Part shown: positions 1 through 64,000 of the stretch, one piece after another
Numbering within the stretch: position 1 is the stretch's first letter
Layout of the letters: each line of letters opens with the position of its first letter
DNA from: Streptomyces sp. NBC_01353
Lineage (GTDB): Bacteria; Actinomycetota; Actinomycetes; Streptomycetales; Streptomycetaceae
NCBI RefSeq assembly: GCF_036237275.1
Contig: NZ_CP108352.1
Coordinates: 7,465,501-7,529,500 of the forward strand
DNA length: 64,000 bases
Direction: 5' to 3'
Position numbers and translations under genes: made by a program
The notes under the pieces: generated by a model
The model's database searches: none
What the model saw: only the letters and a program-made list of their open reading frames with translations
What the model was told of the DNA's origin: nothing

Positions 1-1
1 C

Positions 2-160
2 GCCGGCAGGAAACGCTCCCGGAAGGGACGACCGGGGAAGGCCGAGGGGCTCCAGGAGCTGACGAAGACCGAGCTCTACGAGAAGGCCTCGGCAGCCGGT
101 GTCAACGGACGCTCCACCATGACCCGGGACGAACTGATCGACGCGCTGAGAGCGGCCTGA
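2..160 (+). CDS. Rho_N-like small basic protein, C-terminal part
   Basis: The reading frame is open from the window edge to a TGA at 158. It encodes a very basic linker (RKRSRKGRPGK) followed by a helical module with LTKTELYEKA and MTRDELIDALRAA. This pattern matches the C-terminal helix-extended-helix module of Rho N-terminal-domain or 'plasmid stabilization' proteins of Streptomyces, which probably bind nucleic acid. The start lies upstream of the window, so full length and neighbours are unknown. The family call is by pattern only. Confidence 0.55.
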   Translation, partial: AGRKRSRKGRPGKAEGLQELTKTELYEKASAAGVNGRSTMTRDELIDALRAA

Positions 161-203
161 GGACAGCGCAGGCTCGTCACTCCGTGCCGGCGGCCTGTCG
201 CGC

Positions 204-1151
204 TCAGGAGCGGGGGAACTTCGTGCGATGGGCCGAGAGCCAGGTCCTGAAGTCCTGGAGTTCGGGGTTGAGCGCACGTACGGCAGCCAGGTCGCGGGCT
301 GCGGTGAAGTGCTCCTCGCAGTCACGGTAGAACTGGAACATGTTGCCCGTTTCGTCCGCTCCCGGGTAGCCCTGAGCGCGGTAGGCGTCAGGGGTCAGCG
401 GGCGATACGCGAACGGCACGCCGACCTGCTCCGTCAGCGCGGCGGCCATGTCGGCGACTCTCAGGTGTTCGCCCGCGATGCTCACCGTCGCGCCGATGAG
501 ATCGGTACCGCGCTCCAGGACGGCCAGTGCCGTCCTGCCGATGTCCACGAAGCTGATGCCGGACAGCCGACTGTCCGCCATCGGGAAGTTGAGGACCAGG
601 ACGCCGTCGTCGGCCGGCTGCGGGGGGAACGTGTCGAGCAGGTTCTCCCAGTAGAACGTGGTCCGCAGATACGTCGTCGGCACGCCTGCCTCGGTGAAGT
701 ACCGGTCGGCCTCCGCCTTGGCGTCGAAATGCGGGACCTTGTAGGAATCCTGGAGCGTGGGCATGCGGGTGTCGTCGCGCGGGATGCAGTCCCGGGTGTC
801 CTCCAGCGTCGACCAGACGGCGTGCTGGACCCCGGCGTGACCGGCCGCCCTGGCGAGCGCCTCGGCCTGCGCCTTTTCATGCTCGGCGTTCATGCCCTCC
901 CAGAAGTTGGTCACCAGAAACGCTCCGTACGCACCCTCGAACACCGGACCCAGACTCTCCTCGTCGTCCATGTCCGCCCGGACCACGTCGGCTCCGAGCC
1001 GCTCGAGCTCGACCGCGGGCTCCGATTCCGGGTGGCGGGTCACGGCACGCACCGTGAAGTCACCCTCGCCCTTCCCGAGGATCGCCCGTGCGAGAGATCC
1101 GCCTTGGCGCCCGGTCGCGCCGAACACGGTGACAATGCGCTTCGCCGCCAT
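204..1151 (-). CDS. NmrA-family NAD(P)-binding protein
   Basis: The 315-residue protein starts with a Rossmann dinucleotide-binding loop, GATGRQGGS at residues 11-19, and has the length and layout of NmrA/HSCARG-type atypical short-chain dehydrogenases. These bind NAD(P) and act either as redox sensors or as NAD(P)H-dependent reductases such as quinone oxidoreductase 2. A later TTFYWENLLD segment also fits the family. The ATG at 1151 is the only sensible start before the glycine motif. It is monocistronic, with no obvious partner. The substrate cannot be stated. Confidence 0.85.
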   Translation of the reverse strand: MAAKRIVTVFGATGRQGGSLARAILGKGEGDFTVRAVTRHPESEPAVELERLGADVVRADMDDEESLGPVFEGAYGAFLVTNFWEGMNAEHEKAQAEALARAAGHAGVQHAVWSTLEDTRDCIPRDDTRMPTLQDSYKVPHFDAKAEADRYFTEAGVPTTYLRTTFYWENLLDTFPPQPADDGVLVLNFPMADSRLSGISFVDIGRTALAVLERGTDLIGATVSIAGEHLRVADMAAALTEQVGVPFAYRPLTPDAYRAQGYPGADETGNMFQFYRDCEEHFTAARDLAAVRALNPELQDFRTWLSAHRTKFPRS

Positions 1152-1287
1152 CGTCCCCGCCTCCTCCGTTCGTACTTCCCCCGATCGAGTGGCTGGGCGC
1201 GTCTGCCGGGGGCGCCTGCGGCGCGGCTACCCGGTCGAGCGGTCGCCAAGCACCGCTCCGCCGGGCAGACGGACGGGTTGCCCCGAC

Positions 1288-1596
1288 CTAGCCGGGGAGG
1301 GCCGAGCGGCGGCGCGCCAGAGCCTTGGCGTACAGCAGGTGGCCGATGGCCTCGGCCCCGAGCAGCAGGACCACGAGCCAGGGCGCGAGCGTGTCCGCGC
1401 CGAGGACGACGAGGAGCGGGATCCCGATCCCCGGTACCGCCCAGACGGCCACCTGACGAAGGGGCCGGCCGAACCGCAACGCGATCAGGGCGTGCGCCGC
1501 GACGAACACCAGGTCGAAGAAGAGCTCGAGCCATCCGGCGTGCCGGGGCGCGGGCGAGGGCGCGGGCGACGGAGCCGTGGTGTGCGGCGTGCTCAT
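1288..1596 (-). CDS. mini LtrA-like membrane protein, internally deleted
   Basis: The 102-residue product carries the hallmark N-terminal LtrA motif (LELFFDLVFVAA, about residues 24-35). After only about ten residues it passes to what looks like the C-terminal hydrophobic end of an LtrA protein (VWAVPGIGIPLLVVLGADTL and a last helix). LtrA (low temperature requirement A) proteins are normally near 400 residues with many membrane spans. Here perhaps three spans remain, so this is most likely an in-frame deletion derivative. The frame is intact and starts at ATG 1596. Whether it still functions is unknown. Confidence 0.6.
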   Translation of the reverse strand: MSTPHTTAPSPAPSPAPRHAGWLELFFDLVFVAAHALIALRFGRPLRQVAVWAVPGIGIPLLVVLGADTLAPWLVVLLLGAEAIGHLLYAKALARRRSALPG

Positions 1597-1798
1597 CGGG
1601 CCATCCGGAAAGTGCGGGTTTCGACTGCGGCTCGGACTGGCTGCATCAGATCACGGATCCGACCCCGTCGCTGCCGGGCGCGACGGGGCCCACATTGCGC
1701 AGCCGCGTATTTGGTGGACAGGCCTCCACTTCCCCTGGGCGTGACGGTATCTTCACGTCACGTACACAGAATGAACACAGAGCGCACGAGGGGACACC

Positions 1799-2587
1799 TT
1801 GAGTCAGCAACACCCCGGCCCGCCGCACCAGCCCGACCAACCGCCGGCGTGGGGACAGCCTCAGCAACCGGGTCCCTACGGGCCGCCGCCCCGGAGGAAG
1901 AAGCTGTCCACCGGGGCCATCGTCGGCATCAGCCTCGGTGGCGTATTCGCCTTCCTCGTGATTCTCGGCGCCGTGGCCGGGGGCGAGGCGACCACGGACG
2001 ACAAGGCCTCGGCCAAGAAGCCGACGCCCACCGTGCCCGCCACCTCCGCGAGCACGCCGAGTGCCAAGGCCGTTGTCCCTGCCGCCAAGCCCAGCAAGAA
2101 GGCGGAGACGGGGAAGCTTCCCGACTTCGTGGGGAAGGGGCTCCAGTACGCCCAGGACGAGGCCCAGTCCCTCGGCTTCTACGGCCTCCGCTCCCACGAT
2201 GCCCTCGGCCGAGGCCGCAACCAGGCCTTCGACAGGAACTGGAAGATCTGCTCCCAGACGCCCGCTCCCGGAACGCACCAGACCGACGTCACCATCGACT
2301 TCGGCGCCGTGAAGCTCGAGGAGAGCTGCCCGAAGGGCGACATGGGAGCACAGCCCGACGCGGAAGCGGGCGGGACCATGCCCGACTTCGTCGGCAAGTC
2401 GGTCAAGGTCGCTCGTGGCGCACTGCCCTCCAACGCGAGCATCACGGTGACCGACGCCGCCGAGGACCGCATGGTGCTCATGGAGTCCAACTGGAAGGTG
2501 TGCACGCAGAACCCCGTGGCGGGCGCCGAGCTGGACGGCCGGCCCATCAGCTTCACCGCCGTGAAGTTCGAGGAGAGCTGCCCCTAG
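1799..2587 (+). CDS. membrane-anchored protein with two PASTA-like domains
   Basis: A TTG start is chosen because a GAGGGGAC ribosome-binding site lies directly upstream. The N-terminal 35 residues are Pro/Gln-rich (QQPGPYGPPP), followed by one membrane span near residues 40-60 and a Thr/Ser/Lys linker. Two homologous modules of about 70 residues follow, each opening with PDFVGK and closing with a VKxEESCP signature, each with a conserved Trp-Lys-x-Cys. They resemble PASTA-type repeats, so cell-wall or muropeptide binding outside the membrane is possible. There is no kinase domain. The gene ends in a strong terminator. Confidence 0.75.
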   Translation: MSQQHPGPPHQPDQPPAWGQPQQPGPYGPPPRRKKLSTGAIVGISLGGVFAFLVILGAVAGGEATTDDKASAKKPTPTVPATSASTPSAKAVVPAAKPSKKAETGKLPDFVGKGLQYAQDEAQSLGFYGLRSHDALGRGRNQAFDRNWKICSQTPAPGTHQTDVTIDFGAVKLEESCPKGDMGAQPDAEAGGTMPDFVGKSVKVARGALPSNASITVTDAAEDRMVLMESNWKVCTQNPVAGAELDGRPISFTAVKFEESCP

Positions 2588-2601
2588 CTCACGTCACGGC
2601 A

Positions 2602-2633
2602 CCCGCGCCTGCCCGTCATCCGGCAGGCGCGGG
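2602..2633. terminator. bidirectional terminator hairpin
   Basis: A perfect 12-bp stem (CCCGCGCCTGCC with its complement) surrounds an 8-nt loop between two convergent genes ending at 2587 and 2635. It lacks a long T tract, as is usual in Streptomyces, and can serve both strands. Confidence 0.8.
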
Positions 2634-2634
2634 A

Positions 2635-3315
2635 TCACCACCCGTCGGCGGTCCAGGGCTTCTCGGCGGTCTCCTCGCCCCCTTGGTCGAGGCGGAACGG
2701 CGGGTATGCGTCCGTCATGAGACCCGCGTAGGCCGCGACCCGGAAGACCCAACGGTTCAGGCCGACCACCAGGACGAACAGATCGCGCGGATACCGGCCG
2801 GTGAACGCGAGGGCGATGGCAGCGAAGAGGGTCAGCAAGGTGATCAGGCCACCGCTCCACCAGCTCGCCCTCATGCCACCGGCGAAGATGGCGATCACGA
2901 GGTAGTGCGGGATGGCGAGCAGCCACCACTTGACGAGGACAAGGCCGCGCGAGAGCCGCTCCGGGTAGGCGATGTCCAGCCGCGCCGGGTAGTCGGGCTC
3001 CGGACCCAGGCTGAAGGGTGGGTAGCGGTCGGTGCCGAGGGCGCTGTACGCGTAGTAGGAGACGCGCCAGGCCCAGCGCAGCACCCCGAGGTTGAAGTCG
3101 AACAGCGGTCGCGGATAGCGCTCGGTGAACAGGATGGCGAAGAACGCGATCACGCTCACGATCAGAAACGCGATCCAGAGGAAGATCAGCACGATCCAGT
3201 GGGGGATCACCAGCAGCCACTTGACCAGCCACAACCAGCGGGACAGCGGGGTGTCGAGCCGGGCCGTCACCGTGACCGGAGGGTAGGAGGAACGGGAGGT
3301 GTCCATGATCGTCAC
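2635..3315 (-). CDS. DUF4389-domain membrane protein
   Basis: The 226-residue protein is an internal duplication. Each half has a WLxLVKWLLxIPHxxV-type helix pair (residues 25-45 and 125-145) followed by RYPRxLF and a Trp-Arg-Val-x-x-Tyr segment ending in YPPF. This is the DUF4389 arrangement of actinobacterial integral membrane proteins, whose function is unknown. Four or five spans are visible. An alternative ATG lies three codons downstream of the chosen start. It is convergent with the PASTA-like gene. Confidence 0.8.
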   Translation of the reverse strand: MTIMDTSRSSYPPVTVTARLDTPLSRWLWLVKWLLVIPHWIVLIFLWIAFLIVSVIAFFAILFTERYPRPLFDFNLGVLRWAWRVSYYAYSALGTDRYPPFSLGPEPDYPARLDIAYPERLSRGLVLVKWWLLAIPHYLVIAIFAGGMRASWWSGGLITLLTLFAAIALAFTGRYPRDLFVLVVGLNRWVFRVAAYAGLMTDAYPPFRLDQGGEETAEKPWTADGW

Positions 3316-3425
3316 TTCCTCGCCGGACCGGTGGATTCGTGAGGGAGCCGGTCTGTGCCCCCACCTTCAGGATCACCCTGTTCCGCCCTCAGGCCCACCG
3401 GAGCGCGAGCGCGCCGGAGTCGTCC

Positions 3426-4772
3426 TCACGGCCCTGCCTCCTGCCCGCCCTCCGGTCGCGCCTCGATCCGGTGGCGGACGACCGTCGTCAGGACCGCGAG
3501 CCGTGTCGACGTCCCGGGGACCGGGGCGACGGGGTTCTCGATGCGCCGGGCCGCCTCCGGGAGCTGCGCCAGATCGGCCTCGAAGCGGGCACGCGCGGCG
3601 TCCAGGGTGTCGGGCGGCTCCGTGCGGAGCCCGCCGCGCATCACGGTCCGCAGCAACGGCTCCGTACCGTCCGGCCCCTCCTCATTGGCCAGGCCCACGG
3701 TGTCGCGAAGCCCCGGGCCACGGAAGACCTGCTTCGGGGCGGGCGCCGTCACCTGCGCGGACGCGAGCCTCATGACCGGACGCCCGTCGTACTCGACAAG
3801 CTTGTAGGAGGCATCGAGATACGGGGCGTCGGCGGCGACGCCGATCTTCGCGCCCACGGCGAAGACGTCGATCGGTGCCCCGTCCCGTACGAGAGCGGCC
3901 ACGCCGTACTCGTCGAGTCCACCGCCCGCGACGATCCGCACGTCCCGCAGCCCCGCCGCGTCGAGAGTGGCCCGGGCCCGGTGAGCGCGCGCTCCGAGGT
4001 CGCCGCTGTCGATGCGGATCGCGCACCCCGGACCGCGCCCCAGGTCCGTCAGGACGCGGGCGGCCGTCGCCACCCCACGGTCCGTGTCGTAGGTGTCGAC
4101 CAGGAGGGTCACCGGGCCCGGGTGGGCGCGCGCGAACGCCCGGAAGGCGTCCTCCTCGGAGGCGAAGGACTCGATGTACGAGTGGGCCATGGTGCCGGAC
4201 GAGGGAATGCCGTACTGGGCAGCGGCGGCGACATTGCTCGTACCGGCGAAACCGGCCAGCGCGCAGAGCCGCGCCGCCTGCAGGCCGGCCGCCGGTTCGT
4301 GGGTCCGGCGCGAGGAGGAGTCCACGAGAGACCGCCCGGCGGCGGCGAGCACACACCGTGCCGCCTTGGCGGCGACCGCCGTCTGATGACAGACGAGCGC
4401 CACCAGATACGTCTCCACGAGCCTGGCCTGGGGCAGGGGCGCGGTGACCTCCAGGAGGGGTTCACCGGGGAGGACGAGCCGCCCTTCCGGGACCGCGCGG
4501 ACCTGGCCGTCGAAGGACAGCCCCTGCAGGGGTTCGAGCTCCTCGACCGGCCGCCCCAGGGCCTCCGCGAACGCACGCACATCGGACCCGCCCACCCGGA
4601 ACCGCGAGAGGTGGTCGAGCGCGGGTTCGAGCCCGGCGGCCACGAGGAATCCGTGCCCCGGCGGCAGGTCGCGCACGAAGAGGCTGAAGGTGGCCGGTGC
4701 CCGCATGTCCTCCCGAAGGTACGAGAGCGCCATCGTGACCTCGTACAGCTCGGTCGTGGTCACCAGGGACAT
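3426..4772 (-). CDS. pncB: nicotinate phosphoribosyltransferase
   Basis: This is the NAD salvage enzyme that converts nicotinate, PRPP and ATP into nicotinate mononucleotide in the cytoplasm. The 448-residue length fits the family. Visible signatures are the N-terminal TELYEVTMA, the GTMAHSYIESF segment carrying the phosphorylatable histidine, DTYDTDRG and IRIDSGDLGARA of the phosphoribosyl-binding barrel, and VGAKIGV near the end. It starts at ATG 4772. The gene stands alone on the minus strand, so regulation is not evident. Confidence 0.93.
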   Translation of the reverse strand: MSLVTTTELYEVTMALSYLREDMRAPATFSLFVRDLPPGHGFLVAAGLEPALDHLSRFRVGGSDVRAFAEALGRPVEELEPLQGLSFDGQVRAVPEGRLVLPGEPLLEVTAPLPQARLVETYLVALVCHQTAVAAKAARCVLAAAGRSLVDSSSRRTHEPAAGLQAARLCALAGFAGTSNVAAAAQYGIPSSGTMAHSYIESFASEEDAFRAFARAHPGPVTLLVDTYDTDRGVATAARVLTDLGRGPGCAIRIDSGDLGARAHRARATLDAAGLRDVRIVAGGGLDEYGVAALVRDGAPIDVFAVGAKIGVAADAPYLDASYKLVEYDGRPVMRLASAQVTAPAPKQVFRGPGLRDTVGLANEEGPDGTEPLLRTVMRGGLRTEPPDTLDAARARFEADLAQLPEAARRIENPVAPVPGTSTRLAVLTTVVRHRIEARPEGGQEAGP

Positions 4773-4857
4773 ACTTCGAGGATGCGCGGCCGATCTGCGC
4801 GCCGCACGCGCAACGGACGTACGACGCCCGGTTGCCGCACGCGGTCACCCGGACCGG

Positions 4858-6828
4858 TCAGGCGAACGGGAAACCCGCCAGGTGGTAGTGGAGCAACATG
4901 CTCGTCGTCGCGATCGCGGCCAGCGCCGTGACGGTGAACAGCAGACGACCCGCGATGGTCCACCACCCGCGGAGCCAGGCCGCGACCGCCCCCGCCACCA
5001 CGCCCAGGGTCAAGGCCACCAGTGCCGTACCCAGCATCGTGACGGCGGACAGGAGCGGCGACCCCAGGGGGACCATCTCCATCATCGCGTTGCCGTCCGC
5101 GACGACCGCCGCGAGGGCGGCCGTGAAGGCCGCCGCGATCAGACCGGTCACCGCGGCCGCTGCCCGGGCGGCCCGGGCGGCGGGCGGATGCGGGGTCCGG
5201 CCACGAGTGCGCCGTAGCAGGGCGGTTGCCGGGAACGCGATCGCACCGATGACCAGCCCGCCCACGCCGAAGGCGAGCAATCCCCTGTGCAGGGCCGGAG
5301 ATTGACGCCAGGTCAGTTCCTCGTACGCCGTCGACGGCGTCGCCGACGAGACCAGTACCCCGTTCTTGGTGAAGGCGAGCGTCGCGCCATGGCCGCCGCG
5401 CTCGCGGAAGAGGCCGTCACCGAGGGCGAACCAGCTCTGTTCGGGCTGGTCGGGGTCGAGGGAGAGTCCGGTGGTGCGCAGCGCGTTCGCGCCGTCCTTC
5501 TCGACGGTGACCGACGAGACCAGGCCTTCGACCGCCATGAGGCTGGTGCGGCTGACGCGGGCGGGGCGGTACGTGCCGGTGTACGAGTCGAGGGCGGGAT
5601 CGGTGGCGGCATGGCCGGCGGCGCTCGGGGCCGCGGTCGCCGGGCGGTCGGGGACCAGGGCGTCCACGAGGCGATGGATCAGGTCCTTGCCGTCCCAGGC
5701 GGCCCGGCCGTCCTTGCCGTCGCCGTTGAAGACGACGAACACACCCACATCATGGCCGGGGACAAGGAGCAGGTTCGAGTGGAAACCGGGGATGTCGCCG
5801 TCCTTGAACCAGCCGGTCCGCCCGTCGAGCCGCCACTCCTCGAAGCCGTAGCCGAGGCCGGGCAGCCGGGGATCCTGCCGGTGGTGCACCTGCTGCATCA
5901 GGCGGTTCGCCGGAGCTTCGTCGGCGAGCTGGTCGGTCATCCAGCGGCCCATGTCGGCGGCGGTGCTGACGGCCCCCGGCCCGGACGGGCTCCACGCGCC
6001 GTACTGGCCCTTGTCCTCGGTCCAGCCGGACGTACCGCTGGGCCGGTAGCCGTGGGCGAGTTCCGCTGCGATCGGGCCCGGCTGCGGCTGGGCGAATGTC
6101 GAACGCGTCATGCCCAGCGGCCTGAGGATGTGCTCGTCGACGTAGGAGGGGAAGGGCCGGCCCGAGGCCTCGGCGACGAGCTGGCCCGCTAGCGCGTAGC
6201 CGTAGTTGTCGTACGAGGCGATCGTGCCTGGGGCGCGGATCCGGGGCGGGCGGCGCGTCACGAGGCTTTCGGCGAGCGGTTCGATGTCCTGCGCACGGGC
6301 CCTGCTGCGGCCGACGAGGTCGCTGTCGAAGCCTGCGGTGTGGGTGAGGAGGTGGTCCAGGGTGACGGAGCGTCCGGGATATGTGTCGGGGACGGTGACC
6401 GCGCGGAGGCGGTCGTTGACGTCGGCGTTCGGGTCGATCTTGCCCTCGGACACGAGCTGGGAGGCGGCCTGCGCCGTGAACAGCTTGGCGAGCGAGCCGA
6501 GGAAGAAGGTCGTGCGGTGGGGGTCGACCGGCGTCCTGGTGTCGATGTCGGCGAGGCCGTAGCCCTTGGTCAGGACGGTCCGGCCGCCGGAGACGACGGT
6601 GACGGCCGCGCCGGGGATGCGGTCGTTCGCGAGGTAGCCGGCGACGGCGGTGTCGACGAGGGAGTCGAGAGCGCCGGTGCGGGAATCGCGGGCGTCAGGG
6701 AGGGCATCGGGGCTGTTCGGAACAGCCGTGCGAGCGGGTGTGGGGACGGAAACCAGCGCGGCGGAGGTGATCGTCATCATGATCGTGGCGGCCATCGTGG
6801 CCAGGGCCCGTATCGGCGTCGTACGCAT
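4858..6828 (-). CDS. serine hydrolase (beta-lactamase class C-like) with membrane tail
   Basis: This is a penicillin-binding-protein/class C beta-lactamase-fold hydrolase, exported and then membrane-held. A cleavable-looking hydrophobic N-terminus is followed by the active-site SxxK motif in FFLGSLAKLF, and by a YxN motif in ASYDNYGYALAG. After about residue 480 there are four hydrophobic segments, giving a C-terminal membrane domain. ATG 6828 is preferred; an in-frame GTG at 6858 would add ten charged residues but has its GGAG too close. The gene is divergent from the two-module sensor kinase at 6944, with only 115 bp between them. The substrate (peptidoglycan peptide, D-amino acid peptide or ester) is unknown. 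Confidence 0.85.
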   Translation of the reverse strand: MRTTPIRALATMAATIMMTITSAALVSVPTPARTAVPNSPDALPDARDSRTGALDSLVDTAVAGYLANDRIPGAAVTVVSGGRTVLTKGYGLADIDTRTPVDPHRTTFFLGSLAKLFTAQAASQLVSEGKIDPNADVNDRLRAVTVPDTYPGRSVTLDHLLTHTAGFDSDLVGRSRARAQDIEPLAESLVTRRPPRIRAPGTIASYDNYGYALAGQLVAEASGRPFPSYVDEHILRPLGMTRSTFAQPQPGPIAAELAHGYRPSGTSGWTEDKGQYGAWSPSGPGAVSTAADMGRWMTDQLADEAPANRLMQQVHHRQDPRLPGLGYGFEEWRLDGRTGWFKDGDIPGFHSNLLLVPGHDVGVFVVFNGDGKDGRAAWDGKDLIHRLVDALVPDRPATAAPSAAGHAATDPALDSYTGTYRPARVSRTSLMAVEGLVSSVTVEKDGANALRTTGLSLDPDQPEQSWFALGDGLFRERGGHGATLAFTKNGVLVSSATPSTAYEELTWRQSPALHRGLLAFGVGGLVIGAIAFPATALLRRTRGRTPHPPAARAARAAAAVTGLIAAAFTAALAAVVADGNAMMEMVPLGSPLLSAVTMLGTALVALTLGVVAGAVAAWLRGWWTIAGRLLFTVTALAAIATTSMLLHYHLAGFPFA

Positions 6829-6943
6829 ACGTCGACGATCTCGTTCGGAGGTGGGCACGCTCCAGTGCGAGCCGCATCGGCCTCTGTGTATTTCGCATGG
6901 GTGGGCCGGGCGTGGTGCCCAGGCGTGCGTCTACCGTGACCTC

Positions 6944-8740
6944 ATGAACGCCCGCCAGGCCGACCGCACCGCCGACGGCTCCGAGTCCGGTCCGACGCCC
7001 GCGGTCGTCTCCGTGGTCCTCGTCGTCGTGATTCTCGGATTCTCCTTCGAACCCGGTGTCCTCCTGCCGCGCCCGGCCGCCGTGCCGATGCTGCTGCTCC
7101 AGATCGTCACCTGCCTGCCCTTGACGCGGCGGCTGCGCGGGGCGTGGACCCTCGCCGCGCAGATCCTGCTCGCGCCCTGGTCCGGCCTGCCCGGCTTCCT
7201 CGGCGCCTCCGTGCTGCTGGTCGTCGAACGGCCCGTCCGCTGGGCCCTGTTCACGATCGTCGTCCTCGCCGGCGGGCTGCTCGCCCCAGGCGACGGCGGT
7301 GTGCACTCGGTACTCAACGGCATCGGCAACGCTCTCGCCCACGGCCTCATCATCTACGCACTCACCCGGCTCACCGACCTCTACACCGAACTCCGCGCCA
7401 CCCGTGGCGCATTGGCACAGGCCCGGGTCACGGCCGAGCGGGAGCGCGCCGGGCGGGACCTCGACGCAGTGCTGGGAACGGCCCTGGCGGAGATCGTCCG
7501 GCTGGCCGGACAGGGAACCCGGGGAGCCCGGCAGCTGGTGACGGTGGCGCGGGCGGCGACGGATCGGGTGCGAGCCGCTCCGTCCGCGCAGTCCGCCGAC
7601 GGCGCGGACATCCCCCCGGGCGCCCTGACACCCCGGCTGGCGTGGCCCATCGTCGTCGCCACCCACCTCGAGTACCTGATCGTGGGCGTGGCCTTCCTGC
7701 TCGACGACGGGGTGACGGGTGGGCGATTCGCCGCGTACACGGCCGCGTTGGCGGGGGTCGTCGGTCTGCAGGCGTACCACTCCCTGCCGCGTCCGCCGGG
7801 CGTACGTCCCCGGTGCGTGCCCTGGACGCTGGGCGCGCAACTCGCCCTCGCCCTGGGCGTACTGGCGGCTCCGGACGGGCCGTACCCCCAACTGGTGGCG
7901 TTCGCGGCGGCCTCGGTGCTGATCGTCCTCCCAGGGCGCATCGCCTGGCCGGCGGCCGCGGTACTGACGGCCCTGGTGGCGGTCGTGGCGCTCGTACGGA
8001 CGGACGGCCCCGGAGCCCGGGGCGCCGCGGTCCTGGTCCTGGACGTCGTGGTGATCGCTCTGGTCTTCCACGGCCTGGCTCTGCTCACCGGCCTCGTCCA
8101 CCAGGTGCGGGAGGCCCGCGGAGCACTCGCCTCGCTGGCGGTGGCCCGAGAGCGTCGGCGCATCGCCCGGGACGTCCACGATCTGCTGGGCTACGGCCTG
8201 TCGGCGATCGCGCTGAAGGGCGAGTTGGCGGCCCGCGACCCGGACGCGGTGCGAGCCGGCGACCATCTCGCCGATGCGGCGGCGCTGGCGGGCCGAGCGC
8301 TTGCGGACCTTCGGGCGATCCCGGGGGACGGCACGGGGCTCACGCTTGCCGAGGAGGTGGACTCAGCCCGGAAGGTGCTCGCCGCCGCGGGCGTCGCCGT
8401 GCGGGTGCGGGGCGCGGTGGAGAACGTCGACGAGGTGTCGCAGACGCTCTTCGCCACGGTGCTGCGGGAGGCGGTGACGAACGTGCTGCGGCACGCCCCG
8501 GGAGCACGGCGGTGCGAAGTGGAGGTCGGCCAGAGGCTGTTGCGGGTGGCGGACGACGGCCGCGGGCCGCTGGTGGCGGGAAGCACCGCGGTGGCCGGCG
8601 TCGGCGGCAACGGGCTGAGGAATCTGCGCGAGCGCGTGGCGGCGCTCGGCGGGCGGCTGGAGGCCGGGTCGACCCCGGACGCCCGCGGCTACGTCCTGAC
8701 CGTCCGGCTGGAAACCGAGCCCGTCTCCGTGCCCTCGTAA
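6944..8740 (+). CDS. sensor histidine kinase with a duplicated, degenerate DHp module
   Basis: The 598-residue membrane kinase has HisKA_3 (NarL/DesK type) architecture. The active phosphoacceptor helix contains ARDVHDLLG with His412. A HATPase domain follows, with EAVTNVLRHA (N box), DDGRG, and a GNGLRNLRERV lid. Upstream, residues about 150-200 repeat the same architecture: membrane spans, then RGALAQARVTAERERAGRDLDAVLG, where the phosphoacceptor His is replaced by Asp174. A second set of spans then leads into the active module. ATG 6944 lies in an otherwise open frame and is chosen because the upstream extension runs antisense to the hydrolase. Its likely partner is the convergent response regulator. 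Confidence 0.9.
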   Translation: MNARQADRTADGSESGPTPAVVSVVLVVVILGFSFEPGVLLPRPAAVPMLLLQIVTCLPLTRRLRGAWTLAAQILLAPWSGLPGFLGASVLLVVERPVRWALFTIVVLAGGLLAPGDGGVHSVLNGIGNALAHGLIIYALTRLTDLYTELRATRGALAQARVTAERERAGRDLDAVLGTALAEIVRLAGQGTRGARQLVTVARAATDRVRAAPSAQSADGADIPPGALTPRLAWPIVVATHLEYLIVGVAFLLDDGVTGGRFAAYTAALAGVVGLQAYHSLPRPPGVRPRCVPWTLGAQLALALGVLAAPDGPYPQLVAFAAASVLIVLPGRIAWPAAAVLTALVAVVALVRTDGPGARGAAVLVLDVVVIALVFHGLALLTGLVHQVREARGALASLAVARERRRIARDVHDLLGYGLSAIALKGELAARDPDAVRAGDHLADAAALAGRALADLRAIPGDGTGLTLAEEVDSARKVLAAAGVAVRVRGAVENVDEVSQTLFATVLREAVTNVLRHAPGARRCEVEVGQRLLRVADDGRGPLVAGSTAVAGVGGNGLRNLRERVAALGGRLEAGSTPDARGYVLTVRLETEPVSVPS

Positions 8741-8746
8741 GTCGGA

Positions 8747-8765
8747 GGATGACTCCGCGTCATCC
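8747..8765. terminator. short hairpin between convergent kinase and regulator genes
   Basis: A perfect 7-bp inverted repeat (GGATGAC and GTCATCC, 5-nt loop) begins 6 bp after the kinase stop and overlaps the last codons of the convergent regulator gene. It may end transcription from both sides. Confidence 0.5.
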
Positions 8766-9368
8766 CAGCCAGCCCTCCTCCCGGGCGATCCGCACCGCGT
8801 CCAGCCGGTTGCGGGCTCCGAGCTTGGTGACCGCCGCGCCGAGGTAGTTCCGTACGGTGCCCTGGGTGAGGTGCAGTTCACGGGCGATGCGGTCGAGCTC
8901 GGAGCCGGTGGCGGCCAGCCGCAGCACGTCGGTCTCGCGGGGCGTGAGCGGGCTCTCCTTGGCGGTGAGCGCCGCGGCGGCGAGCTTCGGGTCGATGACG
9001 TGTTCCCCGGCGGCCACGCGGCGGATCGCGGCGGCGAGCTGGTCCGGCGGGGCGTCCTTGAGCATGAACCCGCCGACCCGTGCGGCGAGTGCGGACCGCA
9101 GCGCCTCCGGACGGCCCAGCGCGGTGAGGATCATGATCCGGCACTCGGGAAGCGCGACGGAGAGCTCGCGGGCGGCGGAGAGCCCGTCCGCGCCGGGCAT
9201 CTCCAGGTCGAGGACGGCGACGGTGGGCCGGTGGGCGAGCGCGGCGGGGACGACGGCGTCCCCGCGGGCCACTTCGGCGACGACCTCCATGTCGTCCTCG
9301 AGACCCAGCAGGGCGACCAGCGCCCCGCGGATCAAGTGCATGTCCTCGGCCAGCAGAATCCGGATCAT
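8760..9368 (-). CDS. LuxR/NarL-family response regulator
   Basis: The 202-residue regulator has a receiver domain (MIRILLAEDMHLIRGAL, phosphoacceptor Asp in VAVLDLEMPGADGL, conserved Lys in GFMLKDAPP) and a C-terminal LuxR helix-turn-helix (LTPRETDVLRLAATG, LTQGTVRNYLGAAVTKL). The start at ATG 9368 is set by an adjacent GGGAGGAACC ribosome-binding site. It lies tail-to-tail with the two-module kinase, an unusual orientation for a cognate pair, but it is the only regulator nearby. Confidence 0.92.
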   Translation of the reverse strand: MIRILLAEDMHLIRGALVALLGLEDDMEVVAEVARGDAVVPAALAHRPTVAVLDLEMPGADGLSAARELSVALPECRIMILTALGRPEALRSALAARVGGFMLKDAPPDQLAAAIRRVAAGEHVIDPKLAAAALTAKESPLTPRETDVLRLAATGSELDRIARELHLTQGTVRNYLGAAVTKLGARNRLDAVRIAREEGWLG

Positions 9369-9611
9369 GGTTCCTCCCCCGGAAGATCGTAACGGCTGCC
9401 GGGGGGCTCGGTCCGACGTGCGTTTCCGCCGGTCCGACGTGATTCCGCCGGAGGGGCGCCGGGGCGGGCCGCCCGCACGGCCGTAGGACAACGCAGCCTG
9501 AGCACGCTCCTGACACCGGCGTGGTCGGAGGGCCACAGGCCCGAAGGTGTGCGGTCCACCTCCCTGTGGCCCACCCGCCGACTCGTCAGCGCGTCCTCGG
9601 GGTCCGTGGGG

Positions 9612-10085
9612 TCAGGAGCCGTCCGCGGCGGCGAGCAGCGCGGCGACGTCCAGCTTTCCCATGGTGAGCATCGCCTTCATCGCCCGCTGGGCGCGTGCCT
9701 CGTCCGGATCGGTGAGGAGTTCTTCCAGGACGGAGGGCACGACTTGCCAGCTCAGGCCGAACTTGTCCTTGACCCAGCCGCACGGGCCCTCATGTCCGCC
9801 CTCGGACAGCTTGCTCCAGTAGTAGTCGACCTCCTCCTGGTCCGCGCAGTCGATGAGGAAGGACACGGCCTCGTCGAAGGTGAACTCGGGACCGCCGTTG
9901 ATGGCGGTGAAGTGCGTGCCGTCCAGGACGAAATCGACGGTCAGCACGGTCCCGGCCGGGCGGGGGCCCGCCTCCCCGTAGTAGGACACATTCTTGATCT
10001 CCGAGTTGGGGAAGACCGAGCAGTAGAACTCCGCGGCCTCCTTGCCCTGTGTGTCGAACCAGAGGTTGGGGGTGATCCGGGGCAT
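9612..10085 (-). CDS. VOC-superfamily protein (PhnB/YdcE type)
   Basis: The 157-residue protein has the one-domain PhnB-like vicinal-oxygen-chelate fold: ITPNLWFDTQGKEAAEFYCSVF at the start, then DFVLDGTHFTAINGGP, FLIDCADQEEVDYYW and GWVKDKFGLSWQVVP. Proteins of this group are often misnamed 3-demethylubiquinone methyltransferase. Their actual role is undetermined. ATG 10085 is preferred over the upstream start because AGGAGAAC lies just before it. Neighbouring genes give no functional hint. Confidence 0.85.
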   Translation of the reverse strand: MPRITPNLWFDTQGKEAAEFYCSVFPNSEIKNVSYYGEAGPRPAGTVLTVDFVLDGTHFTAINGGPEFTFDEAVSFLIDCADQEEVDYYWSKLSEGGHEGPCGWVKDKFGLSWQVVPSVLEELLTDPDEARAQRAMKAMLTMGKLDVAALLAAADGS

Positions 10086-10247
10086 GGCGTTCTCCTGATC
10101 TCGTGACACCGCCGTCCGGCGGCCCGGGAATCATTGCTCCACCACACCCCGAATCCGTGCAACCACCCCCAGTGCCGCCTCAAGACCATGCGGAAGAGGG
10201 AGGCCGGAAGCTGATCCGGGGGGCCTCCGAGCGCGGTTGCCCAGGGT

Positions 10248-10475
10248 TCAGAGAATGTGGATGCGCTCCAGGGATCCCGCGCTGTCGCGAAGCATCAGGT
10301 CGCTGCCCTTGGCGCGTTCGCCTTCGACGAATCCGAGCAGCAGGACCGCCCGGTTGATCACGTCGGCCTTGCTGACGCCGGTCGCGGCGGTGAGCTCCGC
10401 GATCGCGGTGACAGCCGGAGGGCACAACGTCACCGAGTACCGCTCGCTGTCGGGGTGGGCGGGGAGCTGATCCAT
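10248..10475 (-). CDS. ribbon-helix-helix-type small protein
   Basis: The 75-residue product contains SERYSVTLCPPAVTAIAELTAATGVSKADVINRAVLLLGF in order, that is, a beta strand, two helices and the spacing of an Arc/MetJ/CopG-type ribbon-helix-helix, ending in LERIHIL. It could be a DNA-binding regulator or an antitoxin, but no toxin-like gene is adjacent. The ATG at 10475 has an AGGAAGG ribosome-binding site. An upstream start would add 21 residues without support. Confidence 0.65.
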   Translation of the reverse strand: MDQLPAHPDSERYSVTLCPPAVTAIAELTAATGVSKADVINRAVLLLGFVEGERAKGSDLMLRDSAGSLERIHIL

Positions 10476-10608
10476 GGCAAAGCCTTCCTGACGACCAATA
10501 TGCCTAGGAATTGCACCACAAACGCGCCACTCATGCACCGCATTTACATCACTCTTGGTGCGCCCCTGGTTGATCCTCGCACCGGCGGAAGGGTGTGGAA
10601 CCGCGTGA

Positions 10609-11031
10609 CTAGACCTGCGCGGCCACGAGTCCGGCGAGCAGAACGCCGAATCCGCCGATCTCGCCGGTGATCAGAGCGGCGAGGACGAAGTTCATACTTC
10701 GTGGTGCGTTGCGCATCTGATTGTCGGTTTCGCGTTGCAGCGCGAGCCGGATGTAGTTCGTGATCGTCACCACGAACATGGTGACGATCACCGCAGCCGC
10801 GCCGAGATCCACCACGGACGGCCATGCGGACAGCTCGACGAATGCCGCGATCAGCCCCGTCGCGAACGCGTACATCAGCGCGGCCCGGTGTGCGACGTCG
10901 ACATACGGGTGGGCCAGTCCGTTCGTCGAGGTGACCATCGCACGCCACTTCCACACGCCGAGGAGCAGCGCGCCCAGGAAGATGCACCCCGAAGCGGAAA
11001 GTATCAGAGCCGTGTTCGGGCCTATGGGCAT
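10609..11031 (-). CDS. four-span integral membrane protein of unknown function
   Basis: The 140-residue protein has four clear hydrophobic helices: NTALILSASGCIFLGALLLGV, ALMYAFATGLIAAFVEL, AAVIVTMFVVTITNYI and FVLAALITGEIGGFGVLLAGLV. Short charged loops separate them. No enzyme motif is visible and the family was not recognised. It lies between the RHH protein and a secreted protein, all on the minus strand but with gaps over 100 bp, so an operon is unlikely. Confidence 0.65.
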   Translation of the reverse strand: MPIGPNTALILSASGCIFLGALLLGVWKWRAMVTSTNGLAHPYVDVAHRAALMYAFATGLIAAFVELSAWPSVVDLGAAAVIVTMFVVTITNYIRLALQRETDNQMRNAPRSMNFVLAALITGEIGGFGVLLAGLVAAQV

Positions 11032-11290
11032 GTCTGTCTTTCCGTCTCAGGAACGCACCGTGCAGGGTCCGTCATGTGTAAATGCCCGGGGATCGGGGGC
11101 TCGTGGGACGAGGGCACCGGCGGTCCTGCCGAGCCCGTTCCCGGGCGCAGTTCGTGTCCGCGTAGCGCGGGCGCCGTGCGGGGGCGGGGGTGGGGTCGCC
11201 GGGGCAGATGCCGTACTCGCCGTCGCGGAGGGCGTCAGCGCAAAGGAGTGGCGGTCGCCAGAAGTGCCAAGGTCTGAAGACCTCCTGGGG

Positions 11291-11650
11291 TCAGGAGTAG
11301 ACGGTCGTCCAGTCGCCGCTCTGCGAGGTGGGCACCCACGCGTTCGTCTCTCCGTAGTACGTGGCGAAGGAGCAGGAGCTGTTCTTGTAGAAGGTGACGG
11401 TGACCTCCCCCTTCCACCACCAGCCGCCGACCCAGGTGTCCTTGCCCGGGGTGGCGAAGCATCCCGATGCCACGTCGCCGTTCTGGTTGTAGCCCTCGAT
11501 GCGGATGGAGTAGACGCTGCTGCTGCTGTCGTGGAAGTGGATCTGCTGTCCGTTCGACGCAGCCAACGACTGGCCCGCGGAGCCCAACACTCCGGCGAAG
11601 GCCAGGGCGGCGGCCCCGGCGGCGGCGGCGACCTTCTTGCGCACGTTCAT
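11291..11650 (-). CDS. small secreted protein
   Basis: The 119-residue precursor has a classical Sec signal peptide (MNVRKKVAAAAGAAALAFAGVLG, cleavage likely after SLAA). A Trp- and Tyr-rich mature part of about 88 residues follows, with two cysteines (SGCFATPG and SSCSFATYY) that could form one disulfide. This layout resembles small beta-sandwich secreted proteins or inhibitors of streptomycetes, but the family was not identified. The start is ATG 11650, with GGGGAC just upstream. The divergent or upstream AraC regulator gene ends 47 bp before it. Confidence 0.7.
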   Translation of the reverse strand: MNVRKKVAAAAGAAALAFAGVLGSAGQSLAASNGQQIHFHDSSSSVYSIRIEGYNQNGDVASGCFATPGKDTWVGGWWWKGEVTVTFYKNSSCSFATYYGETNAWVPTSQSGDWTTVYS

Positions 11651-11697
11651 GTCCCCGTGACTCCGTTCATGCTGGGGCGGTATCTCCAGCGGTGAAC

Positions 11698-12732
11698 TTA
11701 GGCCCGAGCAGCGCGCGATGGTGTGCGTGACGTGCCGGGCTTCTGTGCTCTGCGTGCTGCGGCAACCAGGGAGAACGCACGATGTTCGGTCGGGGTGATC
11801 CCGTAGGCTTCGCGAAATGCCCGGCTGAACCCGGTGGCGCTGGAGAAGCCCCAGCGAGCCGCGATCGCTTGAACGGGCTGACCGCTCAGCTCCCCGCATG
11901 CGAGGTCGGCGTGGGCGCGCTCCAGCCGGCTCCGGCGGATACGTGCCGAGATGGTCAGGGGCTGGTCGCCGAAGAGCGTGTAGAGCCGCCGTAGGGACAT
12001 GTGGTGCCGGTCGGCGATGACCTGAGGAGTCAGGTCCGGGTCGCCAAGATTGTTCTCGATGAAGCGGTGGATCCGCTGCACTGTCTCCTGCGCACGGGCC
12101 TCCGCGGGCGCCTCACCGGGGTCACCGAGCTGCTGGGCGAGGAACGCGATGGCCAGGTCGAGGGCAACTGACCCCGCCCCTCGCAGCTCCTCCGGGCGAC
12201 AGCGCGGGCCGTGCGTGAGCAGCGACTTCAGGAAGTCGGCGAAGATCGCCCCAGACCCCACCTCTGCGGCCAAGCCCCGTGCGAGGAGGCGGTCGACGCG
12301 GTCTGAGCTCAGCGCCAGGGCCTGACGGGGAATCTGCAGGACCACCGTCTCGACCTGCCCGCCTATGCATGCCCCGTCACTCGGTCGCGAGGTGTCCGTC
12401 AGCACGAGTCCCCCCGCGACCACCGAATCGTTGCGCCGCTGGGAGATTCTGACAGCACCTTGTGTGATGAGCGCCAGCTGCACGTGCTCGGGATCGCCGC
12501 GCCGGACATGGGCCAAGGTGCGGCGCGAGAGCACCGGTGAGCAAGCGAGGGCGGACAGCCGCACCACGCCGAGATCCAGGTCCGTGATGCTCGCCCGGAA
12601 GCCGGCCGCATGCCGGGTGCTGAGCATGACGGGCATGACATCGGTGGACACCGTCTCGCAGAACCAGTCGAACCTGTCCTCACGCGCCCCGACAGCGTCC
12701 GACGCAACCAGCAATCCCACGCGATCCCCCAC
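11698..12732 (-). CDS. AraC-family transcriptional regulator
   Basis: The 344-residue regulator has an N-terminal AraC-binding-like domain (RFDWFCETVSTDVMPV, then a beta-rich stretch including VLTDTSRP). The C-terminal double helix-turn-helix is at about residues 225-320, with IHRFIENNLGDPDLTPQVIAD in the first half and the signature AARWGFSSATGFSRAFREAYG in the second. It is of the type regulating catabolic or stress genes in actinobacteria. It is followed 47 bp later by the secreted-protein gene in the same direction; a regulatory link is only a possibility. Confidence 0.9.
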   Translation of the reverse strand: MGDRVGLLVASDAVGAREDRFDWFCETVSTDVMPVMLSTRHAAGFRASITDLDLGVVRLSALACSPVLSRRTLAHVRRGDPEHVQLALITQGAVRISQRRNDSVVAGGLVLTDTSRPSDGACIGGQVETVVLQIPRQALALSSDRVDRLLARGLAAEVGSGAIFADFLKSLLTHGPRCRPEELRGAGSVALDLAIAFLAQQLGDPGEAPAEARAQETVQRIHRFIENNLGDPDLTPQVIADRHHMSLRRLYTLFGDQPLTISARIRRSRLERAHADLACGELSGQPVQAIAARWGFSSATGFSRAFREAYGITPTEHRAFSLVAAARRAQKPGTSRTPSRAARA

Positions 12733-12953
12733 GCTTCTACATGGCAGCGATCTGGCCCCCTACCGGTTGTCGCACGGCCCGTGCTCCACCCCCGCCGCCA
12801 CGCGATCGATTATCAGGCATGTGCTTTCGGACAGATGCTCGGGTCGTTGTGGCGCTCGCCGACGAGCCCGCGGGGCGCAGCGGCGCGGGTGAGATCGGCT
12901 CGCACATCTCGCAAGGTCACATATCGCTGGTCAAGATCGGGTAGGGGAGGGGC

Positions 12954-13208
12954 GTGAGCACACCGGAGGATGAGGCCACCGCGCACCTTCTCGTCGCGGC
13001 CGCCTTCCACAACGCAGCCGCATCTGCCGACGAACGAGGCGACCCACGGGTCGGCGACTTCTCCCGTGCAGTCCTGCGCCAGTTCGAGGAACACCAGCAC
13101 CTCGAAGGCGCTCTCTACACCGTCGTCCTGAAGTACGCCCAGGAGCACGCCTCCGACGACGAAGTAGCGTCACTCGAACGCTGGATTGCGGTGGTGACCG
13201 GGCGATGA
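12954..13208 (+). CDS. hypothetical protein, translationally coupled to an integrase remnant
   Basis: The 84-residue acidic, helical protein starts with GTG behind a strong GGGGAGGGGC ribosome-binding site. Its stop overlaps the next start (ATGA at 13205). It contains HNAAASADERGD and VLRQFEEHQHLEGALYTVVLKYAQEHASDDEV. No family was recognised. The coupling to a truncated integrase suggests it came in as the small companion gene of an integrative element. Confidence 0.55.
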   Translation: MSTPEDEATAHLLVAAAFHNAAASADERGDPRVGDFSRAVLRQFEEHQHLEGALYTVVLKYAQEHASDDEVASLERWIAVVTGR

Positions 13209-13420
13209 GCGACCGCCTCCCCGCCGCCGCCCAAGGCCCCCTGCTGCCGGCCGAGTTCGACGCCGAACTCCGGGCACGGCTCGCTACCCTCGACGCCGCT
13301 TCGGACGCCCACGCCTCCGACCGACGCCCGGACAACACCACGCGTTCCTACGCCGCGGACTGGAAGACAAGGACTACAGGCGCAAGGCCGACGGCATCGG
13401 CCTGTAGGCCAACGCGTTGT
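13205..13420 (+). pseudogene. tyrosine recombinase/integrase, N-terminal fragment
   Basis: The first 55 or so codons encode a normal-looking start (MSDRLPAAAQGPLLPAEFDAEL) and the SAM-like core-binding motif DNTTRSYAADWK, typical of phage-type integrases that recognise arm or core DNA. Homology then stops at about 13365 and the frame runs into low-quality sequence. The catalytic domain with its Arg-His-Arg-Tyr residues is absent. It is therefore a decayed integrase and marks an old integration site. The identification rests on the NTxRSYAADW pattern. Confidence 0.6.
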
Positions 13421-13432
13421 CGGCCGCCTCAG

Positions 13433-13456
13433 GGCCTGTCCGGCGGATCATGCCGC
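13433..13456. repeat. possible IS5-family terminal inverted repeat
   Basis: The sequence beginning GGGCCTGTCCGGCGGATCAT resembles the terminal repeats seen at the ends of Streptomyces IS5-type elements. It sits just after the integrase remnant and about 580 bp before a transposase tail. The matching opposite end was not found intact, so this call is tentative. Confidence 0.3.
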
Positions 13457-13507
13457 GGCCGTGGGGGCACCGCAGCCGCGGCGTGACCGATGAGCCTCGG
13501 ACGAGCG

Positions 13508-13885
13508 TCAGAGCGGCTTGATGCGGGACTTGAGCAGGCAGAACTCATTGCCCTCGGGGTCCGCCAGGACATGCCACTGCTCGTCCCCGGTCTGGCCGAT
13601 GTCGGCCCGGCGGGCACCGAGCTTCAGGAGGCGTTCAAGCTCGGCCTCCTGGTCGCGGTCGGTGGGGTTGACGTCGATGTGCAGCCGGGACTTCCCCGGC
13701 TCCGGCTGGTCCCGGACGCTGAAGAAGATCGTGGGCTGCGGACCGCCGAACCCTTCCGGCGTCCCGATCTCCACGCAGCCTTCCTCGCGGCCGACCACGA
13801 CGTAGCCCAGGACCTCGCACCAGAACTGCGCCAACAGTTCGGGGTCGCGGCAACCGAGCACAAGCTCACCGATACGACATGCCAT
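13508..13885 (-). CDS. VOC-family glyoxalase-like protein
   Basis: The 125-residue single-domain protein is of the glyoxalase/bleomycin-resistance superfamily. CRIGELVLGCRDPELLAQFWCEVLGY, a central SRLHIDV segment and a C-terminal LADPEGNEFCLL (metal-ligand Glu) are the usual landmarks. It is cytoplasmic and its substrate is unknown. ATG 13885 opens directly into the first beta strand; the longer frame upstream would run through the IS region. It is the one intact gene between an integrase fragment and a transposase fragment. Confidence 0.85.
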   Translation of the reverse strand: MACRIGELVLGCRDPELLAQFWCEVLGYVVVGREEGCVEIGTPEGFGGPQPTIFFSVRDQPEPGKSRLHIDVNPTDRDQEAELERLLKLGARRADIGQTGDEQWHVLADPEGNEFCLLKSRIKPL

Positions 13886-14010
13886 AAGGAACCTGCTCTC
13901 AATCGGCGGGCCGTCGGGGCCACGCGCGCAGTTCATGGGCTCCCAACAGCGAAAACAACCCCGCGACCGTACCGGACGAGGCGAGCATGGGAAAGATCTC
14001 TTCCGTGCCG

Positions 14011-14190
14011 AGGGCCTGTCGGGGCGGCCGACCACCCCGCTTCGACCCGGCCGACCACCGCGAGCGCCACGCGGTCGAGTGCGGGATCAACCGCCTCAAG
14101 AGGCACCGAGCCGTCGCCACGCGATACGACAAGCTGGCGGTCCGCCGCGAGGCAACTGTCCTCGTCGCAGCCACCGACGAGTGGCTCCGA
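14011..14190 (+). pseudogene. IS5-family transposase, C-terminal remnant
   Basis: About 60 codons encode the end of a DDE transposase of the IS5 group: [20 protein letters not shown] followed by [20 protein letters not shown] and [10 protein letters not shown]. The conserved catalytic Glu (in HAVE) and the YDKLAVR tail are clear. The N-terminal two thirds are missing and there is no natural stop at the usual place after EWL, so the element is dead. The remnant abuts the zinc-ribbon gene that ends at 14201. Confidence 0.85.
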
Positions 14191-14200
14191 CCCACAGCCG

Positions 14201-14752
14201 TCACGCGGCGGGATCCACGTTCCACGACTCAGGCAGGTCGCCGCCGCAGAAGACGCAGACGAAGTCGTCCTCGCGCACGATGTTGTGCTCCTGGCAGCCA
14301 GGGCACCGCCGGAAGACCACCTCGTGAGTGAAGCCGAACGGCCGCCCGAGCTCTAGATCGTCCAGAGCACGAGCGACCGTCGACCAGGAACTGACGTCTG
14401 GGCAGTACCCGGTGGAGTGGTTGCTGATCTCGCCCGCGGCCCACCGGCCTGCCTCGTGCATGAAGCTGATCTCGCCGGCGCTCAGAACCATGTCTCCGCC
14501 GGCACAAGCCACGTGCTCGCTTCGCCGTGGCGCAAGCCGAAGCACACCGTCCGTGCCGACCACGAAGGTGAACGGTTCGGCCAGTTCCGCTGCCGATCGC
14601 TCAGCGACCCAGCGGCCGAAGTCAGCCGCCGAGCTGATTCGGCGTCCACCGCTGCCAGGCCGGACCGCAGCCTTCAGTTCAACCGGTCCGACATATCGGT
14701 AACTCCGCCCCCGCGCACTCACGTGAGCCAACCTAGAGCACTTCCGACACAC
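14201..14752 (-). CDS. zinc-ribbon hypothetical protein
   Basis: The 183-residue protein ends in a treble-cysteine zinc ribbon (CPGC about 20 residues before CVFCGGDLP). Its middle has a [11 protein letters not shown] motif and an [10 protein letters not shown] segment. The first residues also hold Cys-x-x-Cys (CRKC) if the GTG at 14752 is used. A second GTG at 14722, with AGGTTGG before it, would drop that pair. The function was not recognised; similar orphan proteins may bind nucleic acid or serve as immunity proteins. Its 3' end meets the transposase remnant. Confidence 0.6.
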
Positions 14753-14985
14753 GCCCTGGATGGCCAGTCACCCGTCTGCGGGCGCCTGGGGGGCCGCCGG
14801 GGCGCGCGGCTCGTACGGTCACAGTGACACCACCTTCCGATGGTGGTGTGGTTGCCGGTGGCTCCGCGTTCCCTTCGCACGGTGCGGGGCCACTTCCATA
14901 GGTGCGTCAGTACTCGCCGTCGTAGCCCCACACCCCGGGCGTCGGCGCAGCATGGGTGACTGGCAGGCCCGCCCCTCGACCGTGT

Positions 14986-15804
14986 CTACGATCGCTGCAG
15001 GCTCTTCGAGAAGCCCTTGTCGACGCTGGACCGCTGGCCCGCGGTCGCGGGTTCGCCGTTCCTGAACGGCCCCACGGGCACGTTCGTGAACGTGATCTGT
15101 GCCCAAGCCGCGCCAGTGCAGTCGATGCGATTCATGTTGTTCACGGGGCACTGGAGCTCCCATACGGCTCCAGTCGTGGTGGTCACCTTGTAGTTCAGGT
15201 CGTTGGCCTGTGACGACACGGTCGCGCCGCAGACAGTGCTCTCGTCGGGGTAGTTGGGGTAGGTGGTGAGGTCCTGCTCGAAGTACACCGGCCCCGTGCG
15301 GGTCGGCCGGTGGGCCCCGAATGCGGCACCGTCGCGGAGGATGATGCTGAACTCTTCGGTGCCGTTGACGAGCAGCGAGTCGACGTCCGCGCCGCACTCG
15401 GTCGGGCCCGTGGCTCCGGTGGCTCCGGTGGCGCCCGCGGGGCCGGTCGCGCCGGTCGGGCCGGTCGCTCCGGTGGCTCCGGTGGCGCCCGCGGGGCCGG
15501 ACGGACCGGTCGGGCCGGTCGCGCCCGTCGCCCCCTTGCACTTGTCCTTGTCCTTGTCCTTGTCGTTGCCGAGCGTCCCTGAGGCGCCCGCACGCTTGTC
15601 GTCGTCCTTGTCCTTGCACTTGTCGTGATCGCCGTACGGCGTTGACGAGTGCGAGGCCGGGTGGTCTGCCGTGTCTGCGGACGCTGCGGGGCTGGAGAGG
15701 CCCAGCGTTATGAGGGCCAGCGCTGCCATCGCTCCCTCGGCGATCCGCCTGCCCTTCACGGGGAGGGGGCCCATGGCGGTGGGGGGCCTGTGCTCAGGAC
15801 TCAT
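14986..15804 (-). CDS. secreted collagen-like (Gly-X-Y) protein
   Basis: The 272-residue precursor starts at ATG 15804 (AAGGAGC ribosome-binding site). It has a signal peptide ending near SSPAASA and a Lys/Asp tract ([19 protein letters not shown]). A bacterial-collagen stretch of about 13 Gly-X-Y triplets of the type [10 protein letters not shown] and GPSGPAG follows, then a globular C-terminal domain of about 140 residues with four cysteines. Such proteins are exported and trimerise through the triplet region. A cell-surface or adhesive role is inferred. The triplet DNA is itself a near-tandem repeat and is therefore prone to length change. Confidence 0.85.
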
Positions 15805-16457
15805 GAATTGCTCCTTCTGGAACTGGATGATTGCACTCTCAGGAGGCACGTTCGGGCTTCCCTCGCGCATCATTCGGTCCCTGTGTGATCAGTGTGAGAG
15901 GCGCGATGGCCGCTGGGGCGCACAGGCCGGCTGTGGGCGCGGCAAGGGCTGGCAGCTGCACTGTTCGGCCGGCACGCGAACGGCTGTTGGAGACCGATCT
16001 GATCCCGGATTCGGCGGCGAGGCTCATCGCCGTGAGGTCCCTTCCGGGTGGTGGGAATCGTGCCTCCCCCAGCCAGCCACACACCACGCCCCCTCGCCCG
16101 GTCACCAACCACCACCCCGGGGCCTGTCCCGCCACGTCACCACAGGTCATGGCGGGGCCGCTGCGGTGCGTGACCACCTGAACAGCCCTCACCCACTACG
16201 GTTGCCATCCGCCCGACCTGCTCATCCCCACCGGCCGCCGCAAGGGACGGAGCCCTGGCCTCTCCAGCGTCAACCGCGAGCCGGCCGAGCAACCTTCCGG
16301 CCGTAATCGGTGCGTGAAGAGGGGGCCGGTGGGCGTATGGACGGCGACAAGGAGTCTGGGATCCGTACCGCGCGGCGTTCAACCCGTTCCTCGACCTGCT
16401 CACTCGGAGGAATCAGCACCATGGCCATACAAAGGGGAGAGCGTCGAGCGGAAGCGC
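15805..16457. other. intergenic region, no confident gene
   Basis: The region contains the promoter side of the collagen-like gene. Near its right end an ATG at 16421 follows a good GGAGGAATC ribosome-binding site (peptide MAIQRGERRAEARRSRR). That frame runs straight into the terminator hairpin and the opposite strand of lysA, so it is not called. Nothing else in either strand has convincing codon use. Confidence 0.4.
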
Positions 16458-16459
16458 GG

Positions 16460-16503
16460 CGATCCCGCCGGGTCGGTGCCTGGGCACCGATCCGGCGGGA
16501 TCG
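16460..16503. terminator. strong hairpin terminator downstream of lysA-like gene
   Basis: Two 20-nt arms (CGATCCCGCCGGGTCGGTGC and its near-perfect complement, one interior bulge of GT/AT) enclose a short TGG-centred loop. It begins 18 bp beyond the stop of the minus-strand decarboxylase gene. Confidence 0.8.
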
Positions 16504-16520
16504 TGTTCGGGCCCGGGGCC

Positions 16521-17855
16521 CTATTCGCCGATGTCCCGGCTGCGGAGGTCGTCCAGCGTCTCGCGTCGTACGAGGAGACGGGCCGTGCCGCCGTCGACCG
16601 CGACGACCGGGGGACGGCCGACCATGTTGTACCCGGAGGCCATCGACAGCTGGTACGCCCCCGCCACGGGCACCGCGAGCAGATCGCCGGGGCGGATGTC
16701 ACCGGGCAGCTCGACGTCGGTGGCCAGGATGTCGCCCGCCTCGCAGTGCCGGCCCACCACCGTGGCCGTGCGGGTGTCGACGGTGGAGTGGCGGCCGACG
16801 AGACGAGGGGCGTACCGCACCCCGTACAGCGCCGGGCGGGGGTTGTCGCTCATGCCTCCGTCCACGGCAACGAACACCTGGTCACCGGTGTTCTTCACGG
16901 CCAGCACGCGATAGAGCGCCACTCCCGCCGGGCCCGCGACGGCACGGCCGGGTTCGATGGTGAGCCGGGGCACCTCGAGCCCGGCCGCCGTACAGCTCGC
17001 GGCGAGTTCGATCCGCAGTCCGCGGGCCAGGGCCGTCAGGTCGAGGGTGGGTTCCCCGGGTCGGTACGCGATGCCGTGGCCGCCGCCCATGTCGAGTTCG
17101 GGCAGGATGAGGCCGTGGGTGTCGCGGACGCGGGCCATCAGCCCCACCATGCGGCGCAGGGCGGCGACGTACGGCTTGACGTCCGTGATCTGGGAGCCGA
17201 TGTGGCAGCGCAGGCCGACCAGGTGGAGCTGAGGCTGGGTCAGCAGACGGGCGATGGCGTGCTGCGCGGATCCGTCGGTGAGCGACAGACCGAACTTCTG
17301 GCCGTCCGTGCCGGTGCGGATCTTCTCGTGACCGCCGGCCGATACACCGGGGATCACGCGGATCATCACCTTCTGCCGGCCGTGGGGGCCCACGAGCGCG
17401 GCCAGCCGCGCGATCTCGGACGGGCTGTCGATGACGATCCGGCCCACCCCGAGGCGGAGAGCGCACTCGATGTCGTGCGGCGACTTCGCGTTGCCGTGCA
17501 GGACGATACGGTCCGGCGGGAACCCCGCGGTGACCGCGAGTTCGAGCTCGCCGGCCGAGCAGACGTCCAGTCCGAGGCCTTCCTCAGCGACCCAGCGGAC
17601 CATGGTCCGGGACAGGAACGCCTTGGCGGCGTACAGCACATCGGCGTCGGGGAACGTACCGCGGTAGGCACGGCAGCGGGCCCGTACCTCACCCTCGTCC
17701 AGCACGTACGCGGGCGTGTCGAAGCGGTCGGCGATGTCGGCCAACGACACCCCGCCGACGGCGAGGCCACCGTGCGGCAGACGGGTCGTGGACGCCGGCC
17801 ACACCGACAGGTCGTCCTCTTCCGCGGCGATCTCGGAGACCAGAGCAATGGTCAT
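16521..17855 (-). CDS. lysA: diaminopimelate decarboxylase family (fold-type III PLP enzyme)
   Basis: The enzyme decarboxylates meso-diaminopimelate to L-lysine, the last step of lysine biosynthesis. The 444-residue length fits. Motifs in order are YAAKA (PLP-binding Lys), GNAKSPHDI, HIGSQ, GGGHGIAY, EPGRAVAGPAG, the active-site HCEAGD (catalytic Cys), and SGYNMVGRP. Streptomycetes also keep a separate housekeeping lysA, so this copy may serve a specialised product or a related carboxy-substrate. The SAV_915-type gene lies 16 bp upstream on the same strand, suggesting a two-gene operon. Confidence 0.85.
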   Translation of the reverse strand: MTIALVSEIAAEEDDLSVWPASTTRLPHGGLAVGGVSLADIADRFDTPAYVLDEGEVRARCRAYRGTFPDADVLYAAKAFLSRTMVRWVAEEGLGLDVCSAGELELAVTAGFPPDRIVLHGNAKSPHDIECALRLGVGRIVIDSPSEIARLAALVGPHGRQKVMIRVIPGVSAGGHEKIRTGTDGQKFGLSLTDGSAQHAIARLLTQPQLHLVGLRCHIGSQITDVKPYVAALRRMVGLMARVRDTHGLILPELDMGGGHGIAYRPGEPTLDLTALARGLRIELAASCTAAGLEVPRLTIEPGRAVAGPAGVALYRVLAVKNTGDQVFVAVDGGMSDNPRPALYGVRYAPRLVGRHSTVDTRTATVVGRHCEAGDILATDVELPGDIRPGDLLAVPVAGAYQLSMASGYNMVGRPPVVAVDGGTARLLVRRETLDDLRSRDIGE

Positions 17856-17871
17856 GGAACTCGTCCCCTTC

Positions 17872-18231
17872 TCAGACGGCCCGGACGGCCCGGACGGCCT
17901 TGGCGGCCCGGTCCGGCCGTCGGTCCGGCGTGTGCGCGGGGACCGCGGGAGCGGACAGTGCCGGGTCGACGGTGACCAGGTCCGCGCCGAGCGGTCCGCA
18001 GAGCGCCCGCAGGACGGATTCCGACAGCCGGATGTACGGCTGGGCCTCGCCCAGCACCTCGGTCAGCCGGTCCGTACGGGTGAAGCCGACGGCGGTACGC
18101 GCGCCGAGCGGCGTGCGGAACAGCCGGATCACGGTTTCCGCGCCGCTTCCCGGCCGGACGGGCACGTACAGCGGTCCGGCCGGGACCTGTTCTTCAGGCT
18201 CGGGATCGTCGGCGTACTGGAACAGACACAT
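17872..18231 (-). CDS. SAV_915-family (SseB-like) protein
   Basis: The 119-residue protein contains PLYVPVRPGSGAETVIRLFRTPLGARTAVGFT, then LTEVLGEAQPYIRLSESVLRAL and LVTVDPAL. This is the SAV_915/SseB-N layout, which is common in Streptomyces but has no assigned activity. It ends 16 bp before the lysA-like start and is probably co-transcribed. The tail is Ala/Arg-rich, encoded by a short GACGGCCCG tandem repeat near 17877-17898. Confidence 0.7.
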   Translation of the reverse strand: MCLFQYADDPEPEEQVPAGPLYVPVRPGSGAETVIRLFRTPLGARTAVGFTRTDRLTEVLGEAQPYIRLSESVLRALCGPLGADLVTVDPALSAPAVPAHTPDRRPDRAAKAVRAVRAV

Positions 18232-18969
18232 GGGGCCCTCCCTGAGGAGCCGCGAACGGTTGGCGAGGTCCCAGCCTGCCGAGGGGCAGGCCGGGGCGCG
18301 TCATCGAAGCTATCCCCTCCGCCCTGCCTCCAGGGCAGGGCGTTGACGGCACCTTGACGGCAATCGATCGAGTCCGTACACGCCACTGACGGTCGACGGG
18401 CACGGTGTCAGAGAGCCGCCAGGGATGGTGACTTCGGTGTCAGGAGAGCGAGGAGGCCCTGCACAGGCCCAATGTGTGGCGTCTGCCGCTGGAGGTGCGG
18501 TAGCCGGCCCCGGCCCGCGCCGCCTCGCCCCGCCTTGCGCCGAGCCACTCCGGCCCGCGCCGCGTCAGAAAGCCGTCAAGTTCTCCACCTGCCGACGCCG
18601 TCCCGGCCAGTGGCCGGACGGCGAGATCGAACCGCGGGCCACCGTCCACGGCCGTTCAAGGACGGTTCATGATGACGCCGGCGCCGGACGCCACGCCACC
18701 GCCGCTGGAGGCACGGCTGGTCACCGTCGACATGGCGGCCCAGGCCGCGGCGGCCCTGGACCAATCCGCGCCGCAACGCGCCTGAGGCGGGCGGGGCTCA
18801 CAGGACCTGGTGTCGCGTCAGGCGTCAGCCGGGCGCGAATGAGTCCGTCGAGTCGCTGCCAAGCCGGGGACGATGCATTGACCATGCCCTGGACGAGGGC
18901 GGGGGATCTCGGCGGCCGCATCCAGCTCGGGCAGTTCCTCGGGCCCGTAGCAGGTTGCAGCACGGCGTC
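18232..18969. other. low-information intergenic region with possible gene debris
   Basis: No frame has convincing codon use. Two weak traces are recorded. A plus-strand stretch ending at TAG 18501 reads EALHRPNVWRLPLEVR and looks like the tail of an unidentified gene. A 38-codon frame (MMTPAPDATPPPLEARLVTVD, 18668-18784) is preceded by AAGGACGG. Neither is strong enough to call. The region may be the residue of deletions. Confidence 0.35.
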
Positions 18970-19122
18970 ATGGCGAACACGATCACGAACCCGATCCCGA
19001 ACTCGCACTCGAACGTGAATCCGAGCGTCGATGACGAGATCCTGCGCGAGCTGGCCGACGCGGGCAACGAAGCCGCGCTGGCCCGGCTGTTGAAGTCGCC
19101 TCTCGACGGGGATCGGGACTGA
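18970..19122 (+). CDS. small hypothetical protein
   Basis: The 50-residue frame reads MANTITNPIPNSHSNVNPS and then an acidic helix DDEILRELADAGNEAALARLLK. The helical half has natural-looking composition and the style of short actinobacterial tail peptides, while the Asn-rich head is unusual. No ribosome-binding site is obvious. The call is weak and rests on composition only. Confidence 0.35.
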   Translation: MANTITNPIPNSHSNVNPSVDDEILRELADAGNEAALARLLKSPLDGDRD

Positions 19123-19150
19123 GCCACGGTGAACGCTGCCCGACGCGGTT

Positions 19151-19687
19151 CTAGTGCATTCCTGAGATCCGGAAGACGGTAAGGGCCGTCTCCCGGTCTA
19201 CGCAGCGGGCCAGCCGCTCCAGTTCGGCGCTGCCGTGGTGCAGGGTGCCTCGGGCCAGCGAGACCCGGGCGTCCGCCTTCAACAGGTGCCACAGGGGTGG
19301 GTTGGCGATGAAGATCCGCGGGTCGATCTCGGCCCGTGCGCCCGTGGTGTCGTAAAGGATCAGTCTCTGCGCGACACCGTCGGACCAGCGCACGGAGGCC
19401 AGTCGGTCGGTGTGGACGGTTCTCCGGGCCGTCAGACCGCGGATGGTCAGCCGCCCCGGCGACGCCTCGACCCGAGGCGGGAGGAGTATCGCGAACACCA
19501 GGGCGGCCAGCCCGGCCCACGGCAGGGCCCGCAGCAGGCTCAGCGTGCCGTTCCCGGCCTCGACGGTGAGGGACACGGCGAGCAGCACCACGGCGAAACC
19601 GGCGGCGGCACGTGCTTCCGAGGGCCAGCCCGTGTCGTGGACGGAGCCGGCCGAGTGGTACTCCGGCGGTACGAAGGGGAGTTCCAT
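19151..19687 (-). CDS. PH-like membrane protein
   Basis: The 178-residue protein has two hydrophobic segments (AAAGFAVVLLAVSLTV and ALPWAGLAALVFAILLP, about residues 28-80). A cytoplasmic bacterial-PH-like beta domain follows (VEASPGRLTIRGLTARRTVHTDRLASVRWSDGVAQRLILYDTTGARAEIDPRIF), then a C-terminal helix. The role is unknown. ATG 19687 is used, since the longer frame upstream is antisense-type sequence over the acetyltransferase remnant. Confidence 0.7.
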   Translation of the reverse strand: MELPFVPPEYHSAGSVHDTGWPSEARAAAGFAVVLLAVSLTVEAGNGTLSLLRALPWAGLAALVFAILLPPRVEASPGRLTIRGLTARRTVHTDRLASVRWSDGVAQRLILYDTTGARAEIDPRIFIANPPLWHLLKADARVSLARGTLHHGSAELERLARCVDRETALTVFRISGMH

Positions 19688-19730
19688 GAAGGGGACGGTA
19701 GGGCGGAGCGGGTGGTCCGGCCCAGTGTCT

Positions 19731-20280
19731 TTACGGACCCTCTGTGCGGCGGCGGGGAGCCTTGACGTACTGCTGCGGGCCCGGTCACGTAGGGGACGTA
19801 CTCGCGGCTCAGCCGGAAGCCGGCGGTCCAGGCGAGGAGCCGGCTGGGCCGGTTGTCGCGGGAGCAGGTCCAGCCGGCCCGATGCCCGCGCCGCGCGGTG
19901 TCCGTGGTCAGCCCGGTGACACAGGCCAGGGCCAGGTGCTGCCGACGCTGGTCGGGGGCGGTGGCGCAGGGGATGTCCTCGTAACGGCTGCCGAGGAACC
20001 GTGTCCACGCGACTGCCAGGATCCGCCCCTTGCGGAACGCTGCCCAGCCGAGTCCGGAGGCGGCGAGGGGCGCGGGAACGCCCCAACTCCCGTGGATCCA
20101 GGCCATGCCGGGGTCGAGCGCGGCGAGCGCCGGGGCGTCCTCGGCGCGCAGTCGCCGGACGGTGACCCCGCGCGGGAGCCGGGGCGTGGTGGGCTCGGCT
20201 CGGTGGATGTAGAGCATGCGCTCCCACGGGACGAGCCGGTCGAAGGCGGCGCCGAGCGTCGACAGGAAGCCGTCGGGCGC
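19731..20280 (-). pseudogene. GNAT acetyltransferase, 5'-truncated and probably frameshifted
   Basis: The frame reads RRLRAEDAPALAALDPGMAWIHGSWG, ASGLGWAAF, LGSRYEDIPCATAPDQRRQHLALACV and a closing AGFRLSREYVPYV, a standard GNAT fold with acetyl-CoA binding loop region. Upstream the coding signal (EAPDGFLSTLGAAFDRLVPWERM) stops abruptly at about 20280, where an oppositely oriented KdpD tail begins. The N-terminal domain is therefore lost. Near 19785 a one-base shift is needed to reach a sensible stop at 19731; otherwise the frame runs into the PH-like gene. Confidence 0.65.
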
Positions 20281-20283
20281 CTC

Positions 20284-20418
20284 CTGACCGAGGCGATGGG
20301 CGGCACGCTCGTCCCCGAGGACATGCCAGGTGGCGGCCTGACGATGGTGGTCTCGCTGCCGGTCGCCGACAGCGTCCCGGGGTTACGGCTCCAGGCTCGG
20401 TCGCGGGCGGTGGACTGA
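20284..20418 (+). pseudogene. KdpD-type sensor kinase, C-terminal fragment
   Basis: The last 44 codons encode LTEAMGGTLVPEDMPGGGLT followed by MVVSLPV, the terminal part of the HATPase domain (GT/G2 region) of KdpD-like kinases, and end with TGA at 20416. Nothing upstream in this frame continues the kinase; instead the acetyltransferase remnant begins on the other strand. It is a dead fragment and lies far from the kdpFABC operon at 59 kb. Confidence 0.65.
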
Positions 20419-20450
20419 CCGATCGAGCCGGATCGGGGCGACCGAGTCCC

Positions 20451-21137
20451 TCACGCCGGGGTCGGCGCCCCGGAAAGGCCCTGCTTGACCTGACGGGTGA
20501 CGTCGTCGGCGAGGATCTCCGGCAGGCCCTTCTCGATGCCGTCCAAGGCCTGGGCGGCGACCTCGGCGGGGTCGACCTTCTGCTCGGCGGGGACGCGGGC
20601 CGCCATGTCGGTGTCCATGTACGCGACGTGCAGCGCCGACACGGTGATGCCCCGGGGTGCCAGCTCCTCGCGGGCCGCGTCGGTCTGCGCCCATGCGGCC
20701 GCCTTGGCCGCCGCGTACGAGCCGAGGCCCGCCGGGTGGAACCAGGACAGGACGGACAGGACGTTCAGCACGGCGCCGCCGCCGTTGTTCTCGATGACCG
20801 GAGCGAAGGCCCGCGTCACGACCAGCGGCCCGAAGAAGTTCGTCTCCATCTCCAGCCGCACCGCGTCCAGGTCGCCCGAGAGCAGCGGGTTGCCGGTGGA
20901 GATCCCGGCGTTGTTGACCAGCAGCGTGGCGTCGGATGCGATGCGGGCCGCCGCGCGGACCGACTCCTCGTCGGTCACGTCCAGGCGCAGCGGGACGACG
21001 CCCGCCAGATCCACGGTCTCGGGCCGCCGCGCCGCCGCGTACACCTTCGCCCCGCGCCGCACCAGCTGCTCTGCCAGATGACGCCCCAGCCCCCGGTTCG
21101 CCCCGGTGACCAGTGCGACCGCGTTCGTCAGTTCCAT
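20451..21137 (-). CDS. short-chain dehydrogenase/reductase
   Basis: The 228-residue classical SDR has TGANRGLG (cofactor loop, residues about 11-18), NNAGIS, a catalytic Ser in VLSVLSWF and the YAAAK active-site pair. It is cytoplasmic and NAD(P)-dependent; the substrate is unknown. ATG 21137 has a GGGAGC site upstream. The gene is divergent from a TetR regulator across a short spacer holding a perfect palindrome, so it is very probably the TetR target. Confidence 0.92.
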   Translation of the reverse strand: MELTNAVALVTGANRGLGRHLAEQLVRRGAKVYAAARRPETVDLAGVVPLRLDVTDEESVRAAARIASDATLLVNNAGISTGNPLLSGDLDAVRLEMETNFFGPLVVTRAFAPVIENNGGGAVLNVLSVLSWFHPAGLGSYAAAKAAAWAQTDAAREELAPRGITVSALHVAYMDTDMAARVPAEQKVDPAEVAAQALDGIEKGLPEILADDVTRQVKQGLSGAPTPA

Positions 21138-21181
21138 GTCTGCTCCCAGCGTTGCGGGGCGGCCCTGGTGAGGTCCGCCAA

Positions 21182-21203
21182 TTAGATTACGTAAGCAATC
21201 TAA
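21182..21203. promoter_or_regulatory. TetR operator palindrome in the SDR/tetR divergon
   Basis: TTAGATT and AATCTAA form a perfect 7-bp inverted repeat with an 8-nt centre, in an unusually AT-rich island between the divergent starts at 21137 and 21254. On the minus strand the site overlaps TTGCTT and TAATCT, usable as -35 and -10 elements. This is the expected place for the regulator to repress both genes. Confidence 0.75.
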
Positions 21204-21253
21204 ACCGTACACTAGAATAGATGCCAAGCGACATCCAAATGTGGAGGTGCCCG

Positions 21254-21814
21254 ATGGGCCGCGTATCGCAGGCGCAAGCACAGGAGAACCGCCGGCGGGT
21301 CGTCGAAACCGCCTCCCGCCTCTTCCGGGAGCAGGGGACGCACGTCAGCGTCGCCGACCTCATGAAGGAGGCCGGTCTCACCCACGGCGGCTTCTACAAG
21401 CAGTTCGCCTCCAAGGAGGCGCTGATCGACGAGGCCACGGCCCACGCGTTCGCCGAACTCGCCCAGCGCCGTACGGCGGGATCGGAGCGGTACGCCGGGC
21501 AGCGTGAGGCCGCCCAGCGGGCGTTGATCGAGGCGTACCTCTCCGTCGAGCACCGCGACGACCTGGCGGACGGCTGCCCCGCCGCCGCGCTCGCCACCGA
21601 CATGGCGCGCGGCCTGAGCGCTCAGGAGGCGGGCCGGGTGTACAGCGAGGGGGTGAGCGACTTCGCGGAGTCGCTCACCACCGAGCACGAGGACGGCATC
21701 ACCCGCCTGTGCACGATGGTCGGCGCACTCGTCCTGTCCCGCGCCACCAAGGGCTCCCCCCTCTCCGAGGAGATCCTCACCGCCGCCCGCGCGGCCTTGA
21801 CGGAAGCCGACTGA
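21254..21814 (+). CDS. TetR-family regulator
   Basis: The 186-residue repressor has an N-terminal helix-turn-helix (RRRVVETASRLFREQG, then VSVADLMKEAGLTHGGFYKQFASKEAL). Its C-terminal ligand domain contains DGCPAAALATDMAR, like the TetR group that controls SDR or reductase genes. ATG 21254 is preferred to one 33 bp upstream because GGAGG precedes it. It probably binds the palindrome at 21182 and regulates itself and the divergent SDR. Confidence 0.92.
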   Translation: MGRVSQAQAQENRRRVVETASRLFREQGTHVSVADLMKEAGLTHGGFYKQFASKEALIDEATAHAFAELAQRRTAGSERYAGQREAAQRALIEAYLSVEHRDDLADGCPAAALATDMARGLSAQEAGRVYSEGVSDFAESLTTEHEDGITRLCTMVGALVLSRATKGSPLSEEILTAARAALTEAD

Positions 21815-21970
21815 CTGGTCGCGCTCATGGTCCGCCGAGAGCGAGGCGGCGCGCAGCCGTCGGAGGGCGGCGCGGCGTCACCGTCCGTGGAGAGCGCCGC
21901 GACCGTCGGTGGAGTGCGCCGACAGCCTTTCGGCGGCGCCCGCAAGCGTGTGCGGCGTAACGTCGTCCTT

Positions 21971-24220
21971 GTGGACTTCACTGCGGACAGTCTCGTGTCC
22001 CGCGCCGCGCGTGAGCTCAGCCTGCGAGCAGATCAGCTGATCCAAGACGTGGAGCGGGCCCTGCGACGTGACGTTCCAGAGGTGTGGGCGCACGCGGACG
22101 TCGACGCGGCGCAGAACGTCGCCGAGCATGTGCTGGCCGCCTTGGACGGCCTCGAGCGCGGCATCGAGCCGAATCGCATCGAATCTCCGTCCGCCAACCA
22201 GGAGCGCGCCCGCCGGCTGGCCCGGCACGGGACGCCCGTCAGCGTGATGCTGCGCGCCTTCCGCATCGGGCAGGGCGTCGTTCTCGACGGGATGCTGGTG
22301 GAGCTGCCCCGGCTGACCGGCGACGCCGCGCTGGTCAGCGCGGCCGCGCGCAAGCTGATCGCGACGATGACCGGGTACGTCGACCTCGCGTCCGAGTACG
22401 GCGTCGCGGCCTACCAGGAAGAGCGGGACCGACGTCTGCAAGGGCGGTTGTCGATGGTGAACGAGGCGAGTATGCGCATCGGCACCACACTGGACATCGC
22501 CCGCACCACCCAGGAACTGGCGGACTTCGCCATCGCGCATTTCGCCGACCTCGTCACCGTCGACCTGCTCGACTCGGTGCTCCGCGGACACGACACCCCG
22601 ATGGAGCCCCCTCTCGCGCTCCGACGGGCCGCTCAGCGCTCGGTGGTCGACGGCGCCCCGGAGACGACGATCCGACCGCAGCAGCTCTTCATCTGCGCGG
22701 ACGGTACGCCGTCGGCCCGCGCCCTGATCACGGGTCGACCCTCGCGTCACCACCTCGACACCGGTGGGTCGGCAACCTCTGAGCCGGGCACCGGTGTCGA
22801 CGGCGACGCAAGCCACTCGACGCTCGTGGTGCCGCTGCGGGCCAGGGACTCCACGCTGGGCGTCGCGCAGTTCGTCCGCCACCGCGATCGCGGCTTCTAC
22901 GACGACGAAGACCTGCTCCTCGCCCAGGAGATCGCCGCCAGGGCGGCGGTGGCCGTCGACAACGCCCGCCGGTACACGCACGCGCGAGCCGCCGCCCTCA
23001 CCCTGCAGCGCAGCCTGCTCCCGCATGACACCGCGGAGCAGTCGGCCGTGGAGGTGGCCTTCCGTTACCTGCCCGCCGGCGCCCAGGCGGGTGTGGGCGG
23101 CGACTGGTACGACGTCATCCCACTGTCCGGAGCCCGCGTCGCGCTCGTGGTGGGCGACGTCGTCGGCCACGGCATCCACGCCGCCGCCACCATGGGGCGG
23201 CTGCGGACCGCCGTACGCACCCTCGCCGACGTCGACCTGCCGCCCGACGAACTCCTCACGCACCTCGACGACGTCGTCCTGCGCCTGTCGGCCGAAGCCG
23301 TGCCCGACGCCGCGCCGGACGGGGAAGCCGACCCCGACGCCGACCTGGACGCCGACGCGGACGCCGACCTGGACGCCGACTCGGACGAAGGCGCCGACCA
23401 AGCCGGCGACAGCGAATCCGCAGGGGACATCGGAGCCACCTGTCTCTACGCCGTCTACGACCCCGTCACCCGCCAGTGCACCCTCGCCCGCGCGGGGCAC
23501 CCGCCACCCGCCCTGGTTGCCCCGGACGGCACCGTGGAAATCCTCGACCTGCCGCCAGGCCCTCCGCTGGGCCTGGGCGGCCTGCCCTTCGAGGCCGCCG
23601 AGTTCGACCTGCCCGAGGGCAGCCTCCTCGCCCTCTACACCGACGGCCTGATCGAAGCCCGCGACCGTGACATCGAGACGGGCCTCGCCCTCCTCCGTCG
23701 AACGCTCGCCCAGCCCGCTCCCTCCCTGGAGCACACCTGCGACAGCGTGCTCGAAGCACTGCTGCCGCCACGTCCGGACGACGACGTCGCACTGCTCATC
23801 GCCCGCACCCGCACCCTCGGTGACCGCCAGTTCGCCGACTGGGACGTGGAGGCCGAACCCGCCGCCGTCTCCAAGGCCCGGTCGAACGTCACCCGGCAAC
23901 TGAGCAGTTGGGGGCTGGAAGAGCTCGCCTTCACCGCCGAACTGGTGGTCAGCGAACTAGTCACCAACGCCATCCGCTACGGCCGACCCCCCATCCGGCT
24001 GCGCCTCATCCACGACCGCGCCCTCATGTGCGAGGTCTCCGACACCAGCAGCACCACCCCGCACCTGCGCCGCGCCGCCGTCTCCGACGAGGGTGGCCGC
24101 GGCCTGTTCCTGGTCGCCCAGCTCGCCGAGCGGTGGGGAACACGTCACGCCCGTCAGGGCAAGACGGTGTGGGCCGAGCTGTCCGAGTCCGCCGGATTCC
24201 CCGTGTGGGACTCGGTGTAG
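21971..24220 (+). CDS. RsbU/SpoIIE-type phosphatase with RsbRD-like, GAF and RsbW-like domains
   Basis: The product of about 749 residues is a one-chain partner-switch regulator. An N-terminal helical RsbRD/PucR-like sensor (ADQLIQDVERALRRDVPEVW, TPVSVMLRAFRIGQGVVLDG) is followed by a GAF domain. Then comes a PP2C/SpoIIE phosphatase (VGGDWYDVIPL, VVGDVVGHGIHAAATMG, LYTDGLIEARD) and a C-terminal HATPase kinase (ELVVSELVTNAIRYG, GGRGLFLVAQLAERWG). It would set anti-sigma antagonist phosphorylation. An acidic Asp-Ala repeat of about 40 residues interrupts the phosphatase domain. The GTG at 21971 is the likely start; upstream sequence to 21827 is open but not protein-like. Confidence 0.88.
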   Translation: MDFTADSLVSRAARELSLRADQLIQDVERALRRDVPEVWAHADVDAAQNVAEHVLAALDGLERGIEPNRIESPSANQERARRLARHGTPVSVMLRAFRIGQGVVLDGMLVELPRLTGDAALVSAAARKLIATMTGYVDLASEYGVAAYQEERDRRLQGRLSMVNEASMRIGTTLDIARTTQELADFAIAHFADLVTVDLLDSVLRGHDTPMEPPLALRRAAQRSVVDGAPETTIRPQQLFICADGTPSARALITGRPSRHHLDTGGSATSEPGTGVDGDASHSTLVVPLRARDSTLGVAQFVRHRDRGFYDDEDLLLAQEIAARAAVAVDNARRYTHARAAALTLQRSLLPHDTAEQSAVEVAFRYLPAGAQAGVGGDWYDVIPLSGARVALVVGDVVGHGIHAAATMGRLRTAVRTLADVDLPPDELLTHLDDVVLRLSAEAVPDAAPDGEADPDADLDADADADLDADSDEGADQAGDSESAGDIGATCLYAVYDPVTRQCTLARAGHPPPALVAPDGTVEILDLPPGPPLGLGGLPFEAAEFDLPEGSLLALYTDGLIEARDRDIETGLALLRRTLAQPAPSLEHTCDSVLEALLPPRPDDDVALLIARTRTLGDRQFADWDVEAEPAAVSKARSNVTRQLSSWGLEELAFTAELVVSELVTNAIRYGRPPIRLRLIHDRALMCEVSDTSSTTPHLRRAAVSDEGGRGLFLVAQLAERWGTRHARQGKTVWAELSESAGFPVWDSV

Positions 24221-24322
24221 CGCTCGGCCCCGGGACTCGGTCTCAGGGCTCGGATCGGTGGATCACCTGCGTGTATGGGTGCGCCGTTCGTCGGCTTCGT
24301 CGTCGTTTATCCGTTCGTTCGC

Positions 24323-24378
24323 CGCACTGACGCACTGACGCACTGACGCACTGACGCACTGACGCACTGACGCACCGA
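24323..24378. repeat. octanucleotide tandem repeat
   Basis: Six perfect copies of CGCACTGA run head to tail from 24323 to 24370, followed by one copy with a single change (CGCACCGA). No credible gene covers it. The 8-nt period is not a multiple of three, so slippage inside a gene would shift frame; here it separates the phosphatase gene from a scar of two gene fragments. Confidence 0.95.
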
Positions 24379-24397
24379 GGTTGCCGCGACCAAGCCC

Positions 24398-24495
24398 GTG
24401 GGCCGGGTTCCCCAGAGAAGCAATGCGCGGTCCAACCGGGCACGCATCCTGGCCACGGCCCGCCAGGAGCTGGGACGGAACCCGGATCTCACCCG
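24398..24495 (+). pseudogene. TetR-family regulator, N-terminal fragment
   Basis: From a GTG at 24398 the frame encodes RSNARSNRARILATARQELG followed by RNPDLT, the first helix of a TetR DNA-binding domain with its usual RxxRxxNRxRIL start. The homology stops near 24495, exactly where the next fragment begins in another frame. Confidence 0.55.
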
Positions 24496-24497
24496 TC

Positions 24498-24605
24498 GGG
24501 CACTTCCCGAACAAGCCCCACCTCGCGGAGTCGTTCGTGGAGGTCTCCTCGCTCGCCGACCCCGAGTGGATGATCGAGATCGAGGCGATCGGGCTCGTCC
24601 GGTGA
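24498..24605 (+). pseudogene. RidA-family protein, C-terminal fragment
   Basis: The frame reads GHFPNKPHLAESFVEVSSLA followed by DPEWMIEIEAIG and ends at TGA 24603. This is the final beta-hairpin and conserved EIEA tail of RidA/YjgF proteins (enamine/imine deaminases). The front of the gene is missing and a TetR start is joined in its place, indicating a deletion between two neighbouring genes. Confidence 0.6.
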
Positions 24606-24890
24606 GGTCGAGCGGCACCGCCGGGGGATCGGGGGTCGGGCCGAAGACGGGTCCCGCCTCCGGCCGACGTCCCGCCCGGCCCCAACCGCCCGGCAGCGGA
24701 ACGGCGCCCCGCCGCACTCCGTACGTGCGCCTGCTCCGCGCCCTGGCCCGCCGGGCCGGCCGCCACCACTAGGGAGTTCACGGGTCCGGGAGGGTCGTCC
24801 GCGTGGTCGCGGTCGGCCCTGCCGGGCCGATTTCTACCTTGGCCGGTTTCCCCCTTGTCGCGGATCTCTGGGGGGCCTGTCTGTCGCGAG
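24606..24890. other. intergenic region ahead of the siderophore operon
   Basis: About 285 bp without a convincing gene on either strand lie between the RidA fragment and the iron box. Codon bias is absent in all frames. It holds only the upstream side of the iron-regulated promoter. Confidence 0.5.
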
Positions 24891-24909
24891 TAAGGATAGG
24901 CTAACCTAC
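24891..24909. promoter_or_regulatory. iron box (DmdR/IdeR-type operator)
   Basis: TAAGGATAGGCTAACCTAC matches the actinobacterial iron-box palindrome TTAGGTTAGGCTAACCTAA at 16 of 19 positions. It ends 5 nt before the GTG of the ABC ATPase gene. Iron-loaded DmdR1/IdeR-type repressor would block the promoter, giving expression only in iron limitation. Confidence 0.9.
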
Positions 24910-24914
24910 CCTCC

Positions 24915-25775
24915 GTGCAAGCAGGTGAAGAGACCGTCGCGACCCCACGTCCCCACGGCCATGAACTTTCGGCCACGGGAGTCACCGTGGCCTACGAAGG
25001 CGTCGATGTCGTACACGACGCCTCCATGACGCTGCGGCCGGGCGAAGTCACGGTCCTCGTCGGGCCGAACGGCAGTGGCAAGTCGACGCTGTTGCGTACG
25101 ATCGCGCGGCTGCAGCGGCCCAGGACCGCCACCCTCGTCATCGACGGCGACACCGACGGCCTCGCGCTGAGCCCCCGTGAGTTCTCGCGCCGCGTCGCGC
25201 TCCTCACGCAGGGGCGCCCCACGCCCAGCGGGCTGACCGTGCGCGACGTCGTCGAGTTCGGGCGCTACCCGTACCGGGGGCGCTGGGGCAAGGCCGACCC
25301 GGGCGGCCGGGCCGCGGTGGACCGCGCGCTCGCCATGACCGGCGTCGAGGAACTCGCCGAACGCGGTGCCGAGCACCTCTCCGGCGGACAGCTCCAGCGC
25401 GTCTGGCTGGCCGGCTGCCTCGCCCAACAGACGGGCGTGCTCCTGCTCGACGAGCCCACGACCTACCTCGACCTGCGCTACCAGGTCGAACTCCTCGACC
25501 TCATGCGCGATCTGGCGGACGACAACGGCATCGCCGTCGGCGCCGTCCTGCACGACCTCGACCAGGCCTCGGCCGTGGCCGACCGAATCGTTCTGCTCGA
25601 CAAGGGGCGGGTCGTCGCCGACGGCGACCCCGCGGACGTACTGACACCGGAGCGGTTGACCGACACGTACGGCATCCGCATCGAAGTCGACACCGACCCC
25701 CTCACCGGTCGGCTGCGCACCCGTGCGATCGGCCGACACCACTCGCGAAGCGAAAGGCTCAGCACCACCTCATGA
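24915..25775 (+). CDS. siderophore ABC transporter ATPase
   Basis: The 286-residue FepC/FecE-type ATPase energises import of ferric siderophore. It has Walker A GPNGSGKST, Q loop LLTQGRP, signature LSGGQLQRVWLAG, Walker B VLLLDEPT and the switch His in LHDLDQAS. The GTG at 24915 is the only start that keeps the first beta strand (LSATGVTVAYEG). It directly follows the iron box with no room for a ribosome-binding site, so the mRNA may be leaderless. It overlaps the binding-protein gene by ATGA. Confidence 0.93.
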   Translation: MQAGEETVATPRPHGHELSATGVTVAYEGVDVVHDASMTLRPGEVTVLVGPNGSGKSTLLRTIARLQRPRTATLVIDGDTDGLALSPREFSRRVALLTQGRPTPSGLTVRDVVEFGRYPYRGRWGKADPGGRAAVDRALAMTGVEELAERGAEHLSGGQLQRVWLAGCLAQQTGVLLLDEPTTYLDLRYQVELLDLMRDLADDNGIAVGAVLHDLDQASAVADRIVLLDKGRVVADGDPADVLTPERLTDTYGIRIEVDTDPLTGRLRTRAIGRHHSRSERLSTTS

Positions 25776-26746
25776 GACGCCTCCTCCTCACCGCGGCCGC
25801 CACCGTCGCGGCCGTCACCCTGTCCGCCTGCGGGACCACCGAGCCCGCCGCCGACGACGCGAAGAAGACCGCCGAGCCCATCACCCTCACCGACGCCACG
25901 GGCGCGAAGGTCGAGCTCGACGGCCCCGCCGCCAAGGTCGTCGGGACCGAGTGGAACGCCGTCGAGAACCTCGTCTCGCTGGGCGTCGACCCCATCGGCG
26001 TCTCCGACGTCAAGGGCTACAAGACCTGGGACACCGCCGTCCCGCTGAAGAACGAGCCCAAGGACATCGGCACGCGCGGCGAGCCGAGCATGGACACCGT
26101 CGCGTCGCTGAAGCCCGACCTCATCGTGGCCACCACCGACCTGCCCGAGGCGGCCGTCAAGCAGCTTCGCAAGGTCGCGCCGGTCCTCACGCTCCGCCCC
26201 GCGGACGCCGCCGACCCGATCGGCCAGATGACCAAGAACCTCGACCTCATCGCGCAGGCCACCGGCACCACGCAGCAGGCCGACAAGCTCAAGAAGCAGT
26301 TCGAGGCGAAGCTCGCCGAGGGTGCCAAGGCCCTCGCCGACGCCGGTCTCGCCGGCACGAAGTACGCCTTCGCCGACGGGTACGTCGTCTCCAACCAGGT
26401 CTCGATCCGGCCCTACACGAGCGGCTCGCTCATCGGCGGCGTCAACGAGAAGCTCGGTCTGAAGAACGCCTGGACGGTCAAGGGCGACGAGAGCTACGGC
26501 CTCGCCGCCACCGACGTCGAGGGCCTCACCAAGCTGGGTGACGTGCAGTTCGCGTACATCGGCAGCGAGGGCGACAAGTCCAGCACCCCGTTCACCGGTG
26601 TCCTCGCCAAGGACAAGGTCTGGACGTCGCTGCCGTTCGTCAAGAACGGCAACGTGCACCGCCTGCCCGACGGGATCTGGATGTTCGGCGGCCCCGAGTC
26701 GATGAACAAGTACATCGACGCCGTCGTCGCCGCGCTGACGAAGTAA
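25772..26746 (+). CDS. ferric-siderophore binding lipoprotein
   Basis: The 324-residue FecB/FhuD-type binding protein has a lipoprotein signal (MRRLLLTAAATVAAVTLSACG, Cys19-type lipobox LSAC). A periplasmic-binding fold follows, including GTEWNAVENLVSLGVDPIGV, SLKPDLIVA and RLPDGIWMFGGPESMNKYI. Anchored on the outer face of the membrane, it delivers ferric siderophore to the permease. Its ATG overlaps the ATPase stop and the permease begins 5 bp after it, so the three form one operon under the iron box. Confidence 0.92.
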   Translation: MRRLLLTAAATVAAVTLSACGTTEPAADDAKKTAEPITLTDATGAKVELDGPAAKVVGTEWNAVENLVSLGVDPIGVSDVKGYKTWDTAVPLKNEPKDIGTRGEPSMDTVASLKPDLIVATTDLPEAAVKQLRKVAPVLTLRPADAADPIGQMTKNLDLIAQATGTTQQADKLKKQFEAKLAEGAKALADAGLAGTKYAFADGYVVSNQVSIRPYTSGSLIGGVNEKLGLKNAWTVKGDESYGLAATDVEGLTKLGDVQFAYIGSEGDKSSTPFTGVLAKDKVWTSLPFVKNGNVHRLPDGIWMFGGPESMNKYIDAVVAALTK

Positions 26747-26750
26747 CACC

Positions 26751-28817
26751 ATGGCCGTCACCGCAACAACCCCCGCCACCCGTCCGTCGGCGGCCACGTC
26801 CCGGACGGGCGCGGCCGCGGTGACGGCCGCCCTGATCCTCCTCGTCGCGGCCCTCGCGGTCGTGGACATCACCCAGGGCACGGCCGCCGTGGGCGCCCCC
26901 GAAGTGTGGAAGGCCCTCACGGGCCGGGCCGAACCGGCCGACGCCTCCGTCGTCATCGCCTCCCGACTGCCGAGGATGACCGCGGGCCTGCTCGTCGGCG
27001 CCGCACTCGGCATCGCGGGCGCCGCCCTCCAGGCGGTCAGCCGCAACGTCCTTGCCTCGCCCGACACCCTCGCCGTCAACGCGGGCTCCTACTTCGCCCT
27101 CGGCCTCACCGCCGTCACCGGCCTCTCGCTCCCGCTCTTCGCCTCCTCCGGCATCGCGTTCGTCGGCGGCCTCGCCGCGGCGGCCGTGGTCCTCGGACTC
27201 TCCGGCCTGGGCACCGGCACCGTCCGGCTGGTCCTCGCGGGCAGCGCCCTCACCCTGGGCCTCACCGCGGTCACCGAGGGCCTGCTCCTGCTGTTCCCCC
27301 GTCAGACGGAGGGGCTCTACCAGTGGAACCAGGGCAGCATCGCCCAGAACGGCTTCGACGGCGTCCTGCAGATGGCACCGATCGCCCTCGTCGGCGTCGT
27401 CGGGCTGCTGCTCCTCGCCCGCCGGATCGACGCCCTGGCGCTCGGTGACGACGCCGCGCGCGGCCTCGGCGTCCCGGTCCGCGCCACACGCGTCACCGCC
27501 GTCGTGCTCGCCGCCCTGCTCTCCGCGGCCGCCGTCACCCTCGCCGGACCCGTCGGCTTCGTCGGCCTGTGCGCCCCCGCCATCGTCCGTCCCCTCGTCC
27601 GCAGGTTCCGCGGGTTCACCCGTACGCGGGTGAGCCTGCCGGCCGCCGGGCTCACCGGTGCGGCCCTGGTGCTCGGCTCCGACGTGCTGCTCCGCGCCGT
27701 CGTCGCGGCGGACGTGGCGGTCGGCGTGCCGACCGGTGTCGTCACCAGCCTCGTCGGCGCCGTCTTCCTGATCGTCATGGCCACGCGGGCCCGGGACACG
27801 GCCGAAGCCGCCGCGTCCGAGCGGCTGCGCATCAGGAGCAGGACCGTCTTCCTGACCACCACCTCCGTCCTTGTGCTCGTCCTGGTCGGCGTGACCATCG
27901 CCTCCGTGCTCCTCGGGGACAGCAAGCTGCTCCTGGGTGACGTGCTGAACTGGGCACAGGGGCGGGCCGGACGGACCATCACCTTCGTCCTCGACACCCG
28001 CGTTCCACGCGTCCTCGCCGCTCTCTTCGCGGGCGCCGCGCTCGCCCTGGCCGGCACGCTCGTCCAGGCCGTGACCCGTAACCCCCTCGCCGAACCGGCC
28101 GTCCTGGGCATCTCCGGCGGTGCCGCGCTCGGCGCCGTCCTCCTCGTGACGACCGTGCCCCTGGCCGGAGGGTGGGGCCTGTCCGCGGCGGCCTTCGCGG
28201 GCGCCGCGATCAGCTCCGTCATCGTCTTCGGACTGGCCGCCCGGGGCGGATTCCAGCAGAACCGGCTCGTCCTCGTCGGCTTCGGCGTCGCCATCGGGGC
28301 ATCGGCCCTGATCAGCCTTCTCATCATCCTCACCGACCCGTTCAACGCGACGAAGGCGCTCACCTGGCTCTCGGGCTCCACCTACGGGCGGTCCCTGACC
28401 GACGTGCTGCCCCTCGTGGCCGTCCTCGTCGTGGGCGTGGCCGTCGCGGCCATGCGGCTCACCGAACTCGACCTCGTGTCGCTCGACGAGGACACCCCGA
28501 GGCTGCTCGGGCTGAGCCTGGGAAGGGGACGCCTCGGCTTCCTCGTTCTCAGCGTCCTGCTCAGCGCCACCGCCGTGGCCGCCGCAGGCACCATCGGCTT
28601 CGTGGGTCTCGTGGCGCCGCACGCGGCCCGTGCCCTCGTGGGCCGGCAGCACGCGCGCGTGGTTCCGGTCGCGGTCCTCCTCGGCGCGATCCTCGTCTGC
28701 ACCGCGGACCTGGTGGGCCGAACCGTGATCGCACCGACCCAGCTCGGCGCCGGACTCATGACGGCCGTGATCGGCACGCCGTACTTCCTCCATCTGCTCA
28801 TACGCAGCCGCCGGTAG
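26751..28817 (+). CDS. fused two-domain siderophore permease (FecCD, FhuB-like)
   Basis: The 688-residue permease is two FecCD/BtuC-type halves joined head to tail (about residues 20-345 and 360-688). Each half has RLPRMxAGLLVGAALGIAGAALQA-type or RVPRVLAALFAGAALALAGT openings and a GPVGFVGL or GTIGFVGL motif before the ATPase-contact region. A fused pair acts like FhuB in place of two separate subunits. It has around 20 membrane spans. It lies 4 bp after the binding-protein gene and ends at a strong terminator. Confidence 0.93.
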   Translation: MAVTATTPATRPSAATSRTGAAAVTAALILLVAALAVVDITQGTAAVGAPEVWKALTGRAEPADASVVIASRLPRMTAGLLVGAALGIAGAALQAVSRNVLASPDTLAVNAGSYFALGLTAVTGLSLPLFASSGIAFVGGLAAAAVVLGLSGLGTGTVRLVLAGSALTLGLTAVTEGLLLLFPRQTEGLYQWNQGSIAQNGFDGVLQMAPIALVGVVGLLLLARRIDALALGDDAARGLGVPVRATRVTAVVLAALLSAAAVTLAGPVGFVGLCAPAIVRPLVRRFRGFTRTRVSLPAAGLTGAALVLGSDVLLRAVVAADVAVGVPTGVVTSLVGAVFLIVMATRARDTAEAAASERLRIRSRTVFLTTTSVLVLVLVGVTIASVLLGDSKLLLGDVLNWAQGRAGRTITFVLDTRVPRVLAALFAGAALALAGTLVQAVTRNPLAEPAVLGISGGAALGAVLLVTTVPLAGGWGLSAAAFAGAAISSVIVFGLAARGGFQQNRLVLVGFGVAIGASALISLLIILTDPFNATKALTWLSGSTYGRSLTDVLPLVAVLVVGVAVAAMRLTELDLVSLDEDTPRLLGLSLGRGRLGFLVLSVLLSATAVAAAGTIGFVGLVAPHAARALVGRQHARVVPVAVLLGAILVCTADLVGRTVIAPTQLGAGLMTAVIGTPYFLHLLIRSRR

Positions 28818-28830
28818 GGCGAGTTCGTCA

Positions 28831-28884
28831 CCGCCCCCCGTCACCTCCCGCACAGGGCGGCGTCGACGGGGGGCGGTTGCTTTT
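28831..28884 (+). terminator. Rho-independent terminator of the siderophore operon
   Basis: A perfect 12-bp GC stem (CCGCCCCCCGTC and its complement at 28865-28876) with a 22-nt loop is followed by TTGCTTTT. It sits 13 bp after the permease stop. Confidence 0.85.
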
Positions 28885-28930
28885 CGGGCCCGAACCCAAG
28901 GCCGTCGTCCAGGGCGGGGAGACTGGGCGC

Positions 28931-29662
28931 ATGGACACATGGAGCCCCAGGCCGGGCCGGGAGCCCGCCCCCGCCCCGTACGGACGCCTGCGCGTCGAGG
29001 TCGAGGACCTCGCGCCGGCGCGCTGGCTGACCGAACGCCGCCCCGGCCATGGTGACTTCGGCACCGTGGCCGGAGTCGCCGCGCCGGGATTCCCGGCGTA
29101 CGCGCGCGTGCTGCACCCCGCGAGTCTCGACGAGCGCCCGGTCCGCTGGGACACCGTCGCCGCCGCCCACAGGCGGAAGGTCGACGCGCTGACGGACTGG
29201 CACGAGGTCATCGGGGCGGAGCGGTTCTACCAGAACCTGCACGAGTACGGTCTGCCCGGCGTGTGGGACGAGCACCCCGCCGAAGGCCCCACGCCCGACG
29301 ATGTCGCGCGGGCCGTGATCCCCGTGCTGGCGCGGCACACGGGCACCCCCGAGCGGTGCTGGTACGGGCTGTGGGACGGGTACGGCCGCCGGGAGTGGGA
29401 CGGGGTTCCCACCTTCCCCACTCCGGAGCGGGACGAGATCCTGCTGTCCGGACCGCTGGCCGATGTGGTCTCCCCGGAGCTCCCCGACGAGTTCGCCGAA
29501 CTCCCCGACCTGTGGTGGCCGCAGGACCGCGCCTGGTGCGTGGGCGGTGACGTCGACCTGGTGAGCACGTACGTCTGCGGCTCGGAGGAACTGATCGCCG
29601 AACTGCTCGCCACGCCCGGCCTCGAGGTCCACCGGGTGTCGCCGGGGGACGCGGTCTGCTGA
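28931..29662 (+). CDS. conserved hypothetical protein
   Basis: The 243-residue soluble protein is rich in Trp, Pro and acidic residues. It contains RLRVEVEDLAPARWLTERRPGHGDFGTVAG, RCWYGLWDGYGR, DLWWPQDRAWCVGGDVDLVSTYV and a terminal ELLATPGLEVHRV. The ordered, motif-rich sequence and full coding bias show a real protein, but no domain was recognised. ATG 28931 is the first start after the terminator. It may be a stress or binding protein of streptomycetes; no neighbour suggests more. Confidence 0.75.
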   Translation: MDTWSPRPGREPAPAPYGRLRVEVEDLAPARWLTERRPGHGDFGTVAGVAAPGFPAYARVLHPASLDERPVRWDTVAAAHRRKVDALTDWHEVIGAERFYQNLHEYGLPGVWDEHPAEGPTPDDVARAVIPVLARHTGTPERCWYGLWDGYGRREWDGVPTFPTPERDEILLSGPLADVVSPELPDEFAELPDLWWPQDRAWCVGGDVDLVSTYVCGSEELIAELLATPGLEVHRVSPGDAVC

Positions 29663-29710
29663 TCGAGCGGGGCGGCCCGCACCGAGCTGCGGGGTGCCGG
29701 AGCGTGGCGG

Positions 29711-31963
29711 GTGGCCGATCCTGGTGGCATGGGTGCCAACGGTGCCGACGGCGGCCCGGGCGCCAAAGGGTCGAGCCGGTCGAGCGGTCTGCTCCGGCTG
29801 CCCGACGCCTATGTGGGCGCGGCCCGCCGCTCGCTGCGCGTCACGCTGGCCGCGGGGGCCGGGTTCTACCTGTTCCTGTACGGGTTCGAGCAACCCGTCG
29901 CGGCCACGTACGCGCTCTTCTCCGCCGTGTCTCTGGCCGGTCTCTCGCACATCCCGGGGACCGGGCGGCAGCGGGCCGTCGTCCTGGTGAAGCTGCTTCC
30001 GGTCGCCTGGGTGCTGGTCGCGGTGGGCACCTTCCTGGCCGTACGGAACTGGAGTGCGGTGGCCGGCATGCTGGTCATCGGCTTCGCGCTGGCCTTCGTC
30101 GCCGTGGGCGGGCCACGCCCGGCGGGCGCGGCGCCGGGGCTCCAGCTGTTGTACATCCTGCCGTCGTTCCCGCCGTACGCCCCCGAAACCATCGACGAGC
30201 GGTTGGCCGGGACCACCGTCGGGATCCTCCTGCTGATCCTCGCCGAGACCTTCGTCCTTCCCGAGCCGCCGACCGTGCCGTACCGGGAACTCGCCGCCCG
30301 CGCGGCGGTCACCGCAGAACGCTGCGCCGGGGAGCTGGCCCGCGCGCCGTTCGCACTGTCGCCGACGACCGCGGAGGCGGCCGGAGCGGCGGCCGAGGCG
30401 CTGCGGCCCACGCAGGTTCCGGAGGCGGAGCGGCCGGCCGGAGCCGGGGTCCGCTCCCGGGGCCTGACCCACACCGGCCTCTCGGCACGGACGCTCCTCA
30501 ACCGACTGGCACGGCTCCCCGCCGTACCGGCAGGCCGGGCTCCGGAGGACGCGGGCCTGGACCTGCTGCGCGCCGTCGGGCGGTCCGCGGCGGAAAGCGC
30601 CGCGCTGCTGCGCGGCGCCCCCGGAGCGGGGGCGTCGGACCCCGGACCGGCCCGGGCGCGGGCGCTGCTTGCCGCCGTACCGAGCCGGTCGGCGGACCCC
30701 GCGACGCTGCGCCGCCGTGCGGACCTGCTGGAAGTCGCGGACGCCGCGCTGGCGCTCTCCACGGCCGCCGGACTGGCGGTACGGGGGCGGCTCGTCGACG
30801 GGGCCGAACTGCCCGCCGGCCGGTTCTGGTACGCGCGAATGCGGGCGCCGCAGCTGTGGTGGCGGCGGCTCGTGGGAAACGCCGGGAGCCGATCGGTGTT
30901 CTTCCAGAACGCGGTGCGGATCAGTCTGGCGCTGGCTGCCGCCCGTGCCATCGCCGGGCTGGACACGCTGCCGCACGGCTTCTGGGCCCTCCTGGCCACG
31001 CTGACGCTGACCCGCACGACCCTGGGCGCGACCTGGGGCAGCGTCCGCCAGGCGATCACCGGGACCCTGATCGGAGCCCTGTGCACGGCGGGGCTGCTCG
31101 CCCTCATCGGGACGGACACCACGGTGTACGCGGCCATGCTGCTTCCGCTGCTGCTGATCACCTTCACGGTGGGGCCGGTGAAAGGCGTCGGCTGGGCCCA
31201 GGCGTTCTTCGCACTGGTGGTCTCCCTGGTGTTCGCCCAGCTGGCGCCGACCACCTGGCGGCTGGCCGAGGTCCGGCTCCTCGACGTGCTGATCGGGAGT
31301 GCGATCGGCGCCGTCTTCGGCCTGCTGGCCTGGCCGCGGGGCGCGCAGACCGAGGTACGGCGCTCGAGCACGGTGCTGCTGCGCACCGCCGCCGAGGCCG
31401 TGGTCGCCACGGCCTCGACGATAGCGGCCGGAGGGGTACGGGATCCGGGCAAGCCACCCGTGAGCAGCTCGCTCCGGCACGCGCTCGTCCTGGCCGAGAC
31501 GGCCTTCGCGCAGTTCCAGAGCGAACCGCGGGGCCCGGTGGCGGGGGAGTCCGGATCCGCACAGCCGCCCGGTGACGGGCGGCGGCCGGTCGACTGGCAG
31601 GCGGCACTGCTGACCGGGCACCACACGCTGTGGGGCGCGGAGCGGCTGCTGTCGGCGCCGCCGACCGTACCGGCGGAGGGATCGGCGGGGCCCGTCGTCG
31701 TAGCGCCGCTGGAGCCCGCGGTGGCCGCCGCGCTGACCCGGCTCGGGGACCGGGTGGCGGGGCGGATGCTGCTGCTCTCCGCAGTCCTGGACCCGATGGG
31801 GGACGCCCCACCGACCCCGGCGCCCGGCGCGCCGTCCACGGCAGGGGACGCGTCGGAAACCGCACCTGCCGAGGCGCCGGGCCGCTTCTACGCGGTGGAG
31901 GCCTGGCTGGAGGCGCTGCTCCAGGACCTGGAACGGATCGACCGTTCCTCGCACGCTCCATGA
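29711..31963 (+). CDS. FUSC-family membrane protein (aromatic-acid exporter-like)
   Basis: The 750-residue protein has two membrane blocks, near residues 40-190 and 400-540, separated by a long cytoplasmic region. The second block carries the FUSC signature HGFWALLATLTLTRTTLGAT. Relatives such as AaeB export aromatic carboxylic acids. GTG 29711 has GGAG 8 nt before it; ATG 29729 is an equally possible start. It stands alone on the plus strand. Confidence 0.85.
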   Translation: MADPGGMGANGADGGPGAKGSSRSSGLLRLPDAYVGAARRSLRVTLAAGAGFYLFLYGFEQPVAATYALFSAVSLAGLSHIPGTGRQRAVVLVKLLPVAWVLVAVGTFLAVRNWSAVAGMLVIGFALAFVAVGGPRPAGAAPGLQLLYILPSFPPYAPETIDERLAGTTVGILLLILAETFVLPEPPTVPYRELAARAAVTAERCAGELARAPFALSPTTAEAAGAAAEALRPTQVPEAERPAGAGVRSRGLTHTGLSARTLLNRLARLPAVPAGRAPEDAGLDLLRAVGRSAAESAALLRGAPGAGASDPGPARARALLAAVPSRSADPATLRRRADLLEVADAALALSTAAGLAVRGRLVDGAELPAGRFWYARMRAPQLWWRRLVGNAGSRSVFFQNAVRISLALAAARAIAGLDTLPHGFWALLATLTLTRTTLGATWGSVRQAITGTLIGALCTAGLLALIGTDTTVYAAMLLPLLLITFTVGPVKGVGWAQAFFALVVSLVFAQLAPTTWRLAEVRLLDVLIGSAIGAVFGLLAWPRGAQTEVRRSSTVLLRTAAEAVVATASTIAAGGVRDPGKPPVSSSLRHALVLAETAFAQFQSEPRGPVAGESGSAQPPGDGRRPVDWQAALLTGHHTLWGAERLLSAPPTVPAEGSAGPVVVAPLEPAVAAALTRLGDRVAGRMLLLSAVLDPMGDAPPTPAPGAPSTAGDASETAPAEAPGRFYAVEAWLEALLQDLERIDRSSHAP

Positions 31964-32010
31964 CGCAGCGTCAGCCAGAGCCGGGGTCGGTCTGCTTCCC
32001 TGGCGAGGTG

Positions 32011-32829
32011 TCAGGCGCTCGGCGTCCGGGGCTCGATGTGGAAGTCGAAGGCGAGCGTGCCGGGGTCGAGGGCGGTCACACCGCCGTCGACGGTGAGCAC
32101 CGCTCCGTTGACGAACGAGGAAGCGGGCGAGAGCAACCAGGCGACGGCCTCGGCGACCTCGCGCGGCTCGCCCGGACGCCCGACGGGGAGGACGCGGGTG
32201 ACCTCCTCGTACGCCGCCTCGGTCCCGCCCTCCTCCAGCCCCGCCTCCTCGGCGAACCGGTTCATCCGGCGGTCCGCCATGTCGGTGCGCACCCAGCTCG
32301 GGCACACGGTGTTGGCGCGCAGCCCCGCGGCCCCGTAGTCGACCGCGAGCGAGCGGCAGAGCTGGAGCAGCGCGGCCTTGGACGTGGCGTAGGCGGCATT
32401 GCCCACGCCGTTGCGCAGCGCGGACACCGAGGCCACCGCGACCACGGCGCCCCGGGCGTCGAGCAGATGCGGGAGCGCGGCGCGCAGCAGATGGAACGGG
32501 CCGGTGAGGTTGGTCCGCATGACCGCGTCCCAGTCCTCCAGCGTCACCTCTCCCACGGCTCCGCCGCGCCCGATACCGGCGTTGAGGACGAGTCCGTCGA
32601 GGCGGCCGTGCGCGGCGAAGGCCGTGTCGACGAGTGCCCGTACCGCGTCGGGGTCGGCGACGTCGGACGGGACGGCAAGGGCTCCGGTCTCCTCCGCGAC
32701 AAGGTGCAGGGGTTCGGGCCGGCGCCCGGAGATCACCACATGGTGACCCGCCGCGCGCAGCAGCCGGGCGGTCGCGGCCCCGATGCCCGTCCCGCCACCG
32801 GTCACGAGGTACACGCGCTGGTCCGCCAT
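32011..32829 (-). CDS. short-chain dehydrogenase/reductase
   Basis: The 272-residue classical SDR has TGGGTGIG at the cofactor loop, NAGIG, Ser in VASVSALRNG and YATSK at the active site. A C-terminal segment (FVNGAVLTVDGGVTAL) is typical of FabG-like members. It is NAD(P)-dependent with unknown substrate. ATG 32829 is used. It is divergent from the RpiR-type regulator gene 170 bp away, which could control it. Confidence 0.9.
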   Translation of the reverse strand: MADQRVYLVTGGGTGIGAATARLLRAAGHHVVISGRRPEPLHLVAEETGALAVPSDVADPDAVRALVDTAFAAHGRLDGLVLNAGIGRGGAVGEVTLEDWDAVMRTNLTGPFHLLRAALPHLLDARGAVVAVASVSALRNGVGNAAYATSKAALLQLCRSLAVDYGAAGLRANTVCPSWVRTDMADRRMNRFAEEAGLEEGGTEAAYEEVTRVLPVGRPGEPREVAEAVAWLLSPASSFVNGAVLTVDGGVTALDPGTLAFDFHIEPRTPSA

Positions 32830-32999
32830 GTCTTCGAGCCTCCGTCGTCGTCCGTTCGCCGTCGTGATCATACGTACGGAACCGGTCGCACCGAGGGCCC
32901 CCGCGGCGGGCGGGGCGCCCGCGGCTGGTGTCGCGGCCCGATGAACGTCAGCCCGTGTGAACTATCTTGGGCTGCAGAGAGACGAGAAGGAGGCACCCC

Positions 33000-33932
33000 G
33001 TGCCATCTGGGCAGCAGGCGCGCGCACAGGCAGCCGCGATCACACCGGGCAGGCGCTCGTCGGAGGCGGCGGCCGAGGCGGCCTCGCCCGCCGAGCGGGT
33101 GCGGTCGCTGTTCGGCAGCCACCGGCTCTCTCCCGCGCAGCGCCGCATCGCCCAGTTCCTGATCGACCACCTCACCGAGGCCGCGTTCCTGTCGATCACC
33201 GAGCTCGCGGAGCGTGTGGGGGTCAGCCAGCCGTCCGTGACCCGCTTCGCCTCGTCGCTGGGGTTCAGCGGATACCCCGCGCTCCGGGAGGCCCTTCAGC
33301 CCATCGCGCTCAGTGCCGCCGCCGGCGCCCCGGGCGAGGGGGAGGAGAAGCTCCGTAACGAACTCCAGTCGGCCGTCGACGCCGAGATCGAGAACCTGAC
33401 GGCCCTGCGGCGGGTGCTCGCCGACCCCGACCAGATCCTCGAGATCGGCCGTGAGCTGGCCCGATCCGTCCCTCTCACGGTCCTCGGCCTGCGGATCTCG
33501 GTCTCCCTCGCCGAGTATTTCGCCTACGCGGCGCGGCGCATCCACCCCGACGTACGGGTGGTGACGCGGGGCGGCACGGTCGCCTACGACGGACTGCTCC
33601 AGGCCCGCGAGGCGGGCGGGACATGGGTGCTGGCCTTCGCGATGCCCCGGCACGCCAACGAGACCCTCGCCGTCGTCCGGGCCGCTCGCGGCGTCGGTCT
33701 GCGCGTCGCGCTGATCACCGACCTCGCGCTCGGGCCGCTCGTCGACGAGGCCGACGTTGTGTTCGCCGCCGGCACCGGGTCACGGCTCGTCTTCGACTCG
33801 TACGCGGCGCCCGGAGTGCTGTCCGCGGCACTCCTTCAAGCCATGGCGGACGCGGACCCGGAGCGCACGCAGACCCGTCTCGAGAAGTACGAGCAGGCGG
33901 CTGACCAGCATCATTTCTTCCTGGACGACTGA
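33000..33932 (+). CDS. MurR/RpiR-family regulator
   Basis: The 310-residue regulator has an N-terminal RpiR helix-turn-helix (LSPAQRRIAQFLIDHL, LSITELAERVGVSQPSVTRFASSLGFSGYPALREAL). Its C-terminal SIS sugar-phosphate-binding domain contains SVPLTVLGLRISVSLAEYFAYAAR and GGTVAYDG. It probably senses a phosphosugar. GTG 33000 has an ideal AAGGAGGCACCCC site. It is divergent from the SDR gene. Confidence 0.92.
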   Translation: MPSGQQARAQAAAITPGRRSSEAAAEAASPAERVRSLFGSHRLSPAQRRIAQFLIDHLTEAAFLSITELAERVGVSQPSVTRFASSLGFSGYPALREALQPIALSAAAGAPGEGEEKLRNELQSAVDAEIENLTALRRVLADPDQILEIGRELARSVPLTVLGLRISVSLAEYFAYAARRIHPDVRVVTRGGTVAYDGLLQAREAGGTWVLAFAMPRHANETLAVVRAARGVGLRVALITDLALGPLVDEADVVFAAGTGSRLVFDSYAAPGVLSAALLQAMADADPERTQTRLEKYEQAADQHHFFLDD

Positions 33933-34278
33933 GCTCGGCCCAGGGTGAATGGGCGACTTTCTGCCATCAGGTCGTATGAATTTTTTCATTCCCTTGCTTA
34001 CTCGACGGTATATATGTTTACTACGGGTGCCCCCACGGGCCCGAACAGAACACCTCGGCGTCGCCCCCTCCTCCTCAGACGACCTGGTGTTTCGACGGCA
34101 GCGCGCCGCGCACAGCGCGGGTGCATCTGTGGCGGCTCCGGTCTACCCCTGGGCCGGAGCCGCCGCACAGAAGCCGCCGGGCGGAGTGGGCGTAACCGTC
34201 TGAGATCCTGGTGCGCGTTCGTGGCCGCTGTCCGGCCGGGTTGGTTTCCGTTGCCGGGAGTGCGCGCTGAGTACCGTC
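33933..34278. other. intergenic region with AT-rich patch and large hairpin
   Basis: No gene was found. An AT-rich patch (about 33970-34025, including TATATATG) suits a promoter. A strong hairpin follows at 34127-34170, with arms CTGTGGCGGCTCCGG and its near-complement and a 12-nt loop. The hairpin lies about 110 bp before the ArsB-like start, so it could be the terminator of the RpiR gene or an attenuator in the transporter's leader. Confidence 0.5.
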
Positions 34279-35526
34279 GTGGCCGAGTCGCTGTCCCTTG
34301 CCCTGCTGCTCGGAGTGCTTGCCTTCGCTGTCGTACGGCCCCGGGGGCTGCCGGAGGCCGTGGCCGCGATGCCTGCGGCCGCCCTGCTCGTGGGGTGCGG
34401 CCTGGTGTCGCCCCAGGTCGCGTGGGACCAGGTGCGGGACCTGCTTCCCGTGGTGGGGTTCCTCGCCGTCGTCCTGGTGCTCGCGCAGCTCTGTGCCGAC
34501 GACGGGCTGTTTCGGGCCGCCGGTGACGCGGTGGCCCGAAGATGCGGGCGCAGCCCGAAGTCCCTGCTGGGCGGGGTGTTCGTGGTGGCCGCCGTGATCA
34601 CGGCCGGCCTGAGCCTGGACGCGACGGTGGTGCTGCTGACCCCGGTGGTCTTCGCCACCGCCGCCCGCCTGGGCACCGGAGCGGGGCCCCATGTCCACGC
34701 GACCGCCCACCTGGCGAACTCGGCCTCCCTGCTCCTGCCGGTCTCCAACCTCACCAATCTGCTGGCGTTCACCGCGAGCGGCCTGTCCTTCACCCGGTTC
34801 GCCGCACTGATGGTGCTGCCGTGGCTGGCCGCGATCGCAGTCGAGTACGCCGCCTTCCGCCGCTTCTTCCGCACCGAACTGGCCAAGACCCTGGACCCGC
34901 CGGTCGAAGCCGAGCGACCGGCGCCGGTACCCCGGTTCACACTGTGGGTCCTCGGTCTGACCCTCGCCGGGTTCGCCGCCACCTCCTTCACCGGCGCGAG
35001 CCCGGCCTGGGCAGCGCTCGCCGGAACGCTGGTCCTCGGCGTACGGGCCCTGCGCCGGCGCACGATCACCCTGCGCAGGCTCGGCGCGTCGGCGGCGACT
35101 GGGTTCTGCGCCTTCGTGCTGGCCCTGGGCATCGTGGTCCGGGCGGTCGTGGACCACGGCCTCGGCGACGCGCTCGCCCACGCCCTGCCGGACGGCGACG
35201 GACTTCTGCCGCTGCTCGCGATCGCGGCGGTCGCCGCACTCCTCGCGAATCTGATCAACAACCTGCCCGCGACACTCGCCCTGCTCCCGCTCGCCGCGCC
35301 CGCAGGGCCGGGCCCGGTCCTGGCGGTGCTGATCGGTGTGAACATCGGCCCCAACCTCACCTACGTCGGCTCGCTTGCCACCCTGCTGTGGCGGCGCATC
35401 CTCCAGGAGCACGACGACCGGGTGTCCTTGGGCGAGTTCACCCGCCTCGGCCTTCTGAGCACACCGGCCGCCCTGGTCGCCGCCACGGCCGCACTGTGGG
35501 CCTCCCTCCAGGTCGTCGGTCCCTGA
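34279..35526 (+). CDS. ArsB/SLC13-type anion transporter
   Basis: The 415-residue membrane protein has about ten to twelve spans and the conserved repeat motifs of the ArsB/NhaD superfamily: LSLDATVVLLTPVVFATAARLG in the first half, the ANSASLLLPVSNLTNLLAF loop, and NNLPATLALLPLA with GPNLTYVGSLATLLW in the second. Members export arsenite or antimonite, or move other anions. The GTG at 34279 is the start. An ArsO-like monooxygenase remnant lies 3 kb downstream, consistent with a former arsenic locus, but no arsR is present here. Confidence 0.85.
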   Translation: MAESLSLALLLGVLAFAVVRPRGLPEAVAAMPAAALLVGCGLVSPQVAWDQVRDLLPVVGFLAVVLVLAQLCADDGLFRAAGDAVARRCGRSPKSLLGGVFVVAAVITAGLSLDATVVLLTPVVFATAARLGTGAGPHVHATAHLANSASLLLPVSNLTNLLAFTASGLSFTRFAALMVLPWLAAIAVEYAAFRRFFRTELAKTLDPPVEAERPAPVPRFTLWVLGLTLAGFAATSFTGASPAWAALAGTLVLGVRALRRRTITLRRLGASAATGFCAFVLALGIVVRAVVDHGLGDALAHALPDGDGLLPLLAIAAVAALLANLINNLPATLALLPLAAPAGPGPVLAVLIGVNIGPNLTYVGSLATLLWRRILQEHDDRVSLGEFTRLGLLSTPAALVAATAALWASLQVVGP

Positions 35527-35538
35527 GGTCATGAGGAA

Positions 35539-35561
35539 GCCCCGGCTCGCCGAGCCGGGGC
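35539..35561. terminator. bidirectional terminator
   Basis: A perfect 10-bp GC stem with a 3-nt loop, flanked by AA on the left and CTTT on the right, lies between the convergent ArsB-like and MFS genes. Confidence 0.9.
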
Positions 35562-35593
35562 CTTTCCGTACACGAGTCCGCGCGACGCGGCGG

Positions 35594-36817
35594 TCAGGCC
35601 AGGACGAGGAGTGCGGCGAGTGCCGGGCCGATGGCTCCGCCGAGTTGGTAGAAGAGGACGAACAGGCCGATCGCTGCCGGTCGTTGTGCTGCCGGGGCGG
35701 GCTGGGAGGCGCGTACGGACAGGACGGCGTTGCTGCCGGTGGCGACGAACACGGCGCCCGCGGCGGCAAGGAGGAGCGCCGGCCCCCAGGTGGCGAAGGC
35801 GGCGATGAGGGGTGCGGCCGTGCCGACCGCGACGAGGAGGGTGAGCACTTTGCGGTGGCCGAGGCGCACCGCCGCGGAGGCGAGCAGCCAGGAGAGGGCG
35901 GATCCGGTGAAGAGTGCGACCAGCTGGCCCGTGCCGATGGCCTCGACGCTCCAGCCCGTTCGCCGCTGCGTGAGCCGGGGGAGGGCGAACAGAAGGATGA
36001 AGTAGGAGGTGGAGAACGCGAAGGCGAGCAGGGCGGAGCCGAGGAAGGTACGCGAGCGCAGTACGGCGGCGGGCACGAACCCGCCCGGACGGCGCCGTAT
36101 GTGGAGCCCGAGCGGGACGAGCGCGGCCGCGGCGGTGAGACCGCCCGCGAGGGGAGCGGTGGGGATCAGGACGAGCCCGGACACGACCGCCACGACCAGC
36201 CCGGCCCCGACGGCGTCGAACGGCGCGGTGTGCGGAGAACGTTCGGGTGCGGAGCTCCCGGTGTGACGCCGGATCGCGGGCGCCGCGAGGAGGGCGAGGG
36301 CGGAGAGGGCGAGCGAGGTCCGCCAGCCGGCCGCGTCGGCGAGAACGGAGCCGAGGAGCGGCCCTACGGCGCCCAGGACCCCGAATCCGGCGGTGATCGC
36401 CCCCATGCGCCGGGTGGAACCGGCGAGGTTCATCGCCACGGCCACCAGCCCCGCGCCGCCCGCGGCCTGCGCGGCCCTGCCGAGCAGTGCCAGCGGGAAC
36501 CAGGGCGCGGCCGCGACGACGACGGTGCCGGCGAGGGCGGTGATCGCGCCGGTGACGAGGGCCGCCCGCAGGCCCCGGTGCCGGACGAGGGCCGCGGCCA
36601 GGGGTGTTCCGACCGTCATGGCCCAGGCGAAGGCGGTGACCATCCACGTCGCCTGCGTGGTGGAGACCGCCAGTGAGTGGGCGATGTCGGGAAGGATGAG
36701 GACCGGGGCGTTGGCTCCCGTGGCGATGGGTGCGGCGAGGAGCGCCAGCCAGAGGGCCGGGACCTGGCCGGGAGGTGTCCCGGTGGCGGGACGCGGTGCG
36801 GATACGGCGGCGGACAT
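35594..36817 (-). CDS. MFS transporter
   Basis: The 407-residue protein has twelve predicted spans of the DHA1 drug-efflux type. Motif A-like GTPLAAALVRHRGLRAALV lies between helices 2 and 3, motif C-like AGFGVLGAVGPLLGSVL in helix 5, and a closing GGAIGPALAALLV. It exports a small molecule, probably by proton exchange. ATG 36817 is used. It is divergent from a MarR regulator across repeated TCAACGTTGA sites, so it is probably repressed by that regulator. Confidence 0.9.
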   Translation of the reverse strand: MSAAVSAPRPATGTPPGQVPALWLALLAAPIATGANAPVLILPDIAHSLAVSTTQATWMVTAFAWAMTVGTPLAAALVRHRGLRAALVTGAITALAGTVVVAAAPWFPLALLGRAAQAAGGAGLVAVAMNLAGSTRRMGAITAGFGVLGAVGPLLGSVLADAAGWRTSLALSALALLAAPAIRRHTGSSAPERSPHTAPFDAVGAGLVVAVVSGLVLIPTAPLAGGLTAAAALVPLGLHIRRRPGGFVPAAVLRSRTFLGSALLAFAFSTSYFILLFALPRLTQRRTGWSVEAIGTGQLVALFTGSALSWLLASAAVRLGHRKVLTLLVAVGTAAPLIAAFATWGPALLLAAAGAVFVATGSNAVLSVRASQPAPAAQRPAAIGLFVLFYQLGGAIGPALAALLVLA

Positions 36818-36978
36818 GGTGCGTGCCCCCTGGGCGCTCGTGGGCCGGCGGGTGCCGGCCGGTACGGATTTCGGCGGTACGGGTGGCGTTCCGTTCCGGG
36901 TGGTGCCGTGCCGAACCGCACCCGTACCAGGTGTGGCCCCTTACGGATCAGCGCTTCATCTGTTCAGCGTCGATAATT

Positions 36979-37034
36979 TCAACGTTGAGATAAAAACACC
37001 GATGCTCGGTCAACGTCAAGTGAGTCAACGTTGA
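36979..37034. promoter_or_regulatory. MarR operator array
   Basis: The perfect palindrome TCAACGTTGA occurs at 36979-36988 and 37025-37034, each followed by GAT. A degenerate copy, TCAACGTCAA, is at 37010-37019. The sites lie in an AT-rich island between the divergent MFS and marR genes, and the right one is 42 bp before the marR start. Binding would block both promoters. Confidence 0.8.
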
Positions 37035-37076
37035 GATATTCTTGGTGCGAGGCAGGAACCACTGAGAGGGCACTTC

Positions 37077-37610
37077 ATGGGCGACGTGGAGCGCGGCGGA
37101 GCAGACGTCGACGCCGTGGACGGCATCATCGGGCAGTGGGTCGAGGAGCGTCCCGACCTGACCGAGGCGCTCTGGCCCGTGGAGGTGCTCGGTCGGCTCC
37201 AGCGTCTCGGCGTGGTGCTGGAGAAGGAGTTCCGCGCCTTCGCCGCCGAACGCAACCTGGAACTGGGCGAGTTCGACGTCCTCAGCACGCTGCAGCGGTC
37301 GGGGCCTCCGTACGAACTGACCGCCGGAGCCTTCCGTAAGGCGTCCATGGTCACCTCCGGAGCGATCACCAACCGCATCGACCGCATGGAGGCCAAGGGT
37401 CTTGTCGAGCGGATCCGGGACACCGAGGACCGCCGCTCGGTGAAGATCCGTCTCACCGACCGCGGCCACGAGATCACCCGCGCCTATATGAAGGACCACC
37501 TCCTCAACGAGGCGCGCATGTTGGAGATCTTCGACCGGGAGGAGTGCGACGAGCTGGCGGGGAAGCTGAGGCGCCTGCTGCTCTCTCTCGGGGACACGTC
37601 GATCGGCTGA
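37077..37610 (+). CDS. MarR-family regulator
   Basis: The 177-residue winged-helix regulator contains ELGEFDVLSTLQRSGPPYEL, recognition helix KASMVTSGAITNRIDRMEAKGLVER, and wing DTEDRRSVKIRLTDRG, the MarR signature. ATG 37077 has GAGAGGGCAC upstream. It should bind the TCAACGTTGA sites and repress itself and the divergent exporter until a ligand is bound. Confidence 0.93.
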   Translation: MGDVERGGADVDAVDGIIGQWVEERPDLTEALWPVEVLGRLQRLGVVLEKEFRAFAAERNLELGEFDVLSTLQRSGPPYELTAGAFRKASMVTSGAITNRIDRMEAKGLVERIRDTEDRRSVKIRLTDRGHEITRAYMKDHLLNEARMLEIFDREECDELAGKLRRLLLSLGDTSIG

Positions 37611-37738
37611 CGGCGGCGGACGGCTCCTTCGGCGGTCTACGAGACGTAAGACTTCGGTCATCTGCTCAGGTGTGGCCCACCGGTCTCCTGACGTCGTTGA
37701 ATGAGCGGCGGAAGACGAACGATGGGGGAGGGACGGCC

Positions 37739-38278
37739 ATGGGTCGAGAAGGTCGACGACGGGGACCTCTGGTGGCAGGTGCGGTGATCGTGGCGATCGC
37801 GATGGCGGCCGTCGGGCTCTACTGGTTCCAGCCCTGGAAGCTGTGGCAGGACGAGACCGTGCGCGAAGCCCTCCCGACGACGGCCCCCGATGCGGGGGCG
37901 CAGGCTCCGTCATCCTCCGCGCCGGAAGGGCCGCGGACGGTCGCGCAGGGGAACCTGATCAGTCATGAGCACGCGACCACGGGCACGGTGAAGCTCATCC
38001 GTCTGCCCGACGGCACCCACACCGTGCGTCTTGAGGGTCTGGAGACCAGTAACGGTCCGGATCTGCGTGTCTGGCTGACCGACGCGCCCGTCAAGGAGGG
38101 TGTGGCCGGCTGGCGCGTCTTCGACGACGGGAAGTACGTCAGCCTCGGCAAACTGAAAGGCAACAAGGGCGACCAGAACTACGCCGTCCCGGCGGGGGTC
38201 GATCCGTCCGGCTTCGGCAGCGTCACCATCTGGTGCGACCGCTTCGACGTCTCGTTCGGTGCCGCGCGGCTCGCTTAG
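37739..38278 (+). CDS. membrane-anchored DM13-domain protein
   Basis: The 179-residue protein has a single N-terminal span (AGAVIVAIAMAAVGLYWF), a Pro/Ser linker, and a DM13 domain: GNLISHEHATTGTVKLIRLPDGTHTVRLEGLETSNGPDLRVWL, a QNYAVPAGVDPSGFGSVTIWCDRFDVSFG ending and one conserved Cys. DM13 is a beta-sandwich thought to work in electron transfer outside the membrane. GGGGGAGGGA precedes ATG 37739. Confidence 0.85.
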   Translation: MGREGRRRGPLVAGAVIVAIAMAAVGLYWFQPWKLWQDETVREALPTTAPDAGAQAPSSSAPEGPRTVAQGNLISHEHATTGTVKLIRLPDGTHTVRLEGLETSNGPDLRVWLTDAPVKEGVAGWRVFDDGKYVSLGKLKGNKGDQNYAVPAGVDPSGFGSVTIWCDRFDVSFGAARLA

Positions 38279-38289
38279 GCCGACTGCGT

Positions 38290-39175
38290 GTGGACCGCCG
38301 TCCTCGCCGGTCCGTCGGACTCGCGGCCACGGCCCACCTCGCCGCCCGCGGCCTGGAACCGCTGGTCCCGGAAGCCGGCCCGGCCGCCGGATCGGCCGTA
38401 CGGGAGTGGGCGCACGTGCGTCTGTTCTCCACCTGGGGCGAGCTCACCGATCCGGCCGCCGAGAAGCTCCTCGCCCCCACCGGCTGGGTCAAGCCCGACG
38501 CCGGCGCGTACCCGACGGGCGGGCACTGGGCCGAGTCCTACCTTCAGCCCCTCGCGGACGCCCTCGAATGACCGAGTCCGCTACGGCGCTCGCGTCACGG
38601 GGGTCTCGCGCGCCGGTCGCGACCGCATCGTCGACGCCGACCGGACCCCTTCGTCGTCCACTTCGCCACGGCTGACGGCGGCGTGTCTTCGCCCGCGCGG
38701 TGATCGACGCCTCCGGCACCTGGTCCACCCCCGGGCCGGTCGGCGCCGACGGCGCGCCCGCCCTCGGTGAGAGGGCGGCTGTCGACGGCATCGTCCACCG
38801 TGTTCCCGAGATGAAGGACCCGGCCGTACGCGCCAACCAGCACTCGTGCGGCACCGTGTACCCGCACGGCGTGAACGAGCTGTCCCACCCGGAGAAGGAC
38901 GTCTACCTGGTCGGCATGAAGTCCTAGGGCCGGGCCCCGACCCTCCTTGCGATGACCGGCTACGAACAGGTCCGCTCGGTCGTCGCCGCTCTTGCCGGCG
39001 ACCGCGAGGCCGCCGAGCGCGTCGAACTCACCCTCCCCGAGACCGGCGTATGCGGCGGCGCGGGCCTGTTCGACCGGCCCGAGGTCGAGCAGTCGGCGTC
39101 CGCGAGCGGCTGCTGCGCCGCCCCTGAAACCGTCCAGATCGGCCTCGGCGCCCCTGCGCCCTCGGGCAGCTGCTG
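38290..39175 (+). pseudogene. ArsO-like flavin-dependent monooxygenase, decayed
   Basis: Segments of one protein appear in different frames. GLAATAHLAARGLEPLV through AEKLLAPTGWVKPDAG lies before a stop at 38568. VRYGARVTGVSRAGRDRIV follows in another frame. Then VIDASGTWSTPGPVGADGAPALGE, NQHSCGTVYPHGVNEL and YLVGMKS lead to an in-frame TAG at 38925, after which GRAPTLLAMTGYEQVRSVVAAL and ELTLPETGVCGG continue. This is the order of ArsO-type FAD/NADPH monooxygenases. The N-terminal GxGxxG and a large middle part are gone. It cannot be functional. Confidence 0.75.
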
Positions 39176-39297
39176 ACCGTGACCGTGATCCGCCACGGGA
39201 ATACATGCTCGATTCCTGTCGTTTTGGCAGCTGACACGACCTTTGTCGATGCCGCGACGCCGATGGCCGAGCGGGTCGAGCGACCCTTCGGAAGGCC

Positions 39298-40032
39298 ATG
39301 GACAGAGCCCGAAGCACCCGCCGCGCCATAGCCGCGACCGTCGTCGCCGTGCTTGCCGCGCTCGTCGGCTGTTCGGCAGCCGGGGGCGGCGGGGATGCGA
39401 CCAGTACGTCCGTCACGTCCGGACCTGCCCCTGGCACGACACCCGTGGTCTCCGTGCCCACCTCGCCGACGGTGACCGTGACTCCCTCGTCGCAGGCACC
39501 CGAGCCGGACCCCAGCAAGCGGTCCCAGAACGCCGAGATGGCCATACCGTCGATCGGGGTCCACGACCTGACCGTCGTGCCGTACGAGGGGACCACCGAC
39601 GACCCGGCCGGGACCCGGATACAGGATCGTGGCGTGGCCGCCAGCCCGTACGGGAAGCGGGGTGGCGTCGGCCCGGGCGAGATCGGGAACTATCTCGTGA
39701 CCGCGCACCGGCTCTCCGCCGGCGGACCCATGCACGACCTGCCCGCGGTCGACGTGGGCGACAAGGTCCTCGTCACCTTCGGGGACACCGTCTACGAGTA
39801 CACGATCACCGAGACGCGGACGACGTCCTTCCGCTCCGCCGCCTCCCTCGCCGAGCAGCGGGCCGCGGTCCCCGGTGAGCCGGGCGAGAAGCCCACCCGC
39901 GCCATGATCACCCTCTCCACCTGCGCGACGCCGGAGGACAACGCGGCGGGCAACTTCTGGCGTGACGCCCAGGGCAACCCGGAGCACCGCATCGACAAGA
40001 TAGGCGTCCTGTCGGCGACCCGGCCCGCCTGA
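39298..40032 (+). CDS. sortase (class E/F-like) with lipoprotein-type signal
   Basis: The 244-residue cysteine transpeptidase has a signal whose end (LAALVGC) fits a lipobox. A Thr/Ser/Pro-rich linker follows, then a sortase beta-barrel with catalytic His in LVTAHRLSAGGPM, catalytic Cys in MITLSTCAT and a likely catalytic Arg in EHRIDKIG. It would process LPxTG/LAxTG-like surface proteins outside the membrane. No substrate gene is next to it. GGAAGG precedes ATG 39298. Confidence 0.85.
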   Translation: MDRARSTRRAIAATVVAVLAALVGCSAAGGGGDATSTSVTSGPAPGTTPVVSVPTSPTVTVTPSSQAPEPDPSKRSQNAEMAIPSIGVHDLTVVPYEGTTDDPAGTRIQDRGVAASPYGKRGGVGPGEIGNYLVTAHRLSAGGPMHDLPAVDVGDKVLVTFGDTVYEYTITETRTTSFRSAASLAEQRAAVPGEPGEKPTRAMITLSTCATPEDNAAGNFWRDAQGNPEHRIDKIGVLSATRPA

Positions 40033-40033
40033 C

Positions 40034-40126
40034 GCGTTCCACGCCCTGCGGTATACAAGGCCCGTCCGGCGCGTTCCACGCTCTGCGGTACAGGCCTGCC
40101 CAGCGCGTTCTACGCCTTGCGGTACA
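40034..40126. repeat. three imperfect copies of the lysR 3' end
   Basis: The block GCGTTCCACGCCCTGCGGTA occurs at 40034, again with small changes at 40071, and a third time at 40105. The third copy is the actual end of the lysR coding sequence (codons for LYRKA and stop, minus strand). Spacing is 37 and 34 bp. Confidence 0.85.
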
Positions 40127-40964
40127 GGGCGGTGAGCAGTTCGATCACGCCCTGAGTCGCGGGGTGCGGATCGTCCCGCCACCAGGCGAGCCGGACGGCG
40201 ATCGGCTCGGCGTCACGCACCGGGCGGTACACGACGCCCGGGCGGGCGTACTGACTGGCGGTGGACTCCGCGGTCATGCCGATGCGGCGACCGGTCGAGA
40301 TCGCGGTGAGCCAGTCGTCGACGTCGTGCGTCTCCTCGGTCGCCGGACGGGAGTCCGGCGGCCACAGCTCCGGTGTCGTGGTGCCGGTCCGGCGCTCGAT
40401 CAGCAGGGTGTGGCCGCTGAGGTCGGCGAGCCGGACCGAGCGGCGTCTGGCCAGGGGGTCGTCGGCTGCCATCGCGCACAGGCGCCGTTCCAGACCCACG
40501 ATGGCCGAGTCGAAACGGCGGTCCTCCAACGGCCTGCGCACCACCGCCAGGTCGCAGGAGCCTTCGGCGAGTCCGGCGGTGGAGGAGTTGACGCGGACCA
40601 GGCGGAGTTCCGTCGCGGGGTGCGCGGCGGCCCAACGACGCTGGAACGTCGGGGTGTGGCGACCGAGCGCCGACCAGGCGTAGCCGATCCGAAGGATGTG
40701 GTGACCGGAGGTGGCCTCCCGGATCAGGGCGTCCGCCTCGGCGAGCACCCGCCGGGCGTGCGCCACCACCCGCAGTCCGGTGGCCGTCGGGGTCACCGAA
40801 CGGGACGTCCGCCGCAACAGCCGTACTCCCAGGGCCCGTTCGAGGGAGGCCAGCGTCCTGGAGGCGGCGGCCTGGGAGACCCCGAGCGCGAGAGCGGCAT
40901 CGGTGAAGGTCCCCTCGTCGACGATCGCGACGAGACAGCGCAGTTGCCGCAGCTCCATATCCAT
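40110..40964 (-). CDS. LysR-family regulator
   Basis: The 284-residue regulator has an N-terminal helix-turn-helix (LRQLRCLVAIVDEGTFTDAALALGVSQAAASRTLASLERALGVRLL) and a LysR substrate domain starting at LRIGYAWSALG. It is divergent from the EamA transporter with under 70 bp between the likely starts, so control of that gene is expected. A LysR-type T-N11-A site could lie near 40983-40999. The last codons are part of a tandem triplication. Confidence 0.92.
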   Translation of the reverse strand: MDMELRQLRCLVAIVDEGTFTDAALALGVSQAAASRTLASLERALGVRLLRRTSRSVTPTATGLRVVAHARRVLAEADALIREATSGHHILRIGYAWSALGRHTPTFQRRWAAAHPATELRLVRVNSSTAGLAEGSCDLAVVRRPLEDRRFDSAIVGLERRLCAMAADDPLARRRSVRLADLSGHTLLIERRTGTTTPELWPPDSRPATEETHDVDDWLTAISTGRRIGMTAESTASQYARPGVVYRPVRDAEPIAVRLAWWRDDPHPATQGVIELLTALYRKA

Positions 40965-41032
40965 GACTCAAGCGTATAGATCTGATGGGTCATGCATTTT
41001 GCGCAAGGACGTCCGCCGAGCACGATCACGTC

Positions 41033-41938
41033 ATGCACGCAGCCCACAGATCCGCGGAGACGTCACCGGACCGGACCGCCCCGGTGACGCCCGCCCACCC
41101 TCCCCGCCGAACGTCCCCCGTCGGCGTGGCCGCCATGCTGGGCAGCGGCCTGTCCAACCAGATAGGCGCCGCGACCGGCTCCCTCGCCTTTCCCGTCCTC
41201 GGCCCCGTCGGCGTCGTCGCCGTCCGTCAGTACGTCGCAGCCCTCGTCCTGCTGACCGTCGGACGGCCACAGCTGCGGAGCTTCACCCGGCGTCAGTGGC
41301 AGCCGGTGATCCTGCTGGCGGTCGTCTTCGGCACGATGAACCTGTCCCTCTACAGCGCCATCGACCGCGTCGGCCTGGGGCTGGCCGTGACCCTGGAGTT
41401 CCTCGGCCCGCTCGCCATCGCCCTGGCCGCCACCCGCCGCCGGGTGGACGCCTGTTGCGCGGTCCTTGCGACGGCCGGTGTCGTCACCCTCATGCGCCCG
41501 CAGCCCTCCACCGACTACATCGGTATGGGCCTCGGCCTGCTGGCCGCCGTCTGCTGGGCGTCGTACATCCTGCTCAACCGCACTGTCGGCCGGCGTGTCC
41601 CCGGCGCGCAGGGCAGCGCGGCCGCCGCGCTGCTCTCCGCCCTGATGTTCCTGCCCGTCGGGATCGTCGTCGTCCTCCGCCATCCCCCGACGGCCATGTC
41701 CCTCGCGTACGCCGTCGTCGCCGGCGTCCTCGCCTCGGCCGTCCCGTACCTCGCGGACCTTTTCACCCTGCGCCATGTACCGGCCCCGGCCTTCGGACTG
41801 TTCATGAGCGTCAACCCCGTCCTGGCGGCTCTGGTCGGCTGGATCGGACTCGGGCAGAGCCTGGGCGGGCTCGACGGGGCCGCGATCGGAGCTGTCGTCG
41901 CCGCGAACGTCCTCAGCATCGCCACGGCCCGTCGCTGA
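41033..41938 (+). CDS. EamA/DMT-family transporter (RhtA-like)
   Basis: The product of about 300 residues has ten spans in two EamA halves: VGVAAMLGSGLSNQIGAATG, VAVRQYVAALVLL, TLEFLGPLAIALAA in the first half and LLAAVCWASYILLNRTVGRRV, AYAVVAGVLASAVPYLADLFTL, SVNPVLAALVGWIGLGQ in the second. Such proteins export amino acids or related small molecules. ATG 41033 is preferred over ATG 40985, though neither has a good ribosome-binding site. Confidence 0.85.
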   Translation: MHAAHRSAETSPDRTAPVTPAHPPRRTSPVGVAAMLGSGLSNQIGAATGSLAFPVLGPVGVVAVRQYVAALVLLTVGRPQLRSFTRRQWQPVILLAVVFGTMNLSLYSAIDRVGLGLAVTLEFLGPLAIALAATRRRVDACCAVLATAGVVTLMRPQPSTDYIGMGLGLLAAVCWASYILLNRTVGRRVPGAQGSAAAALLSALMFLPVGIVVVLRHPPTAMSLAYAVVAGVLASAVPYLADLFTLRHVPAPAFGLFMSVNPVLAALVGWIGLGQSLGGLDGAAIGAVVAANVLSIATARR

Positions 41939-42008
41939 CAAAGCCCGAAGCCCGAAAGCCCGAACCTCTCAGGCCGGCGCGCCGGTTACCGGCGCCTGCC
42001 CGCCCGGT

Positions 42009-44825
42009 TCAGGAGAGCGCGCGGGCGGCATGGGCGCGGACGTCGGCGTCGGGGTCGGTGGTGACGGAGGCGAGCGCGGCACGGGCCTCGAGGTCCTCCC
42101 GGTGGGGATGGAGGGAGAGGACGGCGGCCTTGCGGACGTCCGCGTTCGGGTCGGCAAGTGCCTTGGCCAGCGCGGGGACGGCCTGAGCGGGCGGCGCCGC
42201 TCGGAGTGCCGTCGCGGCACCGGCCCGGACCTGCCAGGCGGGTTCGGCGAGCGCCGACGTGGCCGCCTCCGCGTACTCGGACGGGCAGCCGGTCGTCGCC
42301 AGCGAGGCGAGGGCGGCGCCCTTGACCAGGGGGTCGGGGTCGTCGAGCAGGGGCAGCAGCTGCGCGGGCGCCGGGGCGCGTACGGCCGCCAGACCGCGCG
42401 CCACGGCGACCCGGACCTCGCGGGCCGGATCGGCGGCGGCCACCGCCAGCTCGGGCACGGCGTCCACCGAGACCAGAGCCCGTACCGCGTGGATACGGAC
42501 GTCGATGTCGGTGTCGCCGAGCGCGTCGGCGTACACCGCGGCGTCGGCGAGGCGCAGGGCGCGCAGCACCTCCAGCGCGGCGGAGCGAACGGCCGGGTCG
42601 GTGCCGCGGAGCGCCGCGCGCAGCCCGGCCCCCAACTCGGTTTCGGCGGGCAGCACTTCGACCAGCTCGCGCAGGGCGGCCGCGGCGGCGTGCCGGACCT
42701 GGGGCGCGGTGTCCCGCAGCCGTTCGGCGAGCGCGGGGCCGGCCCCGACCGGAACGGTCTCCGCCAGCGCCGCGACGGCGGCCGAGCGGACGGCCGGATC
42801 GGCGTCGGTGAGGTAGGGGCGGAGCGCGCCCAGATCGGGCGACTCCTCGGCGAGGGTGAGCAGCCGGAGAAGGGCGGGGCTCGGCCCGGCGGCCGTGTCT
42901 GCGACGGGCGCCCGGTCGGCGGCGGCAGTCGGGCCCTCCGCCCGAGCCGGATGCACAGTCCCGACTCCGGTCGCGGTCCCGGCGACATCCCGCCGCGCCG
43001 CCGGAGCCGCGTCACGGCGGCCCGCCGTGGCCGTGGGCACCAGCCGCACCTCGCCCAGCCACCGCTCCGGCCCCTGCTCCGGCGTGAACTCCGGGACCGG
43101 GACGACATAGGGCTCGACCGGACGGGCCGTGAACTCCATCGCCCCGGACGCCGACTTGCGCAGGTCGAGGTGGTGCAGCCAGCCCGTGTCGTCCCGCTCC
43201 GGGTGGTCGAGGCGCTCGTGGTAGAGGCCCCAGCGTGACTCGGTGCGGGCCAGCGAGGCCCGTGCCGCCATCTCCGCGCAGTCACGGATGAACGACACCT
43301 CTGCGCACCGCATCAACTCGTGCGCGGTGCGCGCCCCCATGCCCGTGATCTCCGTCGACATCCGGTCGAACGCCTCCACCGCCAGGGACAGTTTCGCCCC
43401 GGTCTTCGGCGGCGCCACGTAGTCGTTCACGAACCGCCGGAGCTTGTACTCCACCTGCGGCTGCGGCGGCCCCTCGGGGTTGAGCAGCGGCCGGTAGGCG
43501 AGTTCGTGGGCGGCGGCCAGCTGCTCCTGCGGCAACTCACCCTCGTACGCCCGGTACTGGGCCGCGTCCTCACCCGCCAGGTCTCCGTAGACGAAGGCCC
43601 CGATCATGTAGTTGTGCGGTACGCAGGCCAGGTCTCCGGCCGCGTACAGCCGGGGCACCGTGGTGCGGGCGTGAGCGTCCACCCGTACCCCCGAGGCGGA
43701 GTGCCCGCCGCACAGACCGATCTCCGAGATGTGCATCTCGATGTCGTGGGTGCGGTAGTCGTGTCCCCGGCCCTCGTGGAAGGTGCCGCGGGTGGGGCGC
43801 TCCGTCGTGTGCAGGATCGACTCGACGGCGCCGATGGTCTCCTCGGGCAGATGGCTGAGCTTGAGGTACACCGGGCCCCGGTCCGAGGCGAGTTCGGCCG
43901 CGAACTCGGCCATCATCTGCCCCGACCAGTAGTCCGACTCCACGAACCGTTCGCCGTGCCGGTTCACCTGGTACCCCCCGAACGGGTTCGCCACGTACGC
44001 GCAGGCCGGTCCGTTGTAGTCCTTGATCAGCGGATTGACCTGGAAGCACTCGATCCCGGTCAGGGCCGCGCCCGCGTGGTACGCCATGGCGTAGCCGTCA
44101 CCGGCGTTGGTCGGGTTCTCGTACGTCCCGTACAGATAGCCGGATGCGGGCAGGCCGAGCCGGCCGCACGCGCCCGTGGCGAGGATCACCGCGCCGGCCC
44201 GGACGATGACGAACTCGCCGGTCCGGGTGTTGAATCCGGCCGCGCCGACGGCCCGCCCGTCGTCGGGGTGCGTGAGCACACGCACCGGCATGACCCGGTT
44301 CTCGATACGGATCCGCTCCCGCATCTCCCGGCGCCGCAACTGCCGGTAGAGGACCTTCTTGACGTCCTTGCCCTCCGGCATCGGCAGCACGTACGAGCCG
44401 GACCGGTGCACCTGGCGGACGGCGTACTCGCCGTGCTCGTCCTTCTCGAACTTCACCCCGTACGACTCCAGTCGCTGGACCATCGCGAAGCCGCGGGTCG
44501 CGGTCTGCCGGACGGTCGACTGGTCGACGATGCCGTCGTTGGCGCGGGTGATCTCGGCGACGTAGTCGTCCGGTTCGGCCCGGCCCGGTACGACGGCGTT
44601 GTTGACCCCGTCCATGCCCATGGCGAGAGCGCCGGAGTGGCGGACGTGTGCCTTCTCCAGGAGCAGCACGTTCGCGCCGCGACCGGCGGCCGTCAGCGCG
44701 GCCATGGTGCCGGCGGTGCCGCCGCCGATGACGAGGACGTCGCAGGACAGTTCGGTCGCGTCGGCGAGGGCGGGGATGGCCAAAGGGGCGGCCGAGGGGG
44801 CGGCCGGGGCCGGTGGGGTGTCCAC
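42009..44825 (-). CDS. AprA-like FAD oxidoreductase with C-terminal HEAT repeats
   Basis: The first 600 or so residues of this 938-residue protein are an FAD oxidoreductase of the fumarate reductase/adenylylsulfate reductase superfamily: VLVIGGGTAGTMAALTAA at the FAD site, HSGALAMGMDGVNN (AprA-like rather than SdhA-like), DGIVDQSTVRQTATRG, NPTNAGDGYAMAYHAGA and RLYAAGDLACV. After a linker, about residues 660-938 form some eight HEAT-like repeats (for example DADPAVRSAAVAALAE). The small ferredoxin of the operon would be its electron partner. GTG 44825 begins 10 bp after the ATPase gene. The substrate is unknown; sulfur chemistry is inferred from the AprA resemblance and the transporter type. 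Confidence 0.88.
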   Translation of the reverse strand: MDTPPAPAAPSAAPLAIPALADATELSCDVLVIGGGTAGTMAALTAAGRGANVLLLEKAHVRHSGALAMGMDGVNNAVVPGRAEPDDYVAEITRANDGIVDQSTVRQTATRGFAMVQRLESYGVKFEKDEHGEYAVRQVHRSGSYVLPMPEGKDVKKVLYRQLRRREMRERIRIENRVMPVRVLTHPDDGRAVGAAGFNTRTGEFVIVRAGAVILATGACGRLGLPASGYLYGTYENPTNAGDGYAMAYHAGAALTGIECFQVNPLIKDYNGPACAYVANPFGGYQVNRHGERFVESDYWSGQMMAEFAAELASDRGPVYLKLSHLPEETIGAVESILHTTERPTRGTFHEGRGHDYRTHDIEMHISEIGLCGGHSASGVRVDAHARTTVPRLYAAGDLACVPHNYMIGAFVYGDLAGEDAAQYRAYEGELPQEQLAAAHELAYRPLLNPEGPPQPQVEYKLRRFVNDYVAPPKTGAKLSLAVEAFDRMSTEITGMGARTAHELMRCAEVSFIRDCAEMAARASLARTESRWGLYHERLDHPERDDTGWLHHLDLRKSASGAMEFTARPVEPYVVPVPEFTPEQGPERWLGEVRLVPTATAGRRDAAPAARRDVAGTATGVGTVHPARAEGPTAAADRAPVADTAAGPSPALLRLLTLAEESPDLGALRPYLTDADPAVRSAAVAALAETVPVGAGPALAERLRDTAPQVRHAAAAALRELVEVLPAETELGAGLRAALRGTDPAVRSAALEVLRALRLADAAVYADALGDTDIDVRIHAVRALVSVDAVPELAVAAADPAREVRVAVARGLAAVRAPAPAQLLPLLDDPDPLVKGAALASLATTGCPSEYAEAATSALAEPAWQVRAGAATALRAAPPAQAVPALAKALADPNADVRKAAVLSLHPHREDLEARAALASVTTDPDADVRAHAARALS

Positions 44826-44835
44826 GGGATGCCTT

Positions 44836-45591
44836 TCAGAGGGATGCGAGGATGCGCCGGCGCAGTTCGGCGGTGGCGGGCTCCCGGCGCGCGTCCCGCT
44901 GCCGCGGGTGCGGGACGTCGAGCACCCGGCCGGAGGGAAGGAGCGCGACGCGGTCCCCGAGATGGAGGGCCTCGTCCACGTCGTGGGTGACGAAGACGAC
45001 GGTCGCGCCGGTGCCGCGCAGGATGTCCACGAGGAGGTCCTGCATCTCGGCGCGGGTGTGTGCGTCGAGCGCGCCGAAGGGTTCGTCCATCAGCACCGCG
45101 CGGGGCCGGCCGGCCAGGGCGCGGGCCAGCTGGACGCGCTGACGCTGGCCGCCGGACAACTGGTGCGGCAGCTTGCGGGCGTGCTCGGCGAGGCCGACCC
45201 GGTCCAGCCACTCGGCGGCGGACCGCCGCCGTTCGGCGCGAGGGACCCGGCGGATCGCCAACGGCAGTTCCACATTGGCGCGGACGGTCCGCCAGGGCAG
45301 CAGGGCGTCGTGCTGGAAGACCAGCGCCCGGTCGGCGGCGGGCCCGCCGATCGGCTCCCCGTCCTGGGTCACCCGTCCGCCGAGCGCGGGAAGCAGTCCG
45401 GCGAGGGTGCGCAGCAGCGTGGACTTCCCGCAGCCGGACGGGCCGACCACGGCCAGCAGTTCTCCCGGCGCGATGCGCAGCTCGGCGGCGGTGAGCACCG
45501 TCGTACCGTCCGCGTGACCGAGCCGTACGTCCTCCAGGGCCAGCTCCGCGCCGGTCGGCGCGGGTGCGAGGCGCGTGAGCGCGCTGCTCAT
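44836..45591 (-). CDS. ABC transporter ATPase (sulfonate/nitrate type)
   Basis: The 251-residue SsuB/TauB-type ATPase has GPSGCGKST (Walker A), LVFQHDALLPWRTV (Q loop), LSGGQRQRVQLARAL, VLMDEPFGALD (Walker B) and the switch His in FVTHDVDEAL. It energises the permease encoded by the preceding gene, whose stop overlaps its ATG by ATGA. The alternative longer start inside the permease gene is not used. Confidence 0.92.
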   Translation of the reverse strand: MSSALTRLAPAPTGAELALEDVRLGHADGTTVLTAAELRIAPGELLAVVGPSGCGKSTLLRTLAGLLPALGGRVTQDGEPIGGPAADRALVFQHDALLPWRTVRANVELPLAIRRVPRAERRRSAAEWLDRVGLAEHARKLPHQLSGGQRQRVQLARALAGRPRAVLMDEPFGALDAHTRAEMQDLLVDILRGTGATVVFVTHDVDEALHLGDRVALLPSGRVLDVPHPRQRDARREPATAELRRRILASL

Positions 45592-46475
45592 GAGACCGAC
45601 TCCTTCTCCAGGGCGGAGGCAGGGGCAGAGGCGGGGGCGGGTACGAGGGGGGTACGGGGCGCTGTCCGGCGGCGGAGCACCGTAAGGGGGACGCGGACAG
45701 CCGGTCGCGCGGCGGGCCTGGGCAGCCACGAGGTGACGCGGCGGCCCAGGAGCTCCACCGCGGTGGAGGTGAGCCAGCCCAGGGCGCCGATGGTGGCCAT
45801 GCCGACGAAGACGCCCGGGTAGTCGACGACCGTGTACTCCTGCCAGGTGCGGTAACCCACCCCGTACTCACCCGAGATCATCTCCGCGGAGATCACACAG
45901 ATCCACGAGACGCCGATGCCCACGGACAGGCCGCCGAAGATGCCCGGCAGGGCCCCTGGCAGCACCACCGAGAACAGCACGCGCAGCCGGCCGCCGCCCA
46001 TGGTGAGCACGGCCTCCTCCCACACCGGGGCGAGGGCGCGCACCGCGTGCCGGGTCGACACGAGGACGGGGAAGAAGGCGGCGGTGAAGGTGATGAAGAC
46101 GATGCCCTGCTCGTTGGTGGGGAGCAGCAGGATCGCGACCGGGACGAGGGCGATGGCCGGCACCGGCCGTACGACCTCGAGGAGCGGGCCCAGCAGGTCG
46201 GCTGCCCACCGGGAGCGGGCGACGGCGGTGCCGACCGCCACCCCGAGCATCGCGGCCAGCAGGAAGCCGACCACGATCCGGCGCACGCTGTGCCCCAGGT
46301 CCTGCCAGTACGGGCCGGTGCCGACCCGGTCGGCGAAGGCGGAGGCCACCTCGCCGACCGTGGGGAACTGCTCGAACCGTAGCCACAGGTTGACGTCCAG
46401 GGAGGTCAGCAGCTGCCACAGCCCGAGGGCCGCTCCGAGCGAGACCACTCGGAGCACCCAGCGGCCCGCGCTCAT
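45588..46475 (-). CDS. ABC transporter permease (sulfonate/nitrate type)
   Basis: The 295-residue permease of the SsuC/TauC type has six membrane segments and the EAA loop AVRALAPVWEEAVLTMGGGRLRVLFSVVLPGALPGIFGGLSVGIG. It pairs with the ATPase and the binding lipoprotein. ATG 46475 overlaps the binding-protein stop by four bases. The C-terminal 35 residues are Arg/Pro-rich, probably cytoplasmic. Confidence 0.92.
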   Translation of the reverse strand: MSAGRWVLRVVSLGAALGLWQLLTSLDVNLWLRFEQFPTVGEVASAFADRVGTGPYWQDLGHSVRRIVVGFLLAAMLGVAVGTAVARSRWAADLLGPLLEVVRPVPAIALVPVAILLLPTNEQGIVFITFTAAFFPVLVSTRHAVRALAPVWEEAVLTMGGGRLRVLFSVVLPGALPGIFGGLSVGIGVSWICVISAEMISGEYGVGYRTWQEYTVVDYPGVFVGMATIGALGWLTSTAVELLGRRVTSWLPRPAARPAVRVPLTVLRRRTAPRTPLVPAPASAPASALEKESVS

Positions 46476-47836
46476 GACGCCAGGCCGACGGCGGCCGCGT
46501 GGTCGACGATCCGGGATCCGGCGTGCGCGGCGACGTACGCCTTCGCGCCGGACGGGGTGACGAAGGCACGCAGCTCGGCGCCGTCGACGACCCACACCGC
46601 CTTGTCGGCGAACCACAGCGTGCCCGTCACCGCGTCCGGGACGTACGCGGCGCGCACATCGGCGCCCTTGGCGGCCTTCAACAGCTCCTTCGGGCTGGTG
46701 AACGTGCGGGTGGTGCTCTGGCCCTTCAGCCACAGCTCGGGCTTCGCGGCGGTCGCCTTCGGGTACTCAGGGGCCTGCGCGGCCCGCTTGAGCGGCGCCG
46801 GGTCGACGAAGGCGTCCACATCGACGTCGCCCACCAGCTTGGCCGCCTTCAGCAGCGGTACGTCCTCCTTCAGGGCGGCGATCAGCTCCGGGCGGAGCTC
46901 CGGGTCGAAGGTGGCGATGCCGTTGGCGCCGTTGTAGAGGTAGACCACCTCGGCCGGCAGGCCGGTCTCCTTGGCGACCGACTCGGCGGCGGCGACCGGC
47001 TGGGAGCGGAGGTGATCGGTGGCCCGCCGCTGCGCGGTGAGGAAGTCGTCGAGGATCCCGGCCCGTTCCTTGGCGAACTTCTCCCGGACGGTGACCCCGT
47101 GGAAGGTCGGCAGGTTCAGCTCGGCACCGTCGTACAGCGCCGTGGCACGGCCGTCGAAGGCCAGCAGCCCGGGCCAGGCGACGAACTGGGACAGTGCGTC
47201 GGCGCTGCCGGCGGACAGCGCGGACGCGCCGACGCTGGGCTGCTGGTTGAGCTTCCGGATGTCCTTGTCCGGGTCGAGGCCGGCGCGCTGGAGCGCCCGG
47301 ACGAGGGTGCCGTCGGCGGCCGAGCCGACGCTGGTGGAGACCTTCTTGCCGCGCAGGTCGGCCAGCGACCGCACACTCGAACCAGGGGCGGTGACCACGG
47401 TGTTGAGGCCGCCGCGCAGGTTGTAGCCGGTGACCGCGACCAGCCGGGTGGGCTGCTTGAGCTGCTTGCCGCGCGCCGCGTTGATGAGCAGGGGGAAGTC
47501 GCCCATGGAGCCGATGTCGATCTTCCCTGCGGTCATCTGGGCGGTGATCGGTGCACCGGTCGCGTAGTCCTGCCACGCGACCTTGTACGTGATGCCGTCC
47601 TTCTTCCCGCGGGCGGCGAGCTCCTCCTCGAAGTAGCCGAGGGAGCGCAGCAGGGTGCCGGCCGTGACGGTGTTGATGGTCTTCGACTGGTAGCCGACGG
47701 TCACCGTGACCGTCCGTGCGTCGGCCGCGTCGTCGGTGCCCGCGGCACCGCCACACGCGGTGGCCAGCGGCAGCAGCAGGGCGAGGGAGAGGAGTGGGGC
47801 GAGGGGGCGACGCGGGGGGATCTTCTTGCCGGGCAT
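46472..47836 (-). CDS. ABC binding lipoprotein with extra C-terminal NosL-like domain
   Basis: The 454-residue binding lipoprotein (lipobox LATAC after MPGKKIPPRRPLAPLL) has an SsuA/TauA/NMT1-type core: VGYQSKTINTVTAGTLLRSLGYFEEEL, QMTAGKIDIGSMGDFPLL, AALSAGSADALSQF. After the usual end near residue 370 it continues for about 80 residues: AYVPDAVTGTLWFADKAVWVVDGAELRAFVTPSGAKAYVAAHAG. This extension resembles NosL-type domains. It precedes the permease with ATGA overlap. Confidence 0.88.
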   Translation of the reverse strand: MPGKKIPPRRPLAPLLSLALLLPLATACGGAAGTDDAADARTVTVTVGYQSKTINTVTAGTLLRSLGYFEEELAARGKKDGITYKVAWQDYATGAPITAQMTAGKIDIGSMGDFPLLINAARGKQLKQPTRLVAVTGYNLRGGLNTVVTAPGSSVRSLADLRGKKVSTSVGSAADGTLVRALQRAGLDPDKDIRKLNQQPSVGASALSAGSADALSQFVAWPGLLAFDGRATALYDGAELNLPTFHGVTVREKFAKERAGILDDFLTAQRRATDHLRSQPVAAAESVAKETGLPAEVVYLYNGANGIATFDPELRPELIAALKEDVPLLKAAKLVGDVDVDAFVDPAPLKRAAQAPEYPKATAAKPELWLKGQSTTRTFTSPKELLKAAKGADVRAAYVPDAVTGTLWFADKAVWVVDGAELRAFVTPSGAKAYVAAHAGSRIVDHAAAVGLAS

Positions 47837-47850
47837 GGGAGTCGGGCCTT

Positions 47851-48078
47851 TCACCGGAGCAGATAGGGCATGTTGACGGTGACCGCGTCGGTGGGGCAGC
47901 GGGCCGCGCACGGGCCGCAGTACCAGCACTCGTCCACGTGCATGTACGCCTTGCCGTTGTCCTCGCGGATCGCGAGCGAGTCGAGCGGACACATGTCGAC
48001 GCAGAGGGTGCAGCCGTCGATGCACTTGGACTCGTCGATGGTCACGGGCACGTCGGCGCGCTGCGGCACAAGAGGCAT
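47851..48078 (-). CDS. 2[4Fe-4S] ferredoxin, AprB-like
   Basis: The 75-residue ferredoxin has two cluster motifs: CIDGCTLCVDMCP, with three residues between the first two cysteines as in AprB-type iron-sulfur subunits, and CWYCGPCAARCP with normal CxxCxxCxxxCP spacing. A Tyr/Trp-rich linker separates them. It most likely shuttles electrons to or from the AprA-like flavoprotein. It begins 49 bp after the regulator gene and ends 14 bp before the binding protein. Confidence 0.92.
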   Translation of the reverse strand: MPLVPQRADVPVTIDESKCIDGCTLCVDMCPLDSLAIREDNGKAYMHVDECWYCGPCAARCPTDAVTVNMPYLLR

Positions 48079-48127
48079 GGCTGTCTCCGGGAAGGGGCGG
48101 AAAGGGGAGGAGGAGGTGGGGCGGGAC

Positions 48128-48895
48128 TCAGAGGGAGCGGCGCAGTACGCCGCTCATGGTGATGCGGTCGCCGCGGAACCGGATGAACTCCAGGTCCACC
48201 GGTCGTCCGTCGGGTAGACAGGTCAGCCGTTCCAGCATCAGTACGGCGGTCCCGCGCGGGGCCTGGAGGACGGCGGCGGAGTGCGCGTCCGCGTTGACCG
48301 CTTCGAGGGTGATCTCGGCGTGCCCCAGCGGGCCGCCGGTCAGCGTTTCGAGGAGCCGGAACACGTCCGTGTTCTCCAGGTCGCAGCCGAGGAGTTCACC
48401 GCCGATGTCCATGGGCAGATAGGACAGGTCGAGGGAGAGCGGCAGCCCGTTCAGGCGGCGCAGCCGCTCGATGCAGAGCACGTCGGTGTGCTCGGGCAGG
48501 CCCAGTCGATGGGCCACGGGTCCGGAGGCGGCGACCGGCCCGACCGTACGTACCTCGTTGGTGACCCGGCCGTGCTCGTGCAGGGTCTCCGCCAGGCCCT
48601 GGAGCCGGTCCAGTCCGTGGGGGTACTTCTCGCACACCACGACGGTGCCGACCCCCGGCTGCCGGTCGACGAGCTGCTCGCCGCGCAGCAGGTCCAGGGC
48701 CTGCCGGACGGTGTTGCGACTCGCCCGGTAGTCGGCGGCGATGGCGTCCTCCAGGGGGAGGACGCCGCCGGGGAAGCCGCCCGTCAGGATCTGGTGCCGC
48801 AGCAGGTCGGCGAGCTGCCGGGCCCGGTCCGCGCGCAGCCGCCGACGACGCGCGGCGGCGACCGGGAGGGAGGCGGGGGTGGGTTCGGCTGACAT
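48128..48895 (-). CDS. GntR-family regulator (HutC/UTRA type)
   Basis: The 255-residue regulator has an N-terminal GntR winged helix (RARQLADLLRHQILTGGFPG, LPLEDAIAADYRASRNTVRQALDLLRGEQLV). A C-terminal UTRA ligand domain follows (TDVLCIERLRRLNGLPLSLDLSYLP, VLMLERLTCLPDGRPVDLEFIRFRGDRI). It is the first gene of the transporter/redox operon and probably its ligand-responsive switch. ATG 48895 is chosen; the longer frame upstream is not protein-like. Confidence 0.9.
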   Translation of the reverse strand: MSAEPTPASLPVAAARRRRLRADRARQLADLLRHQILTGGFPGGVLPLEDAIAADYRASRNTVRQALDLLRGEQLVDRQPGVGTVVVCEKYPHGLDRLQGLAETLHEHGRVTNEVRTVGPVAASGPVAHRLGLPEHTDVLCIERLRRLNGLPLSLDLSYLPMDIGGELLGCDLENTDVFRLLETLTGGPLGHAEITLEAVNADAHSAAVLQAPRGTAVLMLERLTCLPDGRPVDLEFIRFRGDRITMSGVLRRSL

Positions 48896-49064
48896 GTCTG
48901 GGAACGTACCGGCGCGGTGGCCCGGATGGTGTTGCCGCAGTATTGCGCCACCTGACGCTCCGAAGGCACCGCTGTGACCTGCGGTTTTCTGGATGGAGCG
49001 ACAAGATCCGCCACCCACCTGTTCACCAGGTGGACACGACCGGTGGACCGCCCCGCCCCGCCGC

Positions 49065-49682
49065 CTAGGTGTCGGTGCGGGGCAGGTGCCCCTTGGCCTC
49101 GTCGTAGCCCGCCTCGCCGACCTCGCCGGCGGGGGCGTACATCAGGTTCAGGACGCCCGTGGCGAAGGTCTCGGAGGAGAGCAGCTTCAGCGGCGTCGGC
49201 GACTCGGCGTCGTCGAACAGCCGCATCCCCTTGCGTACGGCGATCGGGTGCACCAGCAGGTTCAGCTCGTCCAGCAGTCCGGCGGCGAGGAGTTGCCGCA
49301 CCAGGGACACCGAGCCGCTGATCGCGATACGACTGCCGTCGGGCTCGTTCTTCAGCGCCCTGACCGCGTCGAGGAGGTCGCCCTGCTGCTGCTCGGAGTT
49401 CCGCCAGGTGAAGGTGAGCGGCCGGCGCGAGACGACGATCTTCCGGGCGTCGCCGATGACCTTGGCGAAGGGAGCGTCCTCACCGCCCGCCGCCTCACGC
49501 TCGGGCCACGCCCCGGCGAAGCTGTCGTACGTCCGGCGCCCCAGGAGGAGCGTGTCCGCACGACCGATGACGGCGTCGACAGCGACGCCCATCTCGTCGT
49601 TGAAGTAGGGGAAGTGCCAGATGTGGGGATCCTCGACGACTCCGTCGAGCGAGATGAACAGCTGGGAGACGATCTTCCTCAT
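49065..49682 (-). CDS. dihydrofolate reductase-like (RibD C-terminal) protein
   Basis: The 205-residue protein of the DHFR/RibD_C superfamily has MRKIVSQLFISLDGVVEDPH, IGRADTLLLGRRTYDSFAGAWP, KIVVSRRPL, ISGSVSLVRQLLAAGLLDELNLLVHP and GMRLFDD. It is a cytoplasmic NAD(P)H-binding reductase of unknown substrate. A close relative of the same fold lies 139 bp upstream, both on the minus strand. Confidence 0.88.
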   Translation of the reverse strand: MRKIVSQLFISLDGVVEDPHIWHFPYFNDEMGVAVDAVIGRADTLLLGRRTYDSFAGAWPEREAAGGEDAPFAKVIGDARKIVVSRRPLTFTWRNSEQQQGDLLDAVRALKNEPDGSRIAISGSVSLVRQLLAAGLLDELNLLVHPIAVRKGMRLFDDAESPTPLKLLSSETFATGVLNLMYAPAGEVGEAGYDEAKGHLPRTDT

Positions 49683-49821
49683 GTGACGCTCCATGGAGGT
49701 GTCCGACGATGGCTGCCTACCGACGGTAGACGCCACGGGATCCCGGAACTCATCGGTGGCGCGGGGGCGCGCCGAGAACACCGCGGGGCGCCGTCTCCGG
49801 CGCCCCGAGTGCGTCTTCGTG

Positions 49822-50466
49822 TCACTTCCGCCAGAACAGGTGGTGCGTCACTCCGCTCGGGCTGGGCACGACCTCGAGGTGGAACCGGTCGAGCAGCTCG
49901 TCGGGGGACTTCCAGAGCCGTACGCCGGAGCCCAGCTCCACCTGCGAGACCGCCACGTGCAGGGTGTCGACGAGGTCGGCGTCCAGGAACTCCCGGATGG
50001 TGGTCGCCCCGCCGCCGAGGCGGACGTCCTTGCCCTGCGCCGCTTCCTTCGCCTGTGCGAGGACCGTGGCGGGGGAGCCGTCGACGAAGTGGAACGTGGT
50101 GTCGGAGAGTGTGAACGACGGGCGCTCGTGGTGGGTCATGACGAAGACCGGTGTGTGGAACGGGGGCTCGTCGCCCCACCAGCCACGCCACTCGTGGTCC
50201 TTCCAGGGCCCGCGCTGGGGTCCGAACTTGTTGCGGCCCATGATCTCGGCGCCGATGTTGTGCGCGAAGTCCCGGGTGAAGTAGTCGTCCAGGCCGCGGG
50301 TCCCCCCGGGATCGGTACGGTTCGGCCAGCTCGCGGTGGCACCGGCCCAGGCGAACATGGTCCCCGGATCGGCATGGCCGAACGGTCTCTCGAGGCTCTG
50401 GCCCTCACCCGCTCCGAAGCCGTCACGCGAGACCATGAAGTTCTGGACCCTCAACAGCTGTTCCAT
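49822..50466 (-). CDS. dihydrofolate reductase-like (RibD C-terminal) protein
   Basis: The 214-residue protein of the same superfamily has MEQLLRVQNFMVSRDGFGAG, IGAEIMGRNKFGP, VFVMTHHERPSF, RLGGGATTIREFLDADLVDTLHVAVSQV and GVRLWKS. An ideal AGGAGGAAA ribosome-binding site precedes ATG 50466. Sequence similarity to the neighbouring DHFR-like protein is low, so it is a separate acquisition rather than a recent duplicate. The substrate is unknown. Confidence 0.88.
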   Translation of the reverse strand: MEQLLRVQNFMVSRDGFGAGEGQSLERPFGHADPGTMFAWAGATASWPNRTDPGGTRGLDDYFTRDFAHNIGAEIMGRNKFGPQRGPWKDHEWRGWWGDEPPFHTPVFVMTHHERPSFTLSDTTFHFVDGSPATVLAQAKEAAQGKDVRLGGGATTIREFLDADLVDTLHVAVSQVELGSGVRLWKSPDELLDRFHLEVVPSPSGVTHHLFWRK

Positions 50467-50518
50467 GCGTTTCCTCCTGTGTCGTCGACAACGATGAGAC
50501 TGCCCGGGCCGTGCGAAC

Positions 50519-51013
50519 TCATCGCTGGAGCCGTGACCGGTTCGCCTGGTCGGGCCAGGCGGGGGTTGTGGGGGGCGTCCACTGGTTCGAAGGTCCCGCC
50601 GTGATGCGTTCGGCGATCACCGTCCGGAATCGGGGACAGGAAGTGAGGTCCTCGTGGTCGCAGTCCAGCGCGCATTCGACGAGGTCGAGGCAGGCCCGGG
50701 TCCGGTCGAGGCGGAGTCGCAGGGCGGCGCGGTGGCGCTCGAGGTGGGCGCGGCGTGCGGCGGGGTCGTCGGTTCCCAGCATCGCGCGGATGTCCTCCAG
50801 CGACAGACCTGCCTCCTTCGCGCGCAGGATCGCGGCGACGCGGACCAGGTGCGCGTGACCGTACCGACGCCGGCCTGCCGGGTCCCGGGACGGGTCGAGC
50901 AAGCCCATGCTCTCCCAGTGCCGGAGCACATGCGTGGCCAGTCCGAAGCGCCCGGCGATTTCGCCGATCGTCATCGGCGCGGGCTCGTCGGTGGGCTCGC
51001 TGCTTGACTTCAT
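50519..51013 (-). CDS. MerR-family regulator
   Basis: The 164-residue regulator has a MerR helix-turn-helix (MTIGEIAGRFGLATHVLRHWESMGLLDPSRDPAGRRRYG, then VRVAAILRAKEAGLSLEDI), a coiled dimerisation helix and a C-terminal Cys cluster (CALDCDHEDLTSC) that could bind a metal or thiol ligand. ATG 51013 is used. It is divergent from the methyltransferase gene, with starts only 28 bp apart, so it must regulate that promoter by DNA distortion. Confidence 0.9.
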   Translation of the reverse strand: MKSSSEPTDEPAPMTIGEIAGRFGLATHVLRHWESMGLLDPSRDPAGRRRYGHAHLVRVAAILRAKEAGLSLEDIRAMLGTDDPAARRAHLERHRAALRLRLDRTRACLDLVECALDCDHEDLTSCPRFRTVIAERITAGPSNQWTPPTTPAWPDQANRSRLQR

Positions 51014-51041
51014 GTCGGCATTAAGTCGGAACCTGGCAGGC

Positions 51042-51797
51042 ATGTCCACCACATCGCGCGCCGTGCCCGGTCCCCTCCTCGCGCTGCTCGACGTCCTCGA
51101 CGAAGCTCCGAGTGCCGTCGAACTCCGTTCACGCTCCTATGAGTTGCTCCACATCGCCCCTGGTACGCGACTGCTCGACGTGGGCTGCGGCGGTGGCCGT
51201 GCGGTCGGGGAGGCGGCCCGGCTCGGGGCCGTGGCGACCGGCGTCGATCCCGATGAGCGGATGATCGCGGCGGCCCGCGCCCGATGGCGGGCAGGTGCGT
51301 TCGTGGTGGCCGATGCCTGCGCGCTGCCGTACCCCGACGGCTCGGTGGACGCCTACCGGGCCGACAAGGTGTTCCACGAGCTCGTGGACCCGTCGGCCGC
51401 AGTGGCCGAGGCCCGCCGTGTCCTCGCTCCGCGCGGGCGGATCGTGCTCATCGGCCAGGACTGGGACACCTTCGTCGTCGACGCCGACGACGCCGCGCTC
51501 ACGCGCAGGATCGTGCACGCCCGCGCCGATCAGGTGACCGGCCCGCGGGTGGCGCGACGCTACCGGGGGCTGCTGCTGGACGCGGGGTTCCGGGAGGTGG
51601 AGACGGAGATCCGCACCGGTGTGTTCGCCGACGGGTCGATGCTGCCCGTGCTCTCCGGGATCGCCGCTGCCGCCCGCGCGGCGGGGGCGGTCTCGCCCGC
51701 CGAGGCGGAGTCGTGGACCGTCGACCAGCACCGCCGCGCGGCTGAGGACCGGTCCTTCGTCGCCGTGCCGATGTTCGTCACCGCCGCGACCCGGTGA
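51042..51797 (+). CDS. SAM-dependent methyltransferase
   Basis: The 251-residue class I methyltransferase has the SAM motif I LLDVGCGGGRAVGEAARL, acidic motif II GVDPDERM, DACALPYPDGSVDAY (motif III) and a post-SAM HELVDPSAAVAEARRVLAP segment. The substrate is unknown. ATG 51042 lies in the shared promoter with the divergent MerR regulator, which probably induces it. Confidence 0.9.
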   Translation: MSTTSRAVPGPLLALLDVLDEAPSAVELRSRSYELLHIAPGTRLLDVGCGGGRAVGEAARLGAVATGVDPDERMIAAARARWRAGAFVVADACALPYPDGSVDAYRADKVFHELVDPSAAVAEARRVLAPRGRIVLIGQDWDTFVVDADDAALTRRIVHARADQVTGPRVARRYRGLLLDAGFREVETEIRTGVFADGSMLPVLSGIAAAARAAGAVSPAEAESWTVDQHRRAAEDRSFVAVPMFVTAATR

Positions 51798-51950
51798 GTG
51801 CATATCAACCCATACTCGTACGAAAGAGAATGTCATTGCCCGCACCGGGCTCTCCTTGAGGCGTCCCGGGCTCCTCCTCGGGTCCCCCCTGAACGATCAA
51901 AGGAGGGGCGGGTTAGCATATGAGCGCCGCCTAGCTCGAAAGATAAACCT

Positions 51951-53396
51951 GTGACTGTCAATGACGACTCGTTCACCAACTGGAAGATCCGCGAGGAGAT
52001 CGCGGAGTCGATGATCCCGATCATCGGGAAGCTGCACCGGGAGCGGGATGTCACCGTCCTCCTCCACAGCCGCTCCCTGGTGAACAAGTCGGTGGTCAGC
52101 ATCCTGAAGACCCACCGGTTCGCCCGGCAGATCGACGGTGAGGAGCTGTCGGTCACCGAGACGCTGCCGTTCCTGCAGGCGCTCACCGCGCTGGATCTCG
52201 GTCCTTCCCAGATCGACATCGGCATGCTCGCCGCGGAGTACAAGACGGACGACCGCGGTCTCTCGGTCGAGCAGTTCACCGCCGAGGCCGTCGCCGGTGC
52301 CACGGGTGCCAACAAGATCGAGTGCCGCGAGGGGCGCGACGTCGTCCTCTACGGCTTCGGCCGCATCGGCCGCCTCGTCGCCCGCCTGCTCATCGAGAAG
52401 GCCGGCTCCGGCAACGGTCTGCGCCTGCGTGCGATCGTCGTCCGCGGGGGCGGCGACCAGGACCTGGTCAAGCGCGCCTCGCTGCTGCGCCGCGACTCGA
52501 TCCACGGCCAGTTCCAGGGCACCATCACCGTGGACGAGGCGAACAGCACGATCGTCGCCAACGGCAACGCGATCAAGGTGATCTACGCCAACGACCCCTC
52601 CGAGGTCGACTACACGGCGTACGGCATCAAGGACGCCATCCTCATCGACAACACGGGCAAGTGGCGCGACCGCGAGGGGCTCTCGAAGCACCTGCGTCCC
52701 GGCATCGACAAGGTCGTCCTGACCGCCCCGGGCAAGGGCGACGTCCCGAACATCGTGCACGGCGTCAACCACGACACGGTGAAGCCGGACGAGCGCATCC
52801 TCTCCTGCGCCTCCTGCACCACCAACGCGATCGTCCCGCCGCTGAAGGCGATGGACGACGAGTACGGCGTGCTGCGCGGTCACGTGGAGACCGTCCACTC
52901 GTTCACCAACGACCAGAACCTGCTGGACAACTACCACAAGGCCGACCGTCGTGGCCGCTCCGCGCCGCTGAACATGGTCATCACCGAGACCGGTGCCGCC
53001 TCCGCCGTCGCCAAGGCGCTGCCGGACCTCAAGGCGCCGATCACCGGCAGCTCGATCCGCGTCCCCGTCCCGGACGTCTCGATCGCGATCCTGAGCCTGC
53101 GCCTGGGCCGCGAGACCACCCGCGAGGAGGTCCTCGACTACCTCCGCGACGTCTCGCTGCACTCGCCGCTGAAGCGCCAGATCGACTTCACCACCGCGCC
53201 CGACGCCGTCTCCATGGACTTCGTCGGCTCGCGTCACGCCTCGATCGTCGACGCCGGTGCCACCAAGGTCGACGGCGACAACGCGATCCTCTACCTCTGG
53301 TACGACAACGAGTTCGGCTACTCGTGCCAGGTCATCCGCGTCGTCCAGCACGTGTCCGGCGTCGAGTACCCGACGTACCCGGTGCCCGTGGTCTGA
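51951..53396 (+). CDS. gap: glyceraldehyde-3-phosphate dehydrogenase, long form
   Basis: The enzyme oxidises glyceraldehyde 3-phosphate to 1,3-bisphosphoglycerate with NAD(P). The 481-residue protein has an additional N-terminal region of about 125 residues before the Rossmann domain (VVLYGFGRIGRLVARLL). The catalytic Cys is in LSCASCTTNAIVPP and the catalytic region is standard (HSFTNDQNLLDNYH, WYDNEFGYSCQVIRV). Long forms of this kind occur as second gap genes in actinobacteria and some proteobacteria. The GTG at 51951 lacks a strong ribosome-binding site. Confidence 0.92.
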   Translation: MTVNDDSFTNWKIREEIAESMIPIIGKLHRERDVTVLLHSRSLVNKSVVSILKTHRFARQIDGEELSVTETLPFLQALTALDLGPSQIDIGMLAAEYKTDDRGLSVEQFTAEAVAGATGANKIECREGRDVVLYGFGRIGRLVARLLIEKAGSGNGLRLRAIVVRGGGDQDLVKRASLLRRDSIHGQFQGTITVDEANSTIVANGNAIKVIYANDPSEVDYTAYGIKDAILIDNTGKWRDREGLSKHLRPGIDKVVLTAPGKGDVPNIVHGVNHDTVKPDERILSCASCTTNAIVPPLKAMDDEYGVLRGHVETVHSFTNDQNLLDNYHKADRRGRSAPLNMVITETGAASAVAKALPDLKAPITGSSIRVPVPDVSIAILSLRLGRETTREEVLDYLRDVSLHSPLKRQIDFTTAPDAVSMDFVGSRHASIVDAGATKVDGDNAILYLWYDNEFGYSCQVIRVVQHVSGVEYPTYPVPVV

Positions 53397-53429
53397 CCTC
53401 GGCGGTCCGGCACGTCCGGGTCCCGGTGA

Positions 53430-53498
53430 ACGGGGCGGCGGTGGAGCGGTGCGGCAGATCCCGGAAGGGATCGCGCACCCTCCCACCACCGCCCCGTC
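53430..53498 (+). terminator. nested hairpin downstream of gap
   Basis: Outer arms ACGGGGCGGCGGTGGAG and a near-complement at 53480-53496 enclose a second perfect stem (GATCCC, GGAA loop, GGGATC at 53458-53473). It begins 33 bp after the gap stop. Confidence 0.6.
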
Positions 53499-53639
53499 GG
53501 CGTTCTGGTGGCTTGCGACAGCCGGTCGAACTCACGTGCGTGACGTACGCGAGTCAGGGAATCCGGTGCGAAGCCCACCTGCGCGTCCTGGGCACGCTCG
53601 CCTCCCCGCCGCTGACGTCTCGTCCGAGGACGAGCGAGG

Positions 53640-54332
53640 TCAGAACCCCCGGCGCGGTTCGCCGCCGGAGCCCGGTGTGACCAGGCCCGTCTCGTAGGCG
53701 GCGATCACCGCCTGCGCCCGGTCGCGGAGCCGGAGCTTGGAGAGGATACGGGCGACATGCGTCTTGACCGTGGCTTCGCTCAGCCGGAAGCGGGCCGCCA
53801 GTTCGGCGTTGCTGTCGCCCCTCGCCAACGCCTCGAACACCTCCAGCTCCCGCGGTGTGAGCGCGGACAGATCGCGGTGCAGGGAGGTCGTGCGCTCCCG
53901 CGACATGGCGAAGCGCTCGACCAGGCGGCGCGTGATGGCCGGGGCCAGCAGGGCGTCCCCGGAGCGGACCAGCCGGACCGCGGCCGCCAGGTGTTCGGGG
54001 GTGACGTCCTTCAGCAGGAAGCCGCTCGCGCCCGCGCTCAGGGCGGCGTAGACGTACTGGTCGAGGTCGTACGTGGTCAGGATGACGACGCGGGGCGGCG
54101 ACGTCCCCTCGTCCTGGAGGATGCGGCGCGTGGCCTCCAGGCCGTCGGTGCCCGGCATCCGAATGTCCATCAGGACCACGTCGGGCCGCGTACGGCGGAC
54201 CGCGGCGACCGCCTCGTCCCCGTCGGCGGCCTCCCCGACCACCTCGATGCCGTCGGCGGCCAGGATCATCCGGAAGCCGGTCCGCACCAGGGCCTGGTCG
54301 TCGACGAGCACCACCCGGGGTGCCTCGGTCAC
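53640..54332 (-). CDS. LuxR/NarL-family response regulator
   Basis: The 230-residue regulator has a receiver (VVLVDDQALVRTGFRMIL, Asp in VVLMDIRMPGTDGLEATRRIL, Lys in GFLLKDV) and a LuxR helix-turn-helix (LTPRELEVFEALARGDSNAE, LSEATVKTHVARILSKLRL). GTG 54332 has a GGTGGAGGC site that lies in the third copy of a small repeat derived from the kinase 3' end. It forms a pair with the kinase and is divergent from the ABC/FtsX transporter. Confidence 0.93.
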   Translation of the reverse strand: MTEAPRVVLVDDQALVRTGFRMILAADGIEVVGEAADGDEAVAAVRRTRPDVVLMDIRMPGTDGLEATRRILQDEGTSPPRVVILTTYDLDQYVYAALSAGASGFLLKDVTPEHLAAAVRLVRSGDALLAPAITRRLVERFAMSRERTTSLHRDLSALTPRELEVFEALARGDSNAELAARFRLSEATVKTHVARILSKLRLRDRAQAVIAAYETGLVTPGSGGEPRRGF

Positions 54333-54337
54333 GGCGC

Positions 54338-54396
54338 CTCCACCGGAATCACGGCTCTCCACCGGCATCACCGCTCCTCCACCGGAATCACGGCTC
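54338..54396. repeat. three tandem copies of the kinase 3' end
   Basis: Blocks of the form CTCCACCGGAATCACGGCTC occur at about 54339, 54357 (changed at two positions) and 54376, with 19-nt periods. The last is the true kinase 3' end (codons for AVIPVEER, minus strand). The copy nearest the regulator contributes its ribosome-binding site. Confidence 0.8.
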
Positions 54397-55747
54397 GGAC
54401 CCCGTAGCCCCCGCGTGGTCTCGTGCCCGCGTGCAGCGTACCGCCGTAGACCGCCAGGCGTTCGCGCAGGCCCAGGAGCCCACGGCCGCCGCCGGGTCCG
54501 GCCGGAGGGCGCGCCGTACCGCCGGTGTCGGCCACCTCCACGCGCACCTCGCCCGGCGCGTACTCCACGGTGACCGACACGCTCGCCCCCGCGGCGTGTT
54601 TCACCGCGTTCGTCAGCGCCTCCTGCACCACCCGGTACGCGGCCAGTTCGACGCCGGCCGTCAGCTCGCCCGTCGGGGCGCCGCGCACCGTCAACTCCAC
54701 CGGTACGCCGGTGTCCCGCACCCGCCCGGCCAGCTCCTCCAGCCGGTCGAGACCCGGCTGCGGGGCCAGGTCCACGGTCGCGGCAGGATCGGGGCCGTCG
54801 GCGGCCATCGTGAGCAGCCCCATCACATGGCGCAGCTCCGACATCGCGGTGCGGCCCGCCGCCTCCACCGCCAGCATCGCCTCCCTGGCCTGCTCGGGCG
54901 ACTTGTCCAGCACCTTGCGCGCGGCGCCCGCCTGAATCGTCATCATGCTCACGTTGTGCGTGACCACATCGTGCAACTCGCGGGCGATCCGCGCCCGCTC
55001 CTGCTCCACGGCCCGCCGCAGCGCGGCCTGTTGCTCCTCCCGCAGCGCCTGCGCCCGCTGCCGCCAGGTGTGGATGCCGTGCGCGGCAACAGCGACCGGG
55101 AGCAGGACGAGGACGGGGACCAGACCCCCGTCCACCTCGGGGACCAGGGGTGTCGCCGCGTAGAGCACCACACCCGCGAGCAGCGAGGCGGCCGTGGCCA
55201 TCCGGTGCGGGCTGTACATCGCCGCGCTGTACGCCGCTATCAGACCGGACGCGAAGGTGACCGTGATCGCGTCCTGGGTGACATCGCCCTGGTACAGCAG
55301 CGCCGTCGCCCCCACCACCATCCAGTACGCGGTCAGCGGGAAGCGGCGGCGCAGCACCAGCGGCAGCGCGGTCAGCACCGCCGCCGCCAGCTCCCAGAGT
55401 TCCACCGGCGGCAGGGTGTGCTCCACGATGGGCACGACCTGTTCGGCCCCGGGCTGCGGGACCGGCGGCACCGGCGGCACCGGCACGACCTGTTCGGCCC
55501 CGGGCGGCGGCACCGGCGGAACCGGCGGAGCCGAGGGCCCGCCGGGGAACGGGGCGTCGGGCCGGTCGGGCTCCCAACGGACCAGCTCCACATACGAACG
55601 GTCCAGATCGCCCACCACGGTCCACACCGCAACGGCCAGTGCGAGCACCGCATCGGCCACCCAGGACCGGAGCGACAACGGCGGCGGCGCGCCGACGGAC
55701 CACAGCGCGCGCAACCGGCGGACGACCGACTCCTCTTCCCTGTTCAC
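54368..55747 (-). CDS. sensor histidine kinase
   Basis: The 459-residue kinase has a set of N-terminal membrane segments with an extracytoplasmic Pro-rich loop, a HisKA_3 domain (ERARIARELHDVVTHNVSMM, His in ELHDVV) and a HATPase domain (EALTNAVKHAAG, VADTGG, GRGLLGLRERL). The loop has a duplicated PGAEQVVPVPPVP block. It phosphorylates the regulator encoded directly downstream. The pair probably senses a cell-envelope signal and controls the divergent ABC/FtsX exporter. Confidence 0.92.
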   Translation of the reverse strand: MNREEESVVRRLRALWSVGAPPPLSLRSWVADAVLALAVAVWTVVGDLDRSYVELVRWEPDRPDAPFPGGPSAPPVPPVPPPGAEQVVPVPPVPPVPQPGAEQVVPIVEHTLPPVELWELAAAVLTALPLVLRRRFPLTAYWMVVGATALLYQGDVTQDAITVTFASGLIAAYSAAMYSPHRMATAASLLAGVVLYAATPLVPEVDGGLVPVLVLLPVAVAAHGIHTWRQRAQALREEQQAALRRAVEQERARIARELHDVVTHNVSMMTIQAGAARKVLDKSPEQAREAMLAVEAAGRTAMSELRHVMGLLTMAADGPDPAATVDLAPQPGLDRLEELAGRVRDTGVPVELTVRGAPTGELTAGVELAAYRVVQEALTNAVKHAAGASVSVTVEYAPGEVRVEVADTGGTARPPAGPGGGRGLLGLRERLAVYGGTLHAGTRPRGGYGVRAVIPVEER

Positions 55748-55948
55748 CGGGTCAGTGTGCCAAGCGGCGGGTGGGGCCGAATCAACCGTGGGACGCAGCC
55801 CCGTACTCCACGGGCGTACATCGCGAGGATGACGCGGCCCCGGCCTCCACCGAGCACGGTACGGATCTTCCGCACCGCGGCCGACGTGCGCGCATCCCGC
55901 TCCCTCCTAGCGTCGATGCCGCCCGACCGACCCAGCTGTGGAGGACCC

Positions 55949-56638
55949 ATGACCGACCCTCTCATCGACGTACGCGAGGTGCGCAAGGCGTACGACGAGG
56001 GCCCACCCGCCTTGGACGGGCTGACGCTCCAGGTGCGTCCCGGGGAGGCGCTCGCCGTGCTCGGCCCGTCCGGCAGCGGCAAGTCGACGCTGCTCAACAT
56101 GATCGCCGGCCTCGACCGTCCCACCACGGGCAGCGTCAGCGTCGACGGGCTGCGCGTCGACGCCCTGAACGAGACGGCCTCCGCGAAGTACCGGCGCTCG
56201 CGCATCGGCATGGTCTTCCAGTTCTTCAACCTCCTCGACGACCTCACCGTGACCGACAACGTGCTGCTGCCCGCCCAGCTGTCCGGCACGGCGCCCGCCA
56301 AGGCGGCGGCCCGCGCCGCCGAACTCCTCGCACAGCTCGGCATCGACCGGCACGCCCACGCCTATCCCGGCCGACTGTCCGGCGGCGAGCGCCAGCGCGT
56401 CGCGGTCGCCCGGGCCCTGATGAACCGCCCGCCGCTGCTGCTCGCCGACGAACCCACGGGCGCGCTGGACACCGCCTCCGGCACGGACGTACGCAACCTG
56501 TTGCGCGAGCTCAACACCGCCGGGCAGACCATCGTCCTCGTCACCCACGACCTCGCGCTCGCCGAGTCCTGTGCGACACGGACGATCGAGCTCGTCGACG
56601 GCCGGATCGCCCGCGACGTCCGGGCGGTGGCCCGATGA
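55949..56638 (+). CDS. MacB/LolD-type ABC ATPase
   Basis: The 229-residue ATPase has GPSGSGKST (Walker A), FQFFNLLDDLTV (Q loop of the macrolide/lipoprotein-exporter class), LSGGERQRVAVARAL, LLADEPTGALD and the switch His in LVTHDLALA. GGAGG precedes ATG 55949. It overlaps the FtsX-type permease by ATGA and together they form an efflux or antimicrobial-peptide resistance unit. Confidence 0.93.
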   Translation: MTDPLIDVREVRKAYDEGPPALDGLTLQVRPGEALAVLGPSGSGKSTLLNMIAGLDRPTTGSVSVDGLRVDALNETASAKYRRSRIGMVFQFFNLLDDLTVTDNVLLPAQLSGTAPAKAAARAAELLAQLGIDRHAHAYPGRLSGGERQRVAVARALMNRPPLLLADEPTGALDTASGTDVRNLLRELNTAGQTIVLVTHDLALAESCATRTIELVDGRIARDVRAVAR

Positions 56639-59025
56639 GCCGCCCCGTGGCACGGCGAAGCGCCCTGGGCCGGGTGGTCAGGGGCGGGGTCGGGCGGCGC
56701 CGCGTGCAGACCGCGGTCATAGCGCTCACGACGCTGCTGTCGGTGGCGGCCGCGGTCCTCGCGGTCGGGCTGCTCGTGGCCTCCCAAGGGCCGTTCGACC
56801 GGGCCTTCGCCCAGCAGCGAGGGGCCCATCTGACAGTGCAGTTCGACGGCTCCGCGATCACCGGCCAAGGGATCGCGGCGACCGCGGACGCCACCGGGGT
56901 GGACGCGACCGCGGGCCCGTTCGCCGTCGCCTCCGTCCGGCTGTACGACACCCAGGGTGCGCCGCCGGGGTTCGAACCGCCGGCTCTGACGGTGGTGGGG
57001 CGCGGCTCGCCCGAGGCCCCTGTGGACCGCCTGGAGCTGGTCGAGGGGCGCTGGGCGGGTGCCTCCGGGGAGATCGTGATGGAGCGGGGCGCGGCGCAGG
57101 GCGGCACCGGGCTCGGGACCCGCTTCCGGGCGGGCGACACCGAGCTGACCGTGGTCGGGATCGCCGAGTCGGCGGGGGAGAGCGCCGACGCCTGGGTCGT
57201 ACCCGCGCAGCTGCCCGGGCTGGCCGGCACACCGACCGGCTCGCGCCCGGGTTCACCGCCCGGACTGCAGATGCTCTACCGGCTCACCGACTCCGCGACC
57301 CGCGCCGACATCGAGGCCGGCCGGGCGGCGATCGCCGCCGCCGTGCCGCCGCGGGCGATCGCGGGCACGCAGTCGTACCTCGACGTCCGGCAGACCGCCC
57401 AGGAGAACACCGCCGCCTTCGTGCCCTTCATCACCGCCTTCGCCCTGCTCGGCCTCGCCATGTCCGTCCTGGTGATCGGCATCGTCGTCAGCGGCGCCGT
57501 GGGCGCCGCGACCCGGCGCATCGGGATCCTGAAGTCCCTCGGCTTCACACCGCTCCAGGTGGGGCGGGCATACGTCGGCCAGGCGCTGATCCCGGCCTCG
57601 GTGGGCGCCGTGCTGGGCGCGGCCCTGGGCAACGTGATCGCCGTGCCGCTGATGGCGGAAGTGGCGGAGGCGTACGGGACGGCGGCGGTGCTCATTCCCC
57701 TGTGGGTGGATCTCGTGGTGCCGGCGGGCGCCCTGGTGGTGGTCGCCGCCACCGCGTTCGGCCCGGCGCTGCGGGCGGCGCGGTTGCGCACCGTGCTGGT
57801 GCTCGGCGCCGGACGGACCGGGGGCGGTCGGCGTGGGGGCCGCGCACGCCACCTGCTGGGCCGTCTGCCGCTGCCCCGGCCGGTCGTCATGGGGCTCGGG
57901 AGTCCGTTCGCCCGGCCGGCGCGGTCGGCGACGATGGCCGCCGCGGTCGCGTTCGGGGCCCTGGCGGTGACGTTCGCGGTGGGCCTCGGCAGCACGCTGG
58001 TCGCGGTCAAGACGGGTGGGGACCCGGACCGCGGCGGCACGGTCACGGTCCACACGGTGTCCCCTCCGGGGCCCGATGTCACACGCCCTCCGGAGCCGGC
58101 CGACCCGGCGAAGGTCGCCGCGGCGATCCAGGCCCGCTCGGACACCGCGTCCTTCCACCGGACCGCCAAGTCACAGGTGGGGGTGGCCGGTCTCAAGGGT
58201 GGCATACCGCTCGTCGCGTACGAGGGCGACACCGCCGGCGCCGGCGCGGGCGTCACGATGGTGTCGGGGCGCTGGTTCAGCGGCCCCGGCGAGGCGGTCG
58301 CGGCCGCGCGCTTCCTGCAGGCCGCGGGGGTGCGGGTGGGGGAGACGGTCGCCGTGTCGGACCGGGGGCGCACGGTCCGGCTGCGGATCGTCGGCGAGGT
58401 CTTCGACCTCGGCGACAAGGGGATGACCCTGCGCACCGACGCCTCGTCGGTCGCCGCGCTGGAGACCCGCTTCCTGCCGGCCGACTTCAGTGTCGAGCTC
58501 ACGGCCGGTACGGACCCGGCCCGTTACGTCGAGGAGCTGAACGCCGCTCTGACGCCGCTCGGCGCGTGGGCGGCGGCCACGGAGGCGGGCAAGTCCAGTG
58601 TGATCCTGGCGATGCAGGCGCTGATCGCGATGCTCACGCTGATGCTCGTCGCGGTGGCCTGCCTGGGCGTGCTCAACACGGTGGTGCTCGACACCCGGGA
58701 CCGGGTCCGGGACCTGGGCGTGCTCAAGGCCCTGGGAATGACCCCCCGTCAGACGGTCGTCCAGGTCCTCACCTCGGTGGGCGCGATCGGCGTGGTGGCG
58801 GGGGCGATCGGGGTCCCGCTCGGCGTGACGCTGCACCGCACGGTGATGCCGGCGATGGGTCGCGCGGTCGGCACCACGATCCCGGGCGCCCACATCGACG
58901 TCTACGGCGCGGGGTTGCTCGCCGCGCTCGCCCTGGCCGGCGTGGCGATCGCGATCACGGGCGCGCTGGCTCCGGCAGTCTGGGCGGCGCGGACACCGAC
59001 CGCGCGGGCGCTGCGGACGGAGTGA
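56635..59025 (+). CDS. FtsX/MacB-type ABC permease
   Basis: The 796-residue permease has two FtsX domains. A first span near residue 30 is followed by a periplasmic MacB_PCD-like domain and three spans (about 280-400). A second copy has a start near 440, a second extracellular domain and a closing FtsX block (LIAMLTLMLVAVACLGVLNTVVLDTRDRVRDLGVLKALGMTPRQ). This layout is typical of actinobacterial BceB/MacB-like exporters. ATG 56635 overlaps the ATPase gene; the long frame upstream is not used. Confidence 0.92.
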   Translation: MSRPVARRSALGRVVRGGVGRRRVQTAVIALTTLLSVAAAVLAVGLLVASQGPFDRAFAQQRGAHLTVQFDGSAITGQGIAATADATGVDATAGPFAVASVRLYDTQGAPPGFEPPALTVVGRGSPEAPVDRLELVEGRWAGASGEIVMERGAAQGGTGLGTRFRAGDTELTVVGIAESAGESADAWVVPAQLPGLAGTPTGSRPGSPPGLQMLYRLTDSATRADIEAGRAAIAAAVPPRAIAGTQSYLDVRQTAQENTAAFVPFITAFALLGLAMSVLVIGIVVSGAVGAATRRIGILKSLGFTPLQVGRAYVGQALIPASVGAVLGAALGNVIAVPLMAEVAEAYGTAAVLIPLWVDLVVPAGALVVVAATAFGPALRAARLRTVLVLGAGRTGGGRRGGRARHLLGRLPLPRPVVMGLGSPFARPARSATMAAAVAFGALAVTFAVGLGSTLVAVKTGGDPDRGGTVTVHTVSPPGPDVTRPPEPADPAKVAAAIQARSDTASFHRTAKSQVGVAGLKGGIPLVAYEGDTAGAGAGVTMVSGRWFSGPGEAVAAARFLQAAGVRVGETVAVSDRGRTVRLRIVGEVFDLGDKGMTLRTDASSVAALETRFLPADFSVELTAGTDPARYVEELNAALTPLGAWAAATEAGKSSVILAMQALIAMLTLMLVAVACLGVLNTVVLDTRDRVRDLGVLKALGMTPRQTVVQVLTSVGAIGVVAGAIGVPLGVTLHRTVMPAMGRAVGTTIPGAHIDVYGAGLLAALALAGVAIAITGALAPAVWAARTPTARALRTE

Positions 59026-59071
59026 CAACCCTGCAGGGTGCCGCGACCCGGGAGTCCGTGGCCGGGGGTAC

Positions 59072-59185
59072 AGCCTGTCGGTGCGCGACGAGGACGTGGA
59101 CGTCCACCAGTTCGAGGAAGTGGCCGCACGGGGCAGGCGCGAGCTGGCCGCGGGCCGCCTCGACGAAGCGGCGTCGGTGCGAACG
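59072..59185 (+). pseudogene. AfsR/SARP-family regulator fragment
   Basis: About 38 codons read RGRGYSLSVRDEDVDVHQFE followed by EVAARGRRELAAGRLDEAASV. This is the join between the winged helix and the bacterial transcriptional activation (BTAD) domain of a SARP/AfsR regulator (GYxLxVxxxxVDxxxFE). Both ends of the gene are missing. The frame happens to run on into the short membrane peptide at 59318. Confidence 0.55.
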
Positions 59186-59200
59186 ACCGAATCGCGTAGA

Positions 59201-59240
59201 GGACGCGTAAAGAGCGCGCCGCCACTCGTCAGGGACGCGT
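59201..59240. promoter_or_regulatory. GGACGCGT direct repeats ahead of kdp
   Basis: GGACGCGT occurs at 59201-59208 and 59233-59240, 32 bp apart (three helical turns), each followed by an A/T-rich run. They sit 80-115 bp before the first gene of the kdp operon, where KdpE-type activators bind in other bacteria. The function is inferred from position only. Confidence 0.4.
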
Positions 59241-59317
59241 TAACGGAAGCCGTGACCTGGCCGAAAGGCGCTTTGCTCATCTGGTCCGAGAATCCGTTCT
59301 TCACTCAGGAGCTCACG

Positions 59318-59401
59318 ATGGCCGACGTGGCCTTCGTCGTCACCACGATCGCGGTCTTCGCGCTGGTGGCCTTCATCGGCAAGGGGGTGGCCAAGCTGTG
59401 A
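59318..59401 (+). CDS. 27-residue membrane peptide upstream of kdpF
   Basis: The peptide MADVAFVVTTIAVFALVAFIGKGVAKL consists of a single span with a basic C-terminal end. CAGGAG precedes its ATG. Its stop TGA overlaps the kdpF GTG by two bases, so the two are translationally coupled. It is similar in size and design to KdpF and may be an additional small subunit or regulator of the Kdp ATPase. It was too short for routine gene callers. Confidence 0.7.
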   Translation: MADVAFVVTTIAVFALVAFIGKGVAKL

Positions 59402-59487
59402 CTGCCGAGAACATCGTCGGTCTCCTCGTGGCCGTCGCCCTGCTGGGCTATCTCGTCCTCGCCCTCGTCAAGCCGGAGAGGTTCTGA
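59398..59487 (+). CDS. kdpF: KdpF subunit of potassium ATPase
   Basis: The 29-residue single-span peptide reads MTAENIVGLLVAVALLGYLV followed by LALVKPERF. The closing LVKPERF is the KdpF signature, a lipid-like stabilising subunit bound between KdpA and KdpB. Its GTG overlaps the preceding small peptide gene, and kdpA follows 8 bp after its stop. Confidence 0.92.
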   Translation: MTAENIVGLLVAVALLGYLVLALVKPERF

Positions 59488-59495
59488 GTACGGAT

Positions 59496-61160
59496 ATGAG
59501 CCCCGTTCTTGCTGGAGTCCTCCAGCTCCTCGCCCTGATGGCCGCGCTCGGCCTCGCCTACCGGCCGCTCGGTGACCACATGGCCCGTGTCTACTCCTCC
59601 GACAAGCATCTGCGGGTCGAGAAGTGGATCTACAAGGCGATCGGTGCGAATCCGAGCGTCGAGATGCGCTGGCCCGCCTATCTGCGCGGCGTCCTCGCCT
59701 TCTCGGCGGTGAGCGTCCTCTTCCTCCACCTGCTCCAGCGGGTGCAGGGGTCGCTGCCCGGCTCCCTCGGTTTCTCCTCGATCGACCCGGACCAGGCGTT
59801 CAACACGGCCGCCTCCTTCGTGGCCAACACCAACTGGCAGTCGTACTACGGCGAGCAGGCCATGGGCCACGTCGTACAGACCGGCGGCCTGGCGGTGCAG
59901 AACTTCGTCTCGGCCGCGGTGGGCATCGCGGTCGCGGTGGCGCTCGTGCGCGGCTTCGCCAGGTCCCGTACCGGTGAGCTGGGCAACTTCTGGGCCGACC
60001 TGGTCCGTGGTGTCGTGCGCATCCTGCTGCCGATCTCCGTGATCGGCGCGCTCGTCCTGGTCGCCTGCGGCGCCATCCAGAACTTCTCCGGTATCCACGA
60101 GGTCGGTCAGTTCATGGGCGGCTCGCAGCAGTGGAACGGCGGTGCGGTCGCCTCCCAGGAGGTCATCAAGGTGCTGGGCACCAACGGTGGCGGTTACTTC
60201 AACGCCAACTCGGCCCACCCCTTCGAGAACCCGAACCCGCTCTCGAACCTCTTCGAGATCTTCCTGATCCTCGTCATCCCCTTCGCGCTGACCCGCACGT
60301 TCGGCCGCATGGTCGGCTCGCTCAAGCAGGGTTACGCGATCCTCGCGACGATGGCCACCATCTGGCTCGGCTTCACCGCCCTGATGATGTGGACGGAGTT
60401 CGCCCATCACGGTCCCGCGTTCGACATCGCCGGTGGCGCGATGGAGGGCAAGGAGACCCGGTTCGGCATCGGCGGCTCGTCGATCTTCGCCGTGGCCACC
60501 ACGCTGACCTCCACGGGCGCCGTCAACTCCTTCCACTCCTCCTTCACCGGGTTCGGTGGCGGGATCACGATGCTGGGCATGCAGCTCGGCGAGATCGCCC
60601 CCGGCGGTGTGGGATCCGGCCTCTACGGCATGCTGATCATGGCGATCATCGCGGTGTTCATCGCAGGTCTGATGGTCGGCCGCACGCCCGAGTACCTGGG
60701 CAAGAAGATCGGCACCCGCGAGATCAAGTTCGCGGCCTGCTACATCCTCGTCACGCCCGCGCTGGTACTGGGCTTCACGGCGGCCTCGTTCGCCCTGGAC
60801 ACCCCGGCCAACTCGATGACGAACAGCGGCGCGCACGGATTCGCCGAGATCCTCTACGCGTACACCTCCGGCGCCAACAACAACGGTTCCGCCTTCGCGG
60901 GTCTGAACGCCGACACGCAGTGGTTCAACTCGACGATCGGCATCGCGATGCTGCTCGGCCGGTTCCTGCCCATGGTGTTCGTCCTCGCGCTGGCCGGCTC
61001 GCTCGCCGAGCAGAGGCCCGTCCCCGAGAGCGCGGGCACGCTGCGGACCGAGAAGCCGCTCTTCACCGGCCTGCTGGTCGGCACGATCATGATCATTACC
61101 GGGCTGACCTACTTTCCGGCCCTCGCGCTGGGACCGCTCGCCGAAGGGCTGGCGTCATGA
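59496..61160 (+). CDS. kdpA: KdpA potassium-translocating subunit
   Basis: The 554-residue channel-like subunit carries the four pore-helix repeats of the SKT family, including [12 protein letters not shown]-type and [15 protein letters not shown] filters and [13 protein letters not shown]. It binds and passes K+ for the high-affinity Kdp ATPase. It is placed after kdpF with 8 bp between, and its stop overlaps the kdpB start by ATGA. Confidence 0.96.
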
Positions 61161-63292
61161 CCATCGACGTAAAGAAGCAAGAGGACAGTGTGTCCACCAC
61201 GACTCCGACGAAGGCGCCGCACGGTGACCTGTCCGGCGGACACCAGCCGGCCGGACGTGTCGGCGGGGGTCTGTTCGACCCCAAGCAGTTGATCAAGTCC
61301 TTCCCGGACGCGATCAAGAAGCTCGACCCGCGCGTGATGATCAAGTCGCCCGTGATGTTCGTGGTGCTGGTCGGCTCGGTGGTCACCACCGTCCTGGCCA
61401 TCAAGGACCCGGGCGACTGGTTCGGCTGGGCGATCACCGCCTGGCTCTGGCTGACCACGATCTTCGCCAACCTGGCCGAGGCCGTGGCCGAGGGCCGCGG
61501 CAAGGCGCAGGCCGACACGCTCCGCAAGGCCAAGACCGACACGGTCGCGCGCCGCATGATCGGCAAGGACGAGGAGCGCGTTCCGGGCACGGAGCTGCGC
61601 ATCGGGGACCTGGTGGTCTGCGAGGCCGGCGACATCATCCCCGGCGACGGTGACGTCGTCGAAGGTGTCGCGAGCGTCGACGAGTCCGCCATCACCGGCG
61701 AGTCGGCTCCGGTCATCCGCGAGTCCGGCGGCGACCGCTCGGCCGTGACCGGTGGCACGAAGGTGCTCTCGGACCGGATCGTCATCAAGATCACGACCAA
61801 GCCCGGCGAGACGTTCATCGACCGGATGATCAACCTGGTCGAGGGCGCCGCCCGGCAGAAGACGCCGAACGAGATCGCCCTCAACATCCTGCTGGCGTCC
61901 CTCACCATCGTCTTCCTGCTCGCCGTCGTCTCGCTGAAGCCGTTCGCGATCTACGCCGGCGCCGACGAGCAGACCTCGATGATCGTCCTGACCGCGCTTC
62001 TCGTCTGCCTCATCCCGACGACGATCGGCGCCCTGCTCTCCGCGATCGGCATCGCCGGCATGGACCGGCTCGTGCAGCGCAACGTGCTCGCCATGTCCGG
62101 CCGTGCGGTCGAGGCCGCGGGCGACGTCTCGACGCTGCTCCTGGACAAGACCGGCACCATCACGCTCGGCAACCGTCAGGCGTCGGAGTTCGTCCCGGTC
62201 AAGGGCACGACGGAGGCCGAACTGGCCGACGCCGCCCAGCTGTCGTCGCTGGCCGACGAGACGCCCGAAGGCCGTTCGATCGTCGTCCTCGCCAAGGAGA
62301 AGTACGGCCTGCGCGAGCGCCACCAGGGCGAGCTGTCCCATGCCGAGTGGATCGCCTTCACCGCCCAGACCCGTATGTCGGGTGTGGACGTCGACGGCCG
62401 CAAGGTCCGCAAGGGCGCCACCGGCTCGGTCGTCGCCTGGGTGCAGGAGCGCGGCGGCACCGTCTCCGACGACGCCCAGGCGCTCAACGACAAGATCTCC
62501 CAGGCCGGCGGCACGCCGCTCCTGGTGGCGGTCGACGACGACAAGAGCGCCCGCGTCCTCGGTGTCATCCACCTCAAGGACGTCGTCAAGGAGGGCATGC
62601 GGGAGCGGTTCGACGAGCTGCGCCGCATGGGCATCAAGACGGTCATGATCACGGGTGACAACCCGCTGACCGCGAAGTCCATCGCCGAGGAGGCGGGTGT
62701 CGACGACTTCCTCGCCGAGGCCACCCCCGAGGACAAGATGGCCCTCATCAAGCGCGAGCAGGCCGGTGGCAAGCTCGTCGCGATGACCGGCGACGGTACG
62801 AACGACGCTCCGGCCCTCGCCCAGGCGGACGTCGGCGTGGCCATGAACACCGGTACCTCGGCCGCCAAGGAGGCCGGGAACATGGTGGATCTGGACTCCA
62901 ACCCGACCAAGCTCATCGAGATCGTCGAGATCGGCAAGCAGCTCCTCATCACCCGGGGCGCGCTCACCACCTTCTCGATCGCCAACGACGTGGCCAAGTA
63001 CTTCGCGATCATCCCCGCGATGTTCGCGGTGGCCTACCCGTCGCTGGACAAGCTCAACATCATGGGCCTGTCATCGCCGGAGTCCGCGATCCTTTCCGCC
63101 GTCATCTTCAACGCGCTGATCATCATCGCGCTGGTCCCGCTCGCCCTGAAGGGCGTGCAGTACCGGCCGACGAGCGCGGACAAGATGCTCCGCCGGAACC
63201 TCGGGATCTACGGTCTCGGCGGCCTGATCGCCCCGTTCATCGGCATCAAGATCATCGACGTCGTCATCTCCCTCATCCCCGGGCTGCGTTAA
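61157..63292 (+). CDS. kdpB: KdpB catalytic P-type ATPase subunit
   Basis: The 711-residue P1-type ATPase has the A-domain TGES motif (ITGESAPV), the phosphorylated Asp330 in [20 protein letters not shown] and the hinge [21 protein letters not shown]. It hydrolyses ATP to drive K+ uptake through KdpA. ATG 61157 overlaps kdpA. The first 40 residues are a polar extension, so a start at GTG 61190 cannot be excluded. Confidence 0.96.
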
Positions 63293-63310
63293 TCCGAAAG
63301 CGTGCTGATC

Positions 63311-63988
63311 ATGAACAACTCCGTAGGAAACGCAGTGCGCCTGCTCTGGGCGGGTCTACGCGCCCTCCTCGTCCTGACCGTGGTGACGGGTGTGCTCTAC
63401 CCGCTGGCCGTCACGGGCATCGCCCAGGTCGCGTTCAACGACAAGGCCAACGGCTCCGAGGTCACCAGCGAGGGCAAGGTCGTCGGCTCCGAGCTCATCG
63501 GCCAGACGTACAACCTGCCGATGAAGAACCCGGGCGACGCGGAGGAGGCGGTGGTCCCGGACCTGAAGTGGTTCCAGCCGCGTCCCTCCAACGGCCTGGG
63601 CAGCAACAGCGTCAACACCCAGTACTCGATCATCCTGTCGGGCGCGACCAACCGGTCCGGCGACAACGACGACCTGATCAAGTGGGTCACGGACGCGAAG
63701 GCCGCCGTGGTCAAGGACAACTCCACCGCCATCTACAAGGTCAAGCCCTCGGACGTGCCGGCCGACGCCGTCACCTCCTCCGGCTCCGGCCTGGACCCGC
63801 ACATCTCCCCGGAGTACGCGGAACTCCAGGTCCACCGGGTCGCGGAGCAGAACAAGCTGGACGTCAAGGCGGTCGAGAGGCTCGTCGCCGACCACACCGA
63901 CGACAGGATCCTCGGCTTCATCGGTGAGCCCCGCGTCAACGTCCTCCAGCTGAACATCGCGCTCAAGGCCCTGGTGGCCAAGGGCTGA
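63311..63988 (+). CDS. kdpC: KdpC subunit of potassium ATPase
   Basis: The product of about 225 residues has one N-terminal span (LLWAGLRALLVLTVVTGVLYPLAVTGIAQ), then GSELIGQ, W-F-Q-P-R-P-S, SGSGLDPHISP and LGFIGEPRVNVLQLN, the KdpC landmarks. It stabilises the KdpA/KdpB complex. ATG 63311 is preferred to GTG 63302, nine bases upstream. kdpD and kdpE, if present, would follow beyond the window. Confidence 0.95.
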   Translation: MNNSVGNAVRLLWAGLRALLVLTVVTGVLYPLAVTGIAQVAFNDKANGSEVTSEGKVVGSELIGQTYNLPMKNPGDAEEAVVPDLKWFQPRPSNGLGSNSVNTQYSIILSGATNRSGDNDDLIKWVTDAKAAVVKDNSTAIYKVKPSDVPADAVTSSGSGLDPHISPEYAELQVHRVAEQNKLDVKAVERLVADHTDDRILGFIGEPRVNVLQLNIALKALVAKG

Positions 63989-64000
63989 TGGCCAACGATC

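Follow-up and report, generated by a model that had tools for sequence, protein, structure and literature searches.

A conserved Streptomyces-type operon joins an SsuA-like importer to an AprAB-like redox pair and probably serves organosulfonate scavenging

The 64,000-nt stretch of DNA analysed here (the window) carries a six-gene minus-strand operon in which a sulfonate-type ABC importer stands beside a flavoprotein and a ferredoxin related to AprAB. Judged from sequence comparison, organosulfonate scavenging is probably the role of this widespread Streptomyces-type operon, and we moderately favor a reading in which it imports an organosulfonate from which an FAD/[4Fe-4S] complex would release sulfite for sulfur scavenging.

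The first gene (48128..48895, like all six on the minus strand) encodes a GntR/UTRA regulator of the HutC type (PF00392 6e-14, PF07702 1.1e-32) and is followed, after a 49-bp gap, by a gene for a 75-aa 2x[4Fe-4S] ferredoxin with an AprB-like core and no tail (47851..48078; aprB TIGR02060 31.4 bits vs cut-off 135.65). A 14-bp gap leads to the SsuA-like substrate-binding lipoprotein, which has a long C-terminal extension (46472..47836) and shares a 4-bp ATGA overlap with the ABC permease (45588..46475; PF00528 4.6e-18, NtrB/TauC/SsuC-like with each match below its cut-off), which in turn overlaps by 4 bp with the ABC ATPase (44836..45591; PF00005 4.4e-30, TauB-like at 2.4e-66, below its cut-off). 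Ten base pairs further on lies the gene for a 938-aa flavoprotein fused to HEAT repeats (42009..44825), comprising an FAD/catalytic part (residues 1-590, 43056..44825), as placed by the trees and residue map, and a HEAT-repeat tail (residues 641-938, 42009..42905), as placed by a profile of 11 stand-alone HEAT proteins. Domains found by profile search were, in the same order, GntR and UTRA, 4Fe-4S dicluster ferredoxin, NMT1/SsuA-family, BPD_transp_1, ABC_tran, and FAD_binding_2 with Succ_DH_flav_C.

Our scan kept 80 named actinobacterial loci, and 76 of them have the six genes and the HEAT tail in the same order on a single strand within 9 kb, a co-occurrence that is more than chance. The four exceptions are two short contigs (L055 and L096), one locus that lacks the regulator (L073), and one whose regulator and ferredoxin genes lie further away (L117); the regulator was found in 78/80 loci overall. 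S. violaceoruber NRRL S-981 (L052) is among the strains with the operon. The importer adjoins in 79 actinobacterial loci and in 9 of 12 other loci; the one actinobacterial locus without it is a contig of 4.3 kb. The first-pass annotation of this DNA had described the minus-strand six-gene operon with its ATGA overlaps and gaps of 10-49 bp, all of which we re-found, and had held that absence of the neighborhood from other genomes would count against its idea; 76/80 actinobacterial loci carry it. Its further claim of no linkage between AprAB-type subunits and Ssu/Tau-type importers is supported neither by these counts nor by the arylsulfonate Asf cluster of PMC4267179, in which a reductase/ferredoxin is grouped with an importer. 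Among viral sequences, 24 stretches fitted a pattern search for relatives of the operon and none was confirmed.

The flavoprotein is a full-length member of NCBIfam PRK13800 (NF010374) including its HEAT tail, scoring 1571.9 bits against a cut-off of 1196 over residues 16-937, and is additionally above the cut-off of PRK08275 (NF006131). In two trees this family is sister to AprA plus PAPS reductase with SdhA outside (support 96/95 and 95/95), where the AprA row is partial in both and the program warned that AprA, a long branch, is possibly misplaced. The rebuilt tree leaves out one bogus row (L007) as well as L005, L137, L122, and L003, several of which were long branches in the first tree, and adds L139. 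According to the part of PMC2211403 available, an Asn and a His of AprA touch the sulfonyl group and Arg-A265 is catalytic. The equivalents of Asn-A74 and His-A398, N75 and H375, are invariant in 21/21 aligned family members, and many pocket residues are invariant. The position of Trp-A234 is Tyr235 in 21/21, and that of Arg-A265 is Leu266, again in 21/21, so the chemistry of the flavoprotein must differ in part from that of AprA. All eight Cys and Trp52 of the ferredoxin are invariant across the 12 ferredoxins aligned; W52 occupies the place of the AprB electron bridge Trp-B48, where the Trp of an Ilyobacter relative of the Methanothermococcus thermolithotrophicus PAPS reductase (MtPAPSR) also aligns.

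Residues ~650-938 of the flavoprotein (about 290) are HEAT repeats (PF13646, 5.5e-27). The HEAT part is fused in actinobacteria and is a separate gene nearby in 12/12 proteobacterial and cyanobacterial loci; when the profile of these stand-alone proteins was run against the genome, the flavoprotein tail was the top match at 128.5 bits, with the next at 43.4. An AlphaFold model built from 30 actinobacterial sequences had a mean pLDDT of 68.3, with block means of 83-97 from residue 651 on and values below 50 for residues 218-379, and because of this low confidence in the FAD part the model was left out of our reading of the active site. The AprAB-like pair of the first-pass annotation is supported by the trees, its SsuA-like importer by the nearest solved structures, which are mostly titled sulfonate or taurine binders, and its conserved neighborhood by the 76/80 loci; it had overlooked the HEAT repeats and the family model that already exists. 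In profile comparison of the kind it had suggested, aprA, aprB, and TIGR01812 all scored below cut-off, and the cut-off of PRK13800 was passed.

In our preferred reading, the lipoprotein, permease, and ATPase would import an organic sulfonate or a similar sulfonyl compound, and the flavoprotein and ferredoxin would assemble as an AprAB-like complex. Electrons would pass through two [4Fe-4S] clusters and over the bridging Trp to non-covalent FAD, whose N5 would act on the sulfonyl sulfur to free sulfite for assimilation, with the HEAT part perhaps serving as a scaffold or docking domain. One point against this reading is that, as a leaving bond, C-S is much worse than the S-O-P linkage of APS. 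We advance more tentatively the idea that the APS reductase family has here a third branch, one that would cleave an organic sulfonate directly: ferredoxin-fed reduced FAD would attack the sulfonyl sulfur and release sulfite without O2 on a HEAT scaffold.

The GntR protein may regulate its own operon. An alignment of the window with 13 loci (of 14 loci tried, L049 was dropped) revealed a conserved 22-bp element upstream of gntR (48930..48951, minus strand), likely an operator or part of the promoter, and a second conserved box, GTGGCGGATCTT (49003..49014, minus strand). The only zero-mismatch match to the 22-bp element in the genome is the operon's own site; at up to three mismatches there are 35 genome matches vs 20 for the reversed pattern, and for this reason we claim no regulon.

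In a minority of loci, genes linked to sulfur metabolism accompany the operon. Within ~9 kb, 15/80 loci vs 0/20 control windows from nine genomes other than the case genomes have organosulfur oxygenase, FMN reductase, TauD, or SsuA-like genes (tblastn E<1e-20; one-sided p=0.026). Most queries in this comparison came from two islands that had already been noticed next to flavoproteins of this kind, and several matches are only remote relatives within broad families; the other 65 loci had no match to these queries. A TauE/SafE sulfite exporter adjoins in three of the 11 annotated non-actinobacterial loci, and one genome (G091) has SsuD-like, FMN reductase, SfnG-like, and two acyl-CoA-dehydrogenase-fold genes within ~10 kb of the operon. 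These neighbors could also be read as a sign that desulfonation is the work of an oxygenase, for example SsuD, with the flavoprotein and ferredoxin acting only as its electron donors. The available parts of PMC4267179 and PMC2864759 describe AsfA/AsfB as a reductase/ferredoxin couple that complements ssu. Within the genus, an SsuD-like gene (E<1e-90) is present in 26/31 genomes with the flavoprotein family vs 32/60 without it (p=0.005, with no control for genome size), close to the operon in some loci and in this genome 88 kb from it, outside the window. Set against this, the family occurs without such a gene in 5/31 genus members and 7/37 genomes overall (one of these, G102, being 77% complete), none of the SsuD matches in 150 genomes reaches the curated cut-off, the many invariant pocket residues are as expected for an enzyme with its own substrate, and the candidate Asf flavoprotein lacks N75 and H375 and lies on a separate branch. 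We consider this helper role doubtful.

The binding lipoprotein matches TIGR01728 (2.6e-36, 125.3 bits, cut-off 163.5) and its nearest solved structure is E. coli SsuA (2x26, 7.4e-18); of four solved binding proteins at E<=0.01, three are titled sulfonate or taurine binders and one a nitrate transport protein, and Pfam Phosphonate-bd was also matched (5e-07). NMT1/SsuA-type binding proteins take varied ligands, non-sulfur compounds included, and the wider flavoprotein superfamily works on carboxylates, so the complex could instead oxidize or reduce a carboxylate, phosphonate, or other non-sulfur anion brought in by the importer. The AprA/PAPS reductase sister group, the absence of the SDH residues, and the sulfur-linked neighbors in a minority of loci make this unlikely.

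The best solved homologue of the flavoprotein is the alpha subunit of MtPAPSR (8a8o; 2.8e-53 with the protein of the window, 1.1e-82 with the family profile), an enzyme of similar two-subunit make-up, which would fit a role in sulfate assimilation as a reductase of PAPS or APS. Such a role is very improbable, because other residues stand in place of the catalytic Arg and of most of the nucleotide site: besides Arg265, the adenine clamp Arg-A317/Leu-A278 corresponds to E307/A279 (counted on alignments, with the E307 match less sure), and the Gly274 and Tyr95 places are also substituted. Scores fall below cut-off for both aprA (124.7 vs 641.75) and the MtPAPSR-type PAPS reductase model PRK06854 (256.6 vs 557), and the six genes carry neither ATP sulfurylase nor APS kinase, unlike the Ilyobacter operon of the MtPAPSR relative, which carries both.

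NCBIfam names PRK13800 and PRK08275 'fumarate reductase/succinate dehydrogenase flavoprotein subunit'. We take His45 of those enzymes to hold FAD covalently, His242 to be an active-site residue, and Arg286 to be catalytic. The literal reading of the database name, with the operon encoding a genuine SDH or fumarate reductase, is scarcely credible, given a TIGR01812 score of 144.1 vs 567.3 bits, Gly65 (as in AprA) at the His45 place and Asn264 at the His242 place in 21/21 members, and six genes without a membrane-anchor gene. At the Arg286 place one alignment has Gly302, and a second puts this stretch in another register. The flavoprotein lay outside the SDH/fumarate reductase clade and without its full active site, the opposite of what the earlier annotation had named as fatal to its idea. 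The family name, supported neither by residues nor by the tree of the window protein, looks wrong, because trees place the family beside AprA and the Methanothermococcus PAPS reductase, away from SdhA. A literature search gave no functional paper on PRK13800/PRK08275, and the available parts of PMC8557817 and PMC13352529 hold nothing on the family.

To our knowledge, the known assimilatory desulfonation enzymes (SsuD, TauD) require oxygen. A conserved module in three phyla that couples sulfonate-type uptake to APS-reductase-like chemistry would allow another route of desulfonation to be tested directly, and the SDH/fumarate reductase label conceals this module in annotated genomes. If the third-branch idea is true, a flavin-based, oxygen-independent desulfonase would occur across actinobacteria, rhizobia and other proteobacteria, and cyanobacteria. 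Organic forms make up over 95% of soil sulfur, according to the part of PMC4267179 available, and should a substrate be found, the flavoprotein gene would be a possible marker for sulfur mobilization in soil and rhizosphere.

The binding protein, permease, and ATPase of the operon probably belong to the same family as those of SsuABC and TauABC, but no curated SsuA/TauA-type cut-off is reached and the binding protein has 454 residues vs 319 in the E. coli-type SsuA model (+135). AsfRABC of Pseudomonas putida S-313 is described as likewise clustering a reductase and a ferredoxin with a binding protein, an ABC importer, and a regulator (PMC4267179, in part). Part of PMC2864759 reports asfAB on a Cupriavidus CH34 replicon, and asfR is also reported; a search of the whole replicon NC_007974 found no member of the window's family (best 84.4 bits). 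Its flavoprotein-ferredoxin pair L134, which we infer to be Rmet_4334/4335, the AsfA candidate, independently of the P. putida AsfA sequence, groups 100/100 with L004, another flavoprotein of this genome, in another clade, and we rejected the identification of the operon as AsfAB. A pattern search of CH34 801-851 kb gave nothing but a single spurious ORF of 63 aa that has a ferredoxin-like motif, and no LysR gene was recognized by eye beside L134, though asfR is reported. With MtPAPSR, its closest solved homologue, the pair shares a small ferredoxin-like beta subunit and a Trp proposed for electron transfer, whereas MtPAPSR branches with AprA, retains the catalytic Arg, and works in a pathway with ATP sulfurylase and APS kinase (PMC10322725, in part). 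Finally, the flavoprotein is in a clade sister to that of AprA, and the pair retains the non-covalent-FAD motif, Asn74, His398, His446, and Trp-B48 of AprAB, but differs from it in the replacement of Arg265, Arg317, Leu278, and Tyr95, in its tailless ferredoxin, in its HEAT part, and in its importer genes.

The six minus-strand genes at 42009–48895 form a compact operon, and the ATGA overlaps and gaps of 10–49 bp described in the first-pass annotation can be seen in the sequence. The gene types it proposed (GntR/UTRA regulator, ferredoxin, lipoprotein, permease, ATPase and flavoprotein) were upheld by Pfam and NCBIfam, which assign the 75-aa ferredoxin (47851–48078) as a double [4Fe-4S] protein, the lipoprotein as SsuA-family, and the flavoprotein (42009–44825) as carrying FAD_binding_2 and Succ_DH_flav_C domains. 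The substrate-binding protein (46472–47836) has 454 aa, 135 residues beyond the E. coli-type SsuA model (319), and carries an unassigned C-terminal extension. The flavoprotein reaches 938 aa because HEAT repeats make up its C-terminal ~290 residues. Over its full length it belongs to NCBIfam PRK13800 (1571.9 bits against a cut-off of 1196), and it exceeds the PRK08275 cut-off too (865.9 vs 587); both families are named ‘fumarate reductase/succinate dehydrogenase flavoprotein subunit’. It is the single family copy in the 8.57-Mb genome, where remaining matches score at most 80.1 bits. The operon is representative of a family that is widespread and already catalogued, and for which this database name is not borne out. 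A literature search found no functional study of PRK13800, PRK08275 or NF010374, which is weak evidence of absence because most subscription journals lie outside that search; the one paper matching these names, PMC8401276, deals with mycorrhizal fungi.

The PRK13800 cut-off was exceeded in 37 of 150 related genomes, the window's own included. A scan of named genomes gave at least 589 confirmed matches, of which the top 80 loci, each titled as actinobacterial, were retained; the closest named relatives among them are Streptomyces. The first-pass annotation had staked its reading on a neighbourhood conserved in other genomes, and in 76 of these best 80 loci the six genes and HEAT tail do keep one order and one strand within 9 kb; cut contigs account for two of the four exceptions. 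A Tsukamurella plasmid carries six genes matching the operon in identical order. Across 12 aligned proteins from actinobacteria, cyanobacteria and proteobacteria, flavoprotein identity to the window protein is 57–78%, and aligned ferredoxins share 53–71% with the window's. One carrier is Streptomyces sulfonofaciens, whose species name hints at sulfonic acid products. In the related genome G091 (locus L140, 10878–13519), flavoprotein and HEAT part overlap in different frames, which may reflect a genuine gene split, a frameshift or an error in sequencing.

At all 11 annotated cyanobacterial and proteobacterial loci, HEAT repeats are encoded by a gene of their own close to those for flavoprotein and ferredoxin, and profile search found such a gene at a twelfth, unannotated locus in Variovorax, where a 336-codon open stretch separates the ferredoxin and binding-protein genes. 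A profile of the 11 stand-alone proteins ranks the window HEAT tail first genome-wide (128.5 bits; second, 43.4). These neighbours and this ranking support a history in which the HEAT partner would have become fused in actinobacteria. HEAT repeats are mutually similar, the Leptolyngbya protein scoring 99.5 bits to PRK13800 yet 98.6 to the HEAT protein NblB, so score margin and gene position, not the match alone, count as evidence. Nine of the 12 non-actinobacterial stretches hold binding protein, permease and ATPase together (eight annotated, Variovorax by blastp); the full set is missing in Acidithiobacillus caldus (where the stretch ends inside an ATPase gene), Nostoc L037 (which has binding proteins) and Mesorhizobium L038 (a single edge-cut binding-protein gene with no match to the window's). 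The 11 annotated loci include Mrp/NBP35 or DUF971 proteins at seven by annotation (Pfam check on four), TauE/SafE sulfite exporters at three and FdxA at two. On A. caldus pTcM1 (L032, 10574–14035), a 1153-aa GltD-like FAD oxidoreductase, a possible electron donor, adjoins flavoprotein, ferredoxin, HEAT and FdxA genes.

Four solved proteins match the binding protein at E≤0.01: E. coli SsuA, a further SsuA, a taurine-binding protein and one whose title is nitrate transport protein. Within ~9 kb, queries for organosulfur oxygenases, FMN reductase, TauD or SsuA matched (1e-20) at 15 of the 80 retained best loci and left 65 without a match; of 20 control windows (19.7 kb each, nine source genomes) none matched (one-sided p=0.026, with queries picked once two such islands and one plasmid had been seen). 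In G091, of the window's order, two luciferase-type monooxygenases, an FMN reductase and two acyl-CoA-dehydrogenase-fold genes lie within ~10 kb of the operon, neighbours that we take to be SsuD-like, SfnG-like and SfnC-like; the operon's other flank carries a binding protein of the NMT1 type. Among same-genus genomes, an SsuD-like gene (E<1e-90) occurs in 26 of 31 that have the family vs 32 of 60 that do not (p=0.005, uncorrected for genome size); it is missing from 5 of those 31 and 7 of all 37 family-bearing genomes; the curated SsuD cut-off was reached in 0 of 150. Upstream of gntR, the window and 13 aligned loci share two conserved boxes, the longer of which has one exact match genome-wide, and we infer that the GntR protein would autoregulate the operon.

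PMC4267179 describes asfRABC, needed for aromatic sulfonates, as a reductase/ferredoxin accompanied by a LysR regulator, a binding protein and an ABC transporter. PMC9694294 lists asfA for several proteobacteria, Rhodococcus and Williamsia, and PMC2864759 reports asfAB on a Cupriavidus CH34 replicon. We rejected the window operon as an Asf system: a search of that replicon found no window-family member, and the flavoprotein of its sole place with flavoprotein and ferredoxin matches together (L134, the Asf candidate) clusters, in two trees, with the other flavoprotein encoded in the window's genome (at 8.426 Mb). Around this second flavoprotein, part of an Asf-candidate-type pair (L138, G000:C1:8418000-8436000), Pfam recognises an NMT1-type binding protein, TauD, a luciferase-type monooxygenase and a further SsuA-like protein; an ATPase, a permease and a ferredoxin beside it were read by eye. 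The L134 grouping and these sulfur-type neighbours therefore indicate that the genome probably also carries an Asf-type cluster there, the window operon being something else.

The best solved homologue of the flavoprotein is the alpha subunit of M. thermolithotrophicus PAPS reductase, and the family profile ranks PAPS reductase alpha first, then AprA, then SdhA. The first-pass annotation would have yielded to a clear succinate dehydrogenase or fumarate reductase placement; both trees leave SdhA outside and make the family (21 rows) sister to AprA plus PAPS-reductase-like proteins (supports 96/95 and 95/95), a group whose internal order is unsure because AprA is represented by a partial row on a long branch. 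In SDH, His45 carries the covalent FAD; its position is Gly65 in the window protein, likewise glycine in AprA, SDH His242 corresponds to Asn264, and two alignments place the counterpart of SDH Arg286 differently. On Ilyobacter polytropus plasmid pILYOP02, typed as conjugative, adjacent genes for CysC, a PAPS-reductase-like alpha subunit, ferredoxin, CysD and a GTP-binding protein (L133, 5378–10709) constitute a bacterial relative of the methanogen PAPS reductase pathway. Another genome of the window's phylum (G152; L139, 7432–10602) has PAPS/APS-reductase-like alpha and beta genes adjoining TusA-like and siroheme-sulfite-reductase-like genes (read by eye).

Most likely, the operon would serve to scavenge sulfur from an organosulfonate via AprAB-like chemistry; the boldest reading, in which the flavoprotein is a direct, oxygen-independent desulfonase, we consider less likely. 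For the AprAB-like chemistry, residue roles follow PMC2211403, with window numbering counted on alignments. Counterparts of Asn-A74, His-A398 and His-A446 (N75, H375 and H404) are each kept in 21 of 21 family members, and Trp-B48 corresponds to ferredoxin Trp52 in 12 of 12 ferredoxins; a Trp stands there in two PAPS-reductase-like beta subunits and is absent from the Asf-candidate ferredoxin. Trp-A234 is Tyr235 throughout the 21. On the nucleotide side, by contrast, Gly274, Tyr95 and Leu278 are replaced by Cys275, Glu91 and Ala279, and, as a less sure match, Arg317 by Glu307. With these residues kept and those replaced, the sulfonyl side and electron path look APS-reductase-like, and the nucleotide side does not. 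At Arg-A265 the family has Leu266 (21 of 21), whereas M. thermolithotrophicus PAPS reductase retains the Arg.
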